64,000 nt of DNA from Williamsia herbipolensis. Lineage in GTDB: Bacteria; Actinomycetota; Actinomycetes; Mycobacteriales; Mycobacteriaceae. Under the pieces are notes generated by a model. The model worked only from the letters and a program-made list of their open reading frames with translations. It made no database searches and was not told the DNA's origin. Positions 1-64,000 of the stretch are shown here, piece by piece. Positions within the stretch are counted from its first letter, which is position 1; every line of letters starts with the position of its first letter. The translations under genes and the position numbers were made by a program. The stretch covers positions 1 through 64,000 of the forward strand of contig NZ_JXYP01000012.1 of NCBI RefSeq assembly GCF_000964005.1, in the 5' to 3' direction.

Positions 1-121
1 CACAAACACCCCGACCGCCACCGACCCAAGGACCCGAAGACCCGCCCACCGACACAGCCAGCCGGCAACCTCCGCATGCCCACATCACCAAACCAGCAGC
101 CACACAACAGAATCAGTAATC

Positions 122-138
122 AGCGAAACGCTGGTGAA
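122..138 (-). terminator. weak hairpin downstream of the P450 gene
   Basis: A short inverted repeat (CAGCG, AAA loop, CGCTG, extendable by two weaker pairs) lies about ten bases past the P450 stop on its coding strand. There is no T tract, so it is only a possible transcription end. The rest of positions 1-147 is an A/C-rich stretch in which I see no gene. Confidence 0.25.
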
Positions 139-147
139 AGACTGAGG

Positions 148-1578
148 CTAGGAGGTCGTCGACTCCGCCATCTGCGGTGAGCGGGCCCGCAGGCTGAGCT
201 CGAACCCCCTGGGCAGCATGGTGAGACGCTCGTCGACGTCGAGTTGGTAGTCGGGGTCGCCGCTGAGGTCGAACCGGTGGAGCATCGAGGCCAGCACCAG
301 CACCGCCTCGTGGATGGCGAACTGGCGACCGATGCAGGCACGCGCTCCGGCACCGAAAGGCTTGTAGCTGTGCGCTGGTCGCTTCTTCACGTTCACGGCG
401 AGGAAACGGTCGGGATCGAACTCGTCGGGGTTCTCCCACACCGCGGGATCCTTGTGCACGAGACCGAGTGAGACCACGGCGTAGTCATGTGGCCGCATCG
501 TGTATTTGCCGGCGAGCGTGGTGGTCTCGCGAGGACTGCGGGCGAAGCCGGGGACCGTGGGCCAGATCCGCAGCGACTCGTCGAGAACCCGCCGGATGTA
601 GCGGAACTTGCTGACCTGCTCGAAGGACGGCATCGCCTCGGGCCCGTCGCCGAGGATCTCGTCGGTCTCGGCCTGGGCGCGCGCCAGGCAGTGCGGATTG
701 CGGGCCAGGAAGTACAGCGCAAACGACAGTGCGCCCGAGGTCGTCTCGTGGCCTGCGACGAGGAACGTGAGGATCTGGTGCCTGATGTTCACCGGCGACA
801 GCTTCTCGCCGGTCTCGGGGTGGGCGACGTTCAGCATGATGCCCAGGAGATCGTGCTGGTCGGTCGAACCGTCGCGGGCGGCGATCAACTCGTCGAGCAT
901 CCGGTCGTTGTAGGCCTGATGGTGCGCGTACCTGCGGTCGGCGAGGCGGGCGAGCACCTCGCCACCGGGGATCGCTCGGAAGGCCCCCTTACGACGCCCG
1001 TTCTCGAGGGCACGCACCATCGCCTGCACGAACGGATGTGGCTTGGCCGTGCTGAACGAACCGAAGTCGTGACTGAACGCGCTGCGGCTCAACGTCTCCA
1101 TCGTCAGCTTGGTCATGTCCCGCGAGACGTCGACCGGGCCGTCGGCGATCCGGGGGCGCCAGTAGTCGAACAGTTCGGTCGCGGTCTCCACCATGATCGG
1201 GTGATACGACGCCATCGCCGATTTCGTGAACGCCGGCATGAGGAGCTCATGCGCCAGTTGCCAATTGGGCTCGTCACTGTGTGCGGTGAACAGGCCGTCA
1301 CCGGCATAGTCGCGGAGTGCCTCCACCGCCGGCGGCAGCGCCTTGCCGAACCTGGTTTCGTCGCACAGCTCCGCGGCGAGCTCGGCGCTGCCGACGAACA
1401 CGATCTTCTGGCGGAACACCTGCAGCTCGAAGATCGGCCCGAGGCCGACGGAGTTCTCCAGCATGCTCTGGATCGGACGACTCGGCTGGAAGCTGAGCAG
1501 GTCACCGACGAGGGGGAGGCGCCTGCCGACATGCGGGAACTGCTGACCAGACCAGTTGTTGCGAATTCTCCAGACCAC
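148..1578 (-). CDS. cytochrome P450, CYP102-like haem domain without a reductase
   Basis: A soluble haem monooxygenase of 476 residues. The I-helix motif AGHETTSG (about residue 285), the K-helix ExxR (ESLR) and the haem loop FGAGARACIG with proximal Cys415 are all present. The N-terminal half resembles the haem domain of Bacillus CYP102A1 (P450 BM3): DYAGDGLFTAHSDEPNW aligns with FAGDGLFT...EKNW, and the CDExRF segment is also shared. Unlike BM3 there is no C-terminal FMN/FAD reductase; the protein ends about 60 residues after the haem Cys. It must therefore use separate redox partners. The start is GTG, because an in-frame TAG lies upstream. The gene is divergent from a TetR gene 68 bases away, which probably controls it. 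The substrate is unknown; a fatty acid or a steroid-derived acid is a guess from homology and neighbours. Confidence 0.9.
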   Translation of the reverse strand: MVWRIRNNWSGQQFPHVGRRLPLVGDLLSFQPSRPIQSMLENSVGLGPIFELQVFRQKIVFVGSAELAAELCDETRFGKALPPAVEALRDYAGDGLFTAHSDEPNWQLAHELLMPAFTKSAMASYHPIMVETATELFDYWRPRIADGPVDVSRDMTKLTMETLSRSAFSHDFGSFSTAKPHPFVQAMVRALENGRRKGAFRAIPGGEVLARLADRRYAHHQAYNDRMLDELIAARDGSTDQHDLLGIMLNVAHPETGEKLSPVNIRHQILTFLVAGHETTSGALSFALYFLARNPHCLARAQAETDEILGDGPEAMPSFEQVSKFRYIRRVLDESLRIWPTVPGFARSPRETTTLAGKYTMRPHDYAVVSLGLVHKDPAVWENPDEFDPDRFLAVNVKKRPAHSYKPFGAGARACIGRQFAIHEAVLVLASMLHRFDLSGDPDYQLDVDERLTMLPRGFELSLRARSPQMAESTTS

Positions 1579-1596
1579 GAACCCGAGGATGCTCCG

Positions 1597-1618
1597 CTAC
1601 TGAACCCGTGTCAAGTAG
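1597..1618. promoter_or_regulatory. imperfect palindrome between P450 and tetR, candidate operator
   Basis: A 22-base imperfect palindrome with outer arms CTACT and AGTAG; 8 of 11 positions pair. It lies between the divergent P450 and TetR starts and covers the region where both promoters must be. That is where an autoregulating TetR repressor would be expected to bind. The assignment is inferred from position and symmetry only. Confidence 0.4.
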
Positions 1619-1648
1619 CTGAAACGCGGGCCGACTAGGCTCGGGGTG

Positions 1649-2287
1649 ATGGCCACCCGGACGCGCATGACCCCCGAGCAACGTCGGGATCAGCTGCTCG
1701 ATCTGGGGGCCGAGCTCTTCGCGTCGCACCCGTACGACGAGGTCCACATCGAACGCGTCGCCGAGCTCGCCGGTGTCTCGCGGGGGCTGCTCTATCACTA
1801 CTTCCCCGGCAAACGGGAGTTCTTCGTCGCCATGTTGGTCCGTGAGGACGCGGCCCTGCTCGACGAGACCGCGCCGGATCCCGCTCTCACCCCCGTAGAG
1901 CAACTGCGCCACGGCGTGGAGGCATTCCTCGACTATTGCGTTCGACACGAATTCGGGGTGCGGGCGGTGTTCCGCGGCGCGGTGAGCAGTGACCCCGAGA
2001 TCGTCGCGATCGTGGCCAATTCCATCGATCGTCAGGTCGAACGCATCCTCGTCGCGACCGGCGGCGGCAGCGATCCGGCGCCGATGGTGCTCGTGGCACT
2101 ACGTAGCTGGATCTACCTGCTGCGCGCGGCGAGCTACGAGATGTTGTCCGACAAGCGCGTCCGCACCGACGACGTCATGGCGATGTGCATGTCGGCGTTT
2201 TTCGGTGCGGTCGCCGGGCTCTCGCCGGACATCCTCCCCGAGGGACTGCGCGAGATCCTCACCGAACTCGACGTCACTCCCCGGTGA
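1649..2287 (+). CDS. TetR-family transcriptional regulator
   Basis: A one-component repressor of 212 residues. The N-terminal helix-turn-helix is clear at about residues 27-60 ([11 protein letters not shown], then [22 protein letters not shown]). The C-terminal ligand-binding domain is variable. A GTG immediately precedes the ATG (GTGATG), so the start could be one codon earlier. It is divergent from the P450 gene and probably regulates it and itself through the palindrome between them. Its 3' end overlaps echA19 by 14 bases, tail to tail. The ligand cannot be told from sequence. It is not KstR: the KstR-type operators in this window lie elsewhere and this interval has none. Confidence 0.88.
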
Positions 2288-3110
2288 ACTCCGGGGTCCG
2301 CTTCTCGGCGAACGCCTTCGGCCCGATCTTCGCGTCTTTGCTCATGAACACCTGCTTGCCGAGTTCGGCGTCGACGGTGAACGCCTCCTCCTCGTGCATG
2401 CCCTCGGTGTCGCGGATGGTCTTGAGGATCGCCTGGACGGCGAGCGGACCGTTGGCGGCGATGAGATCGGCGATGGCCAGCGCCTTGTCCAGGGCGGTGC
2501 CGTCGGGCACGACGTACCCGATCAATCCGTAGTCGAGCGCCTCGGCCGCGGTGATGTGACGACCGGTGAGCAGGATGTCGGCCGCGATCGTGTACGGGAT
2601 CTGGCGGACGAGCCGCACAGCGCTGCCGCCGAGGGGGAACAGCCCCCACTTGGCCTCGGAGACACCGAACTTGGCGCTCTCACCGGCGACGCGGATGTCG
2701 GTGCCCTGCAGGATCTCGGTGCCGCCGGCGATGGCCGGGCCCTCGACCGCGGCGATGAGCGGCTTGGTGAGGCGGCGGCCCTTGAGCAGCGCCGGCATCT
2801 TCGTGAGATCCCAGCCACCGGAGGCGAAGCCGTCGCCGGGGGCGCGCTTGTTCATGGCCTTCAGATCGGCGCCCGCGCAGAAGTAGCCGCCGGCACCGGT
2901 GAGAATCGCCGTGCGGATGCTCGGATCGGCGTCGACCCGATCCCAGGCGTCGGCCATGATCTCCATCATCTCACCCGAGAGCGCGTTGCGGGCCTCCGGT
3001 CGGTTCATGGTCACGATCAGGGTGTGCCCGCGCTGCTCGACGAGACAATGCGGTTGCGCTTCGGCGCCGCCGGTCGCGGTGGTCGGGGTCTCGGGTGTCG
3101 ACACGGACAT
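2274..3110 (-). CDS. echA19: enoyl-CoA hydratase, steroid side-chain beta-oxidation
   Basis: A crotonase-superfamily enzyme of 278 residues that hydrates an enoyl-CoA double bond. The oxyanion-hole segments (YFCAGADL and [10 protein letters not shown]) are present. Two acidic residues sit where crotonase has its catalytic pair, in AGGTEILQG and SEAKWGLFP. The long segment [19 protein letters not shown] and the [11 protein letters not shown] stretch match M. tuberculosis EchA19 (Rv3516) as I know it. Divergent arrangement with fadD19 also matches Rv3516/Rv3515c. The ATG is chosen because the homology begins there and GGAAGAAG precedes it; the much longer open frame upstream is antisense to fadD19. 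A KstR-type operator lies 50 bases upstream. Role inferred: hydration of a steroid side-chain enoyl-CoA. Confidence 0.93.
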
Positions 3111-3160
3111 GCTCACTTCTTCCCGCTGGCAACGTGGATGATCGGACGCTTGCCCAAAAC

Positions 3161-3174
3161 GGTAACACGTTCTA
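3161..3174. promoter_or_regulatory. KstR-type operator between echA19 and fadD19
   Basis: GGTAACACGTTCTA matches the KstR consensus TNNAACNNGTTNNA except for the first base. It overlaps a candidate -10 for fadD19 (TAGTTT, 3173-3178) and one for echA19 on the other strand (TACCGT, 3159-3164), so one bound repressor could silence both genes. The fadD19 -10 is only seven bases from its ATG, so that mRNA is probably leaderless. Confidence 0.75.
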
Positions 3175-3185
3175 GTTTTGTGGTC

Positions 3186-4844
3186 ATGGCCTACAACATC
3201 GCCGACTTCATCGAGCACGCGGTCGACCTGATGCCCGAGCGCACGGCGCTCGAGACCGACGGTGATGCGCGGACCTACGCCCAGCTCGAGGCCGACGCCA
3301 ACGCCCTGGCCCACCAGTTGCGCGCCCTCGGGATCGCCCCCGGCGACACCGTCGGGGTCTACAGCCGCAACACCCTCGAATGCGTCGAGGCGATGGTTGC
3401 GATCTTCAAGGCGCGCGCCGTGATGGTGAACGTCAACTTCCGCTACGTGGAGAGCGAGCTCGAGCACATCTTCACCGACTCGGAGATGAAGGTGCTCATC
3501 TACGAGCGTCAGTTCACGCAGAAGGTCGCGAAGGTGTTGCCGAAGGCGCCGAAGCTCAAGCACCTGATCGTCATAGAGGACGACGTCAGCCGCGACATCG
3601 CCGACGCGCTCAACCACGGGCATCTCACCGCCGACGCGATCGAGTTCACCGACGCCATCGCGAACAACTCGACGGAACGCGACTTCGAGGAACGCTCCAA
3701 CGACGACCTGTACATGCTCTACACCGGCGGCACCACCGGACACCCCAAGGGCGTGGTGTGGCGCCAGGAGGACGTCTACCGCGTCCTCGGTGGCGGCACC
3801 GACTGGTTCAACGGCGTCCCCATCGACGACGAGTGGAAGTTCGCCAACGACGGCGCCGCCGGCGGCCAGCTCGTGCGCTTCCCGATCCCGCCGTTCATCC
3901 ACGGTGGCTCGCAGTGGGCGGTGTTCCAGGCGCTCTACGGCGGCGGCAAGGCGATCATCTATCCGGAGTTCGGGGCCCACCAGACGTGGGAGATCGTCGA
4001 GCGCCACACGGTCAACGTCATCTTCATCACCGGAGATGCCATGGCGCGTCCCATGATCGACGCCCTGCTCGAGAAGGACTACGACACCTCCTCGGTGTTC
4101 TCGATCGCCTCGTCGGCGGCGTTGTTCTCCCAGAGCGTCAAGGACCAGTACGTCGACCGGTTCCCCAACGCGATGATCATCGACGCGATCGGTTCGTCGG
4201 AGACCGGCTTCGGCGGCCTCGCCGCCATCACCAAGGGGGCCGACCACGCCGGTGGACCTCGCGTGAAGGCCGACCCGAACACGGTGCTGCTGCGCGAGGA
4301 CGGCACGGTGATCCCGGTCGGCTCTGAGGAGGTCGGCGTGATGGCCCGCACCGGGAACATCCCGCTGCGCTACTACAACGATCCGGTGAAGTCGGACAAG
4401 ACGTTCAAGGTCTACGACGGTGTCCGCTACTCCATTCCCGGCGACTTCGCCCGGTACGAGTCCGACGGCGCTATCACGATGCTGGGTCGCGGTTCGGTGT
4501 CCATCAACTCCGGTGGCGAGAAGATCTACCCCGAAGAGGTGGAGCAGGCTCTCAAGGCCCACCCCGACGTGTTCGACGCCGTCGTGGTCGGCGTTCCCGA
4601 CGAGCGCTACGGCCAGCGTGTGTCGGCGGTGGTCGCCACGCGTGACGGCGCCCGACCGTCCCTGGCGAGCATCAACGAGGTCGCCCGCACCGAGATCGCC
4701 GGATACAAGTGTCCTCGCAGCGTCTGGTTCGTCGACACCATCAAGCGGTCGCCGGCCGGCAAGCCCGACTATCGGTGGGGAACCGGGATCACCGAATCGC
4801 GTGAGGCCGACGAGACCCTCGCGGTCAGTTCGACCCGCGTCTAG
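3186..4844 (+). CDS. fadD19: steroid side-chain acyl-CoA synthetase
   Basis: An adenylate-forming enzyme of 552 residues that activates a carboxylate with ATP and CoA. The P-loop-like motif [11 protein letters not shown] (about residue 180), the SSETGFGG motif (about 335) and the C-terminal catalytic Lys in [11 protein letters not shown] (about 524) are present. The segments [29 protein letters not shown] and [12 protein letters not shown] match M. tuberculosis FadD19 (Rv3515c). The characterised enzyme thioesterifies cholesterol-derived C26/C27 acids with an eight-carbon side chain. The start is the ATG after the KstR-type site; open frame further upstream is antisense to echA19. The nitronate-monooxygenase-like gene follows 31 bases downstream and is probably cotranscribed. 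Confidence 0.93.
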
Positions 4845-4875
4845 ACCGAGTACCAAACGAAACGAGAGATCCACG

Positions 4876-6021
4876 ATGAGAACAGAATTGACCGAACGCT
4901 TCGGGATCGAGTACCCGATCTTCGGGTTCACCCCATCCGAGCACGTCGCCGCGGCGATCAGTCGCGCCGGTGGCATGGGTGTGCTGGGGTGCGTGCGGTT
5001 CAACGAGGCCGACGAACTCAACCGCGTGCTCGAGTGGATGCACGAGAACACCGACGGCAAGCCGTTCGGCGTCGACATCGTGATGCCGGCCAAGATCCCC
5101 ACCGAGGGAACGCAGGTCGATCTGGACTCGATGATCCCCGACGAGCACCGCGCGTTCGTCGAGCGCACGCTGGACGAACTGAAGGTGCCGCGACTGCCGG
5201 GCGAGGAACGGGTCAACGCCGGCGTCCTCGGGTGGCTGCACTCGGTGGCGCGATCGCATGTGGACATCGCGATGGAGCACGCCGACCGCTACGGCCAGAT
5301 CAAGCTCATCGCCAACGCACTGGGCTCACCGCCCAAGGACGTCATCGACAAATCGCACGACCACGGGGTGTCGGTCGCCGCGTTGGCGGGTGCGAAAGCC
5401 CATGCGCTGCATCACGTCGACGCGGGTGTGGACATCGTCATCGCCCAGGGATACGAGGCGGGCGGCCACACGGGCGAGATCACCTCGATCGTGCTGTGGC
5501 CCGAGATCGTCGACGCGGTCGAGGGCCACGCGTCGGTCCTCGCCGCCGGCGGCGTCGGCAGCGGACGGCAGATGGCCGCCGCACTCGCCTCGGGTGCCCA
5601 GGGTGTGTGGATGGGTTCCTACTGGCTGACCGCGGCCGAGTACCGACTCGGCGCCCACGGAGACGGTCCGACCGTCATCCAGGAGGCGCTGCTCGCCGCG
5701 ACGTCACACGACACGGTGCGCCGCCGCATCTACTCAGGCAAACCCGCGCGCCTGCTCAAGACCAAGTGGACCGACGCCTGGGACGCCGCCGATGCGCCTG
5801 AGCCGCTGCCCATGCCGCTGCAGAACATCCTCGTGAGCGAGGCCCACGCCCGGATCTCGGCTGCCGACGACGCCAGCGTCGTGGCCATGCCGGCGGGTCA
5901 GATCGTGGGGCGGATGAACGCCATCACGCCGGTCGCCGAGCTCATCGACGGACTCGTCGCCGAGTACGAGCAGACCGTGGCGCGCCTGTCGACCACGGTC
6001 GCCGAGCGTTCACCCGCCTGA
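4876..6021 (+). CDS. nitronate monooxygenase-like FMN oxidoreductase
   Basis: A TIM-barrel flavoprotein of 381 residues in the nitronate monooxygenase / 2-nitropropane dioxygenase family. The FMN-binding motif [10 protein letters not shown] (about residues 191-200) and the phosphate-binding stretch [17 protein letters not shown] are present. The ATG is preceded by GAGAGAT. It follows fadD19 by 31 bases and its 3' end overlaps fadD17 by 12 bases, tail to tail. M. tuberculosis has no such gene at this place. The family includes IpdC (Rv3553), which works on steroid C/D rings, so a steroid role is reasonable here, but the sequence cannot separate it from a detoxifying nitronate oxidase. Substrate unknown. 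Confidence 0.82.
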
Positions 6022-7545
6022 CGGGTGGTAGCGGCGGGTGCCGCGGTCGAGCGTCCACGTGGGGTCGATCGCGGCACCGGCCAGTTCGCGTTTGAGGACC
6101 TTGAACGTCGCGGTGCGCGGTAGCTCGTCGACGACACAGACGTGGTGGGGCCACTGCTTCGGACCGAGATCGGTCTGGGAGGCCAGGAAATCCGCGAGGT
6201 CGTCGGGGTCGAGCGCGTCGCCCACCAGTGACGCGACGATCTCGTCACCGACGTCGGCGCCCACGCCGTAGACCGCGGCCAGCCGTATCCGGTCGTGGCG
6301 GAGCAGGATTCGCTCGATCGGTCCGGTGGCCAGGTTCTCGCCGTCGACGCGCACCCAGTCACCGAGGCGGCCGGCGAAGTGGATGAAGCCCGCGGCGTCG
6401 ACCCAGCCGAGATCGCCCGTGTGGTAGATCCCGCCACGCATCCGCTCGTCGGAGGCATCGCGATCTCCGAAATTCCCGGTGAAGAGTCCGGGCCCGGAGG
6501 TGTTGACGATCTCGCCGATCTCGTCTGTGCCGCAGGGTGTCCCGGTCTCGACGTCGACGATGGCGACGGGTGCCACCAGGGGTCCCAGCGCCTCGGGTGG
6601 GGTGTCGGGGGTGCGCGCGATCGCGACGCCACCCTCGGTCGACCCGAAACCGTCGACCACCCTCACCCCGAAGCGACGCTCGAATTCCACGATGTCCCGT
6701 GGGGTTGCCTCGTTGCCGTAGACCACGCGCAGCGGGTTCTCCGCGTCATCGGTCCGCTCGGGGGTGGCGAGGATGTAGCTCAGCGGTTTGCCCACGTAGT
6801 TGGCGTAGGTGACGCCGTAGCGGCGGACGTCGTCGAGGAAGTTGCTCGCCGAGAACCGACGTCGCAGGGCGATCGACGCTCCCGCGGCCACGGCGACGCT
6901 CCACCCGGCGATGATCGCGTTCGAGTGGAACATCGGCATCGACAGGTACACGACGTCGTCGTGACCGAGGTCGAATCGGTCGGCCAGCATCACCCCGGCG
7001 CCGGCGAACTTGCTGTGGTCGCAGCGCACCGCCTTCGGCTCACCGCTGGTCCCCGAGGTGAAGATCAGCATCAGGAGATCCGCGGGCGTCGGTGCGACAC
7101 CACCCCGGTTTGCCGGTGTATCCGCCGCCTGGCGCAGTCGATGCGCCCATGCGGGAGAGCTGATGTCGATGACCGGCACCGACGGACCCAGGTCGATGTC
7201 GCCGAGCAGATGCGCGGTGTCGGGGGAGTGCAGGACGAGCCCGCAGTCGGCGGTCACGATGTCGCGGTGCAGCGCAGCGCCGCGCCGCGTGGTGTTCAGC
7301 CCGACCAGCACCAGGCCGTCGAGGGCGGCCGCACAGAGCAACAGTCCGAACTCGGGCACGTTGTCGAGCAACACGGCGACATGCGGCGGTCCATACGGGT
7401 CGAGACGCGCCCGCACCGCGCGCGACCACACGCGTGCCTGCGCGAGATGGTCACGCCACGAGGTGAACTCGCCCTCGAACCAGACGCCCGAGGACTCCGT
7501 GTCGGCGAGCGGCGCGAGGAGGTCGGCGATGGTGGGCGTGGTCAG
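6010..7545 (-). CDS. fadD17: steroid side-chain acyl-CoA synthetase, apparent CTG start
   Basis: An adenylate-forming CoA ligase of about 511 residues, homologous to M. tuberculosis FadD17 (Rv3506). Shared segments are FTSWRDH, FTSGTSGEPKAV, the YANYVGKPLSY stretch, DGFGSTEGGVAI and the C-terminal TFKVLKREL with the catalytic Lys. The characterised homologue activates steroid acids with shortened side chains. The N-terminal homology begins right after the fadE27 stop. No in-frame ATG, GTG or TTG exists there, or for more than 20 codons before. The only start at the right place is CTG, overlapping the fadE27 TGA as CTGA, so translation is probably coupled. The next GTG, about 40 codons in, would remove conserved sequence. 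Likely one operon fadE26-fadE27-fadD17, as in Mtb. Confidence 0.88.
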   Translation of the reverse strand: MTTPTIADLLAPLADTESSGVWFEGEFTSWRDHLAQARVWSRAVRARLDPYGPPHVAVLLDNVPEFGLLLCAAALDGLVLVGLNTTRRGAALHRDIVTADCGLVLHSPDTAHLLGDIDLGPSVPVIDISSPAWAHRLRQAADTPANRGGVAPTPADLLMLIFTSGTSGEPKAVRCDHSKFAGAGVMLADRFDLGHDDVVYLSMPMFHSNAIIAGWSVAVAAGASIALRRRFSASNFLDDVRRYGVTYANYVGKPLSYILATPERTDDAENPLRVVYGNEATPRDIVEFERRFGVRVVDGFGSTEGGVAIARTPDTPPEALGPLVAPVAIVDVETGTPCGTDEIGEIVNTSGPGLFTGNFGDRDASDERMRGGIYHTGDLGWVDAAGFIHFAGRLGDWVRVDGENLATGPIERILLRHDRIRLAAVYGVGADVGDEIVASLVGDALDPDDLADFLASQTDLGPKQWPHHVCVVDELPRTATFKVLKRELAGAAIDPTWTLDRGTRRYHPSGG

Positions 7546-8648
7546 GCCGGCTCCGCCGCCAGGACGTGACCGATGCGTCGCAGCGCCGCGGTGGCCGAGC
7601 CGAGCGCGAACTCGTTCTGCTTGGCCCGCAGGAAGTAGCGGTGCAGCGGGTGGCTGGTGTCGATCCCGACACCGCCGTGGACGTGGACCGCGGTGTGCGC
7701 CACCCGGTGTCCGGCGTCGGCGGCCCAGAACTTCGCCGTGGCGAGCTCGGTCTCGGCGGGCAGTCCCTCGCCGACGAGGTACGCCGCCTGCACGACGGTC
7801 AGCTTCGCCGCCCGCACGTCGATGTAGGCATCGGCGAGACGCTGCGCGACGGCCTGGAACGAGCCGATCGGTCGCCCGAACTGGGTGCGTTCCCGGCCGT
7901 AGGCGGCGGTGAGGTCGAGTGCGCCTGCGACGACACCGGCCTGTTCGGCGCACTGCGCCAACGTCATACGGTCCACCAGCGCCACCACGGCCTCACGCCG
8001 ACCCAGGACCGCGTCGTCGCCGAGGGTGACATCGGCGAACTCGATCAACGCCGTCGGGACCAGACCTGTCGTGCGCGCCGCACTGATCGTCACGCCCGGT
8101 GCGTCGGTCGGCACGACGAGCGCGACGAGGCCGTCGTCGCTCGATGCGGTGACGATGACCGCCGCGGCGGTCTCGGCGAACGGCACCGACACCTTGCACC
8201 CGTCGATCACCCACCGGTCGCCGTCGCCGCGGGCCGAGGTCGTCGGGGCCAGGGGATCGTCGGCGAGCTCGTCGTCGATCGCGACGGTCACCACGGCGGT
8301 CCCGTCGCACATACCGCTCAGCCAGCGGTCGGCGAGTGCGCCGCCGGCGGCCGCCACCGCGGGCAGCGCCGCGATCGAATGCGGACCGAACGGGACCACG
8401 GCGAGGTGCCGGCCCAGTTCCTCGGCGACCGCGACGTTCTCGGCCGCACCCAGTCCGGCACCCCCGGCGTCCTCGGTCGCCTCCAGGGCGAGGAGTCCGG
8501 CGTCGGCGAGTGCGCGCCACAACTGCTCGTCGACCGCGGCGCCCGAGGTCTCGAGCTCGGCGATCCGTTCAGGGGTCGAGATCTTCGCCGCGATGTCGCG
8601 GGCGAGACCGGTGAGATCGGTACTCGCCTCGGTGGGTCGGAAATCCAT
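7542..8648 (-). CDS. fadE27: acyl-CoA dehydrogenase subunit FadE27 (ChsE5)
   Basis: An acyl-CoA dehydrogenase-fold protein of 368 residues. It has the N-terminal alpha domain, the central beta domain and the C-terminal helices with RTQFGRPIGSFQAVAQRLAD and VHGGVGIDTSHPLHRYFLRA. In M. tuberculosis FadE26 and FadE27 form an alpha2beta2 flavoenzyme (ChsE4-ChsE5) that starts beta-oxidation of the cholesterol side chain, with FAD and active site shared between subunits. Gene order and homology support the same pairing. It begins 25 bases after fadE26 ends, and its stop overlaps the CTG of fadD17. Confidence 0.9.
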   Translation of the reverse strand: MDFRPTEASTDLTGLARDIAAKISTPERIAELETSGAAVDEQLWRALADAGLLALEATEDAGGAGLGAAENVAVAEELGRHLAVVPFGPHSIAALPAVAAAGGALADRWLSGMCDGTAVVTVAIDDELADDPLAPTTSARGDGDRWVIDGCKVSVPFAETAAAVIVTASSDDGLVALVVPTDAPGVTISAARTTGLVPTALIEFADVTLGDDAVLGRREAVVALVDRMTLAQCAEQAGVVAGALDLTAAYGRERTQFGRPIGSFQAVAQRLADAYIDVRAAKLTVVQAAYLVGEGLPAETELATAKFWAADAGHRVAHTAVHVHGGVGIDTSHPLHRYFLRAKQNEFALGSATAALRRIGHVLAAEPA

Positions 8649-8673
8649 CGTTACGCCCTATCGCTTCGGTGTT

Positions 8674-9861
8674 CTATCGCTTCTGGGGAGGTTGGCCGAG
8701 CGCGAGCATCGCGATGATGTCGCGTTGGATCTCGTTGGTGCCGCCACCGAAGGTGAGGATGAGCGACGAGCGGTGGAACCGTTCGATCCGTCCCATCAAC
8801 GCCGCGCCCGGTGACCCGCGCCGCAGGGTCGCGGCAGGACCGAGCACCTCCATCAGCAGTCGGTAGGCCTCGGTGGCGAACTCGGTGCCGAACACCTTCG
8901 TGGCCGAGGCGTCGGCCGGCGAGGGCGAACCTCCCTGTGTCGCCTCCGAGGCGATGTTCCAGTTGATGAGCTTGAGGAACTCCACCTTGGCGTGGACCCG
9001 TGCGAGATTGAGCTGCACCCACTCGGCGTCGATGACCCGCTGACCGTCGGCCCGCTTGGTCTCCTGCGCCCAGCGTCGCGTCTCGAGCAGTGCCTGCTGA
9101 ATCGGTGCCGCCGAACACAACGCGACGCGCTCGTGGTTGAGCTGGTTGGTGACCAGCGGCCAGCCGCCGCCCAGCTCGCCGACGAGCGCCGACTTCGGTA
9201 CGCGCACATCGGAGTAGTAGGTGGCACTGGTGTCGACCCCGGCCATCGTGTGCACCGGCGTGTAGCCGAAGCCCTCGGCGTCGGTGGGCACGATCAGCAT
9301 CGAGATGCCCTTGTGCTTGGAGGCCTCGGGGTCGGTACGACACGCCAGCCAGATGTAGTCGGCGTACTGGATGAGGCTGGTCCACATCTTCTGGCCGTTG
9401 ATCACGAACTCGTCGCCGTCGGCGACGGCGGTGGTGCGCAGTGACGCCAGATCGGTGCCGGCCCCGGGCTCGGAGTATCCGATCGAGAAGTGCAGCTCGC
9501 CCGCGGCGATGCGAGGGAGGAAGTACGACTTCTGTTCGTCGGTGCCGAAGTTCATGATCGTCGGCGCCACGGAGTTGATGGTCAGGAACGGCACCGGGAC
9601 ACCAGCGATGGCGGCTTCGTCGGTGAAGATGAGCTGATCCATCATCGGGCGGTTCTGGCCGCCGTATTCGGTGGGCCAACCCAGGGCCAGCCACCCGTCG
9701 GCGCCCATCTGGGCCACGACCTCGCGATAGACGTCGCCCTCGCCGACCTCTCCGGAATCCGAGGCGAGCGCCGCGCGCCGCGCGGGCGTCATCAGTTCGG
9801 CGAAGTAGGTCCGCAGTTCGCGACGGAGCTCTTCCTGTGCCTCGGTATAGGCGATGCGCAT
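8674..9861 (-). CDS. fadE26: acyl-CoA dehydrogenase subunit FadE26 (ChsE4)
   Basis: The catalytic-type partner of FadE27, with 395 residues. The FAD and substrate signature GYSEPGAGTDLASLRT (about residues 138-153) and the C-terminal FGGGTNEIQRDIIA (about 372-385) are intact. ChsE4-ChsE5 in M. tuberculosis oxidises the saturated C8 side-chain CoA thioester to the enoyl-CoA, which EchA-type hydratases then use. The gene is first in a leftward operon. A KstR-type operator lies 70 bases upstream, in the gap shared with fdxD, with a candidate -10 TACAGA at 9929-9934. Confidence 0.92.
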   Translation of the reverse strand: MRIAYTEAQEELRRELRTYFAELMTPARRAALASDSGEVGEGDVYREVVAQMGADGWLALGWPTEYGGQNRPMMDQLIFTDEAAIAGVPVPFLTINSVAPTIMNFGTDEQKSYFLPRIAAGELHFSIGYSEPGAGTDLASLRTTAVADGDEFVINGQKMWTSLIQYADYIWLACRTDPEASKHKGISMLIVPTDAEGFGYTPVHTMAGVDTSATYYSDVRVPKSALVGELGGGWPLVTNQLNHERVALCSAAPIQQALLETRRWAQETKRADGQRVIDAEWVQLNLARVHAKVEFLKLINWNIASEATQGGSPSPADASATKVFGTEFATEAYRLLMEVLGPAATLRRGSPGAALMGRIERFHRSSLILTFGGGTNEIQRDIIAMLALGQPPQKR

Positions 9862-9930
9862 CGGTGCTCCATGAGACGATTGGACTCGGACGTTCCAACT
9901 GCGATCACCAGCCCTGAGTGAGCGCAGTTC

Positions 9931-9944
9931 TGTAACACGTTCTA
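9931..9944. promoter_or_regulatory. KstR-type operator between fadE26 and fdxD
   Basis: TGTAACACGTTCTA fits the KstR consensus TNNAACNNGTTNNA exactly. It overlaps candidate -10 elements on both strands: TACAGA (9929-9934) for fadE26 and TAGCGT (9943-9948) for fdxD. One dimer pair could repress both directions. Confidence 0.78.
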
Positions 9945-10000
9945 GCGTTTGTCAGCGTAGCGCGTCAACACCGCGCCGTGATCCGAGGAGTCTGAACAAG

Positions 10001-10189
10001 ATGCGTATCAAGGCCGATTTCGACCTCTGTGAGTCCAACGCCGTGTGTGTGGGGATGGCACCCGACGTGTTCGATCTCGATGACAACGATTACCTGGTGA
10101 TCCTGCAGGAAGAGGTGCCCGAGGACCGTCTCGACGAGATGCGTCAGGTGGTTGCCAACTGCCCGAAGGCGGCCCTGTCGATCGAGTGA
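10001..10189 (+). CDS. fdxD: [3Fe-4S]-type ferredoxin
   Basis: A small acidic electron carrier of 62 residues. It has three cysteines in the pattern C-x5-C ... CP (Cys10, Cys16, and NCPKAAL near residue 54), which is typical of the [3Fe-4S] ferredoxins that serve actinobacterial P450s. The position between fadE26 and hsd4A matches M. tuberculosis fdxD (Rv3503c). Its likely partner is a steroid-processing P450. The CYP102-like enzyme in this window needs an external donor and could be one client, but that link is a guess. Confidence 0.92.
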   Translation: MRIKADFDLCESNAVCVGMAPDVFDLDDNDYLVILQEEVPEDRLDEMRQVVANCPKAALSIE

Positions 10190-10232
10190 CGTCTCGGGGG
10201 TGCCCGTGACCGGGCGACTCGACCCCAGACGC

Positions 10233-10269
10233 TTGACATTCGGGCGAAATTAGAACAGGTTCTAGCCCG
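10233..10269 (+). promoter_or_regulatory. hsd4A promoter, probably leaderless
   Basis: A perfect -35 TTGACA (10233-10238) is followed about 17 bases on by the right half of the KstR-type site, which must also act as the -10 region. A start about seven bases later would fall on the GTG at 10269, giving an mRNA without a leader. No Shine-Dalgarno sequence precedes that GTG. Confidence 0.5.
10251..10264. promoter_or_regulatory. KstR-type operator at hsd4A
   Basis: TAGAACAGGTTCTA fits the KstR consensus TNNAACNNGTTNNA exactly and is a near-perfect palindrome. It ends four bases before the hsd4A start codon, so bound repressor would sit on the -10 and transcription start. Confidence 0.82.
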
Positions 10270-11159
10270 TGGGTGCACTCGAAGGACGCGTAGCTGTTGT
10301 CACCGGCGCTGCCGCCGGCCTGGGCCGTGCGGAGGCGATCGGGCTAGGCGCGCTCGGCGCCACCGTCATCGTCAACGACCTCGCCGGCGCGCTGGACGCC
10401 AGCGACGTCGTCGACGAGATCGCGGGGCACGGCAGCAAGGCCGTCGCCGTCGCGGGCGACATCTCCGACTCGGCGACCGCGACGGAGATCATGCGTGTCG
10501 CCGTCGAGGACAACGGCGCGCTCGACATCGTCATGAACAACGCCGGTGTGGTGCGTGACCGGATGCTGTTCAACATGTCCGACGACGACTGGGACCTCGT
10601 GGTCGCGGTCCACCTGCGCGGACACTTCCTGCTGACCCGCAACGCCGCCGCGCACTGGCGGTCGGCCTCGAAGGCGGCGGGCGCACCGGTGTACGGACGC
10701 ATCATCAACACCTCGTCGGAGGCCGGGTTGCTCGGTCCCGAGGGGCAGGCCAACTACGGCGCCGCGAAGGCGGGCATCACCGCTCTGACGCTGTCGGCCT
10801 CGCGCGTCCTCGCAAAATACGGCCCCACCGCCAACGCCATCTGTCCGCGTGCCCGCACCGCGATGACGGCTGCGGTGTTCGGAGAGGCGCCCGAGGGCGA
10901 GGTCGACCCCCTGTCGACCGATCACGTGGTCTCCCTCGTCGGCTTCCTCGCCGGCCCCGAGTCGGCGTCGGTGTCGGGGCAGGTGTTCGTCGTCTACGGC
11001 CCGAAGGTGACGCTGATGGCCGCGCCGACCGTCGCCGAGACGTTCACCGCACCGGGTGCGGCGTGGGATCCCGACGATCTCGCCTCCGCGGTCGGCCGGT
11101 ATTTCTACGGCCGCGATGCCGGCGTCACCTTCTCCGCCGCCCAGGCTCTTGCGCAGTGA
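10269..11159 (+). CDS. hsd4A: short-chain dehydrogenase, steroid/hydroxyacyl-CoA type
   Basis: An NAD(P)-dependent short-chain dehydrogenase of 296 residues. The Rossmann glycine motif VTGAAAGLGRAEA (about residues 12-24), the NNAG motif and the active-site segment (Ser in NTSSEAG, then YGAAK) are all present. The C-terminus carries an extra segment (VVYGPKVTLMAAPTV) also seen in M. tuberculosis Rv3502c. Homologues called Hsd4A act as 17beta-hydroxysteroid and/or beta-hydroxyacyl-CoA dehydrogenases in steroid side-chain degradation. It stands alone between fdxD and the mce4 operon. Start GTG; see the promoter and KstR entries. Confidence 0.9.
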   Translation: MGALEGRVAVVTGAAAGLGRAEAIGLGALGATVIVNDLAGALDASDVVDEIAGHGSKAVAVAGDISDSATATEIMRVAVEDNGALDIVMNNAGVVRDRMLFNMSDDDWDLVVAVHLRGHFLLTRNAAAHWRSASKAAGAPVYGRIINTSSEAGLLGPEGQANYGAAKAGITALTLSASRVLAKYGPTANAICPRARTAMTAAVFGEAPEGEVDPLSTDHVVSLVGFLAGPESASVSGQVFVVYGPKVTLMAAPTVAETFTAPGAAWDPDDLASAVGRYFYGRDAGVTFSAAQALAQ

Positions 11160-11293
11160 GCCGGTGAACCGCCGGCCACCAATTGGACGCATGCTAAGTT
11201 CAGCTCGTCGGAGATCGTCGATCGCGATGATGCGCCGATCACTGCAGTTCAGGCCGTTATCGGCTGCAATCGGAAAACGGTCATGAACGTAAC

Positions 11294-11307
11294 TAGAACA
11301 CGTTATA
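11294..11307. promoter_or_regulatory. KstR-type operator of the mce4 operon
   Basis: TAGAACACGTTATA fits the KstR consensus TNNAACNNGTTNNA exactly. It overlaps a good -10 (TATAGT, 11304-11309). A leader of about 65 bases then runs to the GTG of yrbE4A, with AGGAG at 11371-11375 as ribosome site. Confidence 0.82.
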
Positions 11308-11380
11308 GTTGCCGGACCTCAGGCGGAGCGGGGCCGATCCGGGGTACGTCCCGCGGTACACCGTTGTGTGAGGAGAGTCG

Positions 11381-12142
11381 GTGAACGCACGCTTGGCGGC
11401 TCCCTTCGTCGGAGTCGGCGATTTCGTCGCCCTCGCGGTGGCGACCGCCCGCGAGTTGCCTCGGCGACCGTTCCAGACCCGCGAGACGATCGAGCAGTCG
11501 TGGGCCATCGCCCGGGTCTCGATGGTGCCGACCGTCCTCGTCGCGATCCCCTTCACCGTGCTCGTCAGCTTCACCCTCAACATCCTGCTGCGCGAGATCG
11601 GCGCGCAGGACCTCTCCGGTGCCGGCGCGGCGCTGGGCACCATCACCCAGATCGGCCCCATCGTCACCGTGCTGATCGTGGCCGGTGCCGGTGCGACCGC
11701 CATCTGCGCCGACCTCGGGGCCCGCACCATCCGCGAGGAGATCGACGCCCTCAAGGTGCTCGGCATCGACCCCATCCACCGTCTGGTGGTGCCGCGCGTG
11801 ATCGCCTCCACCGGCGTCGCGGTGCTGCTCAACAGCCTGGTGTGCACCATCGGTCTGGGCGGCGGCTTCGTGTTCTCGGTGTACCTGCAGGATGTGAACC
11901 CGGGTGCGTTCATCGCCAATCTGACGCTGCTCACCGGATTCGGCGAACTCGTCATCTCGATGGTGAAGGCGGCCCTGTTCGGACTGTTCGCCGGCCTCGT
12001 CGGCTGCTACCGCGGCCTCAACGTCAAGGGCGGCGCCAAGGGCGTCGGCGACGCGGTCAACGAGACCGTCGTCTACTCGTTCATGGCGCTGTTCGTGGTC
12101 AACGTCGTGGTCACCGCCGTCGGCCTGAAGGCGACGGGGTAG
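11381..12142 (+). CDS. yrbE4A: Mce4 transporter permease subunit YrbE4A
   Basis: An MlaE/YrbE-family integral membrane protein of 253 residues with about five to six hydrophobic helices. It has the family segment GAGATAICADLGARTIREEIDALKVLGIDP, the EExDAL coupling helix thought to contact the ATPase (MceG, not in this window). It forms the inner-membrane pore of the Mce4 steroid importer with YrbE4B. First gene of the operon; GTG start with AGGAG six bases upstream. The next gene starts after four bases. Confidence 0.93.
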   Translation: MNARLAAPFVGVGDFVALAVATARELPRRPFQTRETIEQSWAIARVSMVPTVLVAIPFTVLVSFTLNILLREIGAQDLSGAGAALGTITQIGPIVTVLIVAGAGATAICADLGARTIREEIDALKVLGIDPIHRLVVPRVIASTGVAVLLNSLVCTIGLGGGFVFSVYLQDVNPGAFIANLTLLTGFGELVISMVKAALFGLFAGLVGCYRGLNVKGGAKGVGDAVNETVVYSFMALFVVNVVVTAVGLKATG

Positions 12143-12146
12143 CACC

Positions 12147-12995
12147 ATGGTCCTGGGACACAGCATCTTCGTGCGCGCCTCGCGCTCGAGCGCGCGCGCG
12201 ACCGGTGAGTGGGATCGCATCGGCGACCAGGCGATGTTCTACTACGACAGCATCGCCGCGATCCCGCGCGCGGTGCGGTTGTACAAGAAGGAGACGCTGC
12301 GTCTCATCGCCGAGATCTCGATGGGCACAGGTGCGCTGGCGATGATCGGCGGCACGGTGGTCGTCGTCGGGTTCCTCACCCTCTTCACCGGCGGCACCAT
12401 CGCGGTGCAGGGGTACAGCTCGCTGTCGAACATCGGTGTCGAGGTGCTCACCGGGTTCTTCTCGGCCTTCATCAACGTGCGCATCGCCGTGCCCGTGATC
12501 TCCGGGATCGCGCTCGCGGCGACGATCGGGGCCGGTGCCACCGCACAGCTCGGCGCCATGCGCGTCAGCGAGGAGATCGACGCACTGGAGTCGATGGCGA
12601 TCTCGTCGATCCCGTACCTCGTGAGCACACGCATCGTCGCTGGCCTGATCGCGATCATCCCGCTCTACGCGCTGGCCTCGGTCGCGTCGTTCCTCGCCAG
12701 CCGGTTCGCGACGGTGTTCATCTACGGCCAGTCCTCGGGCGTCTACGACCACTACTTCTCGACGTTCCTCTTACCCTCCGACATCCTCTGGTCCTTCGTG
12801 CAGGCGATCTGTATGGCCGTGGCGGTCATGATGATCCACACCTACTACGGCTACAACGCCTCCGGCGGCCCGGTCGGCGTCGGGATCGCGGTGGGCAACG
12901 CCGTGCGTGCCTCGCTCGTGGTCGTCGTCGTGATCACCCTGCTCCTCTCACTCGCCATCTACGGCGCCGACGGGAAGTTCAACCTCTCGGGGTAG
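12147..12995 (+). CDS. yrbE4B: Mce4 transporter permease subunit YrbE4B
   Basis: The second MlaE-family permease, with 282 residues. It carries the coupling segment GAGATAQLGAMRVSEEIDALESM and about six membrane segments. The N-terminal 60 residues are hydrophilic, as in other YrbEB proteins. It pairs with YrbE4A. The four-base gap to yrbE4A indicates one transcript. Confidence 0.93.
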   Translation: MVLGHSIFVRASRSSARATGEWDRIGDQAMFYYDSIAAIPRAVRLYKKETLRLIAEISMGTGALAMIGGTVVVVGFLTLFTGGTIAVQGYSSLSNIGVEVLTGFFSAFINVRIAVPVISGIALAATIGAGATAQLGAMRVSEEIDALESMAISSIPYLVSTRIVAGLIAIIPLYALASVASFLASRFATVFIYGQSSGVYDHYFSTFLLPSDILWSFVQAICMAVAVMMIHTYYGYNASGGPVGVGIAVGNAVRASLVVVVVITLLLSLAIYGADGKFNLSG

Positions 12996-12999
12996 GCAG

Positions 13000-13047
13000 A
13001 TGATGACGACAACACACACCACCCCGGCACCGGGACCTCGCGCATGA
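13000..13047 (+). CDS. possible 15-residue coupling ORF before mce4A
   Basis: Starting ATG-ATG four bases after the yrbE4B stop, a frame encodes MMTTTHTTPAPGPRA. It ends in a TGA that overlaps the mce4A ATG as ATGA. Otherwise this would be the only real gap inside the operon. It may be a short translated linker that delivers ribosomes to mce4A, or chance. No homology is expected at this size. Confidence 0.3.
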   Translation: MMTTTHTTPAPGPRA

Positions 13048-14216
13048 GGACCGAGCACTCGACGACGCAGCGCCGCATCGGTGCACTGGTCCTCGTCACG
13101 GTCATCGTCGCGGCGTTCGCGCTCGCGGTCATGCAGTTCAACAACACCTTCCGCTCGACGTCGGGGGTCACGTTGACCGCCGACCGCGCCGGGCTCGTGA
13201 TGAACCCCGACGCCAAGGTGCGACTGCGCGGGGTGACCATCGGACGCGTCACGCGGATCAGCCCCCAGGGCGATCGCGTGCAGCTCGACCTCGACATCGA
13301 CACCGACCAGCTGAACAAGGTCCCCGCCAACGTCGAGGCCCAGATCCGTTCCAACACCGTGTTCGGCGCCAAATCGGTCGATCTCGCCCTGCCACCCGAT
13401 CCGTCGCCGGCACGCCTACGGGCCGGGTCGACCATCGCCGCCGACCGGGTGCAGGTGGAACTCAACACCGTGTTCGCTCGACTCGTGGACGTGCTGGCGA
13501 AGCTGCAACCGGAGAAGTTGAACGCCACCCTCGGCGCCATCGACACGGCGCTGTCGGGCAAGGGCGATCAGATCGGTCAGGGCCTCGACGACCTGTCGCA
13601 GCTGCTCCAACGCACCAATCCGACCCTGCCGGAACTGAACCGGACCATCCGCGCCACCGCGACCGTCACCGACACCTACGCCGACGCCTTCCCCGACCTT
13701 TCCCGGGTCATCGACAACCTGACCCGCACGGGCAACACCCTGGCCGACCGCTCGACGAATCTCGATGCGCTGCTGGTGAACACGACCGGCCTCGCCGACA
13801 CCGTGAACGGCATCGTCGCGCCGAAGAAGGCCACGATCATGACCGCGCTGAGCAACCTCGACCCGGTGTCGCAATTGCTCGGCTACTACTCGCCGGGACT
13901 CGCCTGCTTCCTGCGTGCCACGGACGGTGCCGGCCGCAAGGCGCTGCCCATCTTCGGCGAGAAGACCGGCTACCTCTCGCTCAACGCCGGCGTGTTGCCC
14001 GGCAAGGAGCCCTACCGCTACCCCGAGGACCTGCCGAAGGTGGGCGTGCAGGGTCCACCGACGTGCGCGCTGGGGTTGCAGGACATCAACGCCACCGCCC
14101 ACGCCCCGTTCTACGTGGGTGACACCGCGCCGCAGCCCTACCAACCGCGCACCACGCCGAAGGCCGACCCGCGCAAGCTGTTCCAGATCATGTTCGGGCC
14201 GGTGCCCCGTGGCTGA
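13044..14216 (+). CDS. mce4A: Mce4A steroid-transport substrate-binding protein
   Basis: An Mce-family protein of 390 residues. An N-terminal anchor (about residues 12-32) is followed by the MCE domain (about 35-115, with VRLRGVTIGRVTRI) and a long helical region. In the Mce complex six such proteins form a tunnel carrying lipid from the outer layer to the permease; the Mce4 type carries sterols in Rhodococcus and M. tuberculosis. The assignment to Mce4 rests on locus order and the KstR-type promoter. Its end overlaps mce4B by eight bases. Confidence 0.9.
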   Translation: MRTEHSTTQRRIGALVLVTVIVAAFALAVMQFNNTFRSTSGVTLTADRAGLVMNPDAKVRLRGVTIGRVTRISPQGDRVQLDLDIDTDQLNKVPANVEAQIRSNTVFGAKSVDLALPPDPSPARLRAGSTIAADRVQVELNTVFARLVDVLAKLQPEKLNATLGAIDTALSGKGDQIGQGLDDLSQLLQRTNPTLPELNRTIRATATVTDTYADAFPDLSRVIDNLTRTGNTLADRSTNLDALLVNTTGLADTVNGIVAPKKATIMTALSNLDPVSQLLGYYSPGLACFLRATDGAGRKALPIFGEKTGYLSLNAGVLPGKEPYRYPEDLPKVGVQGPPTCALGLQDINATAHAPFYVGDTAPQPYQPRTTPKADPRKLFQIMFGPVPRG

Positions 14217-15282
14217 GTACCGGACGCGGCGCGACCGCGTGTTCCGCGCCACCGCGATCAAGCTCGGTGTGTTCGCCGTGGTGATGCTGCTCATCTTCGT
14301 CGGTCTGGTGGTGGTGTTCAGTCAGTACCGGTCGGGGTCGACCAACGGCTACAGCGCCACCTTCAGCAGCGCCTCGCAGATCAAGCCGGGCAGCAAGGTA
14401 CGGATCGCCGGCGTCGAGGTGGGTTCCGTCGGCGACGTGACCCTCACCCGTGACAACGCCGCGAACGTCGACTTCACCGTCGACCGCCGATACCGCCTGC
14501 CGACGTCGGTGCAGGCGATGATCCGGTACGAGAACCTCACCGGGGACCGGTATCTCGAACTCGGTGAGGGCACCGGCAACCCGTCGGCGCTGTTGCCCGA
14601 CGGTGGCCACATCCCGGAGTCACAGACCGAGCCCGCACTCGACCTCGACAAACTGCTCGGCGGTTTCAAGCCGCTGTTCAAGACCCTCAAGCCCGCCGAG
14701 GTCAACCAACTGTCGGGAACGCTCATCGCGGTGTTCCAGGGGCAGGGCCCGGCTTTGAACCAGCTCCTCGCCAGCACCGCGTCGTTCACCAACACCCTCG
14801 CCGACCGCGACCAGTTGATCGGCGAGGTCGTCGACAACCTCAACGCGACACTCGGCACGATCGACGACGACAAGTCCGGCCTCGACACCTCACTGGATCG
14901 TCTGCAGCAGTTGATCTCCGGACTGTCGTCGCAGCGGGACACCGTCGGGCGGGCGATCACCGACACCTCGGCGCTCACCAACGACCTCGCGGGCCTGCTC
15001 GACACCAACCGACCGAACCTCATGCGGGTGGTGTCGGAGACCGGCCGCGTGTCCGATCAGGTGCTCTCCGACGAGCCGTTCGTCCGAGGCCTCCTGCAGC
15101 GGTTCCCCGGCGACTTCAAGGCGCTGAGCAATCTCGGTAGTTACGGTGCCTGGCTGCAGATCTGGCTGTGCCGCGTCGACATCTTCTTCACCGGTCCCGA
15201 TCACAAGGAGATCGTCTACCGTTCGCTGGACAACACCGGCAACAACGTCAACCCGGGCGGGAGGTGTGCGCCTCCGAAATGA
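14209..15282 (+). CDS. mce4B: Mce4B
   Basis: An Mce-family protein of 357 residues. It has a transmembrane anchor at about residues 17-40, the MCE domain starting near YSATFSSASQIKPGSKVRI, then a coiled helical domain. The GTG start overlaps the mce4A stop (GTGGCTGA), which implies coupling. The open frame further upstream lies inside mce4A and lacks homology. It ends overlapping mce4C by four bases. Confidence 0.9.
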   Translation: MAEYRTRRDRVFRATAIKLGVFAVVMLLIFVGLVVVFSQYRSGSTNGYSATFSSASQIKPGSKVRIAGVEVGSVGDVTLTRDNAANVDFTVDRRYRLPTSVQAMIRYENLTGDRYLELGEGTGNPSALLPDGGHIPESQTEPALDLDKLLGGFKPLFKTLKPAEVNQLSGTLIAVFQGQGPALNQLLASTASFTNTLADRDQLIGEVVDNLNATLGTIDDDKSGLDTSLDRLQQLISGLSSQRDTVGRAITDTSALTNDLAGLLDTNRPNLMRVVSETGRVSDQVLSDEPFVRGLLQRFPGDFKALSNLGSYGAWLQIWLCRVDIFFTGPDHKEIVYRSLDNTGNNVNPGGRCAPPK

Positions 15283-16424
15283 CCACCGTCAGCAAATTCG
15301 ACACCCCTCGTTCGCGCGCCCGCATCGGCATCATCGGTGTGGTCGTCACCGCACTGGTGGTGATCGTCGCGCTCCAGGTCGACAAGCTGCCCTACCTGTC
15401 GACGGGCAGCGTCTACACCACCTACTTCGACGACGCCGGTGGCCTCAGAACCGGTGACGTCGTGGTGGTCTCGGGTGTCGGTGTCGGCACCGTCGCGGGT
15501 ATCGGCCTCGCCTCGACGCGCGACGGCACCAAGGCGAAGATCAGTTTCAGCATGAGCGACACCGTCGCGGTCGGACTCGACAGCCAGGCGTCGATCAAGA
15601 CCGAGACCGTGCTGGGCCGCCGCAATCTCACGATCACCCCACGTGGGTCGGGGCGCCTCGAACCCGGCGGCGAGATCCCCAACCGCAACACCGTGGCGCC
15701 GTACTCGCTCACCGACGCCCTCGACGACACCACCACGACCCTCGAACAGACCGACCCCGCCCAGCTCAACGACGCGCTGAACACGGTGTCGGCGGCCTTC
15801 GCCGACACCCCGGGTGAGGTGCGCGGCGCGGTGGACGGCGTCGCGCGCCTGTCGAAGTCGATCAACGACCGCGACGACGCACTGCGCCAACTGCTCTCGC
15901 GGGCCGACAGTGTGACCGGTGTCGTGGCCAAGCGCAGCGGTCAGATCAACGAGCTGCTCGTGGACGCGAACGCGCTGCTCGGTGAACTGCAGACCCGCCG
16001 GTTCGCGATCGGCCAACTGCTGCAGGGGATCAAGAACGTGACCGCCGAGGTGAGCGGGTTCATCGCCGACAACAACGCGCAGCTCAAGCCCGTGCTCACC
16101 AAGCTCGACGGGGTGTCGAAGATCCTCACCGACAACAGCGACAACCTGAAACAGACCCTCGACCGGCTCGGTCCCTACGCCAACGTGCTGGGTGAGGCCG
16201 TCTCCAGCGGCCCCTACTTCTCGTCGCTGGTCGGTGTGCCCAGCTTCGGCGACTACACCTCGCTGTTCCTGAACCTGTTGCAGCAGAAGTACCCCGAGGC
16301 GGCCAAGGCGCTGGGGTACGCCGGACTCTTCCCGCCGAAGCTGTTCCTGCGCCCGGATCAGGAGAGCGACCCGGACCGTTCGATCCCCGAGAACGGCACC
16401 CCACGGGACGGGGGTCCGTCATGA
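15279..16424 (+). CDS. mce4C: Mce4C
   Basis: An Mce-family protein of 381 residues. The signal-anchor is at about residues 14-33, followed by the MCE domain (YTTYFDDAGGLRTGDVV) and a long helical segment with repeated DNxxL heptads. The ATG overlaps the mce4B stop as ATGA and is preceded by GGGAGG. An in-frame GTG five codons earlier is an alternative. Confidence 0.9.
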   Translation: MTTVSKFDTPRSRARIGIIGVVVTALVVIVALQVDKLPYLSTGSVYTTYFDDAGGLRTGDVVVVSGVGVGTVAGIGLASTRDGTKAKISFSMSDTVAVGLDSQASIKTETVLGRRNLTITPRGSGRLEPGGEIPNRNTVAPYSLTDALDDTTTTLEQTDPAQLNDALNTVSAAFADTPGEVRGAVDGVARLSKSINDRDDALRQLLSRADSVTGVVAKRSGQINELLVDANALLGELQTRRFAIGQLLQGIKNVTAEVSGFIADNNAQLKPVLTKLDGVSKILTDNSDNLKQTLDRLGPYANVLGEAVSSGPYFSSLVGVPSFGDYTSLFLNLLQQKYPEAAKALGYAGLFPPKLFLRPDQESDPDRSIPENGTPRDGGPS

Positions 16425-17692
16425 GCAGGTTCCTACCGGGTCGTCGCCTGTGGCAGATCGCCATCGCGCTGCTGATCATCATCGTGCTCGCCCTCGCCGG
16501 CTACATCGGCTACCAGAAGGCCTTCTACAAGAGCTACACCGCGTACTTCACCGAGGTGAACAACCTCTATCCCGGTGATCCCGTCAAGGTGCTCGGTGTC
16601 GACGTCGGCACGGTCGGTTCGGTCACGCCGCGGTCGGGAGACGTGAAGGTGCGCTTCGACGTCGACCGCGATGTCGACGTCCCGCGCTCGGTCTCGGCGG
16701 TCATCGTGGCGCCCAGCCTGGTGACGGGCCGGTTCATCCAGCTCTCGCCGGTGTACGCGGGCGGGCCGCAGCTGGCGTCGGGCTCCGACATCCCGATGAA
16801 CCGCACCGCGGTGCCGGTCGAGTGGGACGACATCAAACGCGAGCTCACCCAGCTCACCACCGCCGTCGGCCCCCAGGGCGCCGACGAGGGGTCGGTGGCG
16901 CGACTGGTGAACACCGCCGACGCCAACCTCGAGGGCAACGGCACCGCGATCCGCGGTTCGGTCGCGCAGCTGTCCGACCTCGCCTCGACACTGGCCAACA
17001 GCCGCGGCGACCTGTTCGCCAGCATCCGCAACCTGCAGACGCTCACCGATGCGCTGTCGAAGAGCCACGAGGACCTGGTGCAGTTCAACGGTCGCATCGC
17101 GTCGGTGAGCCAGGTGCTCGCCGACAACACGGCCAATCTCGACGGCGCGCTGACCAACCTCGACTCGGCACTCACCGACCTGAAGTCGTTCATCGACACC
17201 AACGGCCAGAAACTGAGCGAGTCGGTCGGGCGGCTGTCGAACGCGACGTCGATCCTCGCGCAGAAGGACGAACAGATCCGCGGGCTGCTGCACTCGGCGC
17301 CGACGCAGCTGTCGAACTTCTACAACATCTACAACCCGCTGACCGGTTCCCTCAGCGGCGTCTTCGGTCTCGGACAGTTCGGCAACCTCGTCGACCTGTT
17401 GTGCGGCACCCTGGCCGGCAACGACCGCCCCGGGACCTCGCAGGCCAACGTGACGAAATGTGTCGACGTCCTCGGGCCCATCCTGTCGTCGATCTCGATC
17501 AACTACCCACCCGCGCTGGTCAACCCGGTGACCGGGATAAACGCCCGGCCCAACCAGATCCAGTACCAGAACTCCAGCGTGAAGGCGCGGGCCCAGCAGG
17601 GGATCGTCCAACAGGATGCGGCGACGCGACGCTCATACGGCGGCAACGTCGGGTTGGCGAACCTGCTCGTCCCGTTCGGGGGCCAGGGATGA
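16421..17692 (+). CDS. mce4D: Mce4D
   Basis: An Mce-family protein of 423 residues. The anchor helix is at about residues 9-28, the MCE domain (YTAYFTEVNNLYPGDPVKVLG) follows, then helices and a C-terminal polar tail. It starts with an ATGA overlap with mce4C and ends with one into mce4E. Confidence 0.9.
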   Translation: MSRFLPGRRLWQIAIALLIIIVLALAGYIGYQKAFYKSYTAYFTEVNNLYPGDPVKVLGVDVGTVGSVTPRSGDVKVRFDVDRDVDVPRSVSAVIVAPSLVTGRFIQLSPVYAGGPQLASGSDIPMNRTAVPVEWDDIKRELTQLTTAVGPQGADEGSVARLVNTADANLEGNGTAIRGSVAQLSDLASTLANSRGDLFASIRNLQTLTDALSKSHEDLVQFNGRIASVSQVLADNTANLDGALTNLDSALTDLKSFIDTNGQKLSESVGRLSNATSILAQKDEQIRGLLHSAPTQLSNFYNIYNPLTGSLSGVFGLGQFGNLVDLLCGTLAGNDRPGTSQANVTKCVDVLGPILSSISINYPPALVNPVTGINARPNQIQYQNSSVKARAQQGIVQQDAATRRSYGGNVGLANLLVPFGGQG

Positions 17693-18915
17693 CACGGCGG
17701 GGTGCTGTGATGCGCCGTCTCGCCGTGGCCGTGTCGTGTGCCGCCGTCCTCGCCACGTCGGCGTGCTCGTTCCAGGGCCTGAACTCGCTCCCGGTCCCGG
17801 GCGCGCAGGGCACCGGTGACGGTTCGTTCCGCGTCACCGCCTTGATCCCCAACGCCGCCAACCTCGTCCAGAACGCGCCGGTCCTCATGAACGACGCCAC
17901 CGTCGGCAGTGTCGGTGCCATCACCGTGCGAGACTGGAAGGCCCTGGTGACGCTGCGGCTCAACAAGGGCACGCGCATCCCGGTCGGTTCGCACGTCATG
18001 GTCGGCATCACCAGCGTCCTCGGATCGCTGAACCTGCAGGTGGTGCAACCGGATTCGCCAACTCAGGGCTTCTTGCGCGACGGTCAGGAGATCCCCGCCT
18101 CGCAGTGCCCCACCCAGGACAACATCGCCGCGCCGACCACCGCGAAGCCGGTCGCCGACATCACCTCCGCGCAGCAGGTCGCCCAGTGCACCTACCCGAC
18201 CGTCGAGCAGGTGCTCAGCTCGCTGTCGGTGGTGCTCAACGGTGGCGGTCTCTCGCAGATCGGCGACGTGATCCACGAACTCAACGCGACGCTCGGTGGC
18301 CGTCAGGAGACCATCCGGGAACTGATCCCTCGACTGACGACACTGGTGACCGACCTCGATCGTCAGCGCGGCAACATCATCAGCGCGGTGGAGGGGCTCG
18401 ATCGACTGAGCAGCAGCTTCAACGCCCAGAGCGACACGATCGACCGGGCGCTCGCCGACGGCCCGCGGATCCTGAAGGTGCTCGTCGACCAGCGGGTCCA
18501 CCTCACCGACACCCTGGCCTCGGTCGGGCGCCTGAGCCGCAACACCGACGACATCCTCAAGGCCAACGGCGACGACCTGACCACGATCGTGAAGAACCTC
18601 GTGCCGGTGCTCGATCAGCTGCAGGCCAGCGGGAAATCGCTCACGCAGTCGTTGAACATCCTCGTCACCTTCCCGTTCGCCGAATCGGTCATCCCGAAGA
18701 TCGTCAAGGGCGACTACATCAACGGGGTCATCAACCTCGACCTCACGAACGGAAGGCTCTCGCGGGGAGCGTTCGCCAGCATCGGCGCGGCGGCACCGTC
18801 GGCGGTGTACGGACCCGAGGCGGTGCTCGGCAGCCCGGCCGGCGCGGCCAAGCGGGGCGCCAACCCGTTCACCGCACCGCTGCGAGAGGACGCGCCGGAG
18901 GTGAAGGGCCGGTGA
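17689..18915 (+). CDS. mce4E: Mce4E lipoprotein (LprN type)
   Basis: The lipoprotein member of the Mce4 six, with 408 residues. The signal peptide is MRRLAVAV...VLATSAC with a lipobox ending at Cys about residue 26. The MCE domain follows (FRVTALIPNAANLVQNAPVLMNDATVG). M. tuberculosis Mce4E is LprN (Rv3495c). The ATGA overlap sets the start; an ATG seven codons later (MRRLAV) sits right before the signal peptide and is an alternative. Confidence 0.9.
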   Translation: MTRRGAVMRRLAVAVSCAAVLATSACSFQGLNSLPVPGAQGTGDGSFRVTALIPNAANLVQNAPVLMNDATVGSVGAITVRDWKALVTLRLNKGTRIPVGSHVMVGITSVLGSLNLQVVQPDSPTQGFLRDGQEIPASQCPTQDNIAAPTTAKPVADITSAQQVAQCTYPTVEQVLSSLSVVLNGGGLSQIGDVIHELNATLGGRQETIRELIPRLTTLVTDLDRQRGNIISAVEGLDRLSSSFNAQSDTIDRALADGPRILKVLVDQRVHLTDTLASVGRLSRNTDDILKANGDDLTTIVKNLVPVLDQLQASGKSLTQSLNILVTFPFAESVIPKIVKGDYINGVINLDLTNGRLSRGAFASIGAAAPSAVYGPEAVLGSPAGAAKRGANPFTAPLREDAPEVKGR

Positions 18916-20342
18916 CCATCTCACGATTCGTCCGCATGCAGCTGATCATCTTCTCCATCATCACCGTGATCTCGCTCGTCGTCGTCGGGTTCTTCTACAT
19001 CCAGGTGCCCGCCATGTTCGGCATCGGCCGCTACTCGGTGGCCGTGGAGTTGCCGAGCACCGGCGGCATCTATCCCAACGCCAACGTCACCTATCGCGGT
19101 GTCACCGTCGGCAAGGTGTCGTCGGTGACGCTGACCTCGACCGGGGTCCGCGCCGAGCTGTCGATCGACAGCGATCGGAAGATCCCGGCCTCGTCGACGG
19201 CCTCGGTGCAGAGCGTCTCGGCGGTCGGTGAGCAGTTCGTGCAATTCATGCCCGACGCCGACGCGTCGGGGGATGCGCGTGATCTCATCGACGGTTCGGT
19301 GGTCCGCGACGGGCAGGTGCCGACCGAGGTGTCGACGCTGCTCGACCGGTCGAACGCGTTGTTGGCGAAGGTGCAGAGCACCAAGCTGCGCCGGGTGCTC
19401 GACGAATCGTTCAACGCGTTCAACGGCTCGGGCGAGGATCTGCAGCGCCTGCTCGACTCGCTGTCGCTGTTCGCCGACGAGGCGAACAAGAACTCCGAGC
19501 AGACCGCGAAGCTCGTCGACCAGGCCGCGCCGCTCCTCGAGACGCAGACGGCCACCGTCGGCGCCATCCGGCAGTGGACGTCGGACGTCGCGCGGTTCAC
19601 CGACCAGTTGCGGGCGAACGATCCCCATCTGCGCGACATCCTCGCGAAGGGACCGGGCGTCACCGATCAGGCGCAGCAGCTGTTCGCCTCGATGGACCAG
19701 AGCCTGCCGCTGCTGTTCGACAACCTCGCCACCGCCGGTCGCACCCTCGCCGTGTACCTGCCGAACCTGCAGCAGGTGCTCGTGCTGTACCCGCGACTGA
19801 TCCAGGCGCTGATCACCGCCATCAACACCGAGGACCCCCGCAAGGGCGCGAACGTGGATTTCGCCCTGGGGTTCCAGGACCCGGGTGTGTGCACCGTCGG
19901 CTTCCTGCCCACCGAGGACCGCCGCCCGGCGTCGACGATCACTTCGCGGGATCTGCCGCCGGGGCTGCTGTGCCGGGTGCCGCAGGACTCGAACCTCGCG
20001 GTGCGCGGCAGCCGCAACTTCCCGTGCGTCGAGTTCCCCGGGCGCCGGGCGTCGACGCCCGAGGAATGCCGCGAGGGGTACAAGCCGCTCGCCGAGAACG
20101 TGCCGTTCCCCAAGGGGATCCCCGGTGTCACCGGACTGCCGAACGGGCAGCTCACCCCGGCGACGCCGTCGTCGTTCGACGGCGCTCCCGCGGTCTACGG
20201 CGCGGCGTACGATCCGGGGTCGGGTTCCGCGATCGGTCCCGACGGCAAGACCTACACCGTCGGTGGACTCGGCGCGGGGACATCGTCGCAGGGAGGAAGC
20301 GCCACATTGCAGAGCCTCATCACCGGGACCGTGCAGCGATGA
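18912..20342 (+). CDS. mce4F: Mce4F
   Basis: The last Mce protein, with 476 residues. The anchor helix is at about residues 8-30, the MCE domain (YSVAVELPSTGGIYPNANVTYRGVTVG) follows, then the helical region and a proline/glycine-rich tail. GTG overlaps the mce4E stop. Its stop overlaps the next gene as ATGA. Confidence 0.9.
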   Translation: MTISRFVRMQLIIFSIITVISLVVVGFFYIQVPAMFGIGRYSVAVELPSTGGIYPNANVTYRGVTVGKVSSVTLTSTGVRAELSIDSDRKIPASSTASVQSVSAVGEQFVQFMPDADASGDARDLIDGSVVRDGQVPTEVSTLLDRSNALLAKVQSTKLRRVLDESFNAFNGSGEDLQRLLDSLSLFADEANKNSEQTAKLVDQAAPLLETQTATVGAIRQWTSDVARFTDQLRANDPHLRDILAKGPGVTDQAQQLFASMDQSLPLLFDNLATAGRTLAVYLPNLQQVLVLYPRLIQALITAINTEDPRKGANVDFALGFQDPGVCTVGFLPTEDRRPASTITSRDLPPGLLCRVPQDSNLAVRGSRNFPCVEFPGRRASTPEECREGYKPLAENVPFPKGIPGVTGLPNGQLTPATPSSFDGAPAVYGAAYDPGSGSAIGPDGKTYTVGGLGAGTSSQGGSATLQSLITGTVQR

Positions 20343-21172
20343 GCGACGACGCCCATCGTCCGCGCACCCGACGCCGGGTGCGACGACCCGCGGGGCCGCC
20401 TGTCGGCGGAGCCCCGGGATCGACGATGACCGCCCCGACCGCGCGTCCGTCGTCGACGACGGTGCCGCGCAAGAGTTCGCCCGTCGGCAAGCTGCGCAAA
20501 GCGACACCCGCGGCCACCGCTCCGGTGACCACGGCGCCGGCGGTCGCGGACTCGGCCGTGACCACGACGCGGGGTGCCGCGCTCGGCTACCGGCAGCGAC
20601 GGACGGCGGGCACCACGGCCCGCAGCGGCATCGACCGGTCTCGACTCGGACTGCTCCTCGCGGGTGGTCTCGGTGCGGTCGTCCTCGTCGCGCTGGTCGT
20701 CGCCTCCACGCTGTTCGCGGTCAACACCTCGTCGATCGACGAGGCGTCGACGCAGCGGGCGCAGTACGCGGCGTTCGCGCGTCAGATGATCGTCAACCTG
20801 ACTTCGCTGAGCCCCACCACCATCGACACCGCCGTCGACACGTTCCAGAACGACACCAGCGGCAAGGCCCTGCAGCAGCTGCAGGACACCATGCAGCAGA
20901 CGACCGACCTCATCAAGACCCAGGGCGTCAGCACCAAGGGCACGATCCTCTCCGACGCGGTCGTCGACAGCGATGCCGATTCGGCGACCGTGCTGATCGT
21001 CTCGGGCTGGACCATGAAGAATCCCGCCCAGCAGAACCCGGCGCCGGCTCAGGGCTCATCGGTCCCGCCGGTCACGGGTGACGACACCGTGGTGCAGACC
21101 TTCCGCTGGAAGGTGGTCGTCACCAAGATCAACGGCGCGATGAAGCTGACCGACATCGAGTGGGTGACGTGA
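20339..21172 (+). CDS. Mce-associated membrane protein (Mam4A type)
   Basis: A protein of 277 residues with a long basic, Thr/Ala/Pro-rich cytoplasmic N-terminus (about 1-98), one membrane helix (about 105-127) and an external domain of about 150 residues. This layout, straight after mce4F, is that of M. tuberculosis Rv3493c. Such proteins are thought to stabilise the Mce complex and share a fold with VirB8-like domains. The adjacent gene is a probable partner; the overlap is TGATG. Confidence 0.85.
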   Translation: MSDDAHRPRTRRRVRRPAGPPVGGAPGSTMTAPTARPSSTTVPRKSSPVGKLRKATPAATAPVTTAPAVADSAVTTTRGAALGYRQRRTAGTTARSGIDRSRLGLLLAGGLGAVVLVALVVASTLFAVNTSSIDEASTQRAQYAAFARQMIVNLTSLSPTTIDTAVDTFQNDTSGKALQQLQDTMQQTTDLIKTQGVSTKGTILSDAVVDSDADSATVLIVSGWTMKNPAQQNPAPAQGSSVPPVTGDDTVVQTFRWKVVVTKINGAMKLTDIEWVT

Positions 21173-21759
21173 TGGCACCGCAGGTGTTGCGGTCGACGCG
21201 TTCGCGGATCGTGACCGGCGTGATGGTGGTCCTGATCATCGCCGCCGCGGCCGCCACGACGGTGCTGGGTCTGCGATGGTCGTCCGCCGTCGACGACCGG
21301 GACGCGCGCACCTCCGCGCTCGACGCCGGAAAGCGCTATGCGACGGTCATGTTCGGCTTCACCCCGGCCGATGTCGACGCCAACGTCGCGGCCGCGAAGA
21401 GCGCCCTGGTCGGAAACGCCCGCACCACCTACGACCAGATCATGGCCGGCAGCGACCTGTCTGCACAGGTGAAGAAGCAGAAGGTGAACTCGACGGTCTC
21501 GATCCAGCAGGCCGGCGTGGTCTCGGCCGACGCGAATCGTGCCGTGGTGCTGATCTTCATGAACCAGTCGGTGGTGCGCGGCGACACCCAGTTGGTGCGC
21601 GTCGAGCCCAGCCGGGTGCAGTACTCGATGCGCAAGTCCGGCGACCGCTGGTTGATCGACGACATCGCCGTCATCACCGACGACTCGCTGCGCGACAAGC
21701 TCCATCTCGGCCCGCCGCCCTCGACCTCGGCGGCCCCGACCCCGGCACCCCAGGGCTAG
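21172..21759 (+). CDS. Mce-associated membrane protein (Mam4B type)
   Basis: A protein of 195 residues with an N-terminal membrane helix (about 10-33) and an external domain that contains the family segment MFGFTPADVDANVAAAKSAL. It corresponds to M. tuberculosis Rv3492c, the last gene of mce4. The ATG overlaps the previous stop by one base. It ends with a Pro/Ala-rich tail and overlaps the convergent glycosyltransferase gene by four bases. Confidence 0.85.
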   Translation: MAPQVLRSTRSRIVTGVMVVLIIAAAAATTVLGLRWSSAVDDRDARTSALDAGKRYATVMFGFTPADVDANVAAAKSALVGNARTTYDQIMAGSDLSAQVKKQKVNSTVSIQQAGVVSADANRAVVLIFMNQSVVRGDTQLVRVEPSRVQYSMRKSGDRWLIDDIAVITDDSLRDKLHLGPPPSTSAAPTPAPQG

Positions 21760-22775
21760 CGGAGTCCGAGAATCGTCGCCAGGTCGGCGCACATGCGCGC
21801 TGTGGTGAACGTCGACTCGACGAGCCGTCGCCCGTTGCGTCCGTGCTCGGCCGCCAGCGCCGGATCGTCGAGGTAGCGCGACACCGCGGCAGCGACCGCG
21901 GCGTCGTCACCGGAGGGCACGACCGCGCCGGTCACCCCGTCCTGGACGTAGTCGTCCATTCCCGGGCTGTCGGTGATGACGACGGGTCGTCCGGTGGCCA
22001 TGGCCTCCAGGGCCACGGTCATGCCGGACACGTGCAGGTTGGATCGCGTGGTCACCACGACCACGGCGCTGCGCGCGTAGACGTCCAGCACGCCGCTCGG
22101 TGACATCCTCGGCAGCAGCGTCAGCCACTCCGGCGGGGTGGTGGAGGTGCTCTGCACGTCGAACGTGGCATGGGGGTGGCTCTGTCGGACCCGTTCCAGC
22201 GCGGCGAACAGGGTGTCGGGATCGCGGTGCCGGTCGCCGCCGAAACTGCAGACCGCCTGGCTGTCCGGGTAGTCGCGTGCGGCGAAGAAGTCCGGGTCGA
22301 TCCCGAACAGGAGCGGATCGACGCGGATGCCGGGCAGCAGTTCCTCGAGCGGTCCGACCTGCGCGCGGGACAGGCACCACACCGAGTCCATCTGCAGCAG
22401 AACCCGCCGGGCGTCCCACACCAGCGGCGGATCGGTCCGCTTGGTCATGTCGTTGACCCAGATCACGCCGCAGTGGTTCCGTTCGGACCGGTCGCGGACG
22501 AGGAGTCGTTTCGCCGCGCCCTCGTCCCAGGCGATCGACACCTGCGCGGGCGGGCCGCCGGCGCCGTCTCTGCGGTACGACGGCGACACGAGTTGGCGTA
22601 GCGCCTCCGACGTCGTCAGGGGCGGGTTGTCGGTGTGGGTTACATCGACGCCCAGCTCGGCGAAACGGTGCAGACCGTAGGGCCAGAGATCGGGTGCGCG
22701 ACCGTCCGTGGCACCGGCCTCGGCCCATCGCTCGACGCCGCGCTCGGCGTCGTAGCAGACCTTGAGATCGTGCAC
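21756..22775 (-). CDS. GT4-like glycosyltransferase
   Basis: A predicted cytoplasmic glycosyltransferase of 339 residues. The C-terminal GT-B domain has the nucleotide-sugar signature (SGMTVALEAMATGRPVVITDSPGMDDYVQDGVTG), and a middle segment gives LFGIDPDFF. The first 100 residues are shorter than in most GT4 enzymes and lack an obvious N-terminal Rossmann glycine motif. The start is GTG at 22775, 14 bases after the FKBP stop, so the two may be cotranscribed. The acceptor is unknown. Confidence 0.78.
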   Translation of the reverse strand: MHDLKVCYDAERGVERWAEAGATDGRAPDLWPYGLHRFAELGVDVTHTDNPPLTTSEALRQLVSPSYRRDGAGGPPAQVSIAWDEGAAKRLLVRDRSERNHCGVIWVNDMTKRTDPPLVWDARRVLLQMDSVWCLSRAQVGPLEELLPGIRVDPLLFGIDPDFFAARDYPDSQAVCSFGGDRHRDPDTLFAALERVRQSHPHATFDVQSTSTTPPEWLTLLPRMSPSGVLDVYARSAVVVVTTRSNLHVSGMTVALEAMATGRPVVITDSPGMDDYVQDGVTGAVVPSGDDAAVAAAVSRYLDDPALAAEHGRNGRRLVESTFTTARMCADLATILGLR

Positions 22776-22789
22776 GGCGTCGCCGGCGA

Positions 22790-23407
22790 TCAGCTGATGC
22801 CGACCAGATCGACCACGAACACGAGGGTCGATCCGCCGGGGATGGGCCCGGAGTCCGAGGCGCCGTAACCCAGTGCGGGCGGGATCACGATCTCGCGGCG
22901 ACCGCCGACCTTCATGCCCTCGATGCCCTGCGCGAAGCCGGGGACCACGCCGCTCAGCGGGAACTCGACGGGCGCGTCGCCGCTCTTCCAGGACGCGTCG
23001 AACACCTCGCCGTTGGTGTACAGGGCGCCGGTGTAGCGCACGTTGACGGTGTCGCCCGACGCGGCGACCTTGCCGTTGCCCGCGACGAGATCGGCGATCA
23101 GCAGATCGGACGACGGTGTCCCGGTGCCGGCCGCGATCTTCGCCTCCTTGGAGGTGTCGGTCGCGTTCTCGGTGATCGCCGGGATACCGGCCGATCCGGG
23201 GGTGCCGCTGCGCGGTGCCGCCGCCGGGGTCGTCGCCTGCGTGCCGCCGTCGGTGGCCTCGGTGGTGGATGCCGCAGCGGTGGACGCGGTCGAGGCCGAC
23301 GCCGAGTCCGTGGAGTCGTCGCCGCACCCGGCGAGGACGCCCATCGCGACACACGCTGCGAGAACCGAACTCGAGATCGTCACACTTCGCCGCACAGGGA
23401 TGTCCAT
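22790..23407 (-). CDS. FKBP-type peptidyl-prolyl isomerase lipoprotein
   Basis: A protein of 205 residues exported as a lipoprotein (lipobox VLAGC, Cys about 28). A Ser/Ala/Thr-rich linker of about 45 residues follows, then an FKBP domain. Hallmarks are VRYTGALYTNGEVFDASW, GFAQGIEGMKVGGRREIVIPPALGYG and the final LVFVVDLVGI. It should catalyse proline isomerisation in exported proteins. A candidate -10 (TACCGT on the minus strand, 23436-23441) lies about 30 bases upstream. The glycosyltransferase gene follows closely. Confidence 0.9.
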   Translation of the reverse strand: MDIPVRRSVTISSSVLAACVAMGVLAGCGDDSTDSASASTASTAAASTTEATDGGTQATTPAAAPRSGTPGSAGIPAITENATDTSKEAKIAAGTGTPSSDLLIADLVAGNGKVAASGDTVNVRYTGALYTNGEVFDASWKSGDAPVEFPLSGVVPGFAQGIEGMKVGGRREIVIPPALGYGASDSGPIPGGSTLVFVVDLVGIS

Positions 23408-23410
23408 TTC

Positions 23411-23437
23411 GTCGCAGGATCAGATGTCGCCTGCGAC
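23411..23437 (-). terminator. inverted repeat between aldehyde dehydrogenase and FKBP genes
   Basis: GTCGCAGG and CCTGCGAC form a perfect eight-base stem with an 11-base loop, 20 bases beyond the aldehyde dehydrogenase stop on its strand. There is no T tract. It could be a terminator for the dehydrogenase, or an operator, since it abuts the FKBP candidate -10. Confidence 0.4.
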
Positions 23438-23456
23438 GGTAGCGCAGCGGAAGGGT

Positions 23457-24959
23457 TCAGCTCTCCGGGGTGTAGCCCATCGGCAGGATGATCGACTTGT
23501 GCTCGAGGTAGGACTCGAGTCCCTCGCGACCGTTCTCGCGGCCGATGCCGGAGTTCTTGTAGCCGCCGAACGGAGAGGCCGGGTCGATCGCGTACCAGTT
23601 GATGCCGAGGGTGCCCGTGCGGATCCGTCCGGCGAGTTCGATGCCGCGCTCGACGTCGGCGGTCCAGATCGCGCCGGCGAGCCCGTATTCGGAGTCGTTG
23701 GCGATGTCGACGGCCTCGTCGACGGTGTCGTAGTCGATGATCGACAGCACCGGCCCGAAGATCTCCTCGCGCGCGATGGTCATGTCGTTGGTGACGCCGG
23801 TGAACACCGTCGGGCTCAGGAAGTAGCCCGACTCGAGGCCCTCGGGTCGCCCGCCGTCGAGGGCGAGCGTGGCGCCCTGCTCGGTGCCGGTGCGGATGTA
23901 GCCCTCGATCTTGTCGCGCTGCTTCTCGGTGATGATCGGTCCCAGCCGCGCCTCGGGGTCGCCCGGCTTGCCCGGGGTCATGGCGGCGGCCGCGGCGACG
24001 ACGGCGTCGACGATCTCGTCGTGGCGTGAGCGCGGCACCAGGATGCGGGTCTGTGCGACGCACGCCTGCCCGGTGTTGAACAGGCCGTAGAAGGCCAGCA
24101 TCGCGGCGATCTCGTCGACGTTCACGTCGTCGAGCACGATGGCTGCGGACTTGCCGCCGAGTTCCAGCTGGCAGCGCTTGAGCAGTGCGCCGCAGCGCGA
24201 CCCGATCACGCGACCGGCCGCCGTGGAGCCGGTGAAGGTGATCTTGTCGACGCCTGCGTGCTCGACGAGCGCCTTGCCGGTCTCGACGCCGCCGGTGACC
24301 ACCGACAGGACGCCCTCGGGGACGCCGGCCTCGGCGAAGATCTCGATGAGGTAGAGCGCCGAGATCGGTGTCTCGGGTGCGGGTTTGAGGACCACCGAGC
24401 AGCCGGCGGCGAGCGCGGGACCGAGTTTGTTGCACATGAGGAACAGCGGTACGTTCCACGCCGTGATCGCGCCGACGACCCCGACACCCTCGCGCTCGAT
24501 GCGGGTGGTGCCGAACAGGCCGGTGCGGTGCTCGACCCACGGGTACTCACGGGCGGCGGCGGCGTAGGCGCGCAGCACACCGGTGCCGGGGAGCTGCTGC
24601 AACATGCCGACGTCGGAGGGCATCGCGCCCATCTCGGCGGAGACCAATGCCTGGATCGCCTCGCCACGCTCGTCGATCAGGTCCGCGACCCGGTCGAGCA
24701 CGTCGGCGCGCTCTGCGGGCGACCGTCGGCTCCACACACCGGATTCGAAGGCGCGTCGGGCCGCGGTGACGGCGGCGTCGATGTCGACGGCGTCGCCGTC
24801 GGGCGCGCGACCCACCCGCTCACCGGTCGCGGGGGAGTACACGTCGAGCGTGGCCGTCGAGTGCGGTGCGGTCCACGTTCCCCCGATGTAGAGGGTGTCG
24901 TGGTCGTGCGCGGAATCGGCGCGGGGATCAGACGGGGCGGTCGCGACGGTGTCGGTCAT
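23457..24959 (-). CDS. aldehyde dehydrogenase, KstR-type promoter
   Basis: An NAD(P)-dependent aldehyde dehydrogenase of 500 residues. The general-base Glu lies in LELGGKSAAIVLDD (about residue 268), the nucleophile Cys in FNTGQACVAQTRI (about 302), and the C-terminal GGYKNSGIGRENG is present. Cofactor residues WN...K follow the family pattern. A KstR-type operator overlaps its -10, so it is probably steroid-induced and may oxidise a steroid- or propionyl-derived aldehyde. GGAG precedes the ATG. It does not occur in the M. tuberculosis fadD17-mce4 cluster. The substrate is inferred only from regulation. Confidence 0.88.
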   Translation of the reverse strand: MTDTVATAPSDPRADSAHDHDTLYIGGTWTAPHSTATLDVYSPATGERVGRAPDGDAVDIDAAVTAARRAFESGVWSRRSPAERADVLDRVADLIDERGEAIQALVSAEMGAMPSDVGMLQQLPGTGVLRAYAAAAREYPWVEHRTGLFGTTRIEREGVGVVGAITAWNVPLFLMCNKLGPALAAGCSVVLKPAPETPISALYLIEIFAEAGVPEGVLSVVTGGVETGKALVEHAGVDKITFTGSTAAGRVIGSRCGALLKRCQLELGGKSAAIVLDDVNVDEIAAMLAFYGLFNTGQACVAQTRILVPRSRHDEIVDAVVAAAAAMTPGKPGDPEARLGPIITEKQRDKIEGYIRTGTEQGATLALDGGRPEGLESGYFLSPTVFTGVTNDMTIAREEIFGPVLSIIDYDTVDEAVDIANDSEYGLAGAIWTADVERGIELAGRIRTGTLGINWYAIDPASPFGGYKNSGIGRENGREGLESYLEHKSIILPMGYTPES

Positions 24960-25003
24960 TGCGGGATGCTCCAGTGCGGTCGAGGGTGGTCCTGCTCACA
25001 CCG

Positions 25004-25021
25004 ATACTAGAACACGTTCCA
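25004..25021. promoter_or_regulatory. KstR-type operator and -10 of the aldehyde dehydrogenase gene
   Basis: TAGAACACGTTCCA (25008-25021) fits the KstR consensus TNNAACNNGTTNNA exactly. On the minus strand a good -10, TAGTAT (25004-25009), overlaps its edge. The only gene on the other side points toward the site, so the operator serves the dehydrogenase. Confidence 0.78.
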
Positions 25022-25037
25022 GTTTTCTGGTCCCGGG

Positions 25038-25682
25038 TCAGTCCATCAACTGGAACTGGATCGCGGCGGACACCGATTCGACCGCCTCCGACAGCACGGC
25101 GATCCGCTCTAGCGGCGACGGCGCGGCGAGGATCGCGTACCGGTCGGCCTGTCCGAGGGGGAGTTGACCTGCCCATCCGAACGACCGGTCGACATCTCCG
25201 TAGACGGTGTCGTCGAACACCGCGTCGGATCGGCCCGCGGTGCGCACCAGCTCGAACAGGGACCGGATGCTCGCGGCGACCTCGGTGTACTGCGCCTCCA
25301 GGCTCTCCGAGTCGCCGACGGTCTCGATCGCCTCGTCGGGGAAGTCCTCGACGATCGCCCTCGGGTACGGATCGTCGGGTAGCCACTCGCGGACGCGGAT
25401 GCGATCGGTGCCCACGCAGCGCAGCAACGCGCGGCCGTCGTCCTTGATGTGGTGTTCGACGATGTTCGCATCCGTCGCCACCGAATGCCGTTCGTCGCCA
25501 CCACCGAGTTCACGCCCGCGCTCGATCAGCACCACCCCGAACGAGGGGTTGTCGGAGCGGAGGCATTCGGCGAGCATCTCGCGGTAGCGCGGCTCGAAGA
25601 TCTGCAGCGGCAGGATCTCACCGGGCAGCAGCGCCATGCCGAGGGGGAACATCGGCGTCGGCGAACCGGGTGACACTGCCAT
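25038..25682 (-). CDS. Lon N-terminal substrate-binding domain protein
   Basis: A stand-alone Lon N-domain (PUA-like) protein of 214 residues. Family segments are PTPMFPLGMALLPGEILPLQIFEPRYREML and FGVVLIERGRE. No AAA+ or protease domain follows. The molecular role of such proteins in actinobacteria is not known. On the minus strand a -10 (TACCGT, 25689-25694) lies six bases before the ATG, so the transcript is probably leaderless. Confidence 0.85.
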   Translation of the reverse strand: MAVSPGSPTPMFPLGMALLPGEILPLQIFEPRYREMLAECLRSDNPSFGVVLIERGRELGGGDERHSVATDANIVEHHIKDDGRALLRCVGTDRIRVREWLPDDPYPRAIVEDFPDEAIETVGDSESLEAQYTEVAASIRSLFELVRTAGRSDAVFDDTVYGDVDRSFGWAGQLPLGQADRYAILAAPSPLERIAVLSEAVESVSAAIQFQLMD

Positions 25683-25748
25683 GGGTCAACGGTAGACCCG
25701 TGCGGTACCGATCGGCCATGGTCGCCGCGGCGCCGGGAGGTGATCCGC

Positions 25749-26252
25749 TCAGCGGACCATGCGTATCTCGGCGACGTTCCATCGCTCGAACCATCCGGCA
25801 GTGCCGTCCTCGGCGAAGCCATGCTTGCGGTAGAACGCGATGGCGCGCGCGTTGTCCGTCAGCACCCACAGCTGCGCCGGCCGGTCGCCGAGGGCTTTGT
25901 CGAGAAGCGCGCCACCGAGACCGGTCCCATGTGTTCGCGCCAGCGTGTAGAGGCCTCGCAACTCGATATCCCTCACGCGTTCGCTACGGGGTGGTCCAGT
26001 TGTGGCGAATCCAACGATGCTCTTGTCGACCTCGGCCACGTGCGTGGTCATTCCAGGGGTGGGGTCGGTGCGAAGCGCTCGTGTCCAGAGCTCGCGACGT
26101 TCGGCGACGTCGAAGGTCGCTGCGGCCTCGGGGGCGACGAGGTCGGTGTAGGCCTCCCGCCACGAGGCGACGTGCACCTCGGCGAGCTGTTCTGCATCGG
26201 TCGGCTCAGCGCGGCGCAGGGTGAACGCCGGCGGCCGTTCGAGGTGACTCAG
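25749..26252 (-). CDS. GNAT acetyltransferase, apparent CTG start
   Basis: A GCN5-related N-acetyltransferase of about 167 residues. It opens with FTLRRAEPTDAEQLAEVHVASWREAY, has the acetyl-CoA loop RTHGTGLGGALLD, and ends with ARAIAFYRKHGFAEDG. This is the RimI/YhhY-like shape; the substrate is unknown. The domain begins directly after the mhuD stop and no ATG, GTG or TTG lies in frame there. The only start in place is CTG overlapping the mhuD TGA (CTGA). The next in-frame GTG would remove the first strand and helix. Probably translationally coupled to mhuD. Confidence 0.8.
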   Translation of the reverse strand: MSHLERPPAFTLRRAEPTDAEQLAEVHVASWREAYTDLVAPEAAATFDVAERRELWTRALRTDPTPGMTTHVAEVDKSIVGFATTGPPRSERVRDIELRGLYTLARTHGTGLGGALLDKALGDRPAQLWVLTDNARAIAFYRKHGFAEDGTAGWFERWNVAEIRMVR

Positions 26253-26554
26253 CTGGGCCTGGCGTCGAGGACGACCTCGAACTCGAGCAGGTCGGCGCCG
26301 CTCGACACCGGGTTCGCGCGCTCGCCGGCGTGGGCCGCGCGAGCGGGTCCGCCCGACCACGCCTCGAACGCCTCGTCGGACTCCCACTGCGTCACCACGA
26401 AGTAGCGGTCCTCGCCCTTCACCGGGCGCAGCAGCTGGAAGCCGAGGAAGCCCGGCGTCCCGTCGACGGTGTGTGCTCGGTTGGCGAACCGCTTCTCGAG
26501 CTCGGGTCCGGCGCCCTCGGGCACCGATATCGCGTTGATCTTCACCACGGCCAT
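26249..26554 (-). CDS. mhuD: haem-degrading monooxygenase MhuD
   Basis: An ABM-fold (IsdG-like) haem oxygenase of 101 residues. It matches M. tuberculosis MhuD (Rv3592) nearly throughout: VVKINAI at the N-terminus, GFLGFQLLRPVKGE, and ANPV...LLEFEVVLD at the end. The catalytic residues known for MhuD are all present: Asn7, Trp66 and His75. MhuD opens haem to mycobilins and releases iron without CO. The ATG (CATGG) overlaps the start region of the divergent hydrolase gene. A -10 on its strand (TACGAT, 26562-26567) is seven bases before the ATG, so the transcript is probably leaderless. The GNAT gene is coupled downstream. Confidence 0.93.
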   Translation of the reverse strand: MAVVKINAISVPEGAGPELEKRFANRAHTVDGTPGFLGFQLLRPVKGEDRYFVVTQWESDEAFEAWSGGPARAAHAGERANPVSSGADLLEFEVVLDARPS

Positions 26555-26560
26555 GGTCGC

Positions 26561-26567
26561 TATCGTA
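26561..26567. promoter_or_regulatory. shared bidirectional -10 of mhuD and the Rv3591c-like gene
   Basis: TATCGTA reads TATCGT (26561-26566) rightward and TACGAT (26562-26567) leftward. Each copy is seven bases from a start codon: GTG at 26574 and ATG at 26554. Both divergent mRNAs are therefore expected to be leaderless and to share one promoter core. Confidence 0.6.
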
Positions 26568-26573
26568 TCGGTC

Positions 26574-27377
26574 GTGACAGCCGACGAGCGGTGGGCGGAG
26601 ACGGGCCTGCGGGACCACGGTTCCGACCTCGGCGCGGACGCACCCACGATCGTCCTGCTGCACGGACTCATGGGACGCGGACGCACCTGGCGACGTCAGA
26701 TCCCCTGGCTGCGCAGACACGGGCGCGTGTTCACCGTCGACGCGGCCTTCCACACCGGCGCCGACGCCGGGTTCGACATCGACGACGTGGCCGCCGACGA
26801 GATCGCCACCGAGCGATTCGTCGCCGACGTCGCCGAGACCCTGGTCTGGATCGATCGTGGTCCGGCGGTGTTGATCGGGCACTCGATGGGTGGCCTGCAC
26901 GCCTGGTGCACCGCCGCGGAGTACCCGGAACTGGTCTCCGCGCTCGTGATCGAGGACATGGCACCGGATTTCCGCGGCCGCACGGCAGTGGACTGGACAC
27001 CGTGGTTCGCCTCGTGGCCGCAGCGGTTCGACTCCCGGTCGGCGGCCGACGACATGTTCGGCCCCATCGCCGGCCGCTACTTCCACGAGGCCTTCGACGA
27101 CGGTCGCCTGCACGGTGACGTCGAGATCTTCGCCGCCATCGCCCAGGAGTGGGGTGGTCGCGACTTCTGGTCGCAGTGGCGTCAGGTCGAGGTGCCGACC
27201 CTGCTGCTCGAGGCCGAGCACGGCGTCACCCCGCCGGGTCAGATGGCGACGATGGCCGAGATGAACTCGTGTGCAACCCATCTGGTGATCCCGGCGGCCG
27301 GGCACCTCGCGCACGACGACCGCCCGGGGATGTACCGCGGCGCAGTTGAGGCGTTCCTGTCGTCGATGTTCGACTGA
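26574..27377 (+). CDS. alpha/beta hydrolase, Rv3591c-like
   Basis: An alpha/beta hydrolase of 267 residues. The oxyanion segment is LLHGLMGRG, the nucleophile Ser is in GHSMGG (about residue 103), and the catalytic His is in PAAGHLAHDD (about 243). Divergent arrangement with mhuD is the same as Rv3591c/Rv3592. The GTG at 26574 is preferred because it sits seven bases from the -10; an ATG at 26553 in the same frame would overlap the -10. The substrate is unknown and a haem link is only positional. Confidence 0.85.
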   Translation: MTADERWAETGLRDHGSDLGADAPTIVLLHGLMGRGRTWRRQIPWLRRHGRVFTVDAAFHTGADAGFDIDDVAADEIATERFVADVAETLVWIDRGPAVLIGHSMGGLHAWCTAAEYPELVSALVIEDMAPDFRGRTAVDWTPWFASWPQRFDSRSAADDMFGPIAGRYFHEAFDDGRLHGDVEIFAAIAQEWGGRDFWSQWRQVEVPTLLLEAEHGVTPPGQMATMAEMNSCATHLVIPAAGHLAHDDRPGMYRGAVEAFLSSMFD

Positions 27378-27398
27378 GCGGGCCACGGCGGGTCGGGG

Positions 27399-28286
27399 TC
27401 AGCCGCCTTCGCCGGCGAGGCAGAAGCGGCCGTCGGCGGTGGTCTCCATGAGGCCGTCGGCGAGGAGGGAGTCCAGGGCCCGTTCGCGTTGGCCGACGTC
27501 GGTGAGCCACACCGCGTCGATGCGGTCGCGTCCGACCGGACCGTCGGCGGCGCGGAGTTGGTCGAGGATGAGGCCGCGGACCTGACGGTCGGTGCCCGCG
27601 AACTTCTGGACCTTGCGCGGGGTGTCGAGCGCGGGCCGGCCGATCTCGACCCAGAGGCAGTGCGGCAGCGGGCAATCCCCGCACCGTGGGTTGCGTGCGG
27701 TGCAGACCAGCGCGCCGAGCTCCATCAGGGCTGCCGAGAAGCGAGGTGCGACATCCCGATCCCGGGGGAGCAGGGCCGCCACGTCGTCCATGTCCGACCG
27801 GGTCGGGTTGCCGGCGTCACGCCCGTGCAGGGCGCGGGCGATGACGCGGCGGACGTTGATGTCGACCACCGGCACCGACTGGCCGTAGGCGAAACACGCG
27901 ACGGCGCGTGCGGTGTAGTCGCCGATACCCGGCAGTGTCAGGAGGGTGTCGACGTCGGACGGGACGACGTCGCCGTGATCCTGCGCGAGCACCGTCGCAC
28001 AGGCGTGCAGGCGCATAGCGCGTCGCGGGTAGCCGAGTTTGCCCCAGGCGCGCACCACCTCGCCGACCCCGGCGGCGGCCATCGCCGAGGGCACCGGCCA
28101 CCGCGCGACCCACTCGAGCCAGATCGGTGCGACGCGCGCCACCGGTGTCTGCTGCAACATGATCTCGCTCATGAGGATCTGCCAGGGCGTGACTCCCTCT
28201 GCGCGCCAGGGCAAATCGCGCTCGTGGTCGTCGAACCACGCCAGCAGGCGGCGCGTCACGTCCGAATTCGGCACAATGTCAGCCAT
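27399..28286 (-). CDS. mutY: A/G-specific adenine DNA glycosylase
   Basis: A HhH-GPD base-excision enzyme of 295 residues that removes adenine opposite 8-oxoguanine. The catalytic Glu is in MSEIMLQQTPV, the helix-hairpin-helix is LPGIGDYTARAVA, and the catalytic Asp is in VVDINVRRV. The [4Fe-4S] cysteines follow C-x6-C-x2-C-x4-C (CTARNPRCGDCPLPHC). The short C-terminus is normal for mycobacterial MutY (Rv3589). The ATG at 28286 is preferred over the upstream frame, which lies in the divergent carbonic anhydrase gene. Confidence 0.93.
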   Translation of the reverse strand: MADIVPNSDVTRRLLAWFDDHERDLPWRAEGVTPWQILMSEIMLQQTPVARVAPIWLEWVARWPVPSAMAAAGVGEVVRAWGKLGYPRRAMRLHACATVLAQDHGDVVPSDVDTLLTLPGIGDYTARAVACFAYGQSVPVVDINVRRVIARALHGRDAGNPTRSDMDDVAALLPRDRDVAPRFSAALMELGALVCTARNPRCGDCPLPHCLWVEIGRPALDTPRKVQKFAGTDRQVRGLILDQLRAADGPVGRDRIDAVWLTDVGQRERALDSLLADGLMETTADGRFCLAGEGG

Positions 28287-28935
28287 GGCAACCATGACTC
28301 CCGCACAGGCGTGGCGCGAGATGCGCGAAGGTAATGACCGATTTGTCGGCGGTGAACCCAAACATCCCAGTCAGGGTATCGACGACCGGACCCGACTGAC
28401 CGGCGGGCAGGCCCCGAAGGCCGTGCTGTTCGGCTGCTCGGACTCCCGCGTCGCCGCCGAGATCGTCTTCGATCAGGGGCTCGGCGATCTCTTCGTCGTC
28501 CGCACCGCCGGGCAGGCCATCGACTCCGCGGTCCTCGGATCGATCGAGTTCGCCGTCGCCGTGCTCAAGGTGTCGCTGATCGCGGTGCTCGGCCACGACA
28601 GCTGTGGCGCGGTCGGTGCCACGATCAAGGCCGTCGACGAGGCGCAGATCCCCGGCGGCTACATCCGCGACGTCGTCGAGAAGGTGACACCCAGCGTTCT
28701 GGCCGGCAAGGCCGAGGGCCTGACCCGCGTCGACGAGTTCGAGGCGCGACACGTGCAGGAGACCACCAAGCTCCTCACCGATCGCAGCCAGATCATCGCC
28801 GACGCGATCGAGGCGGGCACCCTGGGCATCGTGGGCCTCACCTACAGCCTCGCCGAGGGCAAGGCGCATCTTCGCGAGGCGGTGGGCGAGGTCGACGATC
28901 AGCCCGACAGCGATCACGCCCTGCAGAAGGTGTGA
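28285..28935 (+). CDS. canB: beta-carbonic anhydrase
   Basis: A zinc enzyme of 216 residues that interconverts CO2 and bicarbonate. The zinc ligands lie in CSDSRV (about residues 50-55) and GHDSCG (about 101-106). It matches M. tuberculosis CanB (Rv3588c) in sequence and in divergence from mutY. Three in-frame ATGs (28276, 28285, 28294) are possible starts; 28285 forms CCATGG, overlapping the mutY ATG. This window has a second beta-carbonic anhydrase, fused to a SulP transporter near 52 kb. Confidence 0.92.
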   Translation: MATMTPAQAWREMREGNDRFVGGEPKHPSQGIDDRTRLTGGQAPKAVLFGCSDSRVAAEIVFDQGLGDLFVVRTAGQAIDSAVLGSIEFAVAVLKVSLIAVLGHDSCGAVGATIKAVDEAQIPGGYIRDVVEKVTPSVLAGKAEGLTRVDEFEARHVQETTKLLTDRSQIIADAIEAGTLGIVGLTYSLAEGKAHLREAVGEVDDQPDSDHALQKV

Positions 28936-28940
28936 TGTGC

Positions 28941-28969
28941 ACCCGCGGCGACGACACGCCGCCGCGGGT
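28941..28969 (+). terminator. strong hairpin after canB
   Basis: ACCCGCGGCG and CGCCGCGGGT form a perfect ten-base stem with a nine-base loop, starting five bases after the canB stop. There is no T tract, as is usual for high-G+C actinobacterial hairpins. Likely transcription end of canB. Confidence 0.6.
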
Positions 28970-29006
28970 CGGACGGGGCGGACCACTCGACCGTTAGCGT
29001 TGGTGT

Positions 29007-29777
29007 GTGTTGGAACCGCAGGGCCCGTTGCCACCCGAGATCTACTGGCGTCGGCGCGCGCTCGCGGTCGGTGTGGTCGTCCTCGCGCTCATCGTCGTGA
29101 TCGGTCTGATCATCTGGGCCTCCGGTGGTTCCGATGAGTCCCCCCGGAACACCAGCGCGAGTGTCTCGTCGAGTCCGTCGCTGACCTCGGTGCCCTCGAG
29201 CGCCGACGCCTCGGAGAGCATCGCCGGCGGGTCGGGCGGATCCGGCGGGTCCGGTTCGGGCGGCAGTGGTGTCCCCGGCCAGTCGCAGGCGTCGGGCTCG
29301 GTGGCCTCGGGTGTGGTGCCCGGCGCTTCGTCGTCCTCGTCGGCGGCACCGACGGCGGTGCCCGCGAGCGGCCTGTGTCCCGACCAGAACATCTCGGCGG
29401 TCCTCTACACCGACAAGCCGACCTACACCGTCGGCGACAAGCCGGTGTTCACGATCGTCATCACCAACGCCGGCCTCGCCGAGTGCACCCGCGACGTCGG
29501 CAAGGACATGCAGAACGTGACGGTCCGCAGTCTCGACGGCACCCGCTACATCTGGTCGGCGACCGACTGCTCACCGATCAACACGATCAACAACCAGTTG
29601 CTCAAGCCGGCCCAGCAGTTCAAGGACACCATCGTGTGGTCGGGGACCACCAGCACGCCGGGGTGCAAGACCCCGCGTCGTGTGGCCGCGGCCGGTCCGT
29701 ACCAGGCGGTCGGCTCGCTGGGGGAGAAGTTGAGCGCTCCCATCACGTTCAACTTCGCCGACCCGCCGCGCCAGTAG
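29007..29777 (+). CDS. membrane-anchored conserved protein, Rv3587c-like
   Basis: A protein of 256 residues with one N-terminal membrane helix (about 19-40) and a Ser/Gly-rich linker (about 45-115, with GSGGSGGSGSGG). The folded C-terminal domain (about 120-254) contains LYTDKPTYTVGDKPVFTIVI and conserved Cys in a beta-sandwich pattern. It corresponds by position to M. tuberculosis Rv3587c. Function unknown; the layout suggests an extracytoplasmic domain held off the membrane. GTG start, with a possible -10 a few bases upstream and no Shine-Dalgarno site. Confidence 0.8.
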   Translation: MLEPQGPLPPEIYWRRRALAVGVVVLALIVVIGLIIWASGGSDESPRNTSASVSSSPSLTSVPSSADASESIAGGSGGSGGSGSGGSGVPGQSQASGSVASGVVPGASSSSSAAPTAVPASGLCPDQNISAVLYTDKPTYTVGDKPVFTIVITNAGLAECTRDVGKDMQNVTVRSLDGTRYIWSATDCSPINTINNQLLKPAQQFKDTIVWSGTTSTPGCKTPRRVAAAGPYQAVGSLGEKLSAPITFNFADPPRQ

Positions 29778-29785
29778 AGCCGGGG

Positions 29786-30868
29786 TCAGTCGAACCGCTC
29801 GATGGTCGTCTCGGCCAGGCGCGACAGTCCTTCTCGGATGTGGCGGGCCCAGATCTCGCCGATGCCGTCGATGGCCTGCAGATCCGACGCGCTCGTCGCG
29901 AGCAACGACTGCAACGTCCCGTAGCTGCGCACCAGACGGTCGAGGTGCGCGAACTGCAGCCCCGAGATACGGGCCAGCAGGCGGTAGCCGCGCGGACTCA
30001 TCGTGGTGTCCTGCGCGTCGAGCGTGGTGGGGTACCCGAATGCCCCGGCGAGCAGCGTCGAGTCGAGCAGGTCGGTGTCGTTGAGGGCCTCGATCGCCTC
30101 GAGTGCCTGACGCACCTCCTCGATGGTCGCGGGCTCCGGGCTCGAGTAGTAGTCGCGCACCACGAGTTCGCGCATCGAGTCGTTGTCACCGACGAGTTCC
30201 TCGAGCTGCAACGACAACTGGCGTCCGTTCGCGCCGAGTTCGAGAACGTACTGTTCGATCTCCACCGACACCCGCCGCACCATCTCCATGCGCTGCACCG
30301 CGGTCATCGCCTCACGCAGCGACACGTAGTCCTCGATCTCGGCGCGTGACAGCGCGGCACTGACCTCGTCGAGTCGGGTCTTGTAGCGCTGCAACGTCGC
30401 CACCGCGAGGTTGGCACGCGACAGGATCGGATCGGACCCCTCCACCACGTGTCGGATGCCGTCGACGTACGCACTCACGATCGACATCGACGCGCTCACC
30501 GAGATCACCGGGTGCCCGGTCTGGATCGCGGTGCGTTCGGCGGCTCGGTGCCGGGTGCCCGACTCCTCGGTCGGGATCGACGGATCGGGCACCAATTGCA
30601 CGTTGGCGCGCAGGATTCGGGTGCCGTCGGTCGAGAGGACCACCGCCCCATCCATTTTCGACAGCTCTCGCAGACGGGTGGGTGCGAACTCCACGTCGAG
30701 GTGGAAACCGCCGTCGCAGATGCGTTCGACGAGTTCGTCGTACCCCAGCACGATCAGCGCGCCGGTGCGTCCGCGCAGGATGCGTTCGAGCCCGTCGCGC
30801 AGACCGGTTCCGGGTGCCACCCGGCCGATCGTGGCGCGCAGGAGATCGCCGTGCGCCGTGTCCACCAT
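29786..30868 (-). CDS. disA: diadenylate cyclase / DNA-integrity scanning protein DisA
   Basis: A protein of 360 residues that makes c-di-AMP from two ATP. The DAC domain (about 1-145) carries both active-site motifs, DGA (KMDGAVVL, about residue 74) and RHR ([10 protein letters not shown], about 107). A helical spine and a C-terminal HhH DNA-binding domain ([19 protein letters not shown]) follow. It lies beside radA with a thioesterase between, like Rv3586/Rv3585. DisA and RadA are known to interact functionally at DNA damage. Confidence 0.95.
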
Positions 30869-30918
30869 CGCGACAGCCTTTCGTTACGGGTGTTTACCGT
30901 GCACTAGATTAACTGCGG

Positions 30919-31449
30919 GTGAGAACAACCTTTGTCGTGCCCGACGATCTGGACGCCCCCCGCCGCGGCGACGACGTCGTCGCACCCGGCGACACGATCC
31001 CCCCGCACAACCCCATGTGTTACGGCTGCGGCCCGCGTTCGCCGCACGGTCTGCACCTGTCGATGATCGCGGGCGAGGGCGTCACCGCGACCGGTGAACT
31101 GCTGGTGGAGCCGCGATTCGAGGGTGGTCCCGGCGTGATCCACGGCGGCATCCTGGCCAGCGTCTTCGATGAGTCGATGGGGCTGGGCCTCATGCTGATG
31201 GGTCTCACCGCGGTCACCGTGGTCCTCGACATCGACTACGCCCGCCCCGTTCCCATCGGCACCCGACTGCGTCTCGACGCCCGCGTGCTCGGGACCCGAC
31301 GCCGCCAGGTCTACGCCGAGGCGACGGCGACCGTCCTCGGTGCCGACGGCGCGGCCGGGGAACCCGTCGCCGGTGCCCACGGGTTGTTCGTGATCGTCGA
31401 CCCGCACACCCATTTCGGTCCGACGCGAGATCTCGGTCAGAAGGAGTAG
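30919..31449 (+). CDS. PaaI-type hotdog thioesterase
   Basis: An acyl-CoA thioesterase-like protein of 176 residues with a hotdog fold. It has [18 protein letters not shown] near the N-terminus, the [17 protein letters not shown] helix (about 72-88) and [15 protein letters not shown]. CxxC with HGG is typical of actinobacterial PaaI-like proteins. A -10 (TAGATT, 30905-30910) is eight bases before the GTG, so it is probably leaderless. It overlaps radA by 13 bases at the 3' end. It sits between disA and radA, which are usually neighbours. Confidence 0.85.
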
Positions 31450-32813
31450 GTGTCCACGCTCGTCACGAGCGCCGCGCGCACCGCCTCGTGCAGGTCGGCG
31501 ACCTCGGTGATCTTGATGCCCTTGGGCAGGTCGGGTGAGCCCGCCGGCACGATCGCGTGCCGGAACCCCAGCCGTTTGGCCTCGGCGACCCGGCGGCCGA
31601 CGCCGGAGACGCGTCGGACCTCGCCGGCCAGGCCGACCTCGCCGATCGCGACCGTCGACCGGGGCAGGGCCTTCTTGCGGACGATGGACCCGACGGCGAG
31701 GGCGACCGCGAGATCGGCCGCGGGTTCGGTCAGCTTCATGCCGCCGACGGTCGCGACGTAGACCTCCACGTCGGACACCTTCACTGCGATCCGTCCCTCG
31801 AGGACGGCGAGGATCATCGCCACCCGCTGCGAGTCCAGGCCGCTCACGGCGCGCCGTGGTGAGCCGTTCTGCGTCGGCGCGACCAACGCCTGCACCTCGC
31901 CGACCATGGGCCGCTTGCCGTCCATCGCCACGGTGATGGCGGTGCCCGGCACGTCGGAGTCGCGGTGGTGCAGGAACAGCCCGGACGGGTCGGGGACCTC
32001 GTGGATGCCGTCACCGCGCTGCTCGAAACAACCGACCTCATCGGACGCACCGAACCGGTTCTTGATGCCGCGGACCATGCGCAGCGACGAGTGCTTGTCG
32101 CCCTCGAACGCGAGCACGACGTCGACGAGATGTTCCAGTGACCGCGGGCCGGCGACCGCGCCGTCCTTGGTCACGTGACCGACCAGCACGATCGCGATGC
32201 CGGTGTTCTTCGCGAGCGACGTGAGTGCCGTGGTGACCGAACGGATCTGTGTGACACCGCCGTTCACGCCGTCGGACCCCGACGCGACCATCGTCTGCAC
32301 CGAGTCGACGATCATGAGCGTCGGCGCGACCTGTTCGGCGTGGCCGAGCACGGTGTCGAGATCGGACTCGGCGGCGAGGAACACCTCGGGGTGCACGGCG
32401 CCGGTGCGTTCGGCGCGCAGACGCACCTGCGCCGCGGATTCCTCACCGGTCACGTAGAGCGACCGCTTGCCCTGTTCGGCCCAGCGCTTCACGGCCTCGA
32501 GCAGCAGCGTCGACTTCCCGACGCCGGGCTCGCCGGCGAGCAGGACCACCGACCCAGGTACGACACCCGCGCCGAGGACACGATCGAGTTCGCCGATGCC
32601 GGTGGGGAACGCCGCGGCCGCCGTCGGATCGATCTCGGTGATGCGGCGGGCCGGGGACGACGGTGCGACGGCGGTCGATCCACGGCTTGCGCTCGCGGCG
32701 GTGGCGACCTCGTCGATCGACCCCCATTCGCCGCACTCCGGGCACCGGCCGACCCACTTGGCCGATTGATGGCCACACGAGCGACAGCGATACGACGAGC
32801 GGGGTTTGGCCAC
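31437..32813 (-). CDS. radA: DNA repair protein RadA
   Basis: A RecA-like branch-migration ATPase of 458 residues. The N-terminal zinc finger has Cys10, Cys13, Cys24 and Cys27. Walker A is [11 protein letters not shown] (about 92), the RadA-specific KNRFG motif is at about 252, and a C-terminal Lon-protease-like domain is present. GTG start. lpqE lies upstream on the same strand, as at Rv3585/Rv3584 where the order is the same but orientation differs. Confidence 0.95.
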
Positions 32814-32869
32814 TCGTGAACCCTAGATGCGGGCTGTGACAGGGGTGGGTGGGGCGAGTGCCGAGCCGA

Positions 32870-33550
32870 TCAGCCCTCGCCGCCCTCGGCGGGCTCGGGG
32901 TTGAGCAGCTGGTCGGCGCGACGCTGCAGTTCGGAGCCGGCGTCGATCGGGACGCGGACGGTGGTCTTGCCGGCCTTGGCGAACGTGAACTCCATCGGCA
33001 CGGTGAGGCCGGGGGTGATCTGCTTGCCGTAACCGCTCACGGTGACGGTGATGCGGGTCTCGCTGGGGTCGGAGGCGTTGTTGTCCGGCGCCGACGGGCT
33101 GGTCGGCGAGGCCGACGTGACCGACGACTCGGCCGCGACGAGCAGCTGCGAGGGCTGACCCGCGCGCAGCGACTTCGTGGCCGGGATGTCGGTGGCGCCG
33201 GAGAACGAGACGCTCCCGCCGCCGGGCAGCGTGATCGACTCGAGCTTGTCGTCCTGGTACGGGCTGTTGTTCGAGATGAGGAACGCGACCTCGAGCGGGC
33301 TGCCGTTGGCGAAGGCCTGCGTGCCCTGGCTCGGGAACACGATGTGGACGTCGCGCAGGGCGATGTCGCCGAGCGTCGCCGACGAGCCGTTGACCGCGGC
33401 CTGCTGGTTCGCGGTCTGCGCGATCTGACCGGCGCCGCAGGCCGAGACACCGAGCGCCAGTGCGCCGCCCAGCGCTGCGATCGCCACGGCGCGCGCCGCA
33501 CGACGGCCGGGGGTGCGAGCGGGGACCTTCGCGGGAGTGAGCACAGACAC
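32870..33550 (-). CDS. lpqE: lipoprotein LpqE-like
   Basis: A lipoprotein of 226 residues. The signal peptide ends in the lipobox GVSAC (Cys about 38). A beta-rich domain follows with ITLPGGGSVSFSGATDIPA, and then VPMEFTFAKAGKTTVRVPI, as in copper-chaperone-like PCuAC folds, though no Met/His copper ligands are evident. Position between radA and carD matches LpqE (Rv3584). Function unknown. It is divergent from carD. Confidence 0.85.
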   Translation of the reverse strand: MSVLTPAKVPARTPGRRAARAVAIAALGGALALGVSACGAGQIAQTANQQAAVNGSSATLGDIALRDVHIVFPSQGTQAFANGSPLEVAFLISNNSPYQDDKLESITLPGGGSVSFSGATDIPATKSLRAGQPSQLLVAAESSVTSASPTSPSAPDNNASDPSETRITVTVSGYGKQITPGLTVPMEFTFAKAGKTTVRVPIDAGSELQRRADQLLNPEPAEGGEG

Positions 33551-33764
33551 CGGGTTTCCTCTTCTGCCTCGTCGACCCTGACGGGTCGCGCCGATCTTGC
33601 ACTACGGAGCGTAGTGGCCGTGACCGGTTCGAGCGCGTTCGGGTGGCGAATTGGCGTCGGCCCCCGCGGGTGTGCCGTGGACCGATCATCGACACTTCAC
33701 GGGTGATCGCTGCTGGTAGGCCGCTGACCTGCACTGTTGTGTGATGTGCGAAACAGTCCCGTGT

Positions 33765-33787
33765 TAGACTGGGCAGATCGAAAGGGG
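33765..33787 (+). promoter_or_regulatory. carD promoter and ribosome site
   Basis: An extended -10 (TGT then TAGACT, 33765-33770) is followed by AAAGGGG (33781-33787), ten bases before the TTG start. No good -35 is visible, which fits an extended -10 promoter. Confidence 0.55.
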
Positions 33788-33796
33788 CTTGGAACA

Positions 33797-34285
33797 TTGA
33801 ATTTCAAAGTCGGTGACACCGTTGTATACCCCCATCACGGTGCAGCGAAGGTCGAAGACATCGTCATCCGCACCATCAAGGGAGAGCAGGTCGAGTACGT
33901 CGTCCTGAAGATCGCCGACGGTGACATGACCGTCCAGATCCCGTCCACCAAGCTCGAGTACGTCGGTGTCCGCGACGTCGTCGGGTCGGAGGGTCTGCAC
34001 AAGGTGTTCGACGTGTTGCGTGCCCCGCACACCGAGGAGCCCACGAACTGGGCGCGCCGGTTCAAGGCCAACCAGGAGAAGCTCATCTCCGGCGACATCA
34101 TCAAGGTCTCGGAGATCGTGCGTGACCTGTGGCGTCGTGAGCAGGACCGCGGTCTGTCCGCGGGTGAGAAGCGCATGCTGACCCGCGCCCGTCGTGTCCT
34201 CGTCGACGAGCTGTCGCTCGCACAGGGCACCGACGACGCCAAGGCCGCCATCATCCTCGACGAGGTTCTCGCAGCGGCCTCCTAG
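33797..34285 (+). CDS. carD: RNA polymerase-binding transcription factor CarD
   Basis: A protein of 162 residues, the same length as M. tuberculosis CarD (Rv3583c). The N-terminal RNA-polymerase-interaction domain begins [20 protein letters not shown]. The C-terminal DNA-binding domain contains [17 protein letters not shown], with the conserved Trp that stabilises open promoters, and ends LDEVLAAAS. The start is TTG, fixed by alignment and by AAAGGGG upstream; the longer frame adds sequence without homology. ispD, ispF, cysS and rlmB follow on the same strand. Confidence 0.96.
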
Positions 34286-34303
34286 GCCGCTCATCCCCCA
34301 CCC

Positions 34304-34984
34304 GTGGCGACCGTCGCGCTGATCCCGGCTGCGGGGTCCGGTACCCGGTTGGGTGCGGGGATGCCCAAGGCGTTCGTCGACCTCGGCGGCCGCACCATCC
34401 TCGAGCGATCGGTCGACGGTGTGTTCGCCGCCGGTGTCGACGAGGTCGTGGTGGCCGTCCCGGCCGAACTGCTCGACACCACCCGGTCGATGCTCCCGCG
34501 TGTCCACGTGGTGGTCGGCGGGTCGGTGCGCAGCGACTCCGTCCGCGCCTGTCTCGCCGAGGTCGGTCCGTCCGCGTCGGATGTCGTGCTGATCCACGAC
34601 GCCGCCCGCGCACTCACCCCACCCGAGGTGTTCACCCGCGTGATCGACGCGGTGAGCCAGGGCTCCGACGTCGTGGTCCCCGCCGTCCCGGTCACCGACA
34701 CCCTCAAGCGGGTCGTCACACAGCAGTCCGGGGCCGTCGAGACCGTCGTCGCCACCGTTGACCGCACACCCCTGCGCGCGGTGCAGACCCCGCAGGGCTT
34801 CCGTCCCGAGGCGCTGCGGCGCGCTCACGCCGCGGCCGGTGACGCCACCGACGACGCCGGCCTGGCCGAGGCCGCCGGCTACGCAGTCCATGTCGTGCCC
34901 GGCGACCTGATGGCCTTCAAGATCACCACCGCGTGGGATCTGCGGATCGCCCGCATGCTGCTCGAGTCGACAGGAGTCCGGTAG
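34304..34984 (+). CDS. ispD: 2-C-methyl-D-erythritol 4-phosphate cytidylyltransferase
   Basis: The third enzyme of the MEP isoprenoid pathway, with 226 residues. The CTP-binding motif PAAGSGTRLGAGMPKAF is at residues 8-24, and DRTPLRAVQTPQGF is the substrate segment. GTG start, 18 bases after carD. Its TAG stop is directly followed by the ispF ATG, a compact operon. Confidence 0.95.
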   Translation: MATVALIPAAGSGTRLGAGMPKAFVDLGGRTILERSVDGVFAAGVDEVVVAVPAELLDTTRSMLPRVHVVVGGSVRSDSVRACLAEVGPSASDVVLIHDAARALTPPEVFTRVIDAVSQGSDVVVPAVPVTDTLKRVVTQQSGAVETVVATVDRTPLRAVQTPQGFRPEALRRAHAAAGDATDDAGLAEAAGYAVHVVPGDLMAFKITTAWDLRIARMLLESTGVR

Positions 34985-35452
34985 ATGCGCGTGGGGATCG
35001 GCACCGACGTCCACCCCGTCCAGCCGGGTAAACCCTGCTGGATGGTGGGCCTGCATTTCCCCGACGACGACGGGTGCGAGGGTCACTCCGACGGCGACGT
35101 CGGGGTCCATGCGCTTTGTGACGCGCTGCTCTCGGCGGCGGGTCTCGGCGACCTCGGTGCGGTCTTCGGCACCGGCCGTCCCGAGTGGGACGGTGTCGAC
35201 GGCGCCACCATGCTCACCCACGTGCGCGGGCTCGTGTCCGACGCCGGTTTCGTCGTGGGCAACGCCGCGGTGCAGGTGATCGGCAACCGCCCGAAGATCG
35301 GTCCACGCCGCGAGGCCGCGCAGCGGTTGCTGTCGGATCTGGCCGGGGGACCGGTGTCGGTGTCGGCGACCACCACCGACGGACTCGGCCTGACCGGGCG
35401 CGGCGAGGGTGTCGCCGCGGTCGCCACCGCACTGTTGCTCGTCGCCGACTGA
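34985..35452 (+). CDS. ispF: 2-C-methyl-D-erythritol 2,4-cyclodiphosphate synthase
   Basis: A trimeric MEP-pathway enzyme of 155 residues. The zinc ligands Asp8, His10 and His42 are present (GTDVHP and [15 protein letters not shown]). Family segments [18 protein letters not shown] and [15 protein letters not shown] also occur. It follows ispD without a gap. Confidence 0.96.
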
Positions 35453-35467
35453 GTAGGATCGCACGTC

Positions 35468-36859
35468 GTGACCCTTCGCCTGTACGACACCGCCGCGCGT
35501 GACGTGCGTGAATTCGCACCGCTGCACGCCGGACAGGCATCGGTGTACCTCTGCGGCGCCACTGTCCAGGGCGTCCCGCACATCGGCCATGTCCGCAGCG
35601 GTATCGCGTTCGACATCCTCCGGCGCTGGCTGCTGCACTCCGGCCTCGACGTGCTGTTCGTCCGCAACGTCACCGACATCGACGACAAGATCCTCACCAA
35701 GGCCGCCGACGCCGACCGTCCGTGGTGGGAGTGGGCGGCCACCCACGAGCGCGCGTTCTCCTCGGCGTACGACGCATTGGGTGTGCTGCCGCCGTCGGCC
35801 GAACCGCGCGCGACCGGCTTCATCACGCAGATGGTGGAGTACATGGAGCGTCTCATCTCCCGCGGTCACGCCTACGCCTCCGACGGCGACGTCTACTTCG
35901 ATGTGCGCAGCCTCCCCGAGTACGGCGCGCTGTCGGGTCACCGCCTCGATGACGTGCACCAGGGTGAGAGCGCAGGCACGGGCAAGCGCGACGACCGCGA
36001 CTTCACGTTGTGGAAGGCCGCCAAGCCCGGCGAGCCGTCGTGGCCCACGCCGTGGGGACCGGGTCGACCCGGATGGCATCTCGAGTGCTCGGCGATGGCG
36101 ACGTCGTTGCTCGGCGGCGAGTTCGACATCCACTGCGGCGGGATGGATCTGATCTTCCCGCACCACGAGAACGAGATCGCCCAGAGTCACGGCGCCGGAG
36201 ACGGATTCGCGCAGTACTGGCTGCACAACGGCTGGGTCACCATGGGTGGCGAGAAGATGAGCAAGTCACTGGGCAACGTGGTCGCCATCCCGGCGATGCT
36301 GCAGCGGGTGCGTCCGGTGGAACTGCGGTACTACCTCGGCAGTGCGCACTACCGGTCGATGCTCGAGTACTCCGAGGGTGCGCTGAACGAGGCCGCGGCA
36401 GGCTATCGCCGCGTCGAATCCTTTGTGCAGCGCGTCGATTCGCGGTTCGGACCGGTCGTCGTCGGTGAGGTGGGCGCAGATTTCGCCGCGGCGCTCGACG
36501 ATGACCTCGGGGTGCCCGCCGCGTTGGCCGTGGTCCACACCACCGTGCGTGCAGGCAACACCGCACTCGAGGCCGGTGACAGCGACACCGCACGCGCGGC
36601 CGCGTCGTCGGTACGCGCGATGATGGGTGTCCTCGGCGTCGATCCTCTCGACGAACGGTGGCACACCGCCGACGACGACTCGCAGGCCATCTCGGCTCTC
36701 GACGTGCTGATCCGTGCCGAACTGGATCGCCGGGCGACGGCGCGCGCGAACAAGGACTACGCCACCGCGGACGCGGTGCGCGACCGACTGGCCCAGGCCG
36801 GTGTCGACGTGACCGACACCGCCGACGGCGCCCAGTGGAATCTGAAGGGGCGCAACTGA
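35468..36859 (+). CDS. cysS: cysteinyl-tRNA synthetase
   Basis: A class I tRNA synthetase of 463 residues. HIGH is in [16 protein letters not shown] is in [10 protein letters not shown], and the zinc Cys/His set is spread over [16 protein letters not shown] and HHENEIAQS. It matches M. tuberculosis CysS1 (Rv3580c) throughout and is not the mycothiol enzyme MshC. GTG start. The stop overlaps rlmB as TGATG. Confidence 0.95.
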
Positions 36860-37830
36860 TGGCAGGCAACTCGAAACGTAAGGGTGCGGTCCGCAAGGAC
36901 GGCACGAAGAAGGGGCAGGTCGCCGGGTCCGGCGGCAACCGGCGTCGCGGGCTCGAGGGCCGTGGCGCGACGCCCAAGGCGGTGGACCGGCCGTACCACG
37001 CGGCGCACAAGCGGGCGAAGGCCGCGAGCGCGTCGGCGACGGGTGCCGGTCGTGGGCGGTCGACCGCGGCGAAGCGTCGTGACGAGGAGGGCCCCGAGTA
37101 CGTGTTGGGCCGCAACCCCGTCGTCGAGTGTCTGCGCGCCGGGGTCCCCGCGACCGCGCTGTACGTGATGATCGGCGGGACGCCCGACGAGCGGGTGTCG
37201 GAGGCCGTGAAGATGGCCGGCGACAAGGGGATCGCGATTCTCGAGGCGCAGAAGTCCGAGCTCGACCGCATGAGCACCAACGGGCTGCATCAGGGCATCG
37301 CCCTGCAGGTGCCGCCGTATCGCTACACCCATCCGTCCGATCTCATGCAGCTCGCCGTCGACAGCGGCACCCCGCCGCTGCTGGTGGCCCTGGACAACAT
37401 CACCGATCCCCGCAACCTCGGTGCGGTGATCCGTTCGGTGGCCGCGTTCGGCGGGCACGGTGTCGTGATCCCGCAGCGCCGCAGTGCGAGCGTGACCGCG
37501 GTCGCGTGGCGGACCAGTGCCGGTGCGGCGGCGCGTCTGCCGGTCGCGCAGGCCGCCAATCTCACTCGTACGCTGAAGGACTGGGCCGCCGACGGCGCGC
37601 AACTCGTCGGCCTCGACGCCGACGGCGACACCGAACTCGACTCCTACGACGGCACCGGTCCCACGGTGATCGTGGTCGGCTCGGAGGGCAAGGGTCTCTC
37701 GCGACTCGTCCGCGAGTCCTGTGACTCGATCCTGTCCATCCCCATGGCCGGCCCGGTCGAGAGCCTCAACGCCTCGGTCGCCGCGGGTGTCGTGCTCGCC
37801 GACTTCGCCCGCCAGCGCCGAGCGGTCTAG
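36859..37830 (+). CDS. rlmB: 23S rRNA (guanosine-2'-O-)-methyltransferase, TrmH/RlmB family
   Basis: A SPOUT methyltransferase of 323 residues. The first 80 residues are Lys/Arg/Gly-rich and probably disordered, binding rRNA. Then follow a [15 protein letters not shown] substrate domain and the knotted C-terminal domain with [24 protein letters not shown] and [19 protein letters not shown]. It follows cysS with a one-base overlap, as at Rv3580c/Rv3579c. The exact target nucleotide is inferred from the family. Confidence 0.92.
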
Positions 37831-38396
37831 GGCACCGCAGGTAGCGACGCGCGAACCAGCGCGGTCGCGATACGGCGGCCGGTTCCTGCGGACCCCTTCG
37901 GCTCGCGCAAACGCATGGCGAGTTCGCCGCTGATCACGAGAAGTATCTCCTCGGTCAGTTCTGCCGATTCGGTGCACCCGGCGTCGGTGATCAGCTGATG
38001 GAGCCGGGTGCGGAAGTGGTCGGTGTCGCGGCCGATCGCCTCGGCCAGTTCGTCGGGGGGCGAGGAGTATTCGGCGGCCGCGCCGAGGAAGGCGCACCAG
38101 CGCGCGCTGTCGGTTCGATCACGGAACGCCTCGAGCGCGTCGAAGACCGCGAGTACGCGCCCCTCAGCGTCGGGCGCCGCGTCGATTGCGCGTTCCCACT
38201 CGTCCCGCCACCGTGAGTGGCGCCGCTCCAAGGCCGCCGCGACGAGCGCTTCCTTGCTCCGGAAGCCGCGGTAGAGCGTTGCCGCCGAGACGCCGGCGCG
38301 GGCGAGCACGGCGTCGACGGGGGTCGATTCGATCCCGCGGGTGAACAGCAGGTCATCGACCGCGTCGAGCAGTTTCTGCTCGGAGCTCTTGCGCAT
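37827..38396 (-). CDS. TetR-family regulator divergent from an MFS gene
   Basis: A repressor of 189 residues with an N-terminal helix-turn-helix ([34 protein letters not shown], about 18-52) and a C-terminal domain with a Trp/Cys-containing pocket segment ([15 protein letters not shown]). A -10 on its strand (TAGTCT, 38410-38415) would start the mRNA at about 38402, where an in-frame GTG lies; the start may therefore be GTG 38402, two codons earlier. A palindrome at 38430 is the likely operator. Probably represses the divergent transporter and itself. Confidence 0.87.
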
Positions 38397-38426
38397 GGGC
38401 ACGCCTCTCAGACTAGGCTCGCCGAT

Positions 38427-39701
38427 ATGAAACGATCGTTTTCGTTTGTGAGTGTATCCGAGACGTCGGTCGTGGTCGCGGGCGTCGGGTTCATCGCCGC
38501 GACGTACGGACTGGTGCGCCTGGCGTACGGGCTGTTCCTGCCCGACGTACAGGCCGACCTCGGGTTGTCGGCGAGCCTGGCCGGGATGGTGTCGTCGGGG
38601 TCGTCGCTGGTCTACTGCGGTGCCGCGCTCGTGGGTCTTCTGCTCGGCGGCCGTGGGGTGCGACGTCAGGTCACCGCCGCGGCCGTGTCGGCGGTTGTCG
38701 GCGTGTGGGGGATGGCGGCGGCCGGTGACGTCGTCTGGTTCGCGGTGTCCGCGATCGTCGGATCGGCCGGTGCGGGGCTGGCGTCGCCCGCGCTGGTCAC
38801 GATCGTCGGGCGATCGGTGGCGGTGGGTCGCGTCGGTCGCGCGCAGTCGGTGGTGAATGCGGGAACGGGGCCGGGGGTGGTCGGTGCGGGGGTGCTGGCG
38901 CTGGTCGTGCTGCCGGAGTGGCGGACGGCGTGGTGGGTGGTCGGTGCGGTGACCGCGGTGATCGCCGTGGCGCTGCTCGCGGCCGATCGCGGGACGGGGT
39001 CCGCGCCCACGACGGTCTCCACTCGCATGGACTCGGCATGGTTGCGCGCTCACGCAGCACCCGCGGTGGCCGCGGTCCTCATGGGGGCCGGGTCGAGCGC
39101 GGTGTGGACCTACGGGCGTGGGGTTCTCGTCGATGCGGGTGTCGTCGGAGAGCGGGGCAGTGTCGGCGCGTGGGTGCTGTTGGGCGTCGGTGCGACGACG
39201 GTGATCGCGACATCGGGTGCCATGAGCCGTCTCGCGCCGAGGTCGGCGTGGATCGTGACGTGCGGGGTGCTGGTGGTCTCGATCGCGGCGCTGGGTGTGG
39301 GCCGCGAACAGATCGTGACCGCGCTCGTGGCGTGTGCCTGTTTCGGCTGGGGGTTCACGGCAGCCACGTCGGCGCTCATCGCCTGGAGCGCGAGGATCGA
39401 TCGCGCCGGCGCGGCGCAGGGGACGGCGTTGCTGTTCGTTTCGTTGGTACTGGGACAGGCGGTGGGTTCGGCGGCGCTGGGTGGGATGGTCGGGTCGATG
39501 GGATACGCGGCGGCCTTCGTGCTCGCGGCCGGTCTCTGCGCCGCTGCCGTTGTGCCGGCCGTTCTCAGGCAGCGAGCAGTGCCGCGAGATGACGTTCGAT
39601 CGGACTCTCCACGGGGCGCCGTCAGGTGTGACGGGGCCCGGGAGCGGCGTACTCCTCCACGACGACGCCGGACTCGAACGAGCGCGTTCGGATTCGGGTG
39701 A
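38427..39701 (+). CDS. MFS transporter with unusual C-terminal tail
   Basis: A major facilitator protein of 424 residues with about 12 membrane helices (TYGLVRLAYGLFLPDVQADLGLS at the start is typical of CynX/YbfB-like members). The last helix ends near VVPAVLRQRAV. The remaining 45 residues are Arg-rich and come from DNA antisense to the convergent RibD-like gene, so the tail may be the product of a lost stop codon or a frameshift. The ATG at 38427 overlaps the palindrome; GTG at 38448 is an alternative. Export of a small molecule under TetR control is likely; substrate unknown. Confidence 0.82.
   Translation: MKRSFSFVSVSETSVVVAGVGFIAATYGLVRLAYGLFLPDVQADLGLSASLAGMVSSGSSLVYCGAALVGLLLGGRGVRRQVTAAAVSAVVGVWGMAAAGDVVWFAVSAIVGSAGAGLASPALVTIVGRSVAVGRVGRAQSVVNAGTGPGVVGAGVLALVVLPEWRTAWWVVGAVTAVIAVALLAADRGTGSAPTTVSTRMDSAWLRAHAAPAVAAVLMGAGSSAVWTYGRGVLVDAGVVGERGSVGAWVLLGVGATTVIATSGAMSRLAPRSAWIVTCGVLVVSIAALGVGREQIVTALVACACFGWGFTAATSALIAWSARIDRAGAAQGTALLFVSLVLGQAVGSAALGGMVGSMGYAAAFVLAAGLCAAAVVPAVLRQRAVPRDDVRSDSPRGAVRCDGARERRTPPRRRRTRTSAFGFG
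38430..38441. promoter_or_regulatory. perfect 12-base palindrome, candidate TetR operator
   Basis: AAACGATCGTTT is a perfect palindrome directly after the MFS start codon and near the -35 position of the divergent TetR promoter. It is a good candidate operator. Its overlap with the first codons of the transporter suggests that the real start may be the GTG at 38448. Confidence 0.55.
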
Positions 39702-40203
39702 AGGCGCGTGGCTTGTAGGGCGCGCGTCCGAACAGCGGGATGCCGGAGCCGAAGACGAGTGGCTGTCGTTTCAGGGCCAGTCGGTCGATCTCCGGTAGGA
39801 GCTCGCCGGCGAGCTCACCGCCGCCGCACAACCAGATGTCCAGGCCAGCTTGCGTCTTCAGCTCTCGAACGGTGGAGAGGGGATCGTCGGTCACGGTGAT
39901 CGCAGGGTCGTGATCAGGCGCTCGTCTGCTGGCGACGAACTGCCGCAGGTGCGGGTACGGGCTCGTGATCCCGATGGCCAGGGCAGGTCTCATGGTGTTC
40001 GACCCCATGATCACGGTGTCGAATCGTGTTCGTGGCGGCTCGATCCCGAGTGCCGTCATCGCATGGACGGGTAGCGCATCGGCGTACTCCTCGAACACGA
40101 TCGCCGCATGATCACCTTCGATGGGGAAGGCGTCGAATCCACCGTCGGGGTCGGCGATGAAGCCGTCGAGACTGACGGCCACGTAGTAGACGAGCTCGCG
40201 CAT
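39622..40203 (-). CDS. RibD C-terminal/dihydrofolate reductase-fold protein
   Basis: A reductase-like protein of 193 residues. It starts MRELVYYVAVSLDGFIADPDG and has MGSNTM, then DIWLCGGGELAGELLPEIDRLAL, which forms the NADPH-binding strand. It belongs to the RibD-C/YwjB family, distinct from FolA. The ATG at 40203 is chosen because the family begins with this segment. It lies 28 bases after the DUF222-HNH gene on the same strand. The 3' end overlaps the MFS gene by 80 bases. Substrate unknown. Confidence 0.85.
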   Translation of the reverse strand: MRELVYYVAVSLDGFIADPDGGFDAFPIEGDHAAIVFEEYADALPVHAMTALGIEPPRTRFDTVIMGSNTMRPALAIGITSPYPHLRQFVASRRAPDHDPAITVTDDPLSTVRELKTQAGLDIWLCGGGELAGELLPEIDRLALKRQPLVFGSGIPLFGRAPYKPRAFTRIRTRSFESGVVVEEYAAPGPRHT

Positions 40204-40231
40204 GGTGACGTCGATTATGCCGGTGTCGAGG

Positions 40232-41557
40232 TCAGGCGGCGTCGAGCAGAGCGCGGAGTCGTCGTTCGATGAGACTGATGGGTTCGTCGTGGTGACCCGG
40301 GGGCGCCGGGGCTCGGGAGACATGGCTGTGCCCGGTGGGTGTGGTGACGGTCGCGGTGTGCCGGGTGGTGTCGGTGTGGTCAGCGGTGGTCATTCGCCAA
40401 CCCGGGTTCTGTTTGGCCCGGTTGTGCGCCAGGCACATGCCGCCACCGTTCGATGCCGAGGTGTCACCACCCCGGGCATGGGGATCGGCGTGGTCGTACT
40501 CAGCGATCGGTGCATCGCAGTACGGGATGCGGCACGACTGGTCGCGCAGGTCGAGAAAGAGTTTGAGTCCGGTCGGGAACAGTCTCGCGGTGGAGTCCAT
40601 CGCGATCAGCGCGCCGCTCGTCGGGGCCTTGTAGAGCCGCCGCAACGTGGTGGCCGCGTCAGCATCGAGGGAGGTGGCCACTATCGCGCGGGCGGTGGCG
40701 GCGGGGATCGGTCCGTAGCCGCTCACGTGCGCGGCGGCCGTGCTGTCGCCGAGGAGGACGGCATCGGGCACAACCAGATTGACCGCCACCGGCAGGGCAT
40801 CGACCGTCGCGGCGCCGGTCACCCGTTCGACGAGGGCGTCGGCCATCACCTGCGCGTGCGAGCGATCATCGGCCCCGACGGTGGCGTCGGCGTGCTTCTT
40901 CAGCGCCGCGTACACCGAGATCCCGGACACCAACGGCAACAACGCCGACAGCCGCACCATCCCATCTGGGGCCGGCCGGGTCGACACGCGGCGATCCTTC
41001 ACCGCATGAGCGTGCCGATCCACCACTGCCTGCGGATCCAGTTCGTAGGCAATCCGTTTCACCTCGGCGTCCAACGCGCGGTCGCCGACGCCTTCCAGCG
41101 CGGCCGGGTCGGCGCAGAGACGACGGTCGATCTCGGCGCGATCACGCGGGGTGAGGTGCGCGGTCTCCCGTACCAGGATCGTCGCCCGCCATTCGGTGAG
41201 GACACCTGCGGCCAACGCCGCTCGTGTGTGTGGCATCTCGCGCATCACCGCGCGTGCGAACCCGAGATACCGGCCGCCGGCGGACCCGGAGGCCTTCCGC
41301 GCAAGGGCGACCTCAGCGGCCAATCCACGGCCCTGCCGCGCCACGGGTACGCCCGCCGCGGTCTCGGCCTCACGTCGAAGTTCCTCGAGTCGCATCGTCT
41401 CGACCGCCTGTGCCGCAGCGCATCCGGATTTGATCGCCTCGAGGATCGCGATCCGATCGATCGCTTCCGTCTCGTCACCAGCAACGTCCAGGCCAGGGAG
41501 CGACGACAGGAATGATTGCAGCGCAACTGTTGTCGCCCCCACACCCTCGTCGCTCAT
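40232..41557 (-). CDS. DUF222 and HNH endonuclease-domain protein
   Basis: A protein of 441 residues. The N-terminal two thirds is a DUF222 (13E12-type) helical domain. The C-terminal HNH module has CRIPYC, then DHADPHARGG, SNGGGMC and LAHNRAKQNPGW, the two Cys pairs and His residues of the nuclease. Actinobacterial genomes carry many copies of such genes, some within mobile repeats (REP13E12). No flanking repeats are visible here. A -10 on its strand (TAGTAT, 41565-41570) is seven bases from the ATG at 41557, so a leaderless start is preferred over the GTG ten codons upstream. Confidence 0.88.
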   Translation of the reverse strand: MSDEGVGATTVALQSFLSSLPGLDVAGDETEAIDRIAILEAIKSGCAAAQAVETMRLEELRREAETAAGVPVARQGRGLAAEVALARKASGSAGGRYLGFARAVMREMPHTRAALAAGVLTEWRATILVRETAHLTPRDRAEIDRRLCADPAALEGVGDRALDAEVKRIAYELDPQAVVDRHAHAVKDRRVSTRPAPDGMVRLSALLPLVSGISVYAALKKHADATVGADDRSHAQVMADALVERVTGAATVDALPVAVNLVVPDAVLLGDSTAAAHVSGYGPIPAATARAIVATSLDADAATTLRRLYKAPTSGALIAMDSTARLFPTGLKLFLDLRDQSCRIPYCDAPIAEYDHADPHARGGDTSASNGGGMCLAHNRAKQNPGWRMTTADHTDTTRHTATVTTPTGHSHVSRAPAPPGHHDEPISLIERRLRALLDAA

Positions 41558-41623
41558 GTGTTCGATACTACCTGCAGCCACCGACAACCGCCATGATCAT
41601 CTCTGCAGCCTTGTGGAAAGCCT

Positions 41624-42346
41624 CTATGCCGCAGTCAGTGTCGAGGCGATGGTGATGATCTCGGGACTCTCCGGTGTGACGGGACTCCGACCCCAGTTGC
41701 CGAACTGTTCCTCGATCACCAGGCCGGCCGACCTCAGGGCGGTCGACAGGTTGTCGACCGTCAGGAACCGAAGAGCAGAGCGAACAACCTTCTGCTCCGA
41801 CAACGTCGGGATGGAGAAAGTCTCGTCGAACGTCACGATCTGATCGTGCACCGACACCACCTCGCGTGTCACCGTGAGAGTGTCGCCGCGGTCATCGGTG
41901 ACCGTGAACTCTTCGTCCCACCGGGTCCACGGTTGCACCACCGGGTTCCTCGTCTCGAACGCGAAACGACCTCCTGCAGCCATGGAGCCGACGATCGCAC
42001 GCAGCGACGACGTGAGATCGTCGTCGCTCGCCAGCGTCTGGAACGCGTGACCGGTCATGGTGACGAGATCGGCCGCCACGCCGCTCACGTCGGAAGCGGT
42101 TGCGGTCTGCCACTCGATGTCATCGCGGCGGCGGGCCACGGCGAGCATGTCGTGATCGGGATCGATACCGATGAGCCGCCCGCGGTGCCCGGTCTCGCGT
42201 GCACGGTGTAGCAGTGTGCCGGTACCGCAACCGATGTCGACCACGGTCTCGACGTGCATCACGAGATCTAGGTACAAGTCGTCGCTGCGGCCCCACGGGT
42301 TCAGAACGTCGTACCACGCGGCGACGGTGGAGCGCTTCGTCGTCAG
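41624..42346 (-). CDS. class I SAM-dependent methyltransferase, apparent CTG start
   Basis: A methyltransferase of about 240 residues. Motif I is VVDIGCGTGTLLHRA (about 35-49), followed by IGIDPDHDML and GGRFAFETRNP. The family begins with a segment like STVAAWYDVLNPWG, which lies right after the stop of the upstream acyl-CoA synthetase. No ATG, GTG or TTG is in frame there; CTG overlaps the upstream TGA (CTGA). It is the third gene of a pxpA-fadD-methyltransferase operon. Substrate unknown. Confidence 0.78.
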   Translation of the reverse strand: MTTKRSTVAAWYDVLNPWGRSDDLYLDLVMHVETVVDIGCGTGTLLHRARETGHRGRLIGIDPDHDMLAVARRRDDIEWQTATASDVSGVAADLVTMTGHAFQTLASDDDLTSSLRAIVGSMAAGGRFAFETRNPVVQPWTRWDEEFTVTDDRGDTLTVTREVVSVHDQIVTFDETFSIPTLSEQKVVRSALRFLTVDNLSTALRSAGLVIEEQFGNWGRSPVTPESPEIITIASTLTAA

Positions 42347-43896
42347 CGGGCGGCCCGCTCGGCGTCCCGGAGTTCGTTCTTGCGGACCTTGCCGGTGGAG
42401 GTGCGGGGGATGGCGTCGGTGAACTCGATGTCGCGGGGCGCCTTGAACGAGGCGAGGAGCGTCTTCACGTGCGCGGTGAGTTCTGCGGCCTCGACCGAGG
42501 CGCCATCGGTCAGGACCACGAACGCCTTCGGGCGTTCGCCCCACTTGTCGTCGGCGACACCGATGACGACGACGTCGGCGACGGCGGGGTGGCTGGCGAG
42601 GGCCTGTTCGACCTCGATGGTGGAGATGTTCTCGCCACCGGAGATGACCACGTCCTTCGCCCGGTCGAGCAACTTCACGTAGCCGTCGGGGCGCATCACC
42701 CCGAGATCTCCGCTGTGGAACCAGCCGCCGGCGAAGGCCTCGGCGGTCGCGTCGTCATCGGCGAAATAGCCCTTCATGACGCAGTTCCCGCGCATGACGA
42801 TCTCGCCCATCTCGACTCCGTCGGGCTCGACATCGACGAGCGAACCGTCGTCGGCGGCGTCGGGGCGCACCACGCGCAGCCGGTCGGCGGTCACCATCCC
42901 CACGCCCTGCCGTGACATCACGACGTTGAGCTCGTCGGAGTCGAGGTCGGCCCACGAATCCTGCGGCTCACAGATCGAGTACGGACCGTAGGTCTCGGTG
43001 AGTCCGTAGACGTGCACGAGAGTGGCACCGAGGGAACGGATCTGGCCCACCACGGTCGGCGAGGGCGGTGCCCCGGCGGTCACGACGGTCAGCGGTCCCT
43101 CGAGCTGGTGGGCTTCGGGTGCGGTCGCCAGAGTCGACAGAACGGTGGGCGCACCACACATGTGGTCGACGCCCTCGGTGTCGATGAGTCGCCAGATGTC
43201 GTCGCCGCGCACCGCGCGCAGGCAGATGTGCCGACCGGCCACCGCGGTCACCGCCCACGTGGTGCACCAGCCGTTGCAGTGGAACATCGGCAACGTCCAC
43301 AGGTAGCGACTCGCGTGCTCGAAGCCCTGATGCACCACCTCGGCCAGCGCGTTCAGGTAGGCACCGCGGTGGGTGTACATCACGCCCTTCGGACGGCCTG
43401 TGGTCCCGGAGGTGTAGTTGATGGTGATCGTCGCGGTCTCGTCGTCCACCTCCCAGGGCAGCGCTGCTCCGTCACCGCGGGCCAGGAACGCGTCGTACCC
43501 CGAATCGAGGTCGATCACCTCGTCGACGGACAGATCCGCGAGCGGTGCGAGCAGGTCGGATTCGCCGATGAGGATCTTCGCGCCCGAGTGCTCGCAGATG
43601 TAGGCGATCTCGTCGGGCGACAGGCGGGTGTTCACCGCGACGAGGACCGCGCCCGCGAGGGGCACACCGAAGTGGGCGATCAGCAGCTCGGCGCGATTGG
43701 TGGCGAGGAACGCCACCCGTTCGCCGGCAGCGACACCCGAGGCACGCACCGCCGCGGCGAGCGACTGCGCCGCATCGGCGAACTCGCGGTTGGTCATCCG
43801 GCGGTCACCGTCGACGATCCCGATCGCGTCGGGGTGCACCTCGGCGGCACGCTCGAGGAACCGTAGTGGGGTCAGGGGTGTGTCGAGACCGGCCAT
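42343..43896 (-). CDS. acyl-CoA synthetase (medium-chain/AlkK-like)
   Basis: An adenylate-forming ligase of 517 residues. ATP motif INYTSGTTGRPKGVMYTH (about 170), motif VYGLTETYGP, GWFHSGDLGV, and the C-terminal catalytic Lys in TSTGKVRKNEL are present. The family includes AlkK-type fatty acid and 3-methylmercaptopropionyl-CoA ligases (WTLPMFHCNGW and SGGENIS are typical). ATG overlaps the pxpA stop by one base (TGATG). The substrate cannot be fixed from sequence. Confidence 0.87.
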   Translation of the reverse strand: MAGLDTPLTPLRFLERAAEVHPDAIGIVDGDRRMTNREFADAAQSLAAAVRASGVAAGERVAFLATNRAELLIAHFGVPLAGAVLVAVNTRLSPDEIAYICEHSGAKILIGESDLLAPLADLSVDEVIDLDSGYDAFLARGDGAALPWEVDDETATITINYTSGTTGRPKGVMYTHRGAYLNALAEVVHQGFEHASRYLWTLPMFHCNGWCTTWAVTAVAGRHICLRAVRGDDIWRLIDTEGVDHMCGAPTVLSTLATAPEAHQLEGPLTVVTAGAPPSPTVVGQIRSLGATLVHVYGLTETYGPYSICEPQDSWADLDSDELNVVMSRQGVGMVTADRLRVVRPDAADDGSLVDVEPDGVEMGEIVMRGNCVMKGYFADDDATAEAFAGGWFHSGDLGVMRPDGYVKLLDRAKDVVISGGENISTIEVEQALASHPAVADVVVIGVADDKWGERPKAFVVLTDGASVEAAELTAHVKTLLASFKAPRDIEFTDAIPRTSTGKVRKNELRDAERAAR

Positions 43897-44666
43897 CACG
43901 TCACTCTAGCGACGGTGACACCCTGCTCACGCAGGGTTGCGGCGACCGCTCGCGCGTGATCGACCGCGCCGGGGGTGTCGCCGTGCAGACACAGCGTCGA
44001 CGGTGCGACCGCCACGATCATGCCGTCGTCGGCGACGACCTCGTGGTCGACGACCATCCGGAGCGCCCGCGCGCAGATCGTGGCGGTGTCGGTGATGACC
44101 GCTCCCGGTTCGGACCGCGGGACCAGCGAGCCGTCAGGGCGGTAGGCGCGGTCGGCGAAGGCCTCGGCGACGGTGGCCAGCCCCGCGGCCTCCGCCAGCC
44201 GCGCGGACACCGATCCGGGCAGCCCGTACAGCGGCAGATCGCGGTTCAGCGCGACGACGGCATCGACCACCGCCAGGGCCTGAGCCCGGTGGGAGACTAT
44301 GCTGTTGTACAGCGCCCCATGCGGTTTGACGTAGGAGACGGCGCCGCCGACCGAGCGCGCGATGCCGTCGAGGGCGCCGATCTGGTAGATCACGTCGGCG
44401 GTGAGATCCCCGGGGGCGATGTCGAGGAAGCGGCGCCCGAAACCGACGCGGTCGGGATAGGACACCTGCGCCCCGATCGCGACCCCGGCCGAGACCGCCG
44501 CGGCGCAGGTCTCCCGCAACGAGGTGGGGTCCCCGGCGTGGAATCCGCAGGCGATGTTGGCGCTCGTGACCACCTCGAGCATCGCGTGGTCGTCCCCGAG
44601 GCGCCACACCCCGTACCCCTCGCCGAGATCGGCGTTGAGATCGACACGGGTGTCCGACGATGTCAT
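43896..44666 (-). CDS. pxpA: LamB/YcsF family, 5-oxoprolinase subunit A
   Basis: A protein of 256 residues with the family opening VDLNADLGEGYGVWRLGDD, then SANIACGFHAGDP, GAQVSYPDRVGFGRR, VKPHGALYN and STLCLHGDTPGA. PxpA works with PxpB and PxpC to hydrolyse 5-oxoproline. Neither partner is in this window; instead a fadD and a methyltransferase follow in the same operon. The ATG at 44666 is seven bases from a -10 (TACCCT on its strand, 44673-44678), so it is probably leaderless. It is divergent from a carboxylesterase gene. Confidence 0.88.
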   Translation of the reverse strand: MTSSDTRVDLNADLGEGYGVWRLGDDHAMLEVVTSANIACGFHAGDPTSLRETCAAAVSAGVAIGAQVSYPDRVGFGRRFLDIAPGDLTADVIYQIGALDGIARSVGGAVSYVKPHGALYNSIVSHRAQALAVVDAVVALNRDLPLYGLPGSVSARLAEAAGLATVAEAFADRAYRPDGSLVPRSEPGAVITDTATICARALRMVVDHEVVADDGMIVAVAPSTLCLHGDTPGAVDHARAVAATLREQGVTVARVT

Positions 44667-44695
44667 CAGCCGAGGGTAGCGATTAATGTCGGGGG

Positions 44696-46231
44696 ATGTC
44701 CCACTCCGATACACGCGTGACCACCACCGACGGCGTCGTCGAAGGTGTCGATCACGACGGTCTGCACAGCTGGCGCGGCATCCCCTATGCCGCGCCCCCG
44801 ATGGGTGATCGGCGGTTCCGCGCGCCCGAGCCGCCCACGCCGTGGGAGGGTGTCCGACTCGCACACAGCTTCCGCAACGCCGCCCCGCAGGCGCGCCGGT
44901 ACACGACGATCGGCATCAACAAGCACCAGCCGGTCAGCGAGGACTGCCTCACCCTGAACGTGCTCGCCCCGGCGAAGCGGTCCGGGCCGCTGCCGGTGAT
45001 GGTGTTCATCCACGGCGGTGCCTACATCCTGGGCTCGTCGCTCACCTACCGCGGCGACTCCCTGGTTCGCGCGGGCGGCGTCGTCTACGTGTCGATCAAC
45101 TACCGACTGGGCACCCTGGGGTACCTCGATCTGAGCCAATACTCCTCGGACACGCGCACTTTCGACAGCAACCTCGGGTTGCGCGACCAACTCGCCGCCC
45201 TGCAGTGGGTACAGCGCAACATCGCCGGGTTCGGCGGCGACCCCGACAACGTGACGATCTTCGGTGAGAGCGCCGGGGGCAACGCGGTCACCACCCTGCT
45301 CGCCGTCCCCTCGGCGGCCGGACTGTTCCACAAGGCGATCGCCGAGAGTTCGGCGCCGGCGCTGACGTTGAAGGCCGAGTGGGCGACACAGTTCGCCTCG
45401 ACGTTCGTCGACATCCTCGCCGAGACCCGCGACGACCCGGTTGCCGCGCTGCACACCGCGACTCCCGCCGAACTGGGCCGTGCGGGTGACCAACTCTCGC
45501 GCCGTGTCTCGAAGATGATCCCCGGCGCACTGCCTTTCGGCCCGACCGTCGACGGCGATCTGCTCCCGGTCGATCCGCTCGAGGCCGCCGATCGCGGCGA
45601 GACGCACGCGGTGCCGCTGCTGCTCGGAAGCAACCTCGTCGAGGCGAACCTCTTCGCCAAGGTGTTCCCGGTGCTGCCCACCTCGCCCTCGGCACTCGAG
45701 CGGGTGCTCGCCGGCGCCGATCCTGATGCACGCGCCGCGATCCTCGACTCGTACCCGGACTACCCCGAACCCGCGGCCTGCCGACAGATCATGGCGGACA
45801 TGATCTTCTGGGCGCCGTCGGTCGCGATCGCCGACGGGCACAGCGCGCACTCGCCGACGTACATGTACCGGTTCGACTACTCCACGCGAATCCTCGACAT
45901 CAGCGGGTTCGGTGCCACCCACGGCATCGAGCTGTTCGGAGTGTTCGGGCTGTTCACCTCACGTGTCGGCGGTCTGCTCACCTTCGCCGGAGACCGACGC
46001 TCCGCACGCCGGGTCACCGCCGAGATGCAGTCGGACTGGGCGTCGTTTGCCGCCACCGGCGCACCCCGATCCGGATGGCGGCGTTACGACACCACCACGC
46101 GTGCGGTGAAGGTCATCGACGACCCGAGTCGCATCGAGCTCGATCCGCACGCCGAGCGCCGCGAGGCGTGGAGCCGCTACCGCGAGTTCTCAGAGGTCCC
46201 ATTGGGCGGGGGGATCCCCGGCCAGGAATGA
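44696..46231 (+). CDS. type B carboxylesterase
   Basis: A carboxylesterase/para-nitrobenzyl esterase family enzyme of 511 residues. The oxyanion motif is IHGGAYILGS, the nucleophile Ser is in TIFGESAGGN (about residue 194), and the catalytic His is in GATHGIELFGVFG (about 405). No signal peptide is seen, so it is cytoplasmic. A -10 (TAATGT, 44684-44689) is seven bases before the ATG, indicating a leaderless mRNA; only 29 bases separate it from pxpA. The 3' end overlaps the next gene by 42 bases. Substrate unknown. Confidence 0.87.
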   Translation: MSHSDTRVTTTDGVVEGVDHDGLHSWRGIPYAAPPMGDRRFRAPEPPTPWEGVRLAHSFRNAAPQARRYTTIGINKHQPVSEDCLTLNVLAPAKRSGPLPVMVFIHGGAYILGSSLTYRGDSLVRAGGVVYVSINYRLGTLGYLDLSQYSSDTRTFDSNLGLRDQLAALQWVQRNIAGFGGDPDNVTIFGESAGGNAVTTLLAVPSAAGLFHKAIAESSAPALTLKAEWATQFASTFVDILAETRDDPVAALHTATPAELGRAGDQLSRRVSKMIPGALPFGPTVDGDLLPVDPLEAADRGETHAVPLLLGSNLVEANLFAKVFPVLPTSPSALERVLAGADPDARAAILDSYPDYPEPAACRQIMADMIFWAPSVAIADGHSAHSPTYMYRFDYSTRILDISGFGATHGIELFGVFGLFTSRVGGLLTFAGDRRSARRVTAEMQSDWASFAATGAPRSGWRRYDTTTRAVKVIDDPSRIELDPHAERREAWSRYREFSEVPLGGGIPGQE

Positions 46232-47017
46232 CAGCATCAGCGGGTTGAACACGTCGGGCGACTCCAGCGGCAACAGATGCGTGCCGGGCAGGACCGCCAG
46301 TCGTCCCGCGGGCAGCGCGGCCACCACGTCGACACTGTGCGCGACGGTCACCTCGTCGCGGTCGCCCTGGGCCACCAGGGTGGGCGTGGTGACCGACGCA
46401 AGTGATGCGAGATCGATCTCGGGCTCGGCGGCGATCATGTCGATGGTCTTGCGGTAGACGGTCTCGAAGTGTTCCGGCCCGTCGGGTGACACCGCATCGT
46501 ATTCGGCGCGCAGGAAAGTCATCGCGGAGCTGTCGGCGAGGAGTCCGTCGGTGATGCCGTCGGCGACGCGACCGGAACTGTTGAAGTACTGCCCGACGAG
46601 GACCATGCGGTCGACGAGGTCGGGGCGACGCTGGGCGACCAACAGGGCCACCACGGCGCCGTCGCTCCACCCCACCAGATGTGCCGAACGGCCGATCGCG
46701 GTCTCCAGGTAGGCGATCGTCTCGTCGGCCATCGTCGAATAGCCGAAGGCGGCGTCGGTGTCGGGGGAGTGGGCGTGCCCGCACCGCTCGGGTGCGTAGA
46801 CCTTCCACCCTGCCTTCAGGATCTCGGGGATCTGGGCGCCGAACGACGACGCCCCGGCGAACGCGCCGTGCATCAGCACGACGGGGGTGCCCTCGCCGTC
46901 GACGAAGTGCCACACGGGATGACCGGCGACGTCGATGTATTCGCCCCCATCGACCTTTCGGGCACCGTCGACCGGTCGCAGGGTGTGAGTATCGTCGGCA
47001 CCGGACAGGCTGGACAT
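46190..47017 (-). CDS. alpha/beta hydrolase
   Basis: A hydrolase of 275 residues with VVLMHGAFAGASSFG, the nucleophile elbow GWSDGA (about 107), and a C-terminal GTHLLPLESPDVFN holding the His. The nucleophile is Ser in G-W-S-D-G rather than the commoner G-x-S-x-G with small residues, as seen in many 3-oxoadipate enol-lactonase relatives. ATGs at 47017 and 47026 are both possible. Substrate unknown. Confidence 0.82.
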   Translation of the reverse strand: MSSLSGADDTHTLRPVDGARKVDGGEYIDVAGHPVWHFVDGEGTPVVLMHGAFAGASSFGAQIPEILKAGWKVYAPERCGHAHSPDTDAAFGYSTMADETIAYLETAIGRSAHLVGWSDGAVVALLVAQRRPDLVDRMVLVGQYFNSSGRVADGITDGLLADSSAMTFLRAEYDAVSPDGPEHFETVYRKTIDMIAAEPEIDLASLASVTTPTLVAQGDRDEVTVAHSVDVVAALPAGRLAVLPGTHLLPLESPDVFNPLMLSFLAGDPPAQWDL

Positions 47018-47070
47018 GCGCCCCATGCTCGCAGAGGCGGTGTCGCGATCACCGAAACGAGGCTCAATCG

Positions 47071-47535
47071 ATGTCAACTCGACGCCGCCGCGCCGCCTGC
47101 GTCCTGGTCCTCGGCGCCGCGATGGCGGCGTCGGCATGCTCGACCGACAGTGGCACCGACGCGGCGGTGTCGACACCTCCACCGAGCACGACGCCCGAGG
47201 TGATCACCGCCTCGCAGGCCCCGGCGGTGCCACCCTTCATCGCCCGGGTGCAGGTCGTTCAGCTTCCCTCGGGCACGAGCGTGCAGGTCTATCCGACGGC
47301 ATCGGGACGGGCAGCGCAGGGCGCGGGCGACAACGCGATCGCCTGGGCCGAGGTGCTCGCCGACGATCCCGGTGCCGACACCGCGGGGATGCGCGCGCAG
47401 TTCGATTGTCACTGGGCGTTCGCGCGCATCGTCGCGCCGGACAAACCGAGCTGGAATCTCGAACCGTGGCGTCCGGTGGTCAGCGCCCAACAGATGATCG
47501 ACGACCGCTGCAACCCTGGTGGCGCCGAGGAGTGA
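47071..47535 (+). CDS. small lipoprotein with DUF2599
   Basis: A lipoprotein of 154 residues. The signal peptide with lipobox AASAC (Cys about 23) is followed by a Thr/Pro linker and a C-terminal DUF2599-like domain (DCHWAFARIVAPDKPSWNLEPWRP...RCNPGG) with two conserved Cys. It is found in Mycobacteriales; function unknown. The metal-sensor ArsR gene begins 16 bases after it. Confidence 0.8.
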   Translation: MSTRRRRAACVLVLGAAMAASACSTDSGTDAAVSTPPPSTTPEVITASQAPAVPPFIARVQVVQLPSGTSVQVYPTASGRAAQGAGDNAIAWAEVLADDPGADTAGMRAQFDCHWAFARIVAPDKPSWNLEPWRPVVSAQQMIDDRCNPGGAEE

Positions 47536-47542
47536 ACGCTAC

Positions 47543-47564
47543 TATCTGCGTATGAATGCAGATA
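47543..47564. promoter_or_regulatory. inverted repeat over the arsR start, candidate operator
   Basis: TATCTGC (47543-47549) and GCAGATA (47558-47564) form a perfect seven-base inverted repeat with an eight-base spacer. It overlaps the -10 TACTAT (47540-47545) and the arsR ATG at 47552. This is the expected place for an autoregulating ArsR/SmtB sensor. Confidence 0.65.
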
Positions 47565-47956
47565 AGGGTGTTTGTCGTCGGACGCTCGCCGACGACCAGG
47601 TCGCCCTGGTGGTCGAGGTGTTCCGCATGCTCTCCGACGCCACCCGTGTGCAGATGCTGTGGGCGCTGGTCGACCGCGAGTGCTCGGTGAACGAGCTCTC
47701 GGAGAAGGTCGGCAAACCGGCGCCGTCGGTGAGTCAGCACCTCGCCAAGCTCCGCATGGCACGCCTGGTGCGTACCCGCAAGGAGGGGACCTCGGTCTTC
47801 TACCGCCTCGAGAACGACCACGTGCGGCAGATGGTGGTCGACGCGGTGTTCAACGCCGAACACGCCGGACCCGGCACCCCCGGGCATCACCGTCCCGACG
47901 CCCACGTCGACGCCCCGATCTCCATCGTGCCATCCGAGAAGTCGAGCGGCGCATGA
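47552..47956 (+). CDS. ArsR/SmtB-family metal-sensing repressor
   Basis: A winged-helix repressor of 134 residues. The DNA-binding helix is KPAPSVSQHLAKLRMARLV (about 54-72). The C-terminal helix has H-x13-H in the place of the SmtB/CzrA alpha-5 zinc site, although the middle ligand is Asn. The tail adds GHH and DAH, so metal sensing is likely but the site is not standard. The -10 seven bases upstream gives a leaderless mRNA. The stop overlaps the CDF exporter gene as ATGA. Confidence 0.88.
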   Translation: MNADKGVCRRTLADDQVALVVEVFRMLSDATRVQMLWALVDRECSVNELSEKVGKPAPSVSQHLAKLRMARLVRTRKEGTSVFYRLENDHVRQMVVDAVFNAEHAGPGTPGHHRPDAHVDAPISIVPSEKSSGA

Positions 47957-49008
47957 GCGGCGACCATTCCCACCACCATCCCCACGACCACGATCACCAC
48001 GGTGGTTGGCGGCATGCGCTGAGCCACGCGTTCACGCCGCACAGCCACGATTCTGCCGACAAGGTCGACGGTGCCATGGAGTCGAGTGCGCAGGGTATCC
48101 GTGCGGTGAAGATCAGCATGGCGTTGCTGCTGGCGACCGCGGTCGTGCAGCTCGCCGTGGTCGTGGTGTCGGGCTCGGTGGCACTGCTCGCCGACACGAT
48201 CCACAACTTCTCCGACGCACTCACCTCGGTGCCGCTGTGGATCGCGTTCGTCCTCGGTCGCCGCGCGCCCACGCGGCGCTACACCTATGGGTTCGGCCGC
48301 GCGGAGGATCTCGCCGGTCTGTTCGTGGTTCTGATGATCCTCGCGTCGGCGGTGGTCGCCGGGGTCGAGGCGGTACGGCGTCTCATCGACCCCGCGCCCC
48401 TGTCGCATCTGCCCTGGGTCGCCGCGGCCGGTGCCATCGGGTTCGTCGGCAACGAGATCGTCGCGCGGTACCGCATCACCATCGGCCGTCGCATCGGATC
48501 GGTCGCACTCATCGCGGACGGGAAGCACGCACGCACCGACGGGTTCACGTCGCTGGCGGTGCTCGTCGGCGCCGCCGGTGCGGCGGCCGGCTTCCCGATC
48601 GCCGACCCGATCGTGGGGTTGGTGATCACCGCGGCCATCCTCATGGTGCTCGTCGGCGCGGCACGAGATGTGTTCCGGCGCCTCATGGACGGCGTCGACC
48701 CGGAGATCGTCGGCTCGGCCGAGGAGGTGCTCGCCTCGGTGCCCGGCGTGGACAGTGTGGCCGGGTTACGGATGCGGTGGGTGGGTCACACCCTGCACGC
48801 CGAGGCCGATCTCGACGTCCCGCCCGACACCGCGCTGCGCGATGCCCATGCGCTGGCCCATCGTGCCGAACACGCGCTGATCGACGGCGTCGCGCGCCTG
48901 GCCACCGCCCAGGTGCACGCCTACCCGGGGCATCAGGTCGCCGACGGCACCGTCACGCGCCCGGCCGAACGGAGCCTGCGGCCACCGACGAGGCGGCAGA
49001 CGACGTAG
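47953..49008 (+). CDS. cation diffusion facilitator (zinc-type exporter)
   Basis: A CDF exporter of 351 residues. The N-terminus is His-rich (HSHHHPHDHDHHGG). Six membrane helices carry the metal site: DTIHNFSD in TM2 and GKHARTDGF in TM5, both H-x3-D, which indicates zinc or cadmium. A C-terminal ferredoxin-like domain follows (about 235-325). Coupled to the ArsR gene. The 3' end overlaps the metal-import permease gene by 76 bases. Confidence 0.92.
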   Translation: MSGDHSHHHPHDHDHHGGWRHALSHAFTPHSHDSADKVDGAMESSAQGIRAVKISMALLLATAVVQLAVVVVSGSVALLADTIHNFSDALTSVPLWIAFVLGRRAPTRRYTYGFGRAEDLAGLFVVLMILASAVVAGVEAVRRLIDPAPLSHLPWVAAAGAIGFVGNEIVARYRITIGRRIGSVALIADGKHARTDGFTSLAVLVGAAGAAAGFPIADPIVGLVITAAILMVLVGAARDVFRRLMDGVDPEIVGSAEEVLASVPGVDSVAGLRMRWVGHTLHAEADLDVPPDTALRDAHALAHRAEHALIDGVARLATAQVHAYPGHQVADGTVTRPAERSLRPPTRRQTT

Positions 49009-49808
49009 ATCGCGAACGAGATGGTCGTGACCATCACCGACACCGGCAGGTTGGGTGCGAGCGAGAGGATCAGTCCGCCCACCGCGGCGATCTCGGCGAA
49101 CAGGATCGACAGCAGCACCACCGTGGTCGGGGTGGAAGTCACCCGGGTGGCCGCGGCGGCGGGGGTGATGAACAGCGACATCACCAGTAGGGCGCCGATG
49201 ATCTGCACCCCCTGCGCGACACTGGCACCGAGCAGGACCGCGAACACCAACGACAGTGTGCGCGTGGGCACCCCGAGCGCCTCGGCGACCGTGGGGTCGG
49301 TGCTCGCGAACTGCAGCGGGCGATAGATCACCGCGAGCACGGCGACCACGACGACGGTGGTGATCGCTACGGCGGTCAGACCGTCGGCCCCGACGCTGAC
49401 CACCTGTCCGGTCAACAGAGCGAACCCGGTGCCGGTACGACCGTACGTCGCGATGAAGAGCACGCCGAGACCCAGTCCGAACGCCATCACCACGCCGATC
49501 ACCGAATCACGTTCGCGCACACGGCTGCCGAGCAACCCGAAAATGAGCGCGGCGACGATGGAACCCACCACGCCGCCGATGTTGACGCTGACGCCGAGCA
49601 ACAGGGCCAATGCCGCACCGGTGAAGGACAACTCGGCGGTGCCGTGCACGGCGAACGACATCTGGCGCGCGACCACCGTCGGACCGAGGAGGCCGCCGAG
49701 CAGCGCGAGCAGCGCCAACGCCAGCAACGACTGCTGCACGAAGGGCCGCGCCAGCAGGTCTCCCGCGAGACCGACGTCGAGGAAACTGCCCCAGTCGACG
49801 GTGCTCAC
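48933..49808 (-). CDS. metal ABC transporter permease
   Basis: An ABC-3 family (ZnuB/MntB-like) permease of 291 residues with about eight to nine membrane helices. It has RQMSFAVHGTAELSFTGAALALLLG and GALLVMSLFITPAAAATR, both typical. GTG overlaps the ATPase stop (GTGA). Third gene of the importer operon. Confidence 0.92.
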   Translation of the reverse strand: MSTVDWGSFLDVGLAGDLLARPFVQQSLLALALLALLGGLLGPTVVARQMSFAVHGTAELSFTGAALALLLGVSVNIGGVVGSIVAALIFGLLGSRVRERDSVIGVVMAFGLGLGVLFIATYGRTGTGFALLTGQVVSVGADGLTAVAITTVVVVAVLAVIYRPLQFASTDPTVAEALGVPTRTLSLVFAVLLGASVAQGVQIIGALLVMSLFITPAAAATRVTSTPTTVVLLSILFAEIAAVGGLILSLAPNLPVSVMVTTISFAIYVVCRLVGGRRLRSAGRVTVPSAT

Positions 49809-50674
49809 AGCGCCTCGGCGCCGTGGCAGGCGGCCTCGTCGGCACCCACGACGACGAGGCGGTCGCGCACGCGCAGCACGTCGACCTTCGTGCGATACAA
49901 CTCGCTGAGCACCGCGGAGTTCATCACCTCGTCGGTGGTGCCGATCCGGAACCGGCCGTCGACGAGGTAGACGACGCGATCGACGTAGGGGAGTACGGGA
50001 TTGATCTCGTGGGTGACGAACACGACCGTGGTCGCCGCCGCGCGACGTCGACGGTCGATCAGCTGCGCCACGCGTGCCTGATTCGCCGGATCGAGACTGA
50101 GCAGCGGCTCGTCGCACAGCAGCACGACGGGGTCGCTCGCGAGCGCCTGGGCCACCCGCATCCGCTGCTGCTCGCCACCGGAGAGCAGGCCGAGCGGGGC
50201 GTCGACGAAGGCGCGGGCATCGACCTGATCGATCGCGAGATCCACTGCGGCCCTTCGTGCCTTACGGGTGCGCCACCCCACACCCCACGCGCGGCCGTCG
50301 ACGCCCATGCCCACGAGGTCGCGTCCGCGCAGCGGCACCCCCTCGTCGTGCGGGCGCTGCTGGGGCACGTACCCGATCTTCGACCGGTCGGTGCCGTTGC
50401 GGCCGTCGATGGAGATGGTGCCCGCGTCCAGTCGGTACTGACCGAGCAGCGTGCGCAGCAGCGAGGTCTTGCCCGACCCGTTGGGCCCGAGTACCGCGAC
50501 GAACTCGCCGGGGGCGACGGTCAGGTCGAAATCCGACCACAGCACGCGGTCACCGAAGCGCAGTCGCGCACCACGGATGTCGATGGCAGGGACGCTGGCG
50601 GTGATGGCGATGCTCCGGTGTCGAGAGGTGGCGAGTGGAGATGGATCAGCGCGACAGGGAGGCCGCGATCGCAT
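49805..50674 (-). CDS. metal ABC transporter ATP-binding protein
   Basis: An ABC ATPase of 289 residues. Walker A is GPNGSGKT (about 66-73), the Q-loop is in YVPQQRPHDEGVP, the signature is LSGGEQQRM, and Walker B is VVLLCDEP. The ATG overlaps the end of the binding-protein gene by 29 bases. The first 30 residues are poorly conserved, but no other start is available. Confidence 0.9.
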   Translation of the reverse strand: MRSRPPCRADPSPLATSRHRSIAITASVPAIDIRGARLRFGDRVLWSDFDLTVAPGEFVAVLGPNGSGKTSLLRTLLGQYRLDAGTISIDGRNGTDRSKIGYVPQQRPHDEGVPLRGRDLVGMGVDGRAWGVGWRTRKARRAAVDLAIDQVDARAFVDAPLGLLSGGEQQRMRVAQALASDPVVLLCDEPLLSLDPANQARVAQLIDRRRRAAATTVVFVTHEINPVLPYVDRVVYLVDGRFRIGTTDEVMNSAVLSELYRTKVDVLRVRDRLVVVGADEAACHGAEAL

Positions 50675-51584
50675 CCACCGTAGCCTTCTGCCAGGCCACG
50701 TAGTCGGTGACTCCGGACGGCAGGGTCTCGGTCAACTTCACGACGGGGAGACCGTCGGAGTCGGCGGCGGCCAGCAGGCGCTTGGTCGTCTCGTCGACGG
50801 CCTGGGTGTTGTAGAGCAGCGCCGAGACGGTCTTGTTGCGCACCAGGTCCTCGGTGGTCGCGACTGCGGCGGCGGGCGGGTCGTTGCCCGCCTCGACGGC
50901 GTCGGTGAACGACGACGGCGTCGCGTCGACCAGGCCCGCCTCGGCGAGCAGGTACGCCGCGAGCGGCTCGGTCTGGGCGACCTTCGCGCCGGCATGGGCC
51001 GCCTTGATCGAGGCCAACGTGGTCTGCAGGTCGGTGACCTTGTCCTCGAACTGCTTCGCGTTGGCGGCGAAGGCGTCCTTGTCGGCCGGGAACTTCTCGG
51101 CCAGGGCGTCGGCGATGTCGGATGCGACGGCCTTCACGACGTCGAAGTCGTAGAAGAAGTGCTCGTTGACCTCGCCGGCGCCGGTGGGCGCGCTCGGGTT
51201 GAGCTTCTTGTAGGCGTCGCACGCGCTGATCACCTTCGCGTCGGGGTTCTTCGGCGCCTTCTCCATGTAGGCGTCGTAGTCGGCGCCGTTGAGCACCACG
51301 ACGTCGGCGTCGAACACCTTCGCGGTGTCGCGCGCGGTGGCCTCGAACTCGTGCGGGTCACCGTCGGGCGAGGTGTAGAGCGAGGTGACGCCGGCGTCCT
51401 TGCCCGCGACGGCGGAGGCGACCGAACCCCACACGTCGGTGGAGGCGACGACGACGGGCTCCCCGGGAGCGCCCGCGGACTCGGTGGTGTCGCCCGAACA
51501 CCCGGCGACCACCGTCGCGGCGATCACTGCTGCGGCCAGACCCGCAACCCGGGCCGACACCCCACGAACGGTCTTCGAACTCAT
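50646..51584 (-). CDS. metal ABC transporter substrate-binding lipoprotein
   Basis: A cluster A-I (ZnuA/PsaA-type) binding lipoprotein of 312 residues. The lipobox is VVAGC (Cys about 29). Likely ligands are His in GDPHEFEA, His in NEHFFYDF, Glu in AQTEPLAAY and Asp in QAVDETT. The third being Glu rather than His is the pattern of Mn/Fe binders such as PsaA, whereas ZnuA has His. No His-rich loop is present. First gene of the operon. A symmetric site lies 33 bases upstream. Metal (Mn, Fe or Zn) not settled. Confidence 0.88.
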   Translation of the reverse strand: MSSKTVRGVSARVAGLAAAVIAATVVAGCSGDTTESAGAPGEPVVVASTDVWGSVASAVAGKDAGVTSLYTSPDGDPHEFEATARDTAKVFDADVVVLNGADYDAYMEKAPKNPDAKVISACDAYKKLNPSAPTGAGEVNEHFFYDFDVVKAVASDIADALAEKFPADKDAFAANAKQFEDKVTDLQTTLASIKAAHAGAKVAQTEPLAAYLLAEAGLVDATPSSFTDAVEAGNDPPAAAVATTEDLVRNKTVSALLYNTQAVDETTKRLLAAADSDGLPVVKLTETLPSGVTDYVAWQKATVDAIAASLSR

Positions 51585-51616
51585 CGCACACTCCACTCCT
51601 CGACGACTGCGACGCA

Positions 51617-51632
51617 AATGGTAACCGTTATC
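51617..51632. promoter_or_regulatory. candidate metalloregulator site upstream of the importer operon
   Basis: AATGGTAACCGTTATC is an AT-rich, partly symmetric element in an otherwise GC-rich gap, 33 bases before the binding-protein start. Its form (ATAAC...GTTAC.ATT) resembles actinobacterial Zur boxes built on TGATAATNATTATCA. The assignment to Zur rather than a Mn or Fe regulator is tentative. Confidence 0.4.
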
Positions 51633-51667
51633 GAAAAGAGCCACCAACTCGAGTGCCGACGGCGCGA

Positions 51668-53791
51668 TCAGGCCGTGACGGTGACCGCCGTGCTCGACAC
51701 CTCGATGACCCGCGCCGTGGCGATGTCGAAGAACAGCCCGGCCACGCGCAGTCGACCGTCGGCGACCGCACGGCCCACCAGTGGATGGCGCTGCAGCGTC
51801 TGGATCTGCACGGCGACGTTGACGATGGCGAGCTGATCGACCTCGGAGAAGCCGGCGTCGGCCGCGCTTCGACCCGCGGGGTGTCCGCTGCGGAACGCCG
51901 AGAGGCTGGGCGCGGCGTGTTCGAGCCACGTCCCGACCGCGCCACCCGGACCGGATTCGGCGAGCAGTCCCGTCATCGCGCCGCACGAGGAGTGTCCGCA
52001 GACCACGATCGAGCTGACCCCGAGGGTGTCGACGGCGAACTCGAGTGCCGCCTCGACCGAGATGTCGGCGCCGGGCGCGGTCGGGATGAGGTTGCCGATG
52101 TTGCGGACGGTGAACAGGTCACCCGGGCCGCTGGCGGTGATGACGTTGGGCACCACCCGCGAGTCCGAACACGTGAGGAACAGCGAGTCGGGATCCTGCG
52201 CATCGCTCAGTCCCTCCATGTGTTCGAGCAGCGCGACGGATGCGAGCCGGTGGTGCCCGTGCGCGCCGGTCTCTCGCGTGGCGACCTGGTGGCGGCGCGG
52301 CGGCGCCTTGGGGGCGTCGACGAGCAGCGCGTGCCCGGTCTCCTCGATGACCACGGTGCCGCCGACGGCCTCGTGCGCCCACTGCCAGTCGGCGATCATC
52401 TCCGAGGCGGCGTTGTCGAGGAAGTCGGCGTCGATGTGCATGGTGACGTGCGCGCCGGCGGGCACCTTCGCCAGCGCCTTGTTCAGGCGCGGCAGCATCA
52501 GGAAGCTCAACGATCCGTGGATGCGGATCTCCCACTGTCGCGAACCGGGCGTGCCGAACGGAGCGGAGGTGATGCTGGCGCGCACCACCCGGACCACGAC
52601 GATCGCGACGGCCACCGCGAGACCGATGCCGACGCCCTCGAGCAGGTTCAGGAACACCACGGCGAGCACGGTGATCACGTAGACCCACAGGTCACCGGTG
52701 CGCAGTGCGAGCTTCATGTGTGCGGTCTTGACGAGCTGGATGCCGATCACGACGAGCAGGCCGGCCAAGGCTGCCATCGGGATCTGTTGCACCAGTGAGG
52801 TCAACAGCACGGCGAACACCAGGATCCAGGCACCGTGTAGGACAGTCGAGGCGCGCGATCGGGCACCGGAGGCGACGTTGGTGGAGCTGCGCACGATCAC
52901 ACCGGTCACCGGTAGACCGCCGGCCATTCCCGACAGGATGTTCGCGCTGCCCTGACCGAGCATCTCGCGGTTGAAGTTCGTACGCGGACCGGTGTGCATC
53001 TTGTCGACGGCGACCGCCGACAACAGCGATTCGACGCTCGCGATCAACGCGACGGTGATGACGCCGAGGACGACCGCACCCCAGTTGCCGCTGGGCAGTT
53101 CGGGGAGGGCGAGAGCGTCGAAGAAGTTGCCGTCCAACGAGATCTTGTCGATGTCGAATCCGGCGGCCGACGCGACGACGGTGGCACCGACGATCGCGAC
53201 CAGCGGCCCCGGGACCTTGCGGTACTGCGCGGGGAGCGACGGCCACGCCAGCATGGTCACGACGACGAGACCACCGATGACGACGGTGTGCCAGTCCATG
53301 TCGATGAGCGAACCCGGTATGGCGCTGAGGTTCTCCCACGCGGAGCTCTGCGAGTCGCTGCCCAGCAGCACGTGGATCTGTTGCAGCGCAATGGTGATAC
53401 CGATACCGGCGAGCATGGCGTGCACCACCACGGGCGCGATCGCCAACGCGGCCTGCGCGATCCGGCTCAGGCCGAACACGATCTGCAGAACACCGGCGCC
53501 GACGGTGATGAAGCAGGTCACCTTCCAGCCGAAGGTCGCGTCCAACTCGGCGACCACGACGGTGAGGCCGGCGGCCGGACCGCTGACCTGCAGGATCGAT
53601 CCTCCGAGAGCGCCGGCCACGATGCCGCCGATGACGGCGGCGATGAGACCCGCCATGACCGGTGCGTCGGAGGCGATGGCAATGCCCAACGAGAGTGGCA
53701 GTGCGACAAGGAATACGACGAGCGACGCCGGTACGTCGTACCGCAGTACGTCCCGAGCGTTGATCGATGTCAGTGCGGCCGGCATGTGCAT
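51668..53791 (-). CDS. SulP-family anion transporter fused to beta-carbonic anhydrase
   Basis: A protein of about 707 residues with two activities. A SulP/SLC26-like membrane domain (about 1-410, with GPAAGLTVVVAEL and GQGSANILSGMAGGLPVTG) is followed by a STAS-like segment (about 425-510). The C-terminal beta-carbonic anhydrase domain has CSDSRVVP (about 542) and CGHSSCGAM (about 600), the zinc ligands. M. tuberculosis Rv3273 has the same architecture. It probably moves bicarbonate and converts it at the membrane. A -10 on its strand (TACGTT, 53799-53804) is seven bases from the ATG at 53791, so a leaderless start there is preferred over TTG 53800. Confidence 0.92.
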   Translation of the reverse strand: MHMPAALTSINARDVLRYDVPASLVVFLVALPLSLGIAIASDAPVMAGLIAAVIGGIVAGALGGSILQVSGPAAGLTVVVAELDATFGWKVTCFITVGAGVLQIVFGLSRIAQAALAIAPVVVHAMLAGIGITIALQQIHVLLGSDSQSSAWENLSAIPGSLIDMDWHTVVIGGLVVVTMLAWPSLPAQYRKVPGPLVAIVGATVVASAAGFDIDKISLDGNFFDALALPELPSGNWGAVVLGVITVALIASVESLLSAVAVDKMHTGPRTNFNREMLGQGSANILSGMAGGLPVTGVIVRSSTNVASGARSRASTVLHGAWILVFAVLLTSLVQQIPMAALAGLLVVIGIQLVKTAHMKLALRTGDLWVYVITVLAVVFLNLLEGVGIGLAVAVAIVVVRVVRASITSAPFGTPGSRQWEIRIHGSLSFLMLPRLNKALAKVPAGAHVTMHIDADFLDNAASEMIADWQWAHEAVGGTVVIEETGHALLVDAPKAPPRRHQVATRETGAHGHHRLASVALLEHMEGLSDAQDPDSLFLTCSDSRVVPNVITASGPGDLFTVRNIGNLIPTAPGADISVEAALEFAVDTLGVSSIVVCGHSSCGAMTGLLAESGPGGAVGTWLEHAAPSLSAFRSGHPAGRSAADAGFSEVDQLAIVNVAVQIQTLQRHPLVGRAVADGRLRVAGLFFDIATARVIEVSSTAVTVTA

Positions 53792-53888
53792 GGGCGTCAA
53801 CGTAGCCAGCGATTGTTAAAGGGAGCTTAAATTGTTTCCCAAGCGACAGAAAAGACTGAAGTCCGGTCGCGACACCGAACGGCGGCGT

Positions 53889-53916
53889 CCGGTGCTGGGA
53901 CATGTCACAGCACCGG
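53889..53916 (-). terminator. 28-base near-perfect palindrome downstream of the pirin gene
   Basis: CCGGTGCTG (53889-53897) and CAGCACCGG (53908-53916) form a nine-base stem. The inner GACATGTC is itself palindromic, so 13 of 14 positions pair. It lies 43 bases after the pirin stop on the minus strand and about 100 bases before the SulP start. A terminator without a T tract is the simplest reading; a regulator-binding site for the SulP gene is the alternative. Confidence 0.5.
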
Positions 53917-53958
53917 GCTGTGGTCCATCACACCGGCCGCCGCCGAGAGCCGGTCAGC

Positions 53959-54924
53959 TCACGTGTGCGGCATCAGCGCGTCGGGCGGGATGACGCCGAA
54001 CTTGCCCGCGTTGAAGTCCTCGATCGCGGCGATGACCTCGGCCTTGGTGTTCATCACGAACGGGCCGTAGGCGAACACCGGCTCGCGGATCGGCTGCCCG
54101 CCGAGCAACAGGACCTCCATCGCCGGGCGGTTCGAGTCCTGGGTGCCGTCAGCGCTCACGCTGATCCGGTCGCCGGGGCCGAGGACGACGAGTTGGCCGC
54201 CGGTCACGGGATGGTGCAGCGGTCCCACCGTCCCGTCACCGCTGAGGACGTAGACCAACGCGTTGTACTTCCGGTTCCACGGCAGGTTCAGCTGGGCACC
54301 CGGCTCGATCGTGGCGTGCGCCATGGTGATCGGCGTCCGCGTGGAGCCGGGGCCGGAGTACTCACCGATCTCACCGGCGATGATCCGGACGAGCGCACCG
54401 CCGTCACTCGACGAGACCAGCCTCGCCTCCCGGCCCTCGATGGACTGGTAGGCCGGCGTCGTGAACTTGTCGGACTTCGGCAGGTTGACCCACAGCTGGA
54501 TGCCGTGGAACACGCCGCCGCTGGCCACGAGCTCAGCGGGCGGGGTCTCGATGTGCAGGATGCCCGAGCCGGCGGTCATCCACTGGGTGGCACCGTTCTC
54601 GATGAGGCCGCCGCCACCGTGGCTGTCCTGATGCTCGAATCGGCCGTCGATCATGTAGGTCACGGTCTCGAACCCGCGGTGCGGGTGCCAACTGGTGCCA
54701 CGCGGCTCGCCCGGCTCATAGTCCACCTCGCCCATCTGGTCCATGTGGATGAACGGGTCGAGATCGGCCTTGCTGACGCCGGCGAACGCGCGGACGACGG
54801 GGAACCCCTCGCCCTCGTAGCCGCGGGGTCCGGTGGTCACCGCACGCACGGGGCGTTCGGTGTCCGATGGTGCGGCCTCTGCCAACCGGTCCAGGGTCAA
54901 AGTGTCTGCGGTGATCGCGGGCAT
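53959..54924 (-). CDS. pirin family protein
   Basis: A bicupin of 321 residues. The N-terminal cupin has the metal ligands in HPHRGFETVTYMIDG and the EHQDSHG loop, then GILHIETP. Pirins include quercetinases and redox-linked regulators; the role here is unknown. A strong ribosome site (AAGGAGGA) lies six bases before the ATG at 54924, fixing the start. Confidence 0.9.
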   Translation of the reverse strand: MPAITADTLTLDRLAEAAPSDTERPVRAVTTGPRGYEGEGFPVVRAFAGVSKADLDPFIHMDQMGEVDYEPGEPRGTSWHPHRGFETVTYMIDGRFEHQDSHGGGGLIENGATQWMTAGSGILHIETPPAELVASGGVFHGIQLWVNLPKSDKFTTPAYQSIEGREARLVSSSDGGALVRIIAGEIGEYSGPGSTRTPITMAHATIEPGAQLNLPWNRKYNALVYVLSGDGTVGPLHHPVTGGQLVVLGPGDRISVSADGTQDSNRPAMEVLLLGGQPIREPVFAYGPFVMNTKAEVIAAIEDFNAGKFGVIPPDALMPHT

Positions 54925-55021
54925 CGTGTCCTCCTTCTTTCCTCGGCACGAGTGCGTGTCCGTCATTCTGCCCCATGTAACCGGACCGTGGTCCGATTTG
55001 TTCCGGCGATACGCTGAGTGC

Positions 55022-55960
55022 ATGACGCACTTCCGCACGCGTTCGGCCACCGGCCCCGGCGGTGTCGAGATCGCCTACCGGGTCAGCGCGCCGCCTGCCG
55101 AGCCGACACCCGCCCTGGTGCTGATCCACGGCTGGGCGCAGTCGGCGGCGGCCTGGGGGACAGGTCTCCTCGACCGTCTCGCCGAGACCCATCGTGTGAT
55201 CGCCGTCGACCTCCGCGGGCACGGGGCCTCTGGGGTACCCACGCAGCATGGCGGAGACGCCGTGGGTGCCTCGTACTCCGCGGCGGATTTCGCCGGTGAC
55301 ATCGAGGCGGTGCTGGCGGCCGAGGCGTCCACGACGACGTCGGCCTTCGACTCCCCGGCCGTCGCCGACGCCGGCGTCGTGCTCGCCGGCTGGTCCTACG
55401 GCGGCCTCGTGTCGTGCGATCTCCTCGCCGCCCGACTCGATCGCACCGGTGGCGTGGGGGATGTCGTCGGCCTCGTCCTCGTCGGTGCGATCACCTCGAT
55501 CGGTCGGGGCGCGGCCGGAGGGCGGGTGGGTCCGGCCATGCGCGCGGCCCTGCCCGACGCGTGCTCGGCCGACCCGCGCACGGCCATCCGTGCGCTGGGG
55601 TCGTTCGGCACCGCGCTCGTCCCGGCCCACCGGCCCGAGCTCGGTGCGGTGAGTCAGCAGCTGTTCGGCACGTCGCTCGCCACCGCGCCCAGCGCACGCG
55701 CCGGGCTCTTCGCCCGCACCGCCGACCACGACCCGATGCTGCGGGATCTGACGATCCCGGTGCTGATCGTCCACGGCACCGCCGACGCCGTCGTCGACGT
55801 GTCCGCCGCCCGGCACGCGGCCGACCTCGTGGGCCATGCGCGCGTGGACCTCTGGGACGACGCCGGGCACGCGCCGTTCGTGGAGGACCCCGACCGCTTC
55901 GCCGAGTCGGTCCTGGCGTTCACCGAATCGATCGGCTCGGATGTGGGGGCGACGGTATGA
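55022..55960 (+). CDS. alpha/beta hydrolase upstream of mshA
   Basis: A hydrolase of 312 residues with [14 protein letters not shown], the nucleophile elbow AGWSYGG (about 124) and [15 protein letters not shown] with the His. A -10 (TACGCT, 55010-55015) six bases before the ATG suggests a leaderless mRNA. The stop overlaps the mshA ATG (ATGA), so it is cotranscribed with mycothiol synthesis. Whether it acts in that pathway is unknown. Confidence 0.85.
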
Positions 55961-57297
55961 GGCGACTGGAACTTCGTCGTATCGCCCTGATCTCGGTGCA
56001 CACCTCGCCGCTGGCGCAACCGGGCACCGGTGACGCGGGCGGCATGAACGTCTACGTGTGGCAGACCGCCCGGACGCTCGCCCAGCGGGGCATCGACGTC
56101 GAGATCTTCACCCGCGCGACATCATCGGCCGACGCGCCCTCGGTCCGCGCGGCCGACGGGGTGCTGGTGCGCAACGTGGTCGCCGGGCCGTTCGAGGGCC
56201 TCGACAAGCGCGATCTGCCCACGCAGCTCTGCGCTTTCGCCGCCGGGGTCCTGCGCGCCGAGGCGATGCACCCGCCGGGACACTACGACCTCGTGCACTC
56301 GCACTACTGGCTGTCCGGACAGGTCGGGTGGCTCGCCCGCGATCGCTGGCGCGTACCGCTCGTCCACACCGCCCACACGCTCGCCGCGGTCAAGAATCTC
56401 GCGCTCGCTGCAGGCGACGAACCCGAACCGATGCTCCGCCAGGTCGGCGAACAGCAGGTCGTCGCCGAGGCCGACCGTCTGGTCGCGAACACCGATGCCG
56501 AAGCGCAGCAGCTCATCTCGATCCACCACGCCGACCCCGACCGTGTCGACGTCGCGACCCCCGGAGTCGATCTCACGACCTACCGGCCCGGACCGCGGGA
56601 CGTCGCGCGCGCCGAACTCGGTCTCGACCCGGGCGAGGTCGTGGTGACGTTCGTCGGACGGATCCAACCGCTCAAGGCCCCCGACGTGCTCATCCGCGCG
56701 GCGGCGCCGATCATCGACCGTGCGCGCGCATCGGGTCGCCGCGTGCGTGTCCTCGTGGTCGGCGGACCGTCGGGCTCGGGCCTCGCCCGGCCCACCGCAC
56801 TGATCGACCTCGTCGCCGAACTGGGTATCGCCGACGAGGTCACCTTCCTGCCCCCACAGCGACCCGAGATGCTGGCGACGGTCTACCGTGCATCGGATCT
56901 CGTTGCCGTACCGAGCTATTCGGAGAGCTTCGGCCTCGTCGCGATCGAGGCGCAGGCCAGCGGCGTACCCGTCATCGCGGCCGACGTGGGTGGTCTCGGC
57001 GTCGCGGTCCACGACGGCGTGACCGGGATGCTCGTCGGAGGCCACCGCATCGACGACTGGACCGCGGCGATCGACGGCCTGCTGGCCCACCCGCGGCGCC
57101 TGGCCGAGATGGGCGCGGCCGCGGTGACCCACGCGCAGAACTTCTCGTGGGACCACACCGCCGACCAGCTCCTCGAGAGCTACCACCGCGCGGTGGCCAC
57201 CTACGACGGTGCCGTCTCGCGCCCCGAACAGATCCCCACCCCGTCCACCCGTGGAACTCGGCGATGGTCACGTCGCCGGTCAGGAGTACGAGCATGA
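55957..57297 (+). CDS. mshA: D-inositol-3-phosphate glycosyltransferase (mycothiol)
   Basis: A GT4 enzyme of 446 residues that transfers GlcNAc from UDP-GlcNAc to inositol-3-phosphate, the first step of mycothiol synthesis. Signatures are [44 protein letters not shown] and [18 protein letters not shown]. It matches Rv0486 in sequence and in the YbjN gene that follows. The ATGA overlap and homology set the start. The C-terminal 20 residues are Arg-rich and variable. Confidence 0.95.
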
Positions 57298-57908
57298 GCC
57301 AGCAGATGCGCCCACCGGGCATCGTCGAGCAGTCCGACTCGTTGCAGAAGGCGTTGCGCGAACGCGGGGTGACGTTCGCGCTCAAGAACTCCGGCGGCGC
57401 CGACACCGAGCACCTCGTCATCGAGCTGCCCGGCGAACGCAAGTTGAAGACCACCGTCCTGCTCACCGTCGGCAAGCCCGGCGTGCGGGTGGAGGCGTTC
57501 GTGTGTCGTCGACCCGACGAGAACCACGAGGGCGTCTACAAGTTCATGCTCAAGCGCAACCGGCGGATGTACGGCGTGGCCTACACGATCGACAACATCG
57601 GTGACATCTACCTCGTCGGCCGGTTCTCGGCCGAGTCGGTGACCCCCGATGAACTCGACCGCGTGCTCGGGCAGGTGCTCGAGGCGGCCGACGGCGACTT
57701 CAACACGCTCCTCGAGCTGGGTTTCTACACCTCCATCCGGCGCGAATGGGCGTGGCGGGTGTCGCGCGGGGAATCGCTGAAGAACCTTCTCGCGTTCGAG
57801 CACCTCATCGACGAGGAATCGCTGCCGTACATCGCCCCGGAGAAGACCGTGACCCCGGTCGCCGAACGTGCGCAGGAGAGCGAGGGGTCGACCGCGGTAT
57901 CTGGGTGA
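57294..57908 (+). CDS. YbjN-domain protein downstream of mshA
   Basis: A YbjN-family protein of 204 residues (T3SS-chaperone-like fold), like Rv0487. It has [45 protein letters not shown]. It starts on the ATGA overlapping the mshA stop; an ATG ten codons earlier is also in frame. Role unknown, but the pairing with mshA is conserved in Mycobacteriales. Confidence 0.88.
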
Positions 57909-57937
57909 ACCCCGCCTCGGCGCACTGTGGCCGCTGC

Positions 57938-58010
57938 TAGTCTGGGCGGCAGCTAGCTGTGACGGCCGGTTTCACCAACGTCTCCGGTCGTGCCGATCAA
58001 CGGAGGTTCC
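57938..58010 (+). promoter_or_regulatory. promoter and ribosome site of the 4CL-like gene
   Basis: An extended -10 (TGC then TAGTCT, 57938-57943) is followed by a leader of about 60 bases ending in CGGAGG (58001-58006), four bases before the ATG. The gene therefore has its own promoter rather than relying on mshA. The AGCTAGCT palindrome at 57951-57958 lies at the expected transcription start. Confidence 0.45.
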
Positions 58011-59627
58011 ATGAGTTTCGCGAGTCCGTTCCCCGCGGTGACCGTCCCCGAGACGACCGTCTACGACTACCTTTTCGGGGATATCACGGACTCCGACCTC
58101 GACCGCCCGGCACTCATCGACGCCAAGGCCGACGCCACCACCACCTACCGTGACCTAGTCGGCCGCATTGACGCATTCGCCGGTGCGCTGGCCGCACGCG
58201 GCATCGCCGTCGGCGACGTCGTGGGACTGCTCTCGCCCAACTCGTCGGCCTTCGCGATCGCCTTCCACGGCATCCTGCGCGCCGGCGCGACCGCCACCAC
58301 CATCAACGCGCTCTTCACGCCCAACGACATCGCCAAGCAGCTCACCGACGCCAAGGCGACCATGTTGGTGACGGTGAGCGTGCTGGCGCCCGGCGCCAAG
58401 GAGGCGATCGACAAGCTCGGGATCGCCGACGATCACCTCATCGTGCTCGACGGTGACGGGCTCGAGGCCAGCGGACACCCCAACGCGGCAGATCTGTTGG
58501 GGGAGAACAACGCAGCCCCCGAGGTGAGCTTCGATCCCGCGACCCATCTCGCGGTGCTGCCGTACAGCTCGGGCACCACGGCCAACCCCAAGGGCGTGAT
58601 GCTCACCCATCGTAACCTGGTGTCGAACGTCTGCCAGATCCGCCCGCTGCAGGGCATGACCGCCGACGACGCGATCCTCGCGGTGCTGCCGTTCTTCCAC
58701 ATCTACGGCATGACGGTGCTGCTCAACGCCGCGCTGCACGCCCGCGCGAGCCTGGTGATCATGCCGCGCTTCGATCTCACGGAGTTCCTCGAGAACATCC
58801 AGGACCGCAAGTGCACCATGGGCTACATCGCGCCGCCGATCGCCGTGGCGTTGGCCAAGCACCCGCTGGTCGACTCCTACGACCTGTCGTCGATGCACAC
58901 GATCATGTCGGGTGCGGCGCCGCTCGACGCGGACCTCGGCCACGCCGTGGAGAAGCGCATCGGGTGCCGCATGGTGCAGGGCTACGGCATGAGCGAGCTC
59001 AGCCCGGTCAGCCACGTCATCCCCTTCGACGGCGGACAGTCGTTGCTCGACGGCGAGAACGCGAAGCTCAGCTCGTCGGGCTGGACGGTGCCCAACGCCG
59101 AGAGCAAGCTCGTCGATCCCGTCTCCGGCGACGAGATCCCCTTGCCGAGTGAGGGTCTCAGTGACACCGGTGAACTGTGGTTCCGCGGCCCGAACGTGAT
59201 GGCCGGGTACCTCAACAACGATGCCGCCACCGCCGAGACCATCGACTCCGACGGCTTCCTGCACACCGGTGACCTCGCACAGGTCGACCCGACCGGATGC
59301 GTGTTCATCGTCGACCGGCTCAAGGAGCTCATCAAGTACAAGGGCTACCAGGTGCCGCCGGCCGAGCTTGAGGCCCTGCTGCTCAGCCACCCCGAGATCG
59401 CCGACGCGGCCGTCGTCGGTGTCGTGGACGCGGAGTCGGGCGAGGAGATCCCCAAGGCGTTCGTCGTGCGCCAGAGCGGGACCGAGGTCACCGCCGACGC
59501 CGTGATGGAGTTCGTCGCGGGCAAGGTCGCGCCGTACAAGAAGGTCCGTCAGGTCGAGTTCATCGACGAGATCCCGAAGTCGGTGTCGGGGAAGATTCTT
59601 CGGAAGGATCTCCGGACGCGGAGCTGA
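58011..59627 (+). CDS. 4-coumarate-CoA ligase-like acyl-CoA synthetase
   Basis: An adenylate-forming ligase of 538 residues. ATP motif YSSGTTANPKGVMLTHRN (about 191-208), QGYGMSELSPVSH, LWFRGPNVMAGYL, the linker DRLKELIKYKGYQV and the catalytic Lys in SVSGKILRKDL are present. Closest in type to plant 4CL and the actinobacterial enzymes for aromatic or long-chain acids. The ribosome site fixes the start. The 3' end overlaps the exporter gene by 68 bases. Substrate unknown. Confidence 0.88.
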   Translation: MSFASPFPAVTVPETTVYDYLFGDITDSDLDRPALIDAKADATTTYRDLVGRIDAFAGALAARGIAVGDVVGLLSPNSSAFAIAFHGILRAGATATTINALFTPNDIAKQLTDAKATMLVTVSVLAPGAKEAIDKLGIADDHLIVLDGDGLEASGHPNAADLLGENNAAPEVSFDPATHLAVLPYSSGTTANPKGVMLTHRNLVSNVCQIRPLQGMTADDAILAVLPFFHIYGMTVLLNAALHARASLVIMPRFDLTEFLENIQDRKCTMGYIAPPIAVALAKHPLVDSYDLSSMHTIMSGAAPLDADLGHAVEKRIGCRMVQGYGMSELSPVSHVIPFDGGQSLLDGENAKLSSSGWTVPNAESKLVDPVSGDEIPLPSEGLSDTGELWFRGPNVMAGYLNNDAATAETIDSDGFLHTGDLAQVDPTGCVFIVDRLKELIKYKGYQVPPAELEALLLSHPEIADAAVVGVVDAESGEEIPKAFVVRQSGTEVTADAVMEFVAGKVAPYKKVRQVEFIDEIPKSVSGKILRKDLRTRS

Positions 59628-61014
59628 CCCGCGGGATCGCGGTGATCAGAGCGACCCCGACGACGGCGGCGATCGCACCGATGACATAGACCAGCTCGAA
59701 CGCGGAGCGGCTCGGCACGGTGCGCATCCCGCCGTCCGTCGTCAGCGTGACCGTCGATGCGGCGAGCACCGCGATGATCACCGCCGACGCCGTCGAGGTG
59801 CCGATCGACCGCATCAGCGAGTTGAGTCCGTTGGCGGCCGCGGTCTCGCCGAGCGGCACCGACGCCATGATGAGCCCCACCATCGCGGCGTAGGCGACGC
59901 CGAGGCCGGCGAAGGTGATGGTCACCCCGACCATGACCTGCCACGGCGAGTCCATCCACACGATCACGAACAGGTAGCCCAGGCCCATCACCGCGGTCCC
60001 ACCCCGCAGGGTCGACCGCGCGCCGAACGCGGTGACCAACCGCGCCGAGAACGGGGACATCACCAGCATCGCGAAACCCGCCGGTGCGACCCACAATCCG
60101 GACGAGAGCACCGTCTGGTCCATCTCGACCTGCATCAACCACGGTGACACCAGGAGCATCCCGAGCAGGGTGAACCCGATGAGCGCCGACACCAGATTGG
60201 TCACCAGCACCGTCGGGCGCGCCGCGAGGCGCAGGTTCACCAGCGGCGAGGCGCGCCGCAACTCGTATGCAGCCCAGGCGACCAGCGTCACCGCACCGAC
60301 GACACCGGTCACGATGGTCTCGGGATCGCCCCAGCCCCAGACGCGGCCCTTGCTGATCACCAACAGCAGGCACACCAGACCGATGGCGAGCCCGATGATC
60401 CCGACGACGTCGACGGTGCCGGGGGACCGTCGCGGCGATTCGGGGATCTGCGTGAGCACCGCCAGCAGTGCCAGGGCGGCCAGGACCGACGAGACCCAGA
60501 ACAGCATGCGCCAGTCGAACTGTTGGGGGATCCACGCCGCGGGCGGCAGACCGACCGCTCCGCCGAGGCCGAGCGCCGCGCCCATCGTCGCGATCGCGCC
60601 CGGAACGCGTTGCGGTGGGAGGAGGTCACGCAGCAGGCTGACCCCGACCGGGATCACCACCAGGGTCACGCCCTGCAGCGCGCGCCCGACGACGAGCGGC
60701 GCCAGGCTGTCCGACAGTGCCGCGATCACCGATCCGAGCAGCAGCGAGCCGAGCGCGACGAGGATCACCCGGCGCTTGCCGAAGAGGTCGGCGAGACGCC
60801 CACCGGTCGGCAGGGCGACGGCGGCGACGAGCAGGGTCGCGGTGATGACCCAGGCGGCGTTGTCGGCGCTGGTGTCGAGGTACTCGTCGAGACGACCGAC
60901 GATCGGTAGCAGGATGACGCTCTGCGAGTACGAGGACACCGCACCGGCGAAGCACAACACCGCGACCATCAGGCCCGGACGCGCTCGGCGTTCCACTTCG
61001 GCAGCAACTGTCAC
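59560..61014 (-). CDS. DHA2-family MFS exporter (second of a tandem pair)
   Basis: A 14-helix EmrB/QacA-type drug:H+ antiporter of 484 residues. Motif A is GGRLADLFGKRRVIL; motif C is the GVSLLRDLLPPQRVPGAIATM...GLPPAAW segment. The GTG (MTVAAEVERR) is chosen because the conserved first helix follows at once; sequence before it has no homology. It lies 46 bases after the related gene upstream and is probably in one operon with it. The two proteins are clearly paralogues. Confidence 0.87.
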   Translation of the reverse strand: MTVAAEVERRARPGLMVAVLCFAGAVSSYSQSVILLPIVGRLDEYLDTSADNAAWVITATLLVAAVALPTGGRLADLFGKRRVILVALGSLLLGSVIAALSDSLAPLVVGRALQGVTLVVIPVGVSLLRDLLPPQRVPGAIATMGAALGLGGAVGLPPAAWIPQQFDWRMLFWVSSVLAALALLAVLTQIPESPRRSPGTVDVVGIIGLAIGLVCLLLVISKGRVWGWGDPETIVTGVVGAVTLVAWAAYELRRASPLVNLRLAARPTVLVTNLVSALIGFTLLGMLLVSPWLMQVEMDQTVLSSGLWVAPAGFAMLVMSPFSARLVTAFGARSTLRGGTAVMGLGYLFVIVWMDSPWQVMVGVTITFAGLGVAYAAMVGLIMASVPLGETAAANGLNSLMRSIGTSTASAVIIAVLAASTVTLTTDGGMRTVPSRSAFELVYVIGAIAAVVGVALITAIPRVSSASGDPSEESSPTPTSGSRR

Positions 61015-61060
61015 GCAGACAGCCTGACCGATCGATTGCTCGGTGGCAATCGGGGAGGTG

Positions 61061-62617
61061 TCAGCGAGCGGCGGGCGCGGCGTGCCGTCCGTAGTCGGCG
61101 CTGCCGTCGACCGGCAGCTCACCGTCGAGGATCTCCTCGGCGATCGACTCGTCGGCACGATCCTTGTGCTCGGGCAGGTCGACCGGCTGGGTACCCGGCA
61201 ACGCACTCTTCTTGTCGCCCGGGATCAGCAGGATGAGAGCCGCGGCCACGAGCGACGCGACGGCACCGATGATGAACACCATCTGGAAGGCCGAGCGGTC
61301 GGGCACGCTGGTCGGACCGATGTTCACCGTCGAGCTGGCGAGGATCGTCGCGAGCAGCGCCGAGGCGATGGCCGTACCGATCGAGCGCATCAACGAGTTC
61401 AACCCGTTCGCCGACGCGGTCTCGCTCAGCGGCACCGCCGACATGATCAGCGAGGGCATGGCCGAGTACGCGATCCCCACACCGGAGCTGGTGACCATGA
61501 CCGCGAGGGCGACCTGCCACGGCGCGGCGGCGGCCACGATCGCGAGGCCGTAGCCCAGCGCGATCACGACGGTGCCGATGAGGAGGGTGAACTTCGGTCC
61601 GATGGTGACGTTCAGGCGGGCCGAGACCGGCGACAGGAACATCATCATCAGTCCGCCCGGAGCCATCCACAGGCCGGCCTCGATGATGCTGCGGCCCATG
61701 CCGTAATCGAGGACGCCGGGGATGTGGGGGAGCTGCAGCAGCTGCGGCGACGCGAGGCTGATGCCCATGAGCGCGAACCCGATGACCACCGAGACGATGT
61801 TGGTCAGCGCCACGCGCGGGGTCACCGACACCCGGATGTTGACCATCGGTGAGCTCGTACGGAGTTCGTAGACGACCCACGCGGCGAAGACGATCAATCC
61901 GGCCGCGACGAGGCCGAGGGTCAGGTCGCTCGTCCAGCCCCACGACCGACCCTTGCTGAGCGCGAGCAACAGACAGACGAGTGCGATGGTGAGGCCGACG
62001 GCCCCGACGCTGTCGAACGTGCCTCCCGATCGGGCCGGCGACTCCTGCACGAGGGTGATCACGAGCAGGAACGCGACGGTGCCCAGCGCGGCCGAGGTCC
62101 AGAACAGCACGTGCCAACTGAAGTTCTGCGAGATCCACGCCGCGACGGGCAGACCGATGGCGCCACCGACACCGAGCGTGGCGCTCATGGTCGCGATCGC
62201 GCCGGCGATCTTGTTCGGGGGCAGCTCGTCACGCAGGAGGCTGATGCCGACGGGGATGACGCCCATGGCCATGCCCTGCAGACCGCGACCGATGATGACG
62301 GGGATCAGCGAGTCGAACACGGCGCTGATGACCGAGCCGATGACCATCAGGCCGATGCTGGCGAGGATCACCGACCGCTTGCCGAACATGTCGGCGACGC
62401 GACCGGCGATCGGCATGACGACCGCGGCGGCGAGCAGGGTCGCGGTGATGACCCACGACGCGTTGTCGGCGGAGGTGTGGAGGTACGTCGGCAGCAGGCC
62501 GACGATGGGGACCACGAGGGTCTGCATGTAGGAGGCCAACAGGCCGCCGAAGCACAGCACCGCGATCAGCATCGTCGGGGAGGGCTTGCGCGTGGGCTCC
62601 AGGCGTAAAGTACTCAT
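61061..62617 (-). CDS. DHA2-family MFS exporter (first of a tandem pair)
   Basis: A 14-helix antiporter of 518 residues. Motif A is AGRVADMFGKRSVIL; motif C is GVIPVGISLLRDELPP. It shares ADNA-W-VITATLL and ETA-ANGLNSLMRSIGT with its neighbour. A C-terminal acidic tail of about 45 residues distinguishes it. ATG 62617 precedes the conserved part; ATGs four and more codons upstream are possible. An inverted repeat covers this start. Confidence 0.87.
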   Translation of the reverse strand: MSTLRLEPTRKPSPTMLIAVLCFGGLLASYMQTLVVPIVGLLPTYLHTSADNASWVITATLLAAAVVMPIAGRVADMFGKRSVILASIGLMVIGSVISAVFDSLIPVIIGRGLQGMAMGVIPVGISLLRDELPPNKIAGAIATMSATLGVGGAIGLPVAAWISQNFSWHVLFWTSAALGTVAFLLVITLVQESPARSGGTFDSVGAVGLTIALVCLLLALSKGRSWGWTSDLTLGLVAAGLIVFAAWVVYELRTSSPMVNIRVSVTPRVALTNIVSVVIGFALMGISLASPQLLQLPHIPGVLDYGMGRSIIEAGLWMAPGGLMMMFLSPVSARLNVTIGPKFTLLIGTVVIALGYGLAIVAAAAPWQVALAVMVTSSGVGIAYSAMPSLIMSAVPLSETASANGLNSLMRSIGTAIASALLATILASSTVNIGPTSVPDRSAFQMVFIIGAVASLVAAALILLIPGDKKSALPGTQPVDLPEHKDRADESIAEEILDGELPVDGSADYGRHAAPAAR

Positions 62618-62622
62618 TACTT
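62608..62622. promoter_or_regulatory. inverted repeat over the start of the first DHA2 exporter
   Basis: AAGTA (62608-62612) and TACTT (62618-62622) form a perfect five-base inverted repeat with a five-base spacer containing the start codon. AT-rich repeats of this sort are typical of MarR-family operators, but no regulator gene is adjacent. Confidence 0.35.
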
Positions 62623-62778
62623 GCATCATGCACGTAGTGGTGGAGCGCAATCAATCCGAAATCGTGTGACGACGTCTACATACGGATAAAGCGGACAACC
62701 GGGAATATTGCGGCGCCACCGGGTGCGCTCGGTTTCGGGGGCACGAGCGCGTGGCCTCGATGTGGAAAACTGCTCGGC

Positions 62779-63525
62779 ATGGCTACCGGAACCCTGATCC
62801 TGATGCGGCACGGCGAGAGCGTGTGGAACGAGTCCAACCAGTTCACGGGGTGGGTGGATGTCGCGCTGACCGACAAGGGTCGCGCCGAGGCGAAGCGGGC
62901 CGGGGAACTGCTCGTCGAGCACGACCTGCTGCCCGACGTCCTCTACACCTCGCTGTTGCGCCGGGCGATCGCCACCGCGCAGATCGCCCTCGACGCCGCC
63001 GATCGGCACTGGATCCCCGTCGTCCGTGACTGGCGCCTCAACGAGCGGCACTACGGCGCGCTGCAGGGTCTCGACAAGGCGGCCACGAAGGAGAAGTACG
63101 GCGACGAGCAGTTCATGCTGTGGCGCCGCAGCTACGACACCCCGCCGCCGGCGATCGAGCCCGACGCCGAGTACAGCCAGTCGGCCGACCCGCGGTACGC
63201 CGACCTCGACGAGGTGCCGTTGACCGAATGTCTCAAGGACGTCGTCGAGCGGATGATCCCGTACTTCACCGAGGTCATCGCCGCCGACCTGCGGGCGGGC
63301 AAGACCGTTCTGATCGCCGCGCACGGCAACTCCCTGCGGGCGCTGGTCAAGCACCTCGAGCAGATCTCCGACGCCGACATCGCCGGGCTCAACATCCCCA
63401 CCGGGAACCCGCGTCGCTACGACCTCGGTGACGACCTCATGCCGATCGGCGAGGGCGCCTACCTCGATCCCGAGGCCGCCGAGGCCGGGGCCGCCGCGGT
63501 CGCCGCCCAGGGGGAGAAGAAGTAG
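62779..63525 (+). CDS. gpmA: 2,3-bisphosphoglycerate-dependent phosphoglycerate mutase
   Basis: A glycolytic/gluconeogenic enzyme of 248 residues that interconverts 3- and 2-phosphoglycerate. The phosphohistidine His11 is in [18 protein letters not shown]. Further segments are [25 protein letters not shown] and the second active-site His in [11 protein letters not shown] (about 184). It corresponds to Rv0489, which in M. tuberculosis follows the mshA-YbjN pair with one gene between. Confidence 0.95.
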
Positions 63526-63558
63526 CCACAATCCGGGCATTCGGCGGTACCCTGGGAT

Positions 63559-63900
63559 ATGGCCCAGATCACAACCCCGTCGTCCGGTGCCGGTGACACC
63601 CCACAGGTCCGGTTCGCACACTCGCCCGCCCAGGAGCGCTACGAGGCGTTCGTCCTCGATGCGCACGGCAACGATGAACTGGTCGGGTATCTCGACTATC
63701 TCAGCGAGGTCGACCAGGTCGTCATCACCCACACGGTGATCTTCGACCGCTACACCCACCACGGTTTCGGGGCGGCCCTGGTCCGCCACGTGCTCGACGA
63801 CATCGCGCGCACCGGACGCCCGGTGGTGCCGGTCTGCACGTTCGTCCGCGGTTTCGTGCACGACAACCCCGCGTACGCGCCGATGATGGCCTCGGCCTGA
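63559..63900 (+). CDS. small GNAT-like N-acetyltransferase
   Basis: A protein of 113 residues of the short GNAT family (YjdJ/Gcn5-related, acetyl-CoA-binding core only). Signatures are VGYLDYLSEVDQVVITHTVI, HHGFGAALVRHVLDDIARTG and VVPVCTFVRGFVHDNP. It is full length for this family. It follows gpmA by 33 bases and may share its transcript. Target unknown. Confidence 0.85.
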   Translation: MAQITTPSSGAGDTPQVRFAHSPAQERYEAFVLDAHGNDELVGYLDYLSEVDQVVITHTVIFDRYTHHGFGAALVRHVLDDIARTGRPVVPVCTFVRGFVHDNPAYAPMMASA

Positions 63901-63929
63901 CCGCCGCTCCCGTGCGGCCGCCGACGACC

Positions 63930-63951
63930 CCCTCGCGGCGGAAAGCGAGGG
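63930..63951 (+). terminator. hairpin after the GNAT-like gene
   Basis: CCCTCGC and GCGAGGG form a seven-base perfect stem with an eight-base loop, 30 bases past the stop. There is no T tract. Possible transcription end for gpmA and the GNAT-like gene. Nothing else is seen to the end of the window. Confidence 0.45.
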
Positions 63952-64000
63952 CGGGAGGGCGAAATCACGGTGAACACCATCCCAACAAGGTCCACCTGGC

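Follow-up and report, generated by a model that had tools for sequence, protein, structure and literature searches.

A candidate CTG start within the fadE27 stop codon for fadD17 of Williamsia herbipolensis, and a more widely kept probable CTG start at an ATPase locus

Three gene pairs in the window, the 64,000-nucleotide stretch of Williamsia herbipolensis DNA analysed here, overlap by the four bases CTGA on the minus strand, where TGA is the stop codon of the upstream gene and CTG lies in the frame of the downstream gene (Table 1). In the first pair, an acyl-CoA ligase gene follows an acyl-CoA dehydrogenase gene, which we take to be fadE27 from the gene order. The ligase was matched best by the FadD17 model NF005897 of NCBIfam at 701.6 bits, and because this is its best match though below the cut-off of 850 for membership, we denote the gene as fadD17-like (fadD17 below). 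The nearest in-frame ATG, GTG or TTG is located at -408 and +114 nt from the CTG of fadD17, at -198 and +69 nt from that of the methyltransferase gene and at -108 and +75 nt from that of the GNAT gene, leaving all three genes with no usable canonical start nearby. A first-pass annotation had placed the fadD17 start at this CTG, noting that no ATG, GTG or TTG lies in frame close by and that two more genes (26249 and 42343) are arranged alike, and both observations held. The same-strand 4-nt overlap of stop and start is that of a termination-reinitiation pair, if CTG is the start, as we infer.

Table 1. Features at the three CTGA junctions of the window
Feature	Position	Strand	Details	Basis
CTGA overlap fadE27/fadD17	7542..7545	-	CTG 7545-7543, proposed fadD17 start; TGA 7544-7542, fadE27 stop	Sequence and orthologous junctions
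fadD17-like acyl-CoA ligase	6010..7545	-	511 aa from CTG	Pfam AMP-binding
fadE27-like acyl-CoA dehydrogenase	7542..8648	-	ATG start; ends ...LAAEPA, then stop	Pfam acyl-CoA dehydrogenase domains
GGAG, Shine-Dalgarno-like	7551..7554	-	5 nt before fadD17 CTG	Sequence
CTGA overlap, GNAT gene	26249..26252	-	CTG 26252-26250; weakest of the three	
GNAT acetyltransferase	25749..26252	-	167 aa from CTG	Pfam
ABM monooxygenase-like gene	26249..26554	-	Upstream of GNAT gene	Pfam PF03992
CTGA overlap, methyltransferase gene	42343..42346	-	CTG 42346-42344; GTGA in relative G005	
SAM methyltransferase	41624..42346	-	240 aa from CTG	Pfam Methyltransf_25
Acyl-CoA synthetase	42343..43899	-	Upstream of methyltransferase gene	Pfam AMP-binding

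Comparing the fadE27/fadD17 junction between relatives, CTGA was present in the window species and in the congener L002, and GTGA in L005, L006 and L007, while L003 and L004 carry a 13-nt insertion that gives a separate new GTG. An in-frame ATG, GTG or TTG was found near the junction in 92 of 94 distinct loci (the best-scoring 110 loci among the matches listed, minus 16 duplicates), and was absent only in the window species and L002. Congeners L002 to L004 align without gaps from the CTG of fadD17, and position 1 of the FadD17 model aligns to residue 4 counted from it, so that junctions and alignments together indicate a homologous N-terminus from the CTG. In the midpoint-rooted tree, (window species,(L002,(L003,L004))), with supports of 100/100, 100/99 and 93/95, the two species with CTGA are not sisters, and the CTG of fadD17 therefore looks old. 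A synonymous change of the last fadE27 codon from GCC to GCG or GCA would yield GTG or ATG, and this change is absent here.

The claim that conserved sequence begins at the overlap thus stood for fadD17. For the methyltransferase gene the evidence is indirect, coming from a single relative (G005) whose corresponding junction reads GTGA but whose copy is itself broken. The GNAT relatives start elsewhere; the one in G005 has its own ATG start 52 nt past the upstream stop, and the alignment begins at residue 12. We consider the methyltransferase CTG a fair candidate and the GNAT CTG a weak one. The GNAT gene also has a second in-frame CTG at +33.

For each of the three junctions, a coding model that is blind to start codons let coding begin at the upstream stop. 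We regard this as weak support because the switching costs of the model favour contact with the stop and because onsets were imprecise in controls, where 56 of 1,380 genes had no canonical start within 45 nt of the onset and 41 of these 56 had one 46-105 nt upstream. More informative than the onset position is the coding score of the gap from the stop to the following canonical start, which was +12.0 for fadD17, +3.7 for the methyltransferase gene and +1.8 for the GNAT gene. The Shine-Dalgarno duplex energy at the fadD17 CTG, calculated with what we take to be the anti-Shine-Dalgarno sequence, was -5.8 and resembles those of ATGA and GTGA junctions, with means of -5.9 (113 ATGA junctions), -4.8 (113 GTGA junctions) and -3.2 (176 pairs in other frames). 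Conservation at synonymous sites near the end of fadE27 was considered as further evidence for this Shine-Dalgarno site and set aside, given that the six identical codons before the stop are unexceptional beside a run of seven elsewhere in the gene. Judged by junction comparison, model alignment and coding score, the CTG in the fadE27 stop is the most likely start of fadD17, and we think it probable that fadD17 is translated from a CUG overlapping the fadE27 UGA.

Four other readings of the junction were weighed. The start could be another nearby codon outside ATG, GTG and TTG, the likeliest being ATC at +15, the sixth codon, at a cost of five residues. In the excerpted text of a random-codon selection in M. 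smegmatis with a consensus Shine-Dalgarno sequence, ATC (0.2%) was above background and ATT reached 9.8%, with CTG not enriched (0.03%) (PMC4633059), and some orthologues have a junction start at +9, two codons ahead of this Ile. However, the codon at +15 specifies either Ile or Val, with GTC in L004, the ATC lies about 20 nt from the GGAG, and three congeners have their GTG at the overlap itself. Moreover, no ATC is found in the first 12 codons of the GNAT gene or the first 19 of the methyltransferase gene, and we consider a start at ATC unlikely. A second reading is that the start has been lost, with the CTG a site in decay and the protein barely made in the window species. In this genome TGA is preceded by C more often than by any other base, and CUG is inefficient as a start: the excerpted text of PMC11497404, citing another study, puts it at 0.86% of the AUG level and at 0.024% of the starts used in bacteria. 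Yet two non-sister species share the CTGA, and fadD17 is open and similar to its L002 counterpart along its whole length (74% identity), which makes such a loss distinctly unlikely. No canonical start is closer to the CTG than the GTG at +114 (codon 38 after it), which a pipeline limited to ATG, GTG and TTG would call, giving a shorter fadD17. Such a start is very unlikely, as both the AMP-binding match, from residue 24, and the FadD17 model match begin before it, and codons 1 to 37 score as coding and can be aligned as protein with those of the congeners. Nonsynonymous differences were no rarer in codons 1-37 than in the remaining gene, so this part is less constrained. Finally, a FadE27-FadD17 fusion by frameshift at the stop, or a long extension from the GTG at -408, is extremely unlikely even with the frame open for about 149 codons upstream and with a frame change apparent at another CTGA junction of this genome (below), since the fadE27 C-terminus is kept up to the stop in seven species, nearly all fadD17 orthologues have canonical starts near the junction, and the upstream frame reads as arginine-rich out-of-frame sequence.

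If fadD17 does start at the CTG, the mechanism to expect is a restart following termination of fadE27. Ribosomes ending fadE27 would halt with the CUG set one base ahead of the UGA and hold their position at the junction, helped by the GGAG five bases ahead of the CUG. They may then restart at the CUG with initiator Met-tRNA, presumably inserting Met; the restarting ribosome would come from fadE27, and the output of fadD17 would be low.

From the three cases in 64 kb, the first-pass annotation further suggested that coupled CUG initiation is a normal mode in this genome. In a sample of 1,644,376 of 4,744,957 bases (35%), 340 pairs were in the frame of a four-base overlap with a TGA stop, as GTGA (142), ATGA (137), TTGA (4) or CTGA (57). 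By count and inspection, 27 of the 57 CTGA pairs read CTGATG, 16 offered a canonical start between +6 and +24, and four are likely CTG starts, which would put the share of CTG starts among the four-base overlaps at 4 of 287 (1.4%). After correction for availability, CTG was used about 94 times less than GTG. CTGA by itself is common; of the 176 close pairs in other frames that have a TGA stop, 114 carry C ahead of it. Because only one of the four likely cases lies outside the window, in 1.58 Mb, they are about 70-fold denser in the window than in the remainder of the sample. We also counted orphan junctions, defined as those where coding sets in at the stop and no canonical start lies between -30 and +60 nt. 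These made up 3 of the 57 CTGA pairs, namely the three sites described here, and 3 of 232 pairs with other frames or stops (Fisher p 0.09), so that counting against chance gave a slight, not clearly established, excess at CTGA. Considering these numbers, a normal mode was not supported. Among the three control orphans, one is a weak gene call and one has a GTG at -34. Three other CTGA sites were rejected on inspection: C1:342980 and C47:22168 have an ordinary ATG or GTG start after a stretch scoring as non-coding, and C47:94485 looks like a frame change within one gene.

The genome-wide CTGA count also led to a junction outside the window, between an SRPBCC gene and a GET3/ArsA-like ATPase gene, which is a better case than fadD17. 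The ATPase CTGA start over the SRPBCC neighbour was found in 61 of 69 relatives' loci and in 22 of 23 genera; a canonical start is also available in 14 of the 61. No usable ATG, GTG or TTG was present in 47 loci from 19 genera, with an intact P-loop in 23 of these 47. C precedes TGA in 65 of the 69 junctions, though in these 65 the amino acid that ends the upstream protein varies among G, D, R, S and A, and this constancy of C under a varying amino acid may mean that the CTG itself is kept. The ATPase protein P0005 passed the GET3/ArsA model TIGR00345 (152 against a cut-off of 135), whereas P0004 did not (30.9) but passes Pfam ArsA_ATPase and ArsA_HSP20. BagA and BagB (NF053622 and NF053621) were rejected as names for the ATPase, P0005 scoring 67.5 against 400 and 51.2 against 521, and a DUF4177 label for the upstream gene was wrong, this gene being SRPBCC. 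A plasmid search with the ATPase gave one partial match with no annotated feature under it. Rv2184c and Rv2185c are presumably the names of the ATPase and SRPBCC pair, although no paper in the literature searched contained both.

Taking both loci into account, CTG restart at overlaps appears rare, probably real and sometimes retained very long, as is best seen family-wide at the SRPBCC/ATPase junction. We tentatively suggest, at somewhat less than even confidence, that CTG at an overlap is a selected and ancient initiation signal in this bacterial family and not a degraded ATG or GTG, of which fadD17 of the Williamsia group would be a younger instance. If so, the persistence of a CTG start at a stop codon in most genera would imply that ribosomes at restart tolerate codons on which free 30S subunits fail to initiate; alternatively, weak starts may be selected to set protein ratios. 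Perhaps the ATPase CTG is kept because a weak, IF3-sensitive restart holds the amount of ATPase low relative to the protein encoded upstream. Gene finders limited to ATG, GTG and TTG would mis-start such genes.

CUG is regarded as a nearly inert start codon in bacteria. The excerpted text of a Ribo-RET study in M. tuberculosis likewise gives no CTG enrichment (PMC9094748). Termination-reinitiation pairs (PMC6728339, PMC10666635) share with the junctions here the 4-nt same-strand overlap and, as proposed for these junctions, a restart codon that shares bases of the UGA, but in the excerpts one paper names ATGA and TGATG and the other, for its 4-nt class, ATGA or GTGA, in place of CTG. The 8-nt class of PMC10666635 (ATGNNTGA), as excerpted, is matched by CTGAGTGA/CTGACTGA in the Mycobacterium ATPase loci. 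The mycobacterial 'coupled' small ORFs at RTGA (PMC4633059) similarly have the TGA of one frame within the next start, but by that excerpt they are defined with ATG or GTG, and the reporter of that study was not CTG-enriched, whereas fadD17 would use CTG. Titles and abstract openings from a literature search named no conserved CTG start inside a stop codon. Starts outside ATG, GTG and TTG that annotation missed include GTC of Streptomyces sigR, for which IF3 control was shown, and ATC of infC (both PMC5472188), as well as, with the same codon as proposed for fadD17, a CTG that N-terminomics supports for an M. smegmatis polyprenyl synthetase (PMC9597629); the excerpts of these papers do not describe the three starts as inside a stop codon, unlike the CTG of fadD17. 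This polyprenyl synthetase CTG was present in 7 of the 7 Mycobacterium genomes examined, three of which also have a GTG at +6.

The reading frame of the fadD17-like ligase gene is open from a CTG formed by the final C of fadE27 and the TG of its stop codon, and GGAG lies five bases 5' of this CTG. Within that frame, the first ATG, GTG or TTG upstream is a GTG at -408 nt and the first downstream is a GTG at +114 nt. Since the NCBIfam FadD17 model aligns with its first position to residue 4 and the Pfam AMP-binding match begins at residue 24, initiation at codon 38 would truncate the enzyme. The first-pass annotation had described this overlap and two further genes arranged likewise, and we found the same CTGA arrangement at 26249 and 42343. 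The coding score between the upstream stop and the next canonical start (ATG, GTG or TTG) was +12.0 for fadD17, +3.7 for the methyltransferase gene and +1.8 for the GNAT gene. With starts left free and only the stop enforced, a composition-trained gene model placed the coding onset at the upstream stop in 3/3 window sites, with switching costs that favour gene-gene contact. Its onset is imprecise, because 56 of 1,380 genes had no ATG, GTG or TTG within 45 nt of it (41 of the 56 have one 46-105 nt upstream). The model onset is thus weak support for CTG starts by itself, and the coding score is the better evidence. Judged from the sequence, the start assignment at CTG is probably right for fadD17.

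Positions and strands of the genes at the CTGA junctions considered
Feature	Position	Strand	Remark
fadE27-like acyl-CoA dehydrogenase gene		minus	3' end reads GCC TGA
fadD17-like acyl-CoA ligase	window, CTGA at 7542-7545	minus	511 residues, open from CTG
GNAT gene	window, CTGA at 26249	minus	
Methyltransferase gene	window, CTGA at 42343	minus	
GET3/ArsA-like ATPase	W. herbipolensis genome, C1:180904-182073 (L149:904-2073)	minus	CTGA start over SRPBCC gene

To place these sites in the genome, we used a sample including the window (1,644,376 of 4,744,957 bases; 1,380 genes; 572 close same-strand pairs). Among 340 pairs in the 4-nt frame with TGA, the overlap was GTGA in 142, ATGA in 137, CTGA in 57 and TTGA in 4. 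Of the CTGA pairs, 27 read CTGATG, which is really a 1-nt TGATG overlap, and in 16 a canonical start follows at +6 to +24. In seven of the 14 left, coding onset lies 34 to 60 nt past the stop, and two were rejected because ordinary starts follow a stretch whose score is non-coding. An apparent CTGA overlap at C47:94485 was also rejected, as it resembles a frame change within a single gene; this gene, a regulator that is SARP/BTAD-like by eye, warns against automatic overlap counts. Likely CTG starts in the sample were the three window sites and that of the GET3/ArsA-like ATPase at C1:182073. Relative to the base preceding TGA in pairs of other frames (114 C, 43 G, 12 A and 7 T), overlap-start use was 11.4 for ATG, 3.3 for GTG, 0.57 for TTG and 0.035 for CTG, so that CTG is used about 94-fold less than GTG. 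The proposal of the first-pass annotation that coupled CTG initiation is a normal mode here was not borne out by this count.

Coding onset at the upstream stop, combined with the absence of a canonical start between -30 and +24, was found at 22 junctions, six with CTGA and 16 with other frames or stops. When the limit was widened to +60, such orphan junctions made up 3/57 CTGA pairs versus 3/232 other pairs in the genome sample (Fisher p 0.09), no clear excess at CTGA; among the three non-CTGA orphans, one is a weak gene call and one has a GTG at -34. None of the 14 CTGA pairs in 400 kb of the congener G003 was an orphan when judged over -30 to +24. Therefore, orphan junctions alone are no proof of CTG use, and the argument is carried by the comparison with relatives. 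At C23:207677, coding begins right after the upstream stop with no ATG, GTG or TTG from -172 to +83, possibly owing to a sequence error.

The genome of W. herbipolensis (4.74 Mb) belongs to the group of Williamsia maris, W. deligens and W. serinedens. At the fadD17 junction, CTGA is shared with G005, whereas the orthologous junctions of G001, G004 and G007 read GTGA, and those of G002 and G003 carry a 13-nt insertion followed by a new GTG. The eighth genus genome, G006, gave no match at E 1e-100 or better. We scanned 94 distinct loci (the best 110 among the matches listed, minus 16 duplicates) up to 117 nt upstream, or less where an in-frame stop came first, and over 15 nt downstream. At least one in-frame ATG, GTG or TTG was present in 92 of them, and the two without were W. 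herbipolensis and G005. In a midpoint-rooted protein tree, W. herbipolensis lies outside (G005,(G003,G002)), with supports of 100/99 and 93/95. The simplest history would be a CTGA junction in the common ancestor of these four, with GTG replacing it in G002 and G003. As GTG or ATG is one synonymous substitution away in the final fadE27 codon, the CTG seems to have been long tolerated or kept. In the two loci with the insertion (L003, L004), a short frame of six codons runs from the old CTG to a TGA that shares bases with the new GTG start of fadD17. Separately, a fadD17 locus from a record titled Kitasatospora arboriphila (L063) is 100% identical to that of G108 of the W. muralis group, and the record is probably mislabelled.

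A search of 251 family genomes found a single methyltransferase relative at E 1e-40 or better, which is in G005. It follows the same gene, which ends in AGG TGA, so the homologous junction reads GTGA, but this methyltransferase copy (L135) is broken by a deletion and a frame change just after the N-terminus. The case for a CTG start here is fair. The GNAT relative in G005 has its own ATG start 52 nt past the monooxygenase stop, and the alignment begins only at residue 12, beside a second CTG at +33; the CTG start of the GNAT gene is a weak candidate.

Of all the findings, the most interesting is a putative CTG restart conserved in the ATPase gene. Its upstream partner is an SRPBCC (Polyketide_cyc2) gene, and the CTGA overlap was present in 8/8 genus genomes. 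A family search matched 79 of 121 genomes at E 1e-25 or better, of which 70 were examined and nine left out; 69 of the 70 loci (relatives L240-L247, L272-L333) had an upstream stop that could be located, G058, with CTGATG, being dropped. CTGA was found at 61/69 loci in 22/23 genera. The eight remaining loci comprise one each from genera g23 and g20, where GTG or TTG is present, and six from Mycobacterium, three with GTG after or over the stop and three with an in-frame CTG and a shifted SRPBCC stop; one locus with a shifted stop also has GTG at +17 and +20. Mycobacterium denotes genus g29 in this set. In 47 loci (19 genera), no ATG, GTG or TTG occurs from 60 nt before the stop to five codons before the P-loop, which is intact in 23 of them. 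At the other 14 CTGA loci a canonical start is available, in 13 of them 27 to 96 nt downstream and in one 12 nt upstream. Ahead of the CTG, 56/61 loci have an SD-like duplex at -5 or better, as judged without regard to spacing.

The last SRPBCC codon has C as its third base in 65/69 loci, encoding G, D, R, S or A; the other four, all from Mycobacterium, have a shifted end that reads GAG TGA. In W. herbipolensis, about half of GGN, GCN and CGN codons end in C, as does a larger share of Asp and AGY Ser codons; the constancy of C before TGA from genus to genus is therefore unlikely to be neutral, with no exact probability assigned because the genomes are related. A hand count of 21 Mycobacterium loci from a second search (six of their genomes common to the first set) gave 11 with GTG or ATG and ten where CTG alone is sufficiently far upstream of the P-loop; the overlap is 8 nt long in nine of these, CTGAGTGA or CTGACTGA, and CTGA in one. 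Outside the family, ATG or GTG was available in 6/6 loci. The ATPase Walker A motif departs from GKGGxG[KR][ST] in six genera (L240-L247, L272-L288), namely the W. herbipolensis group (GPGGAGVST in W. herbipolensis), the W. muralis group, Gordonia and three more; it matches in the remaining genera with CTGA overlaps.

The best reading is restart of the terminating ribosome at CUG. Termination would set the CUG at or next to the P site, and the ribosome would restart there with initiator tRNA at low efficiency; short-overlap termination-reinitiation is reported for ATGA/GTGA-type pairs (PMC6728339; PMC10666635). The sequences themselves show the overlap, a frame coding from the CTG, the absence of other nearby starts, GTG in orthologues and the persistence of the junction. 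We infer methionine at the CUG, coupling to the upstream gene, low output and any IF3 effect. CTG was not enriched in codon selection in M. smegmatis (PMC4633059) or in M. tuberculosis Ribo-RET (PMC9094748), both of which count against CTG use. CUG output is 0.86% of AUG (PMC11497404), and switches to CUG between closely related genomes number 2/61,358 from AUG, 1/5,080 from GUG and 1/2,468 from UUG (PMC5622118).

According to PMC9597629, M. smegmatis N-terminomics supports a CTG start for a polyprenyl synthetase, previously annotated with the kind of start represented by GTG at +6. We found the CTG at the reported place, with GAAAGGGG before it, in 7/7 Mycobacterium genomes examined (L379, L382-L387), three of which also have GTG at +6. 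The nearest homologues, in W. herbipolensis and one Gordonia, are 47-49% identical and have ATG or GTG available. The synthetase gene lies about 9 kb from the ATPase gene in G057, and in W. herbipolensis about 14 kb separate the ATPase gene from the homologue, which has canonical starts.
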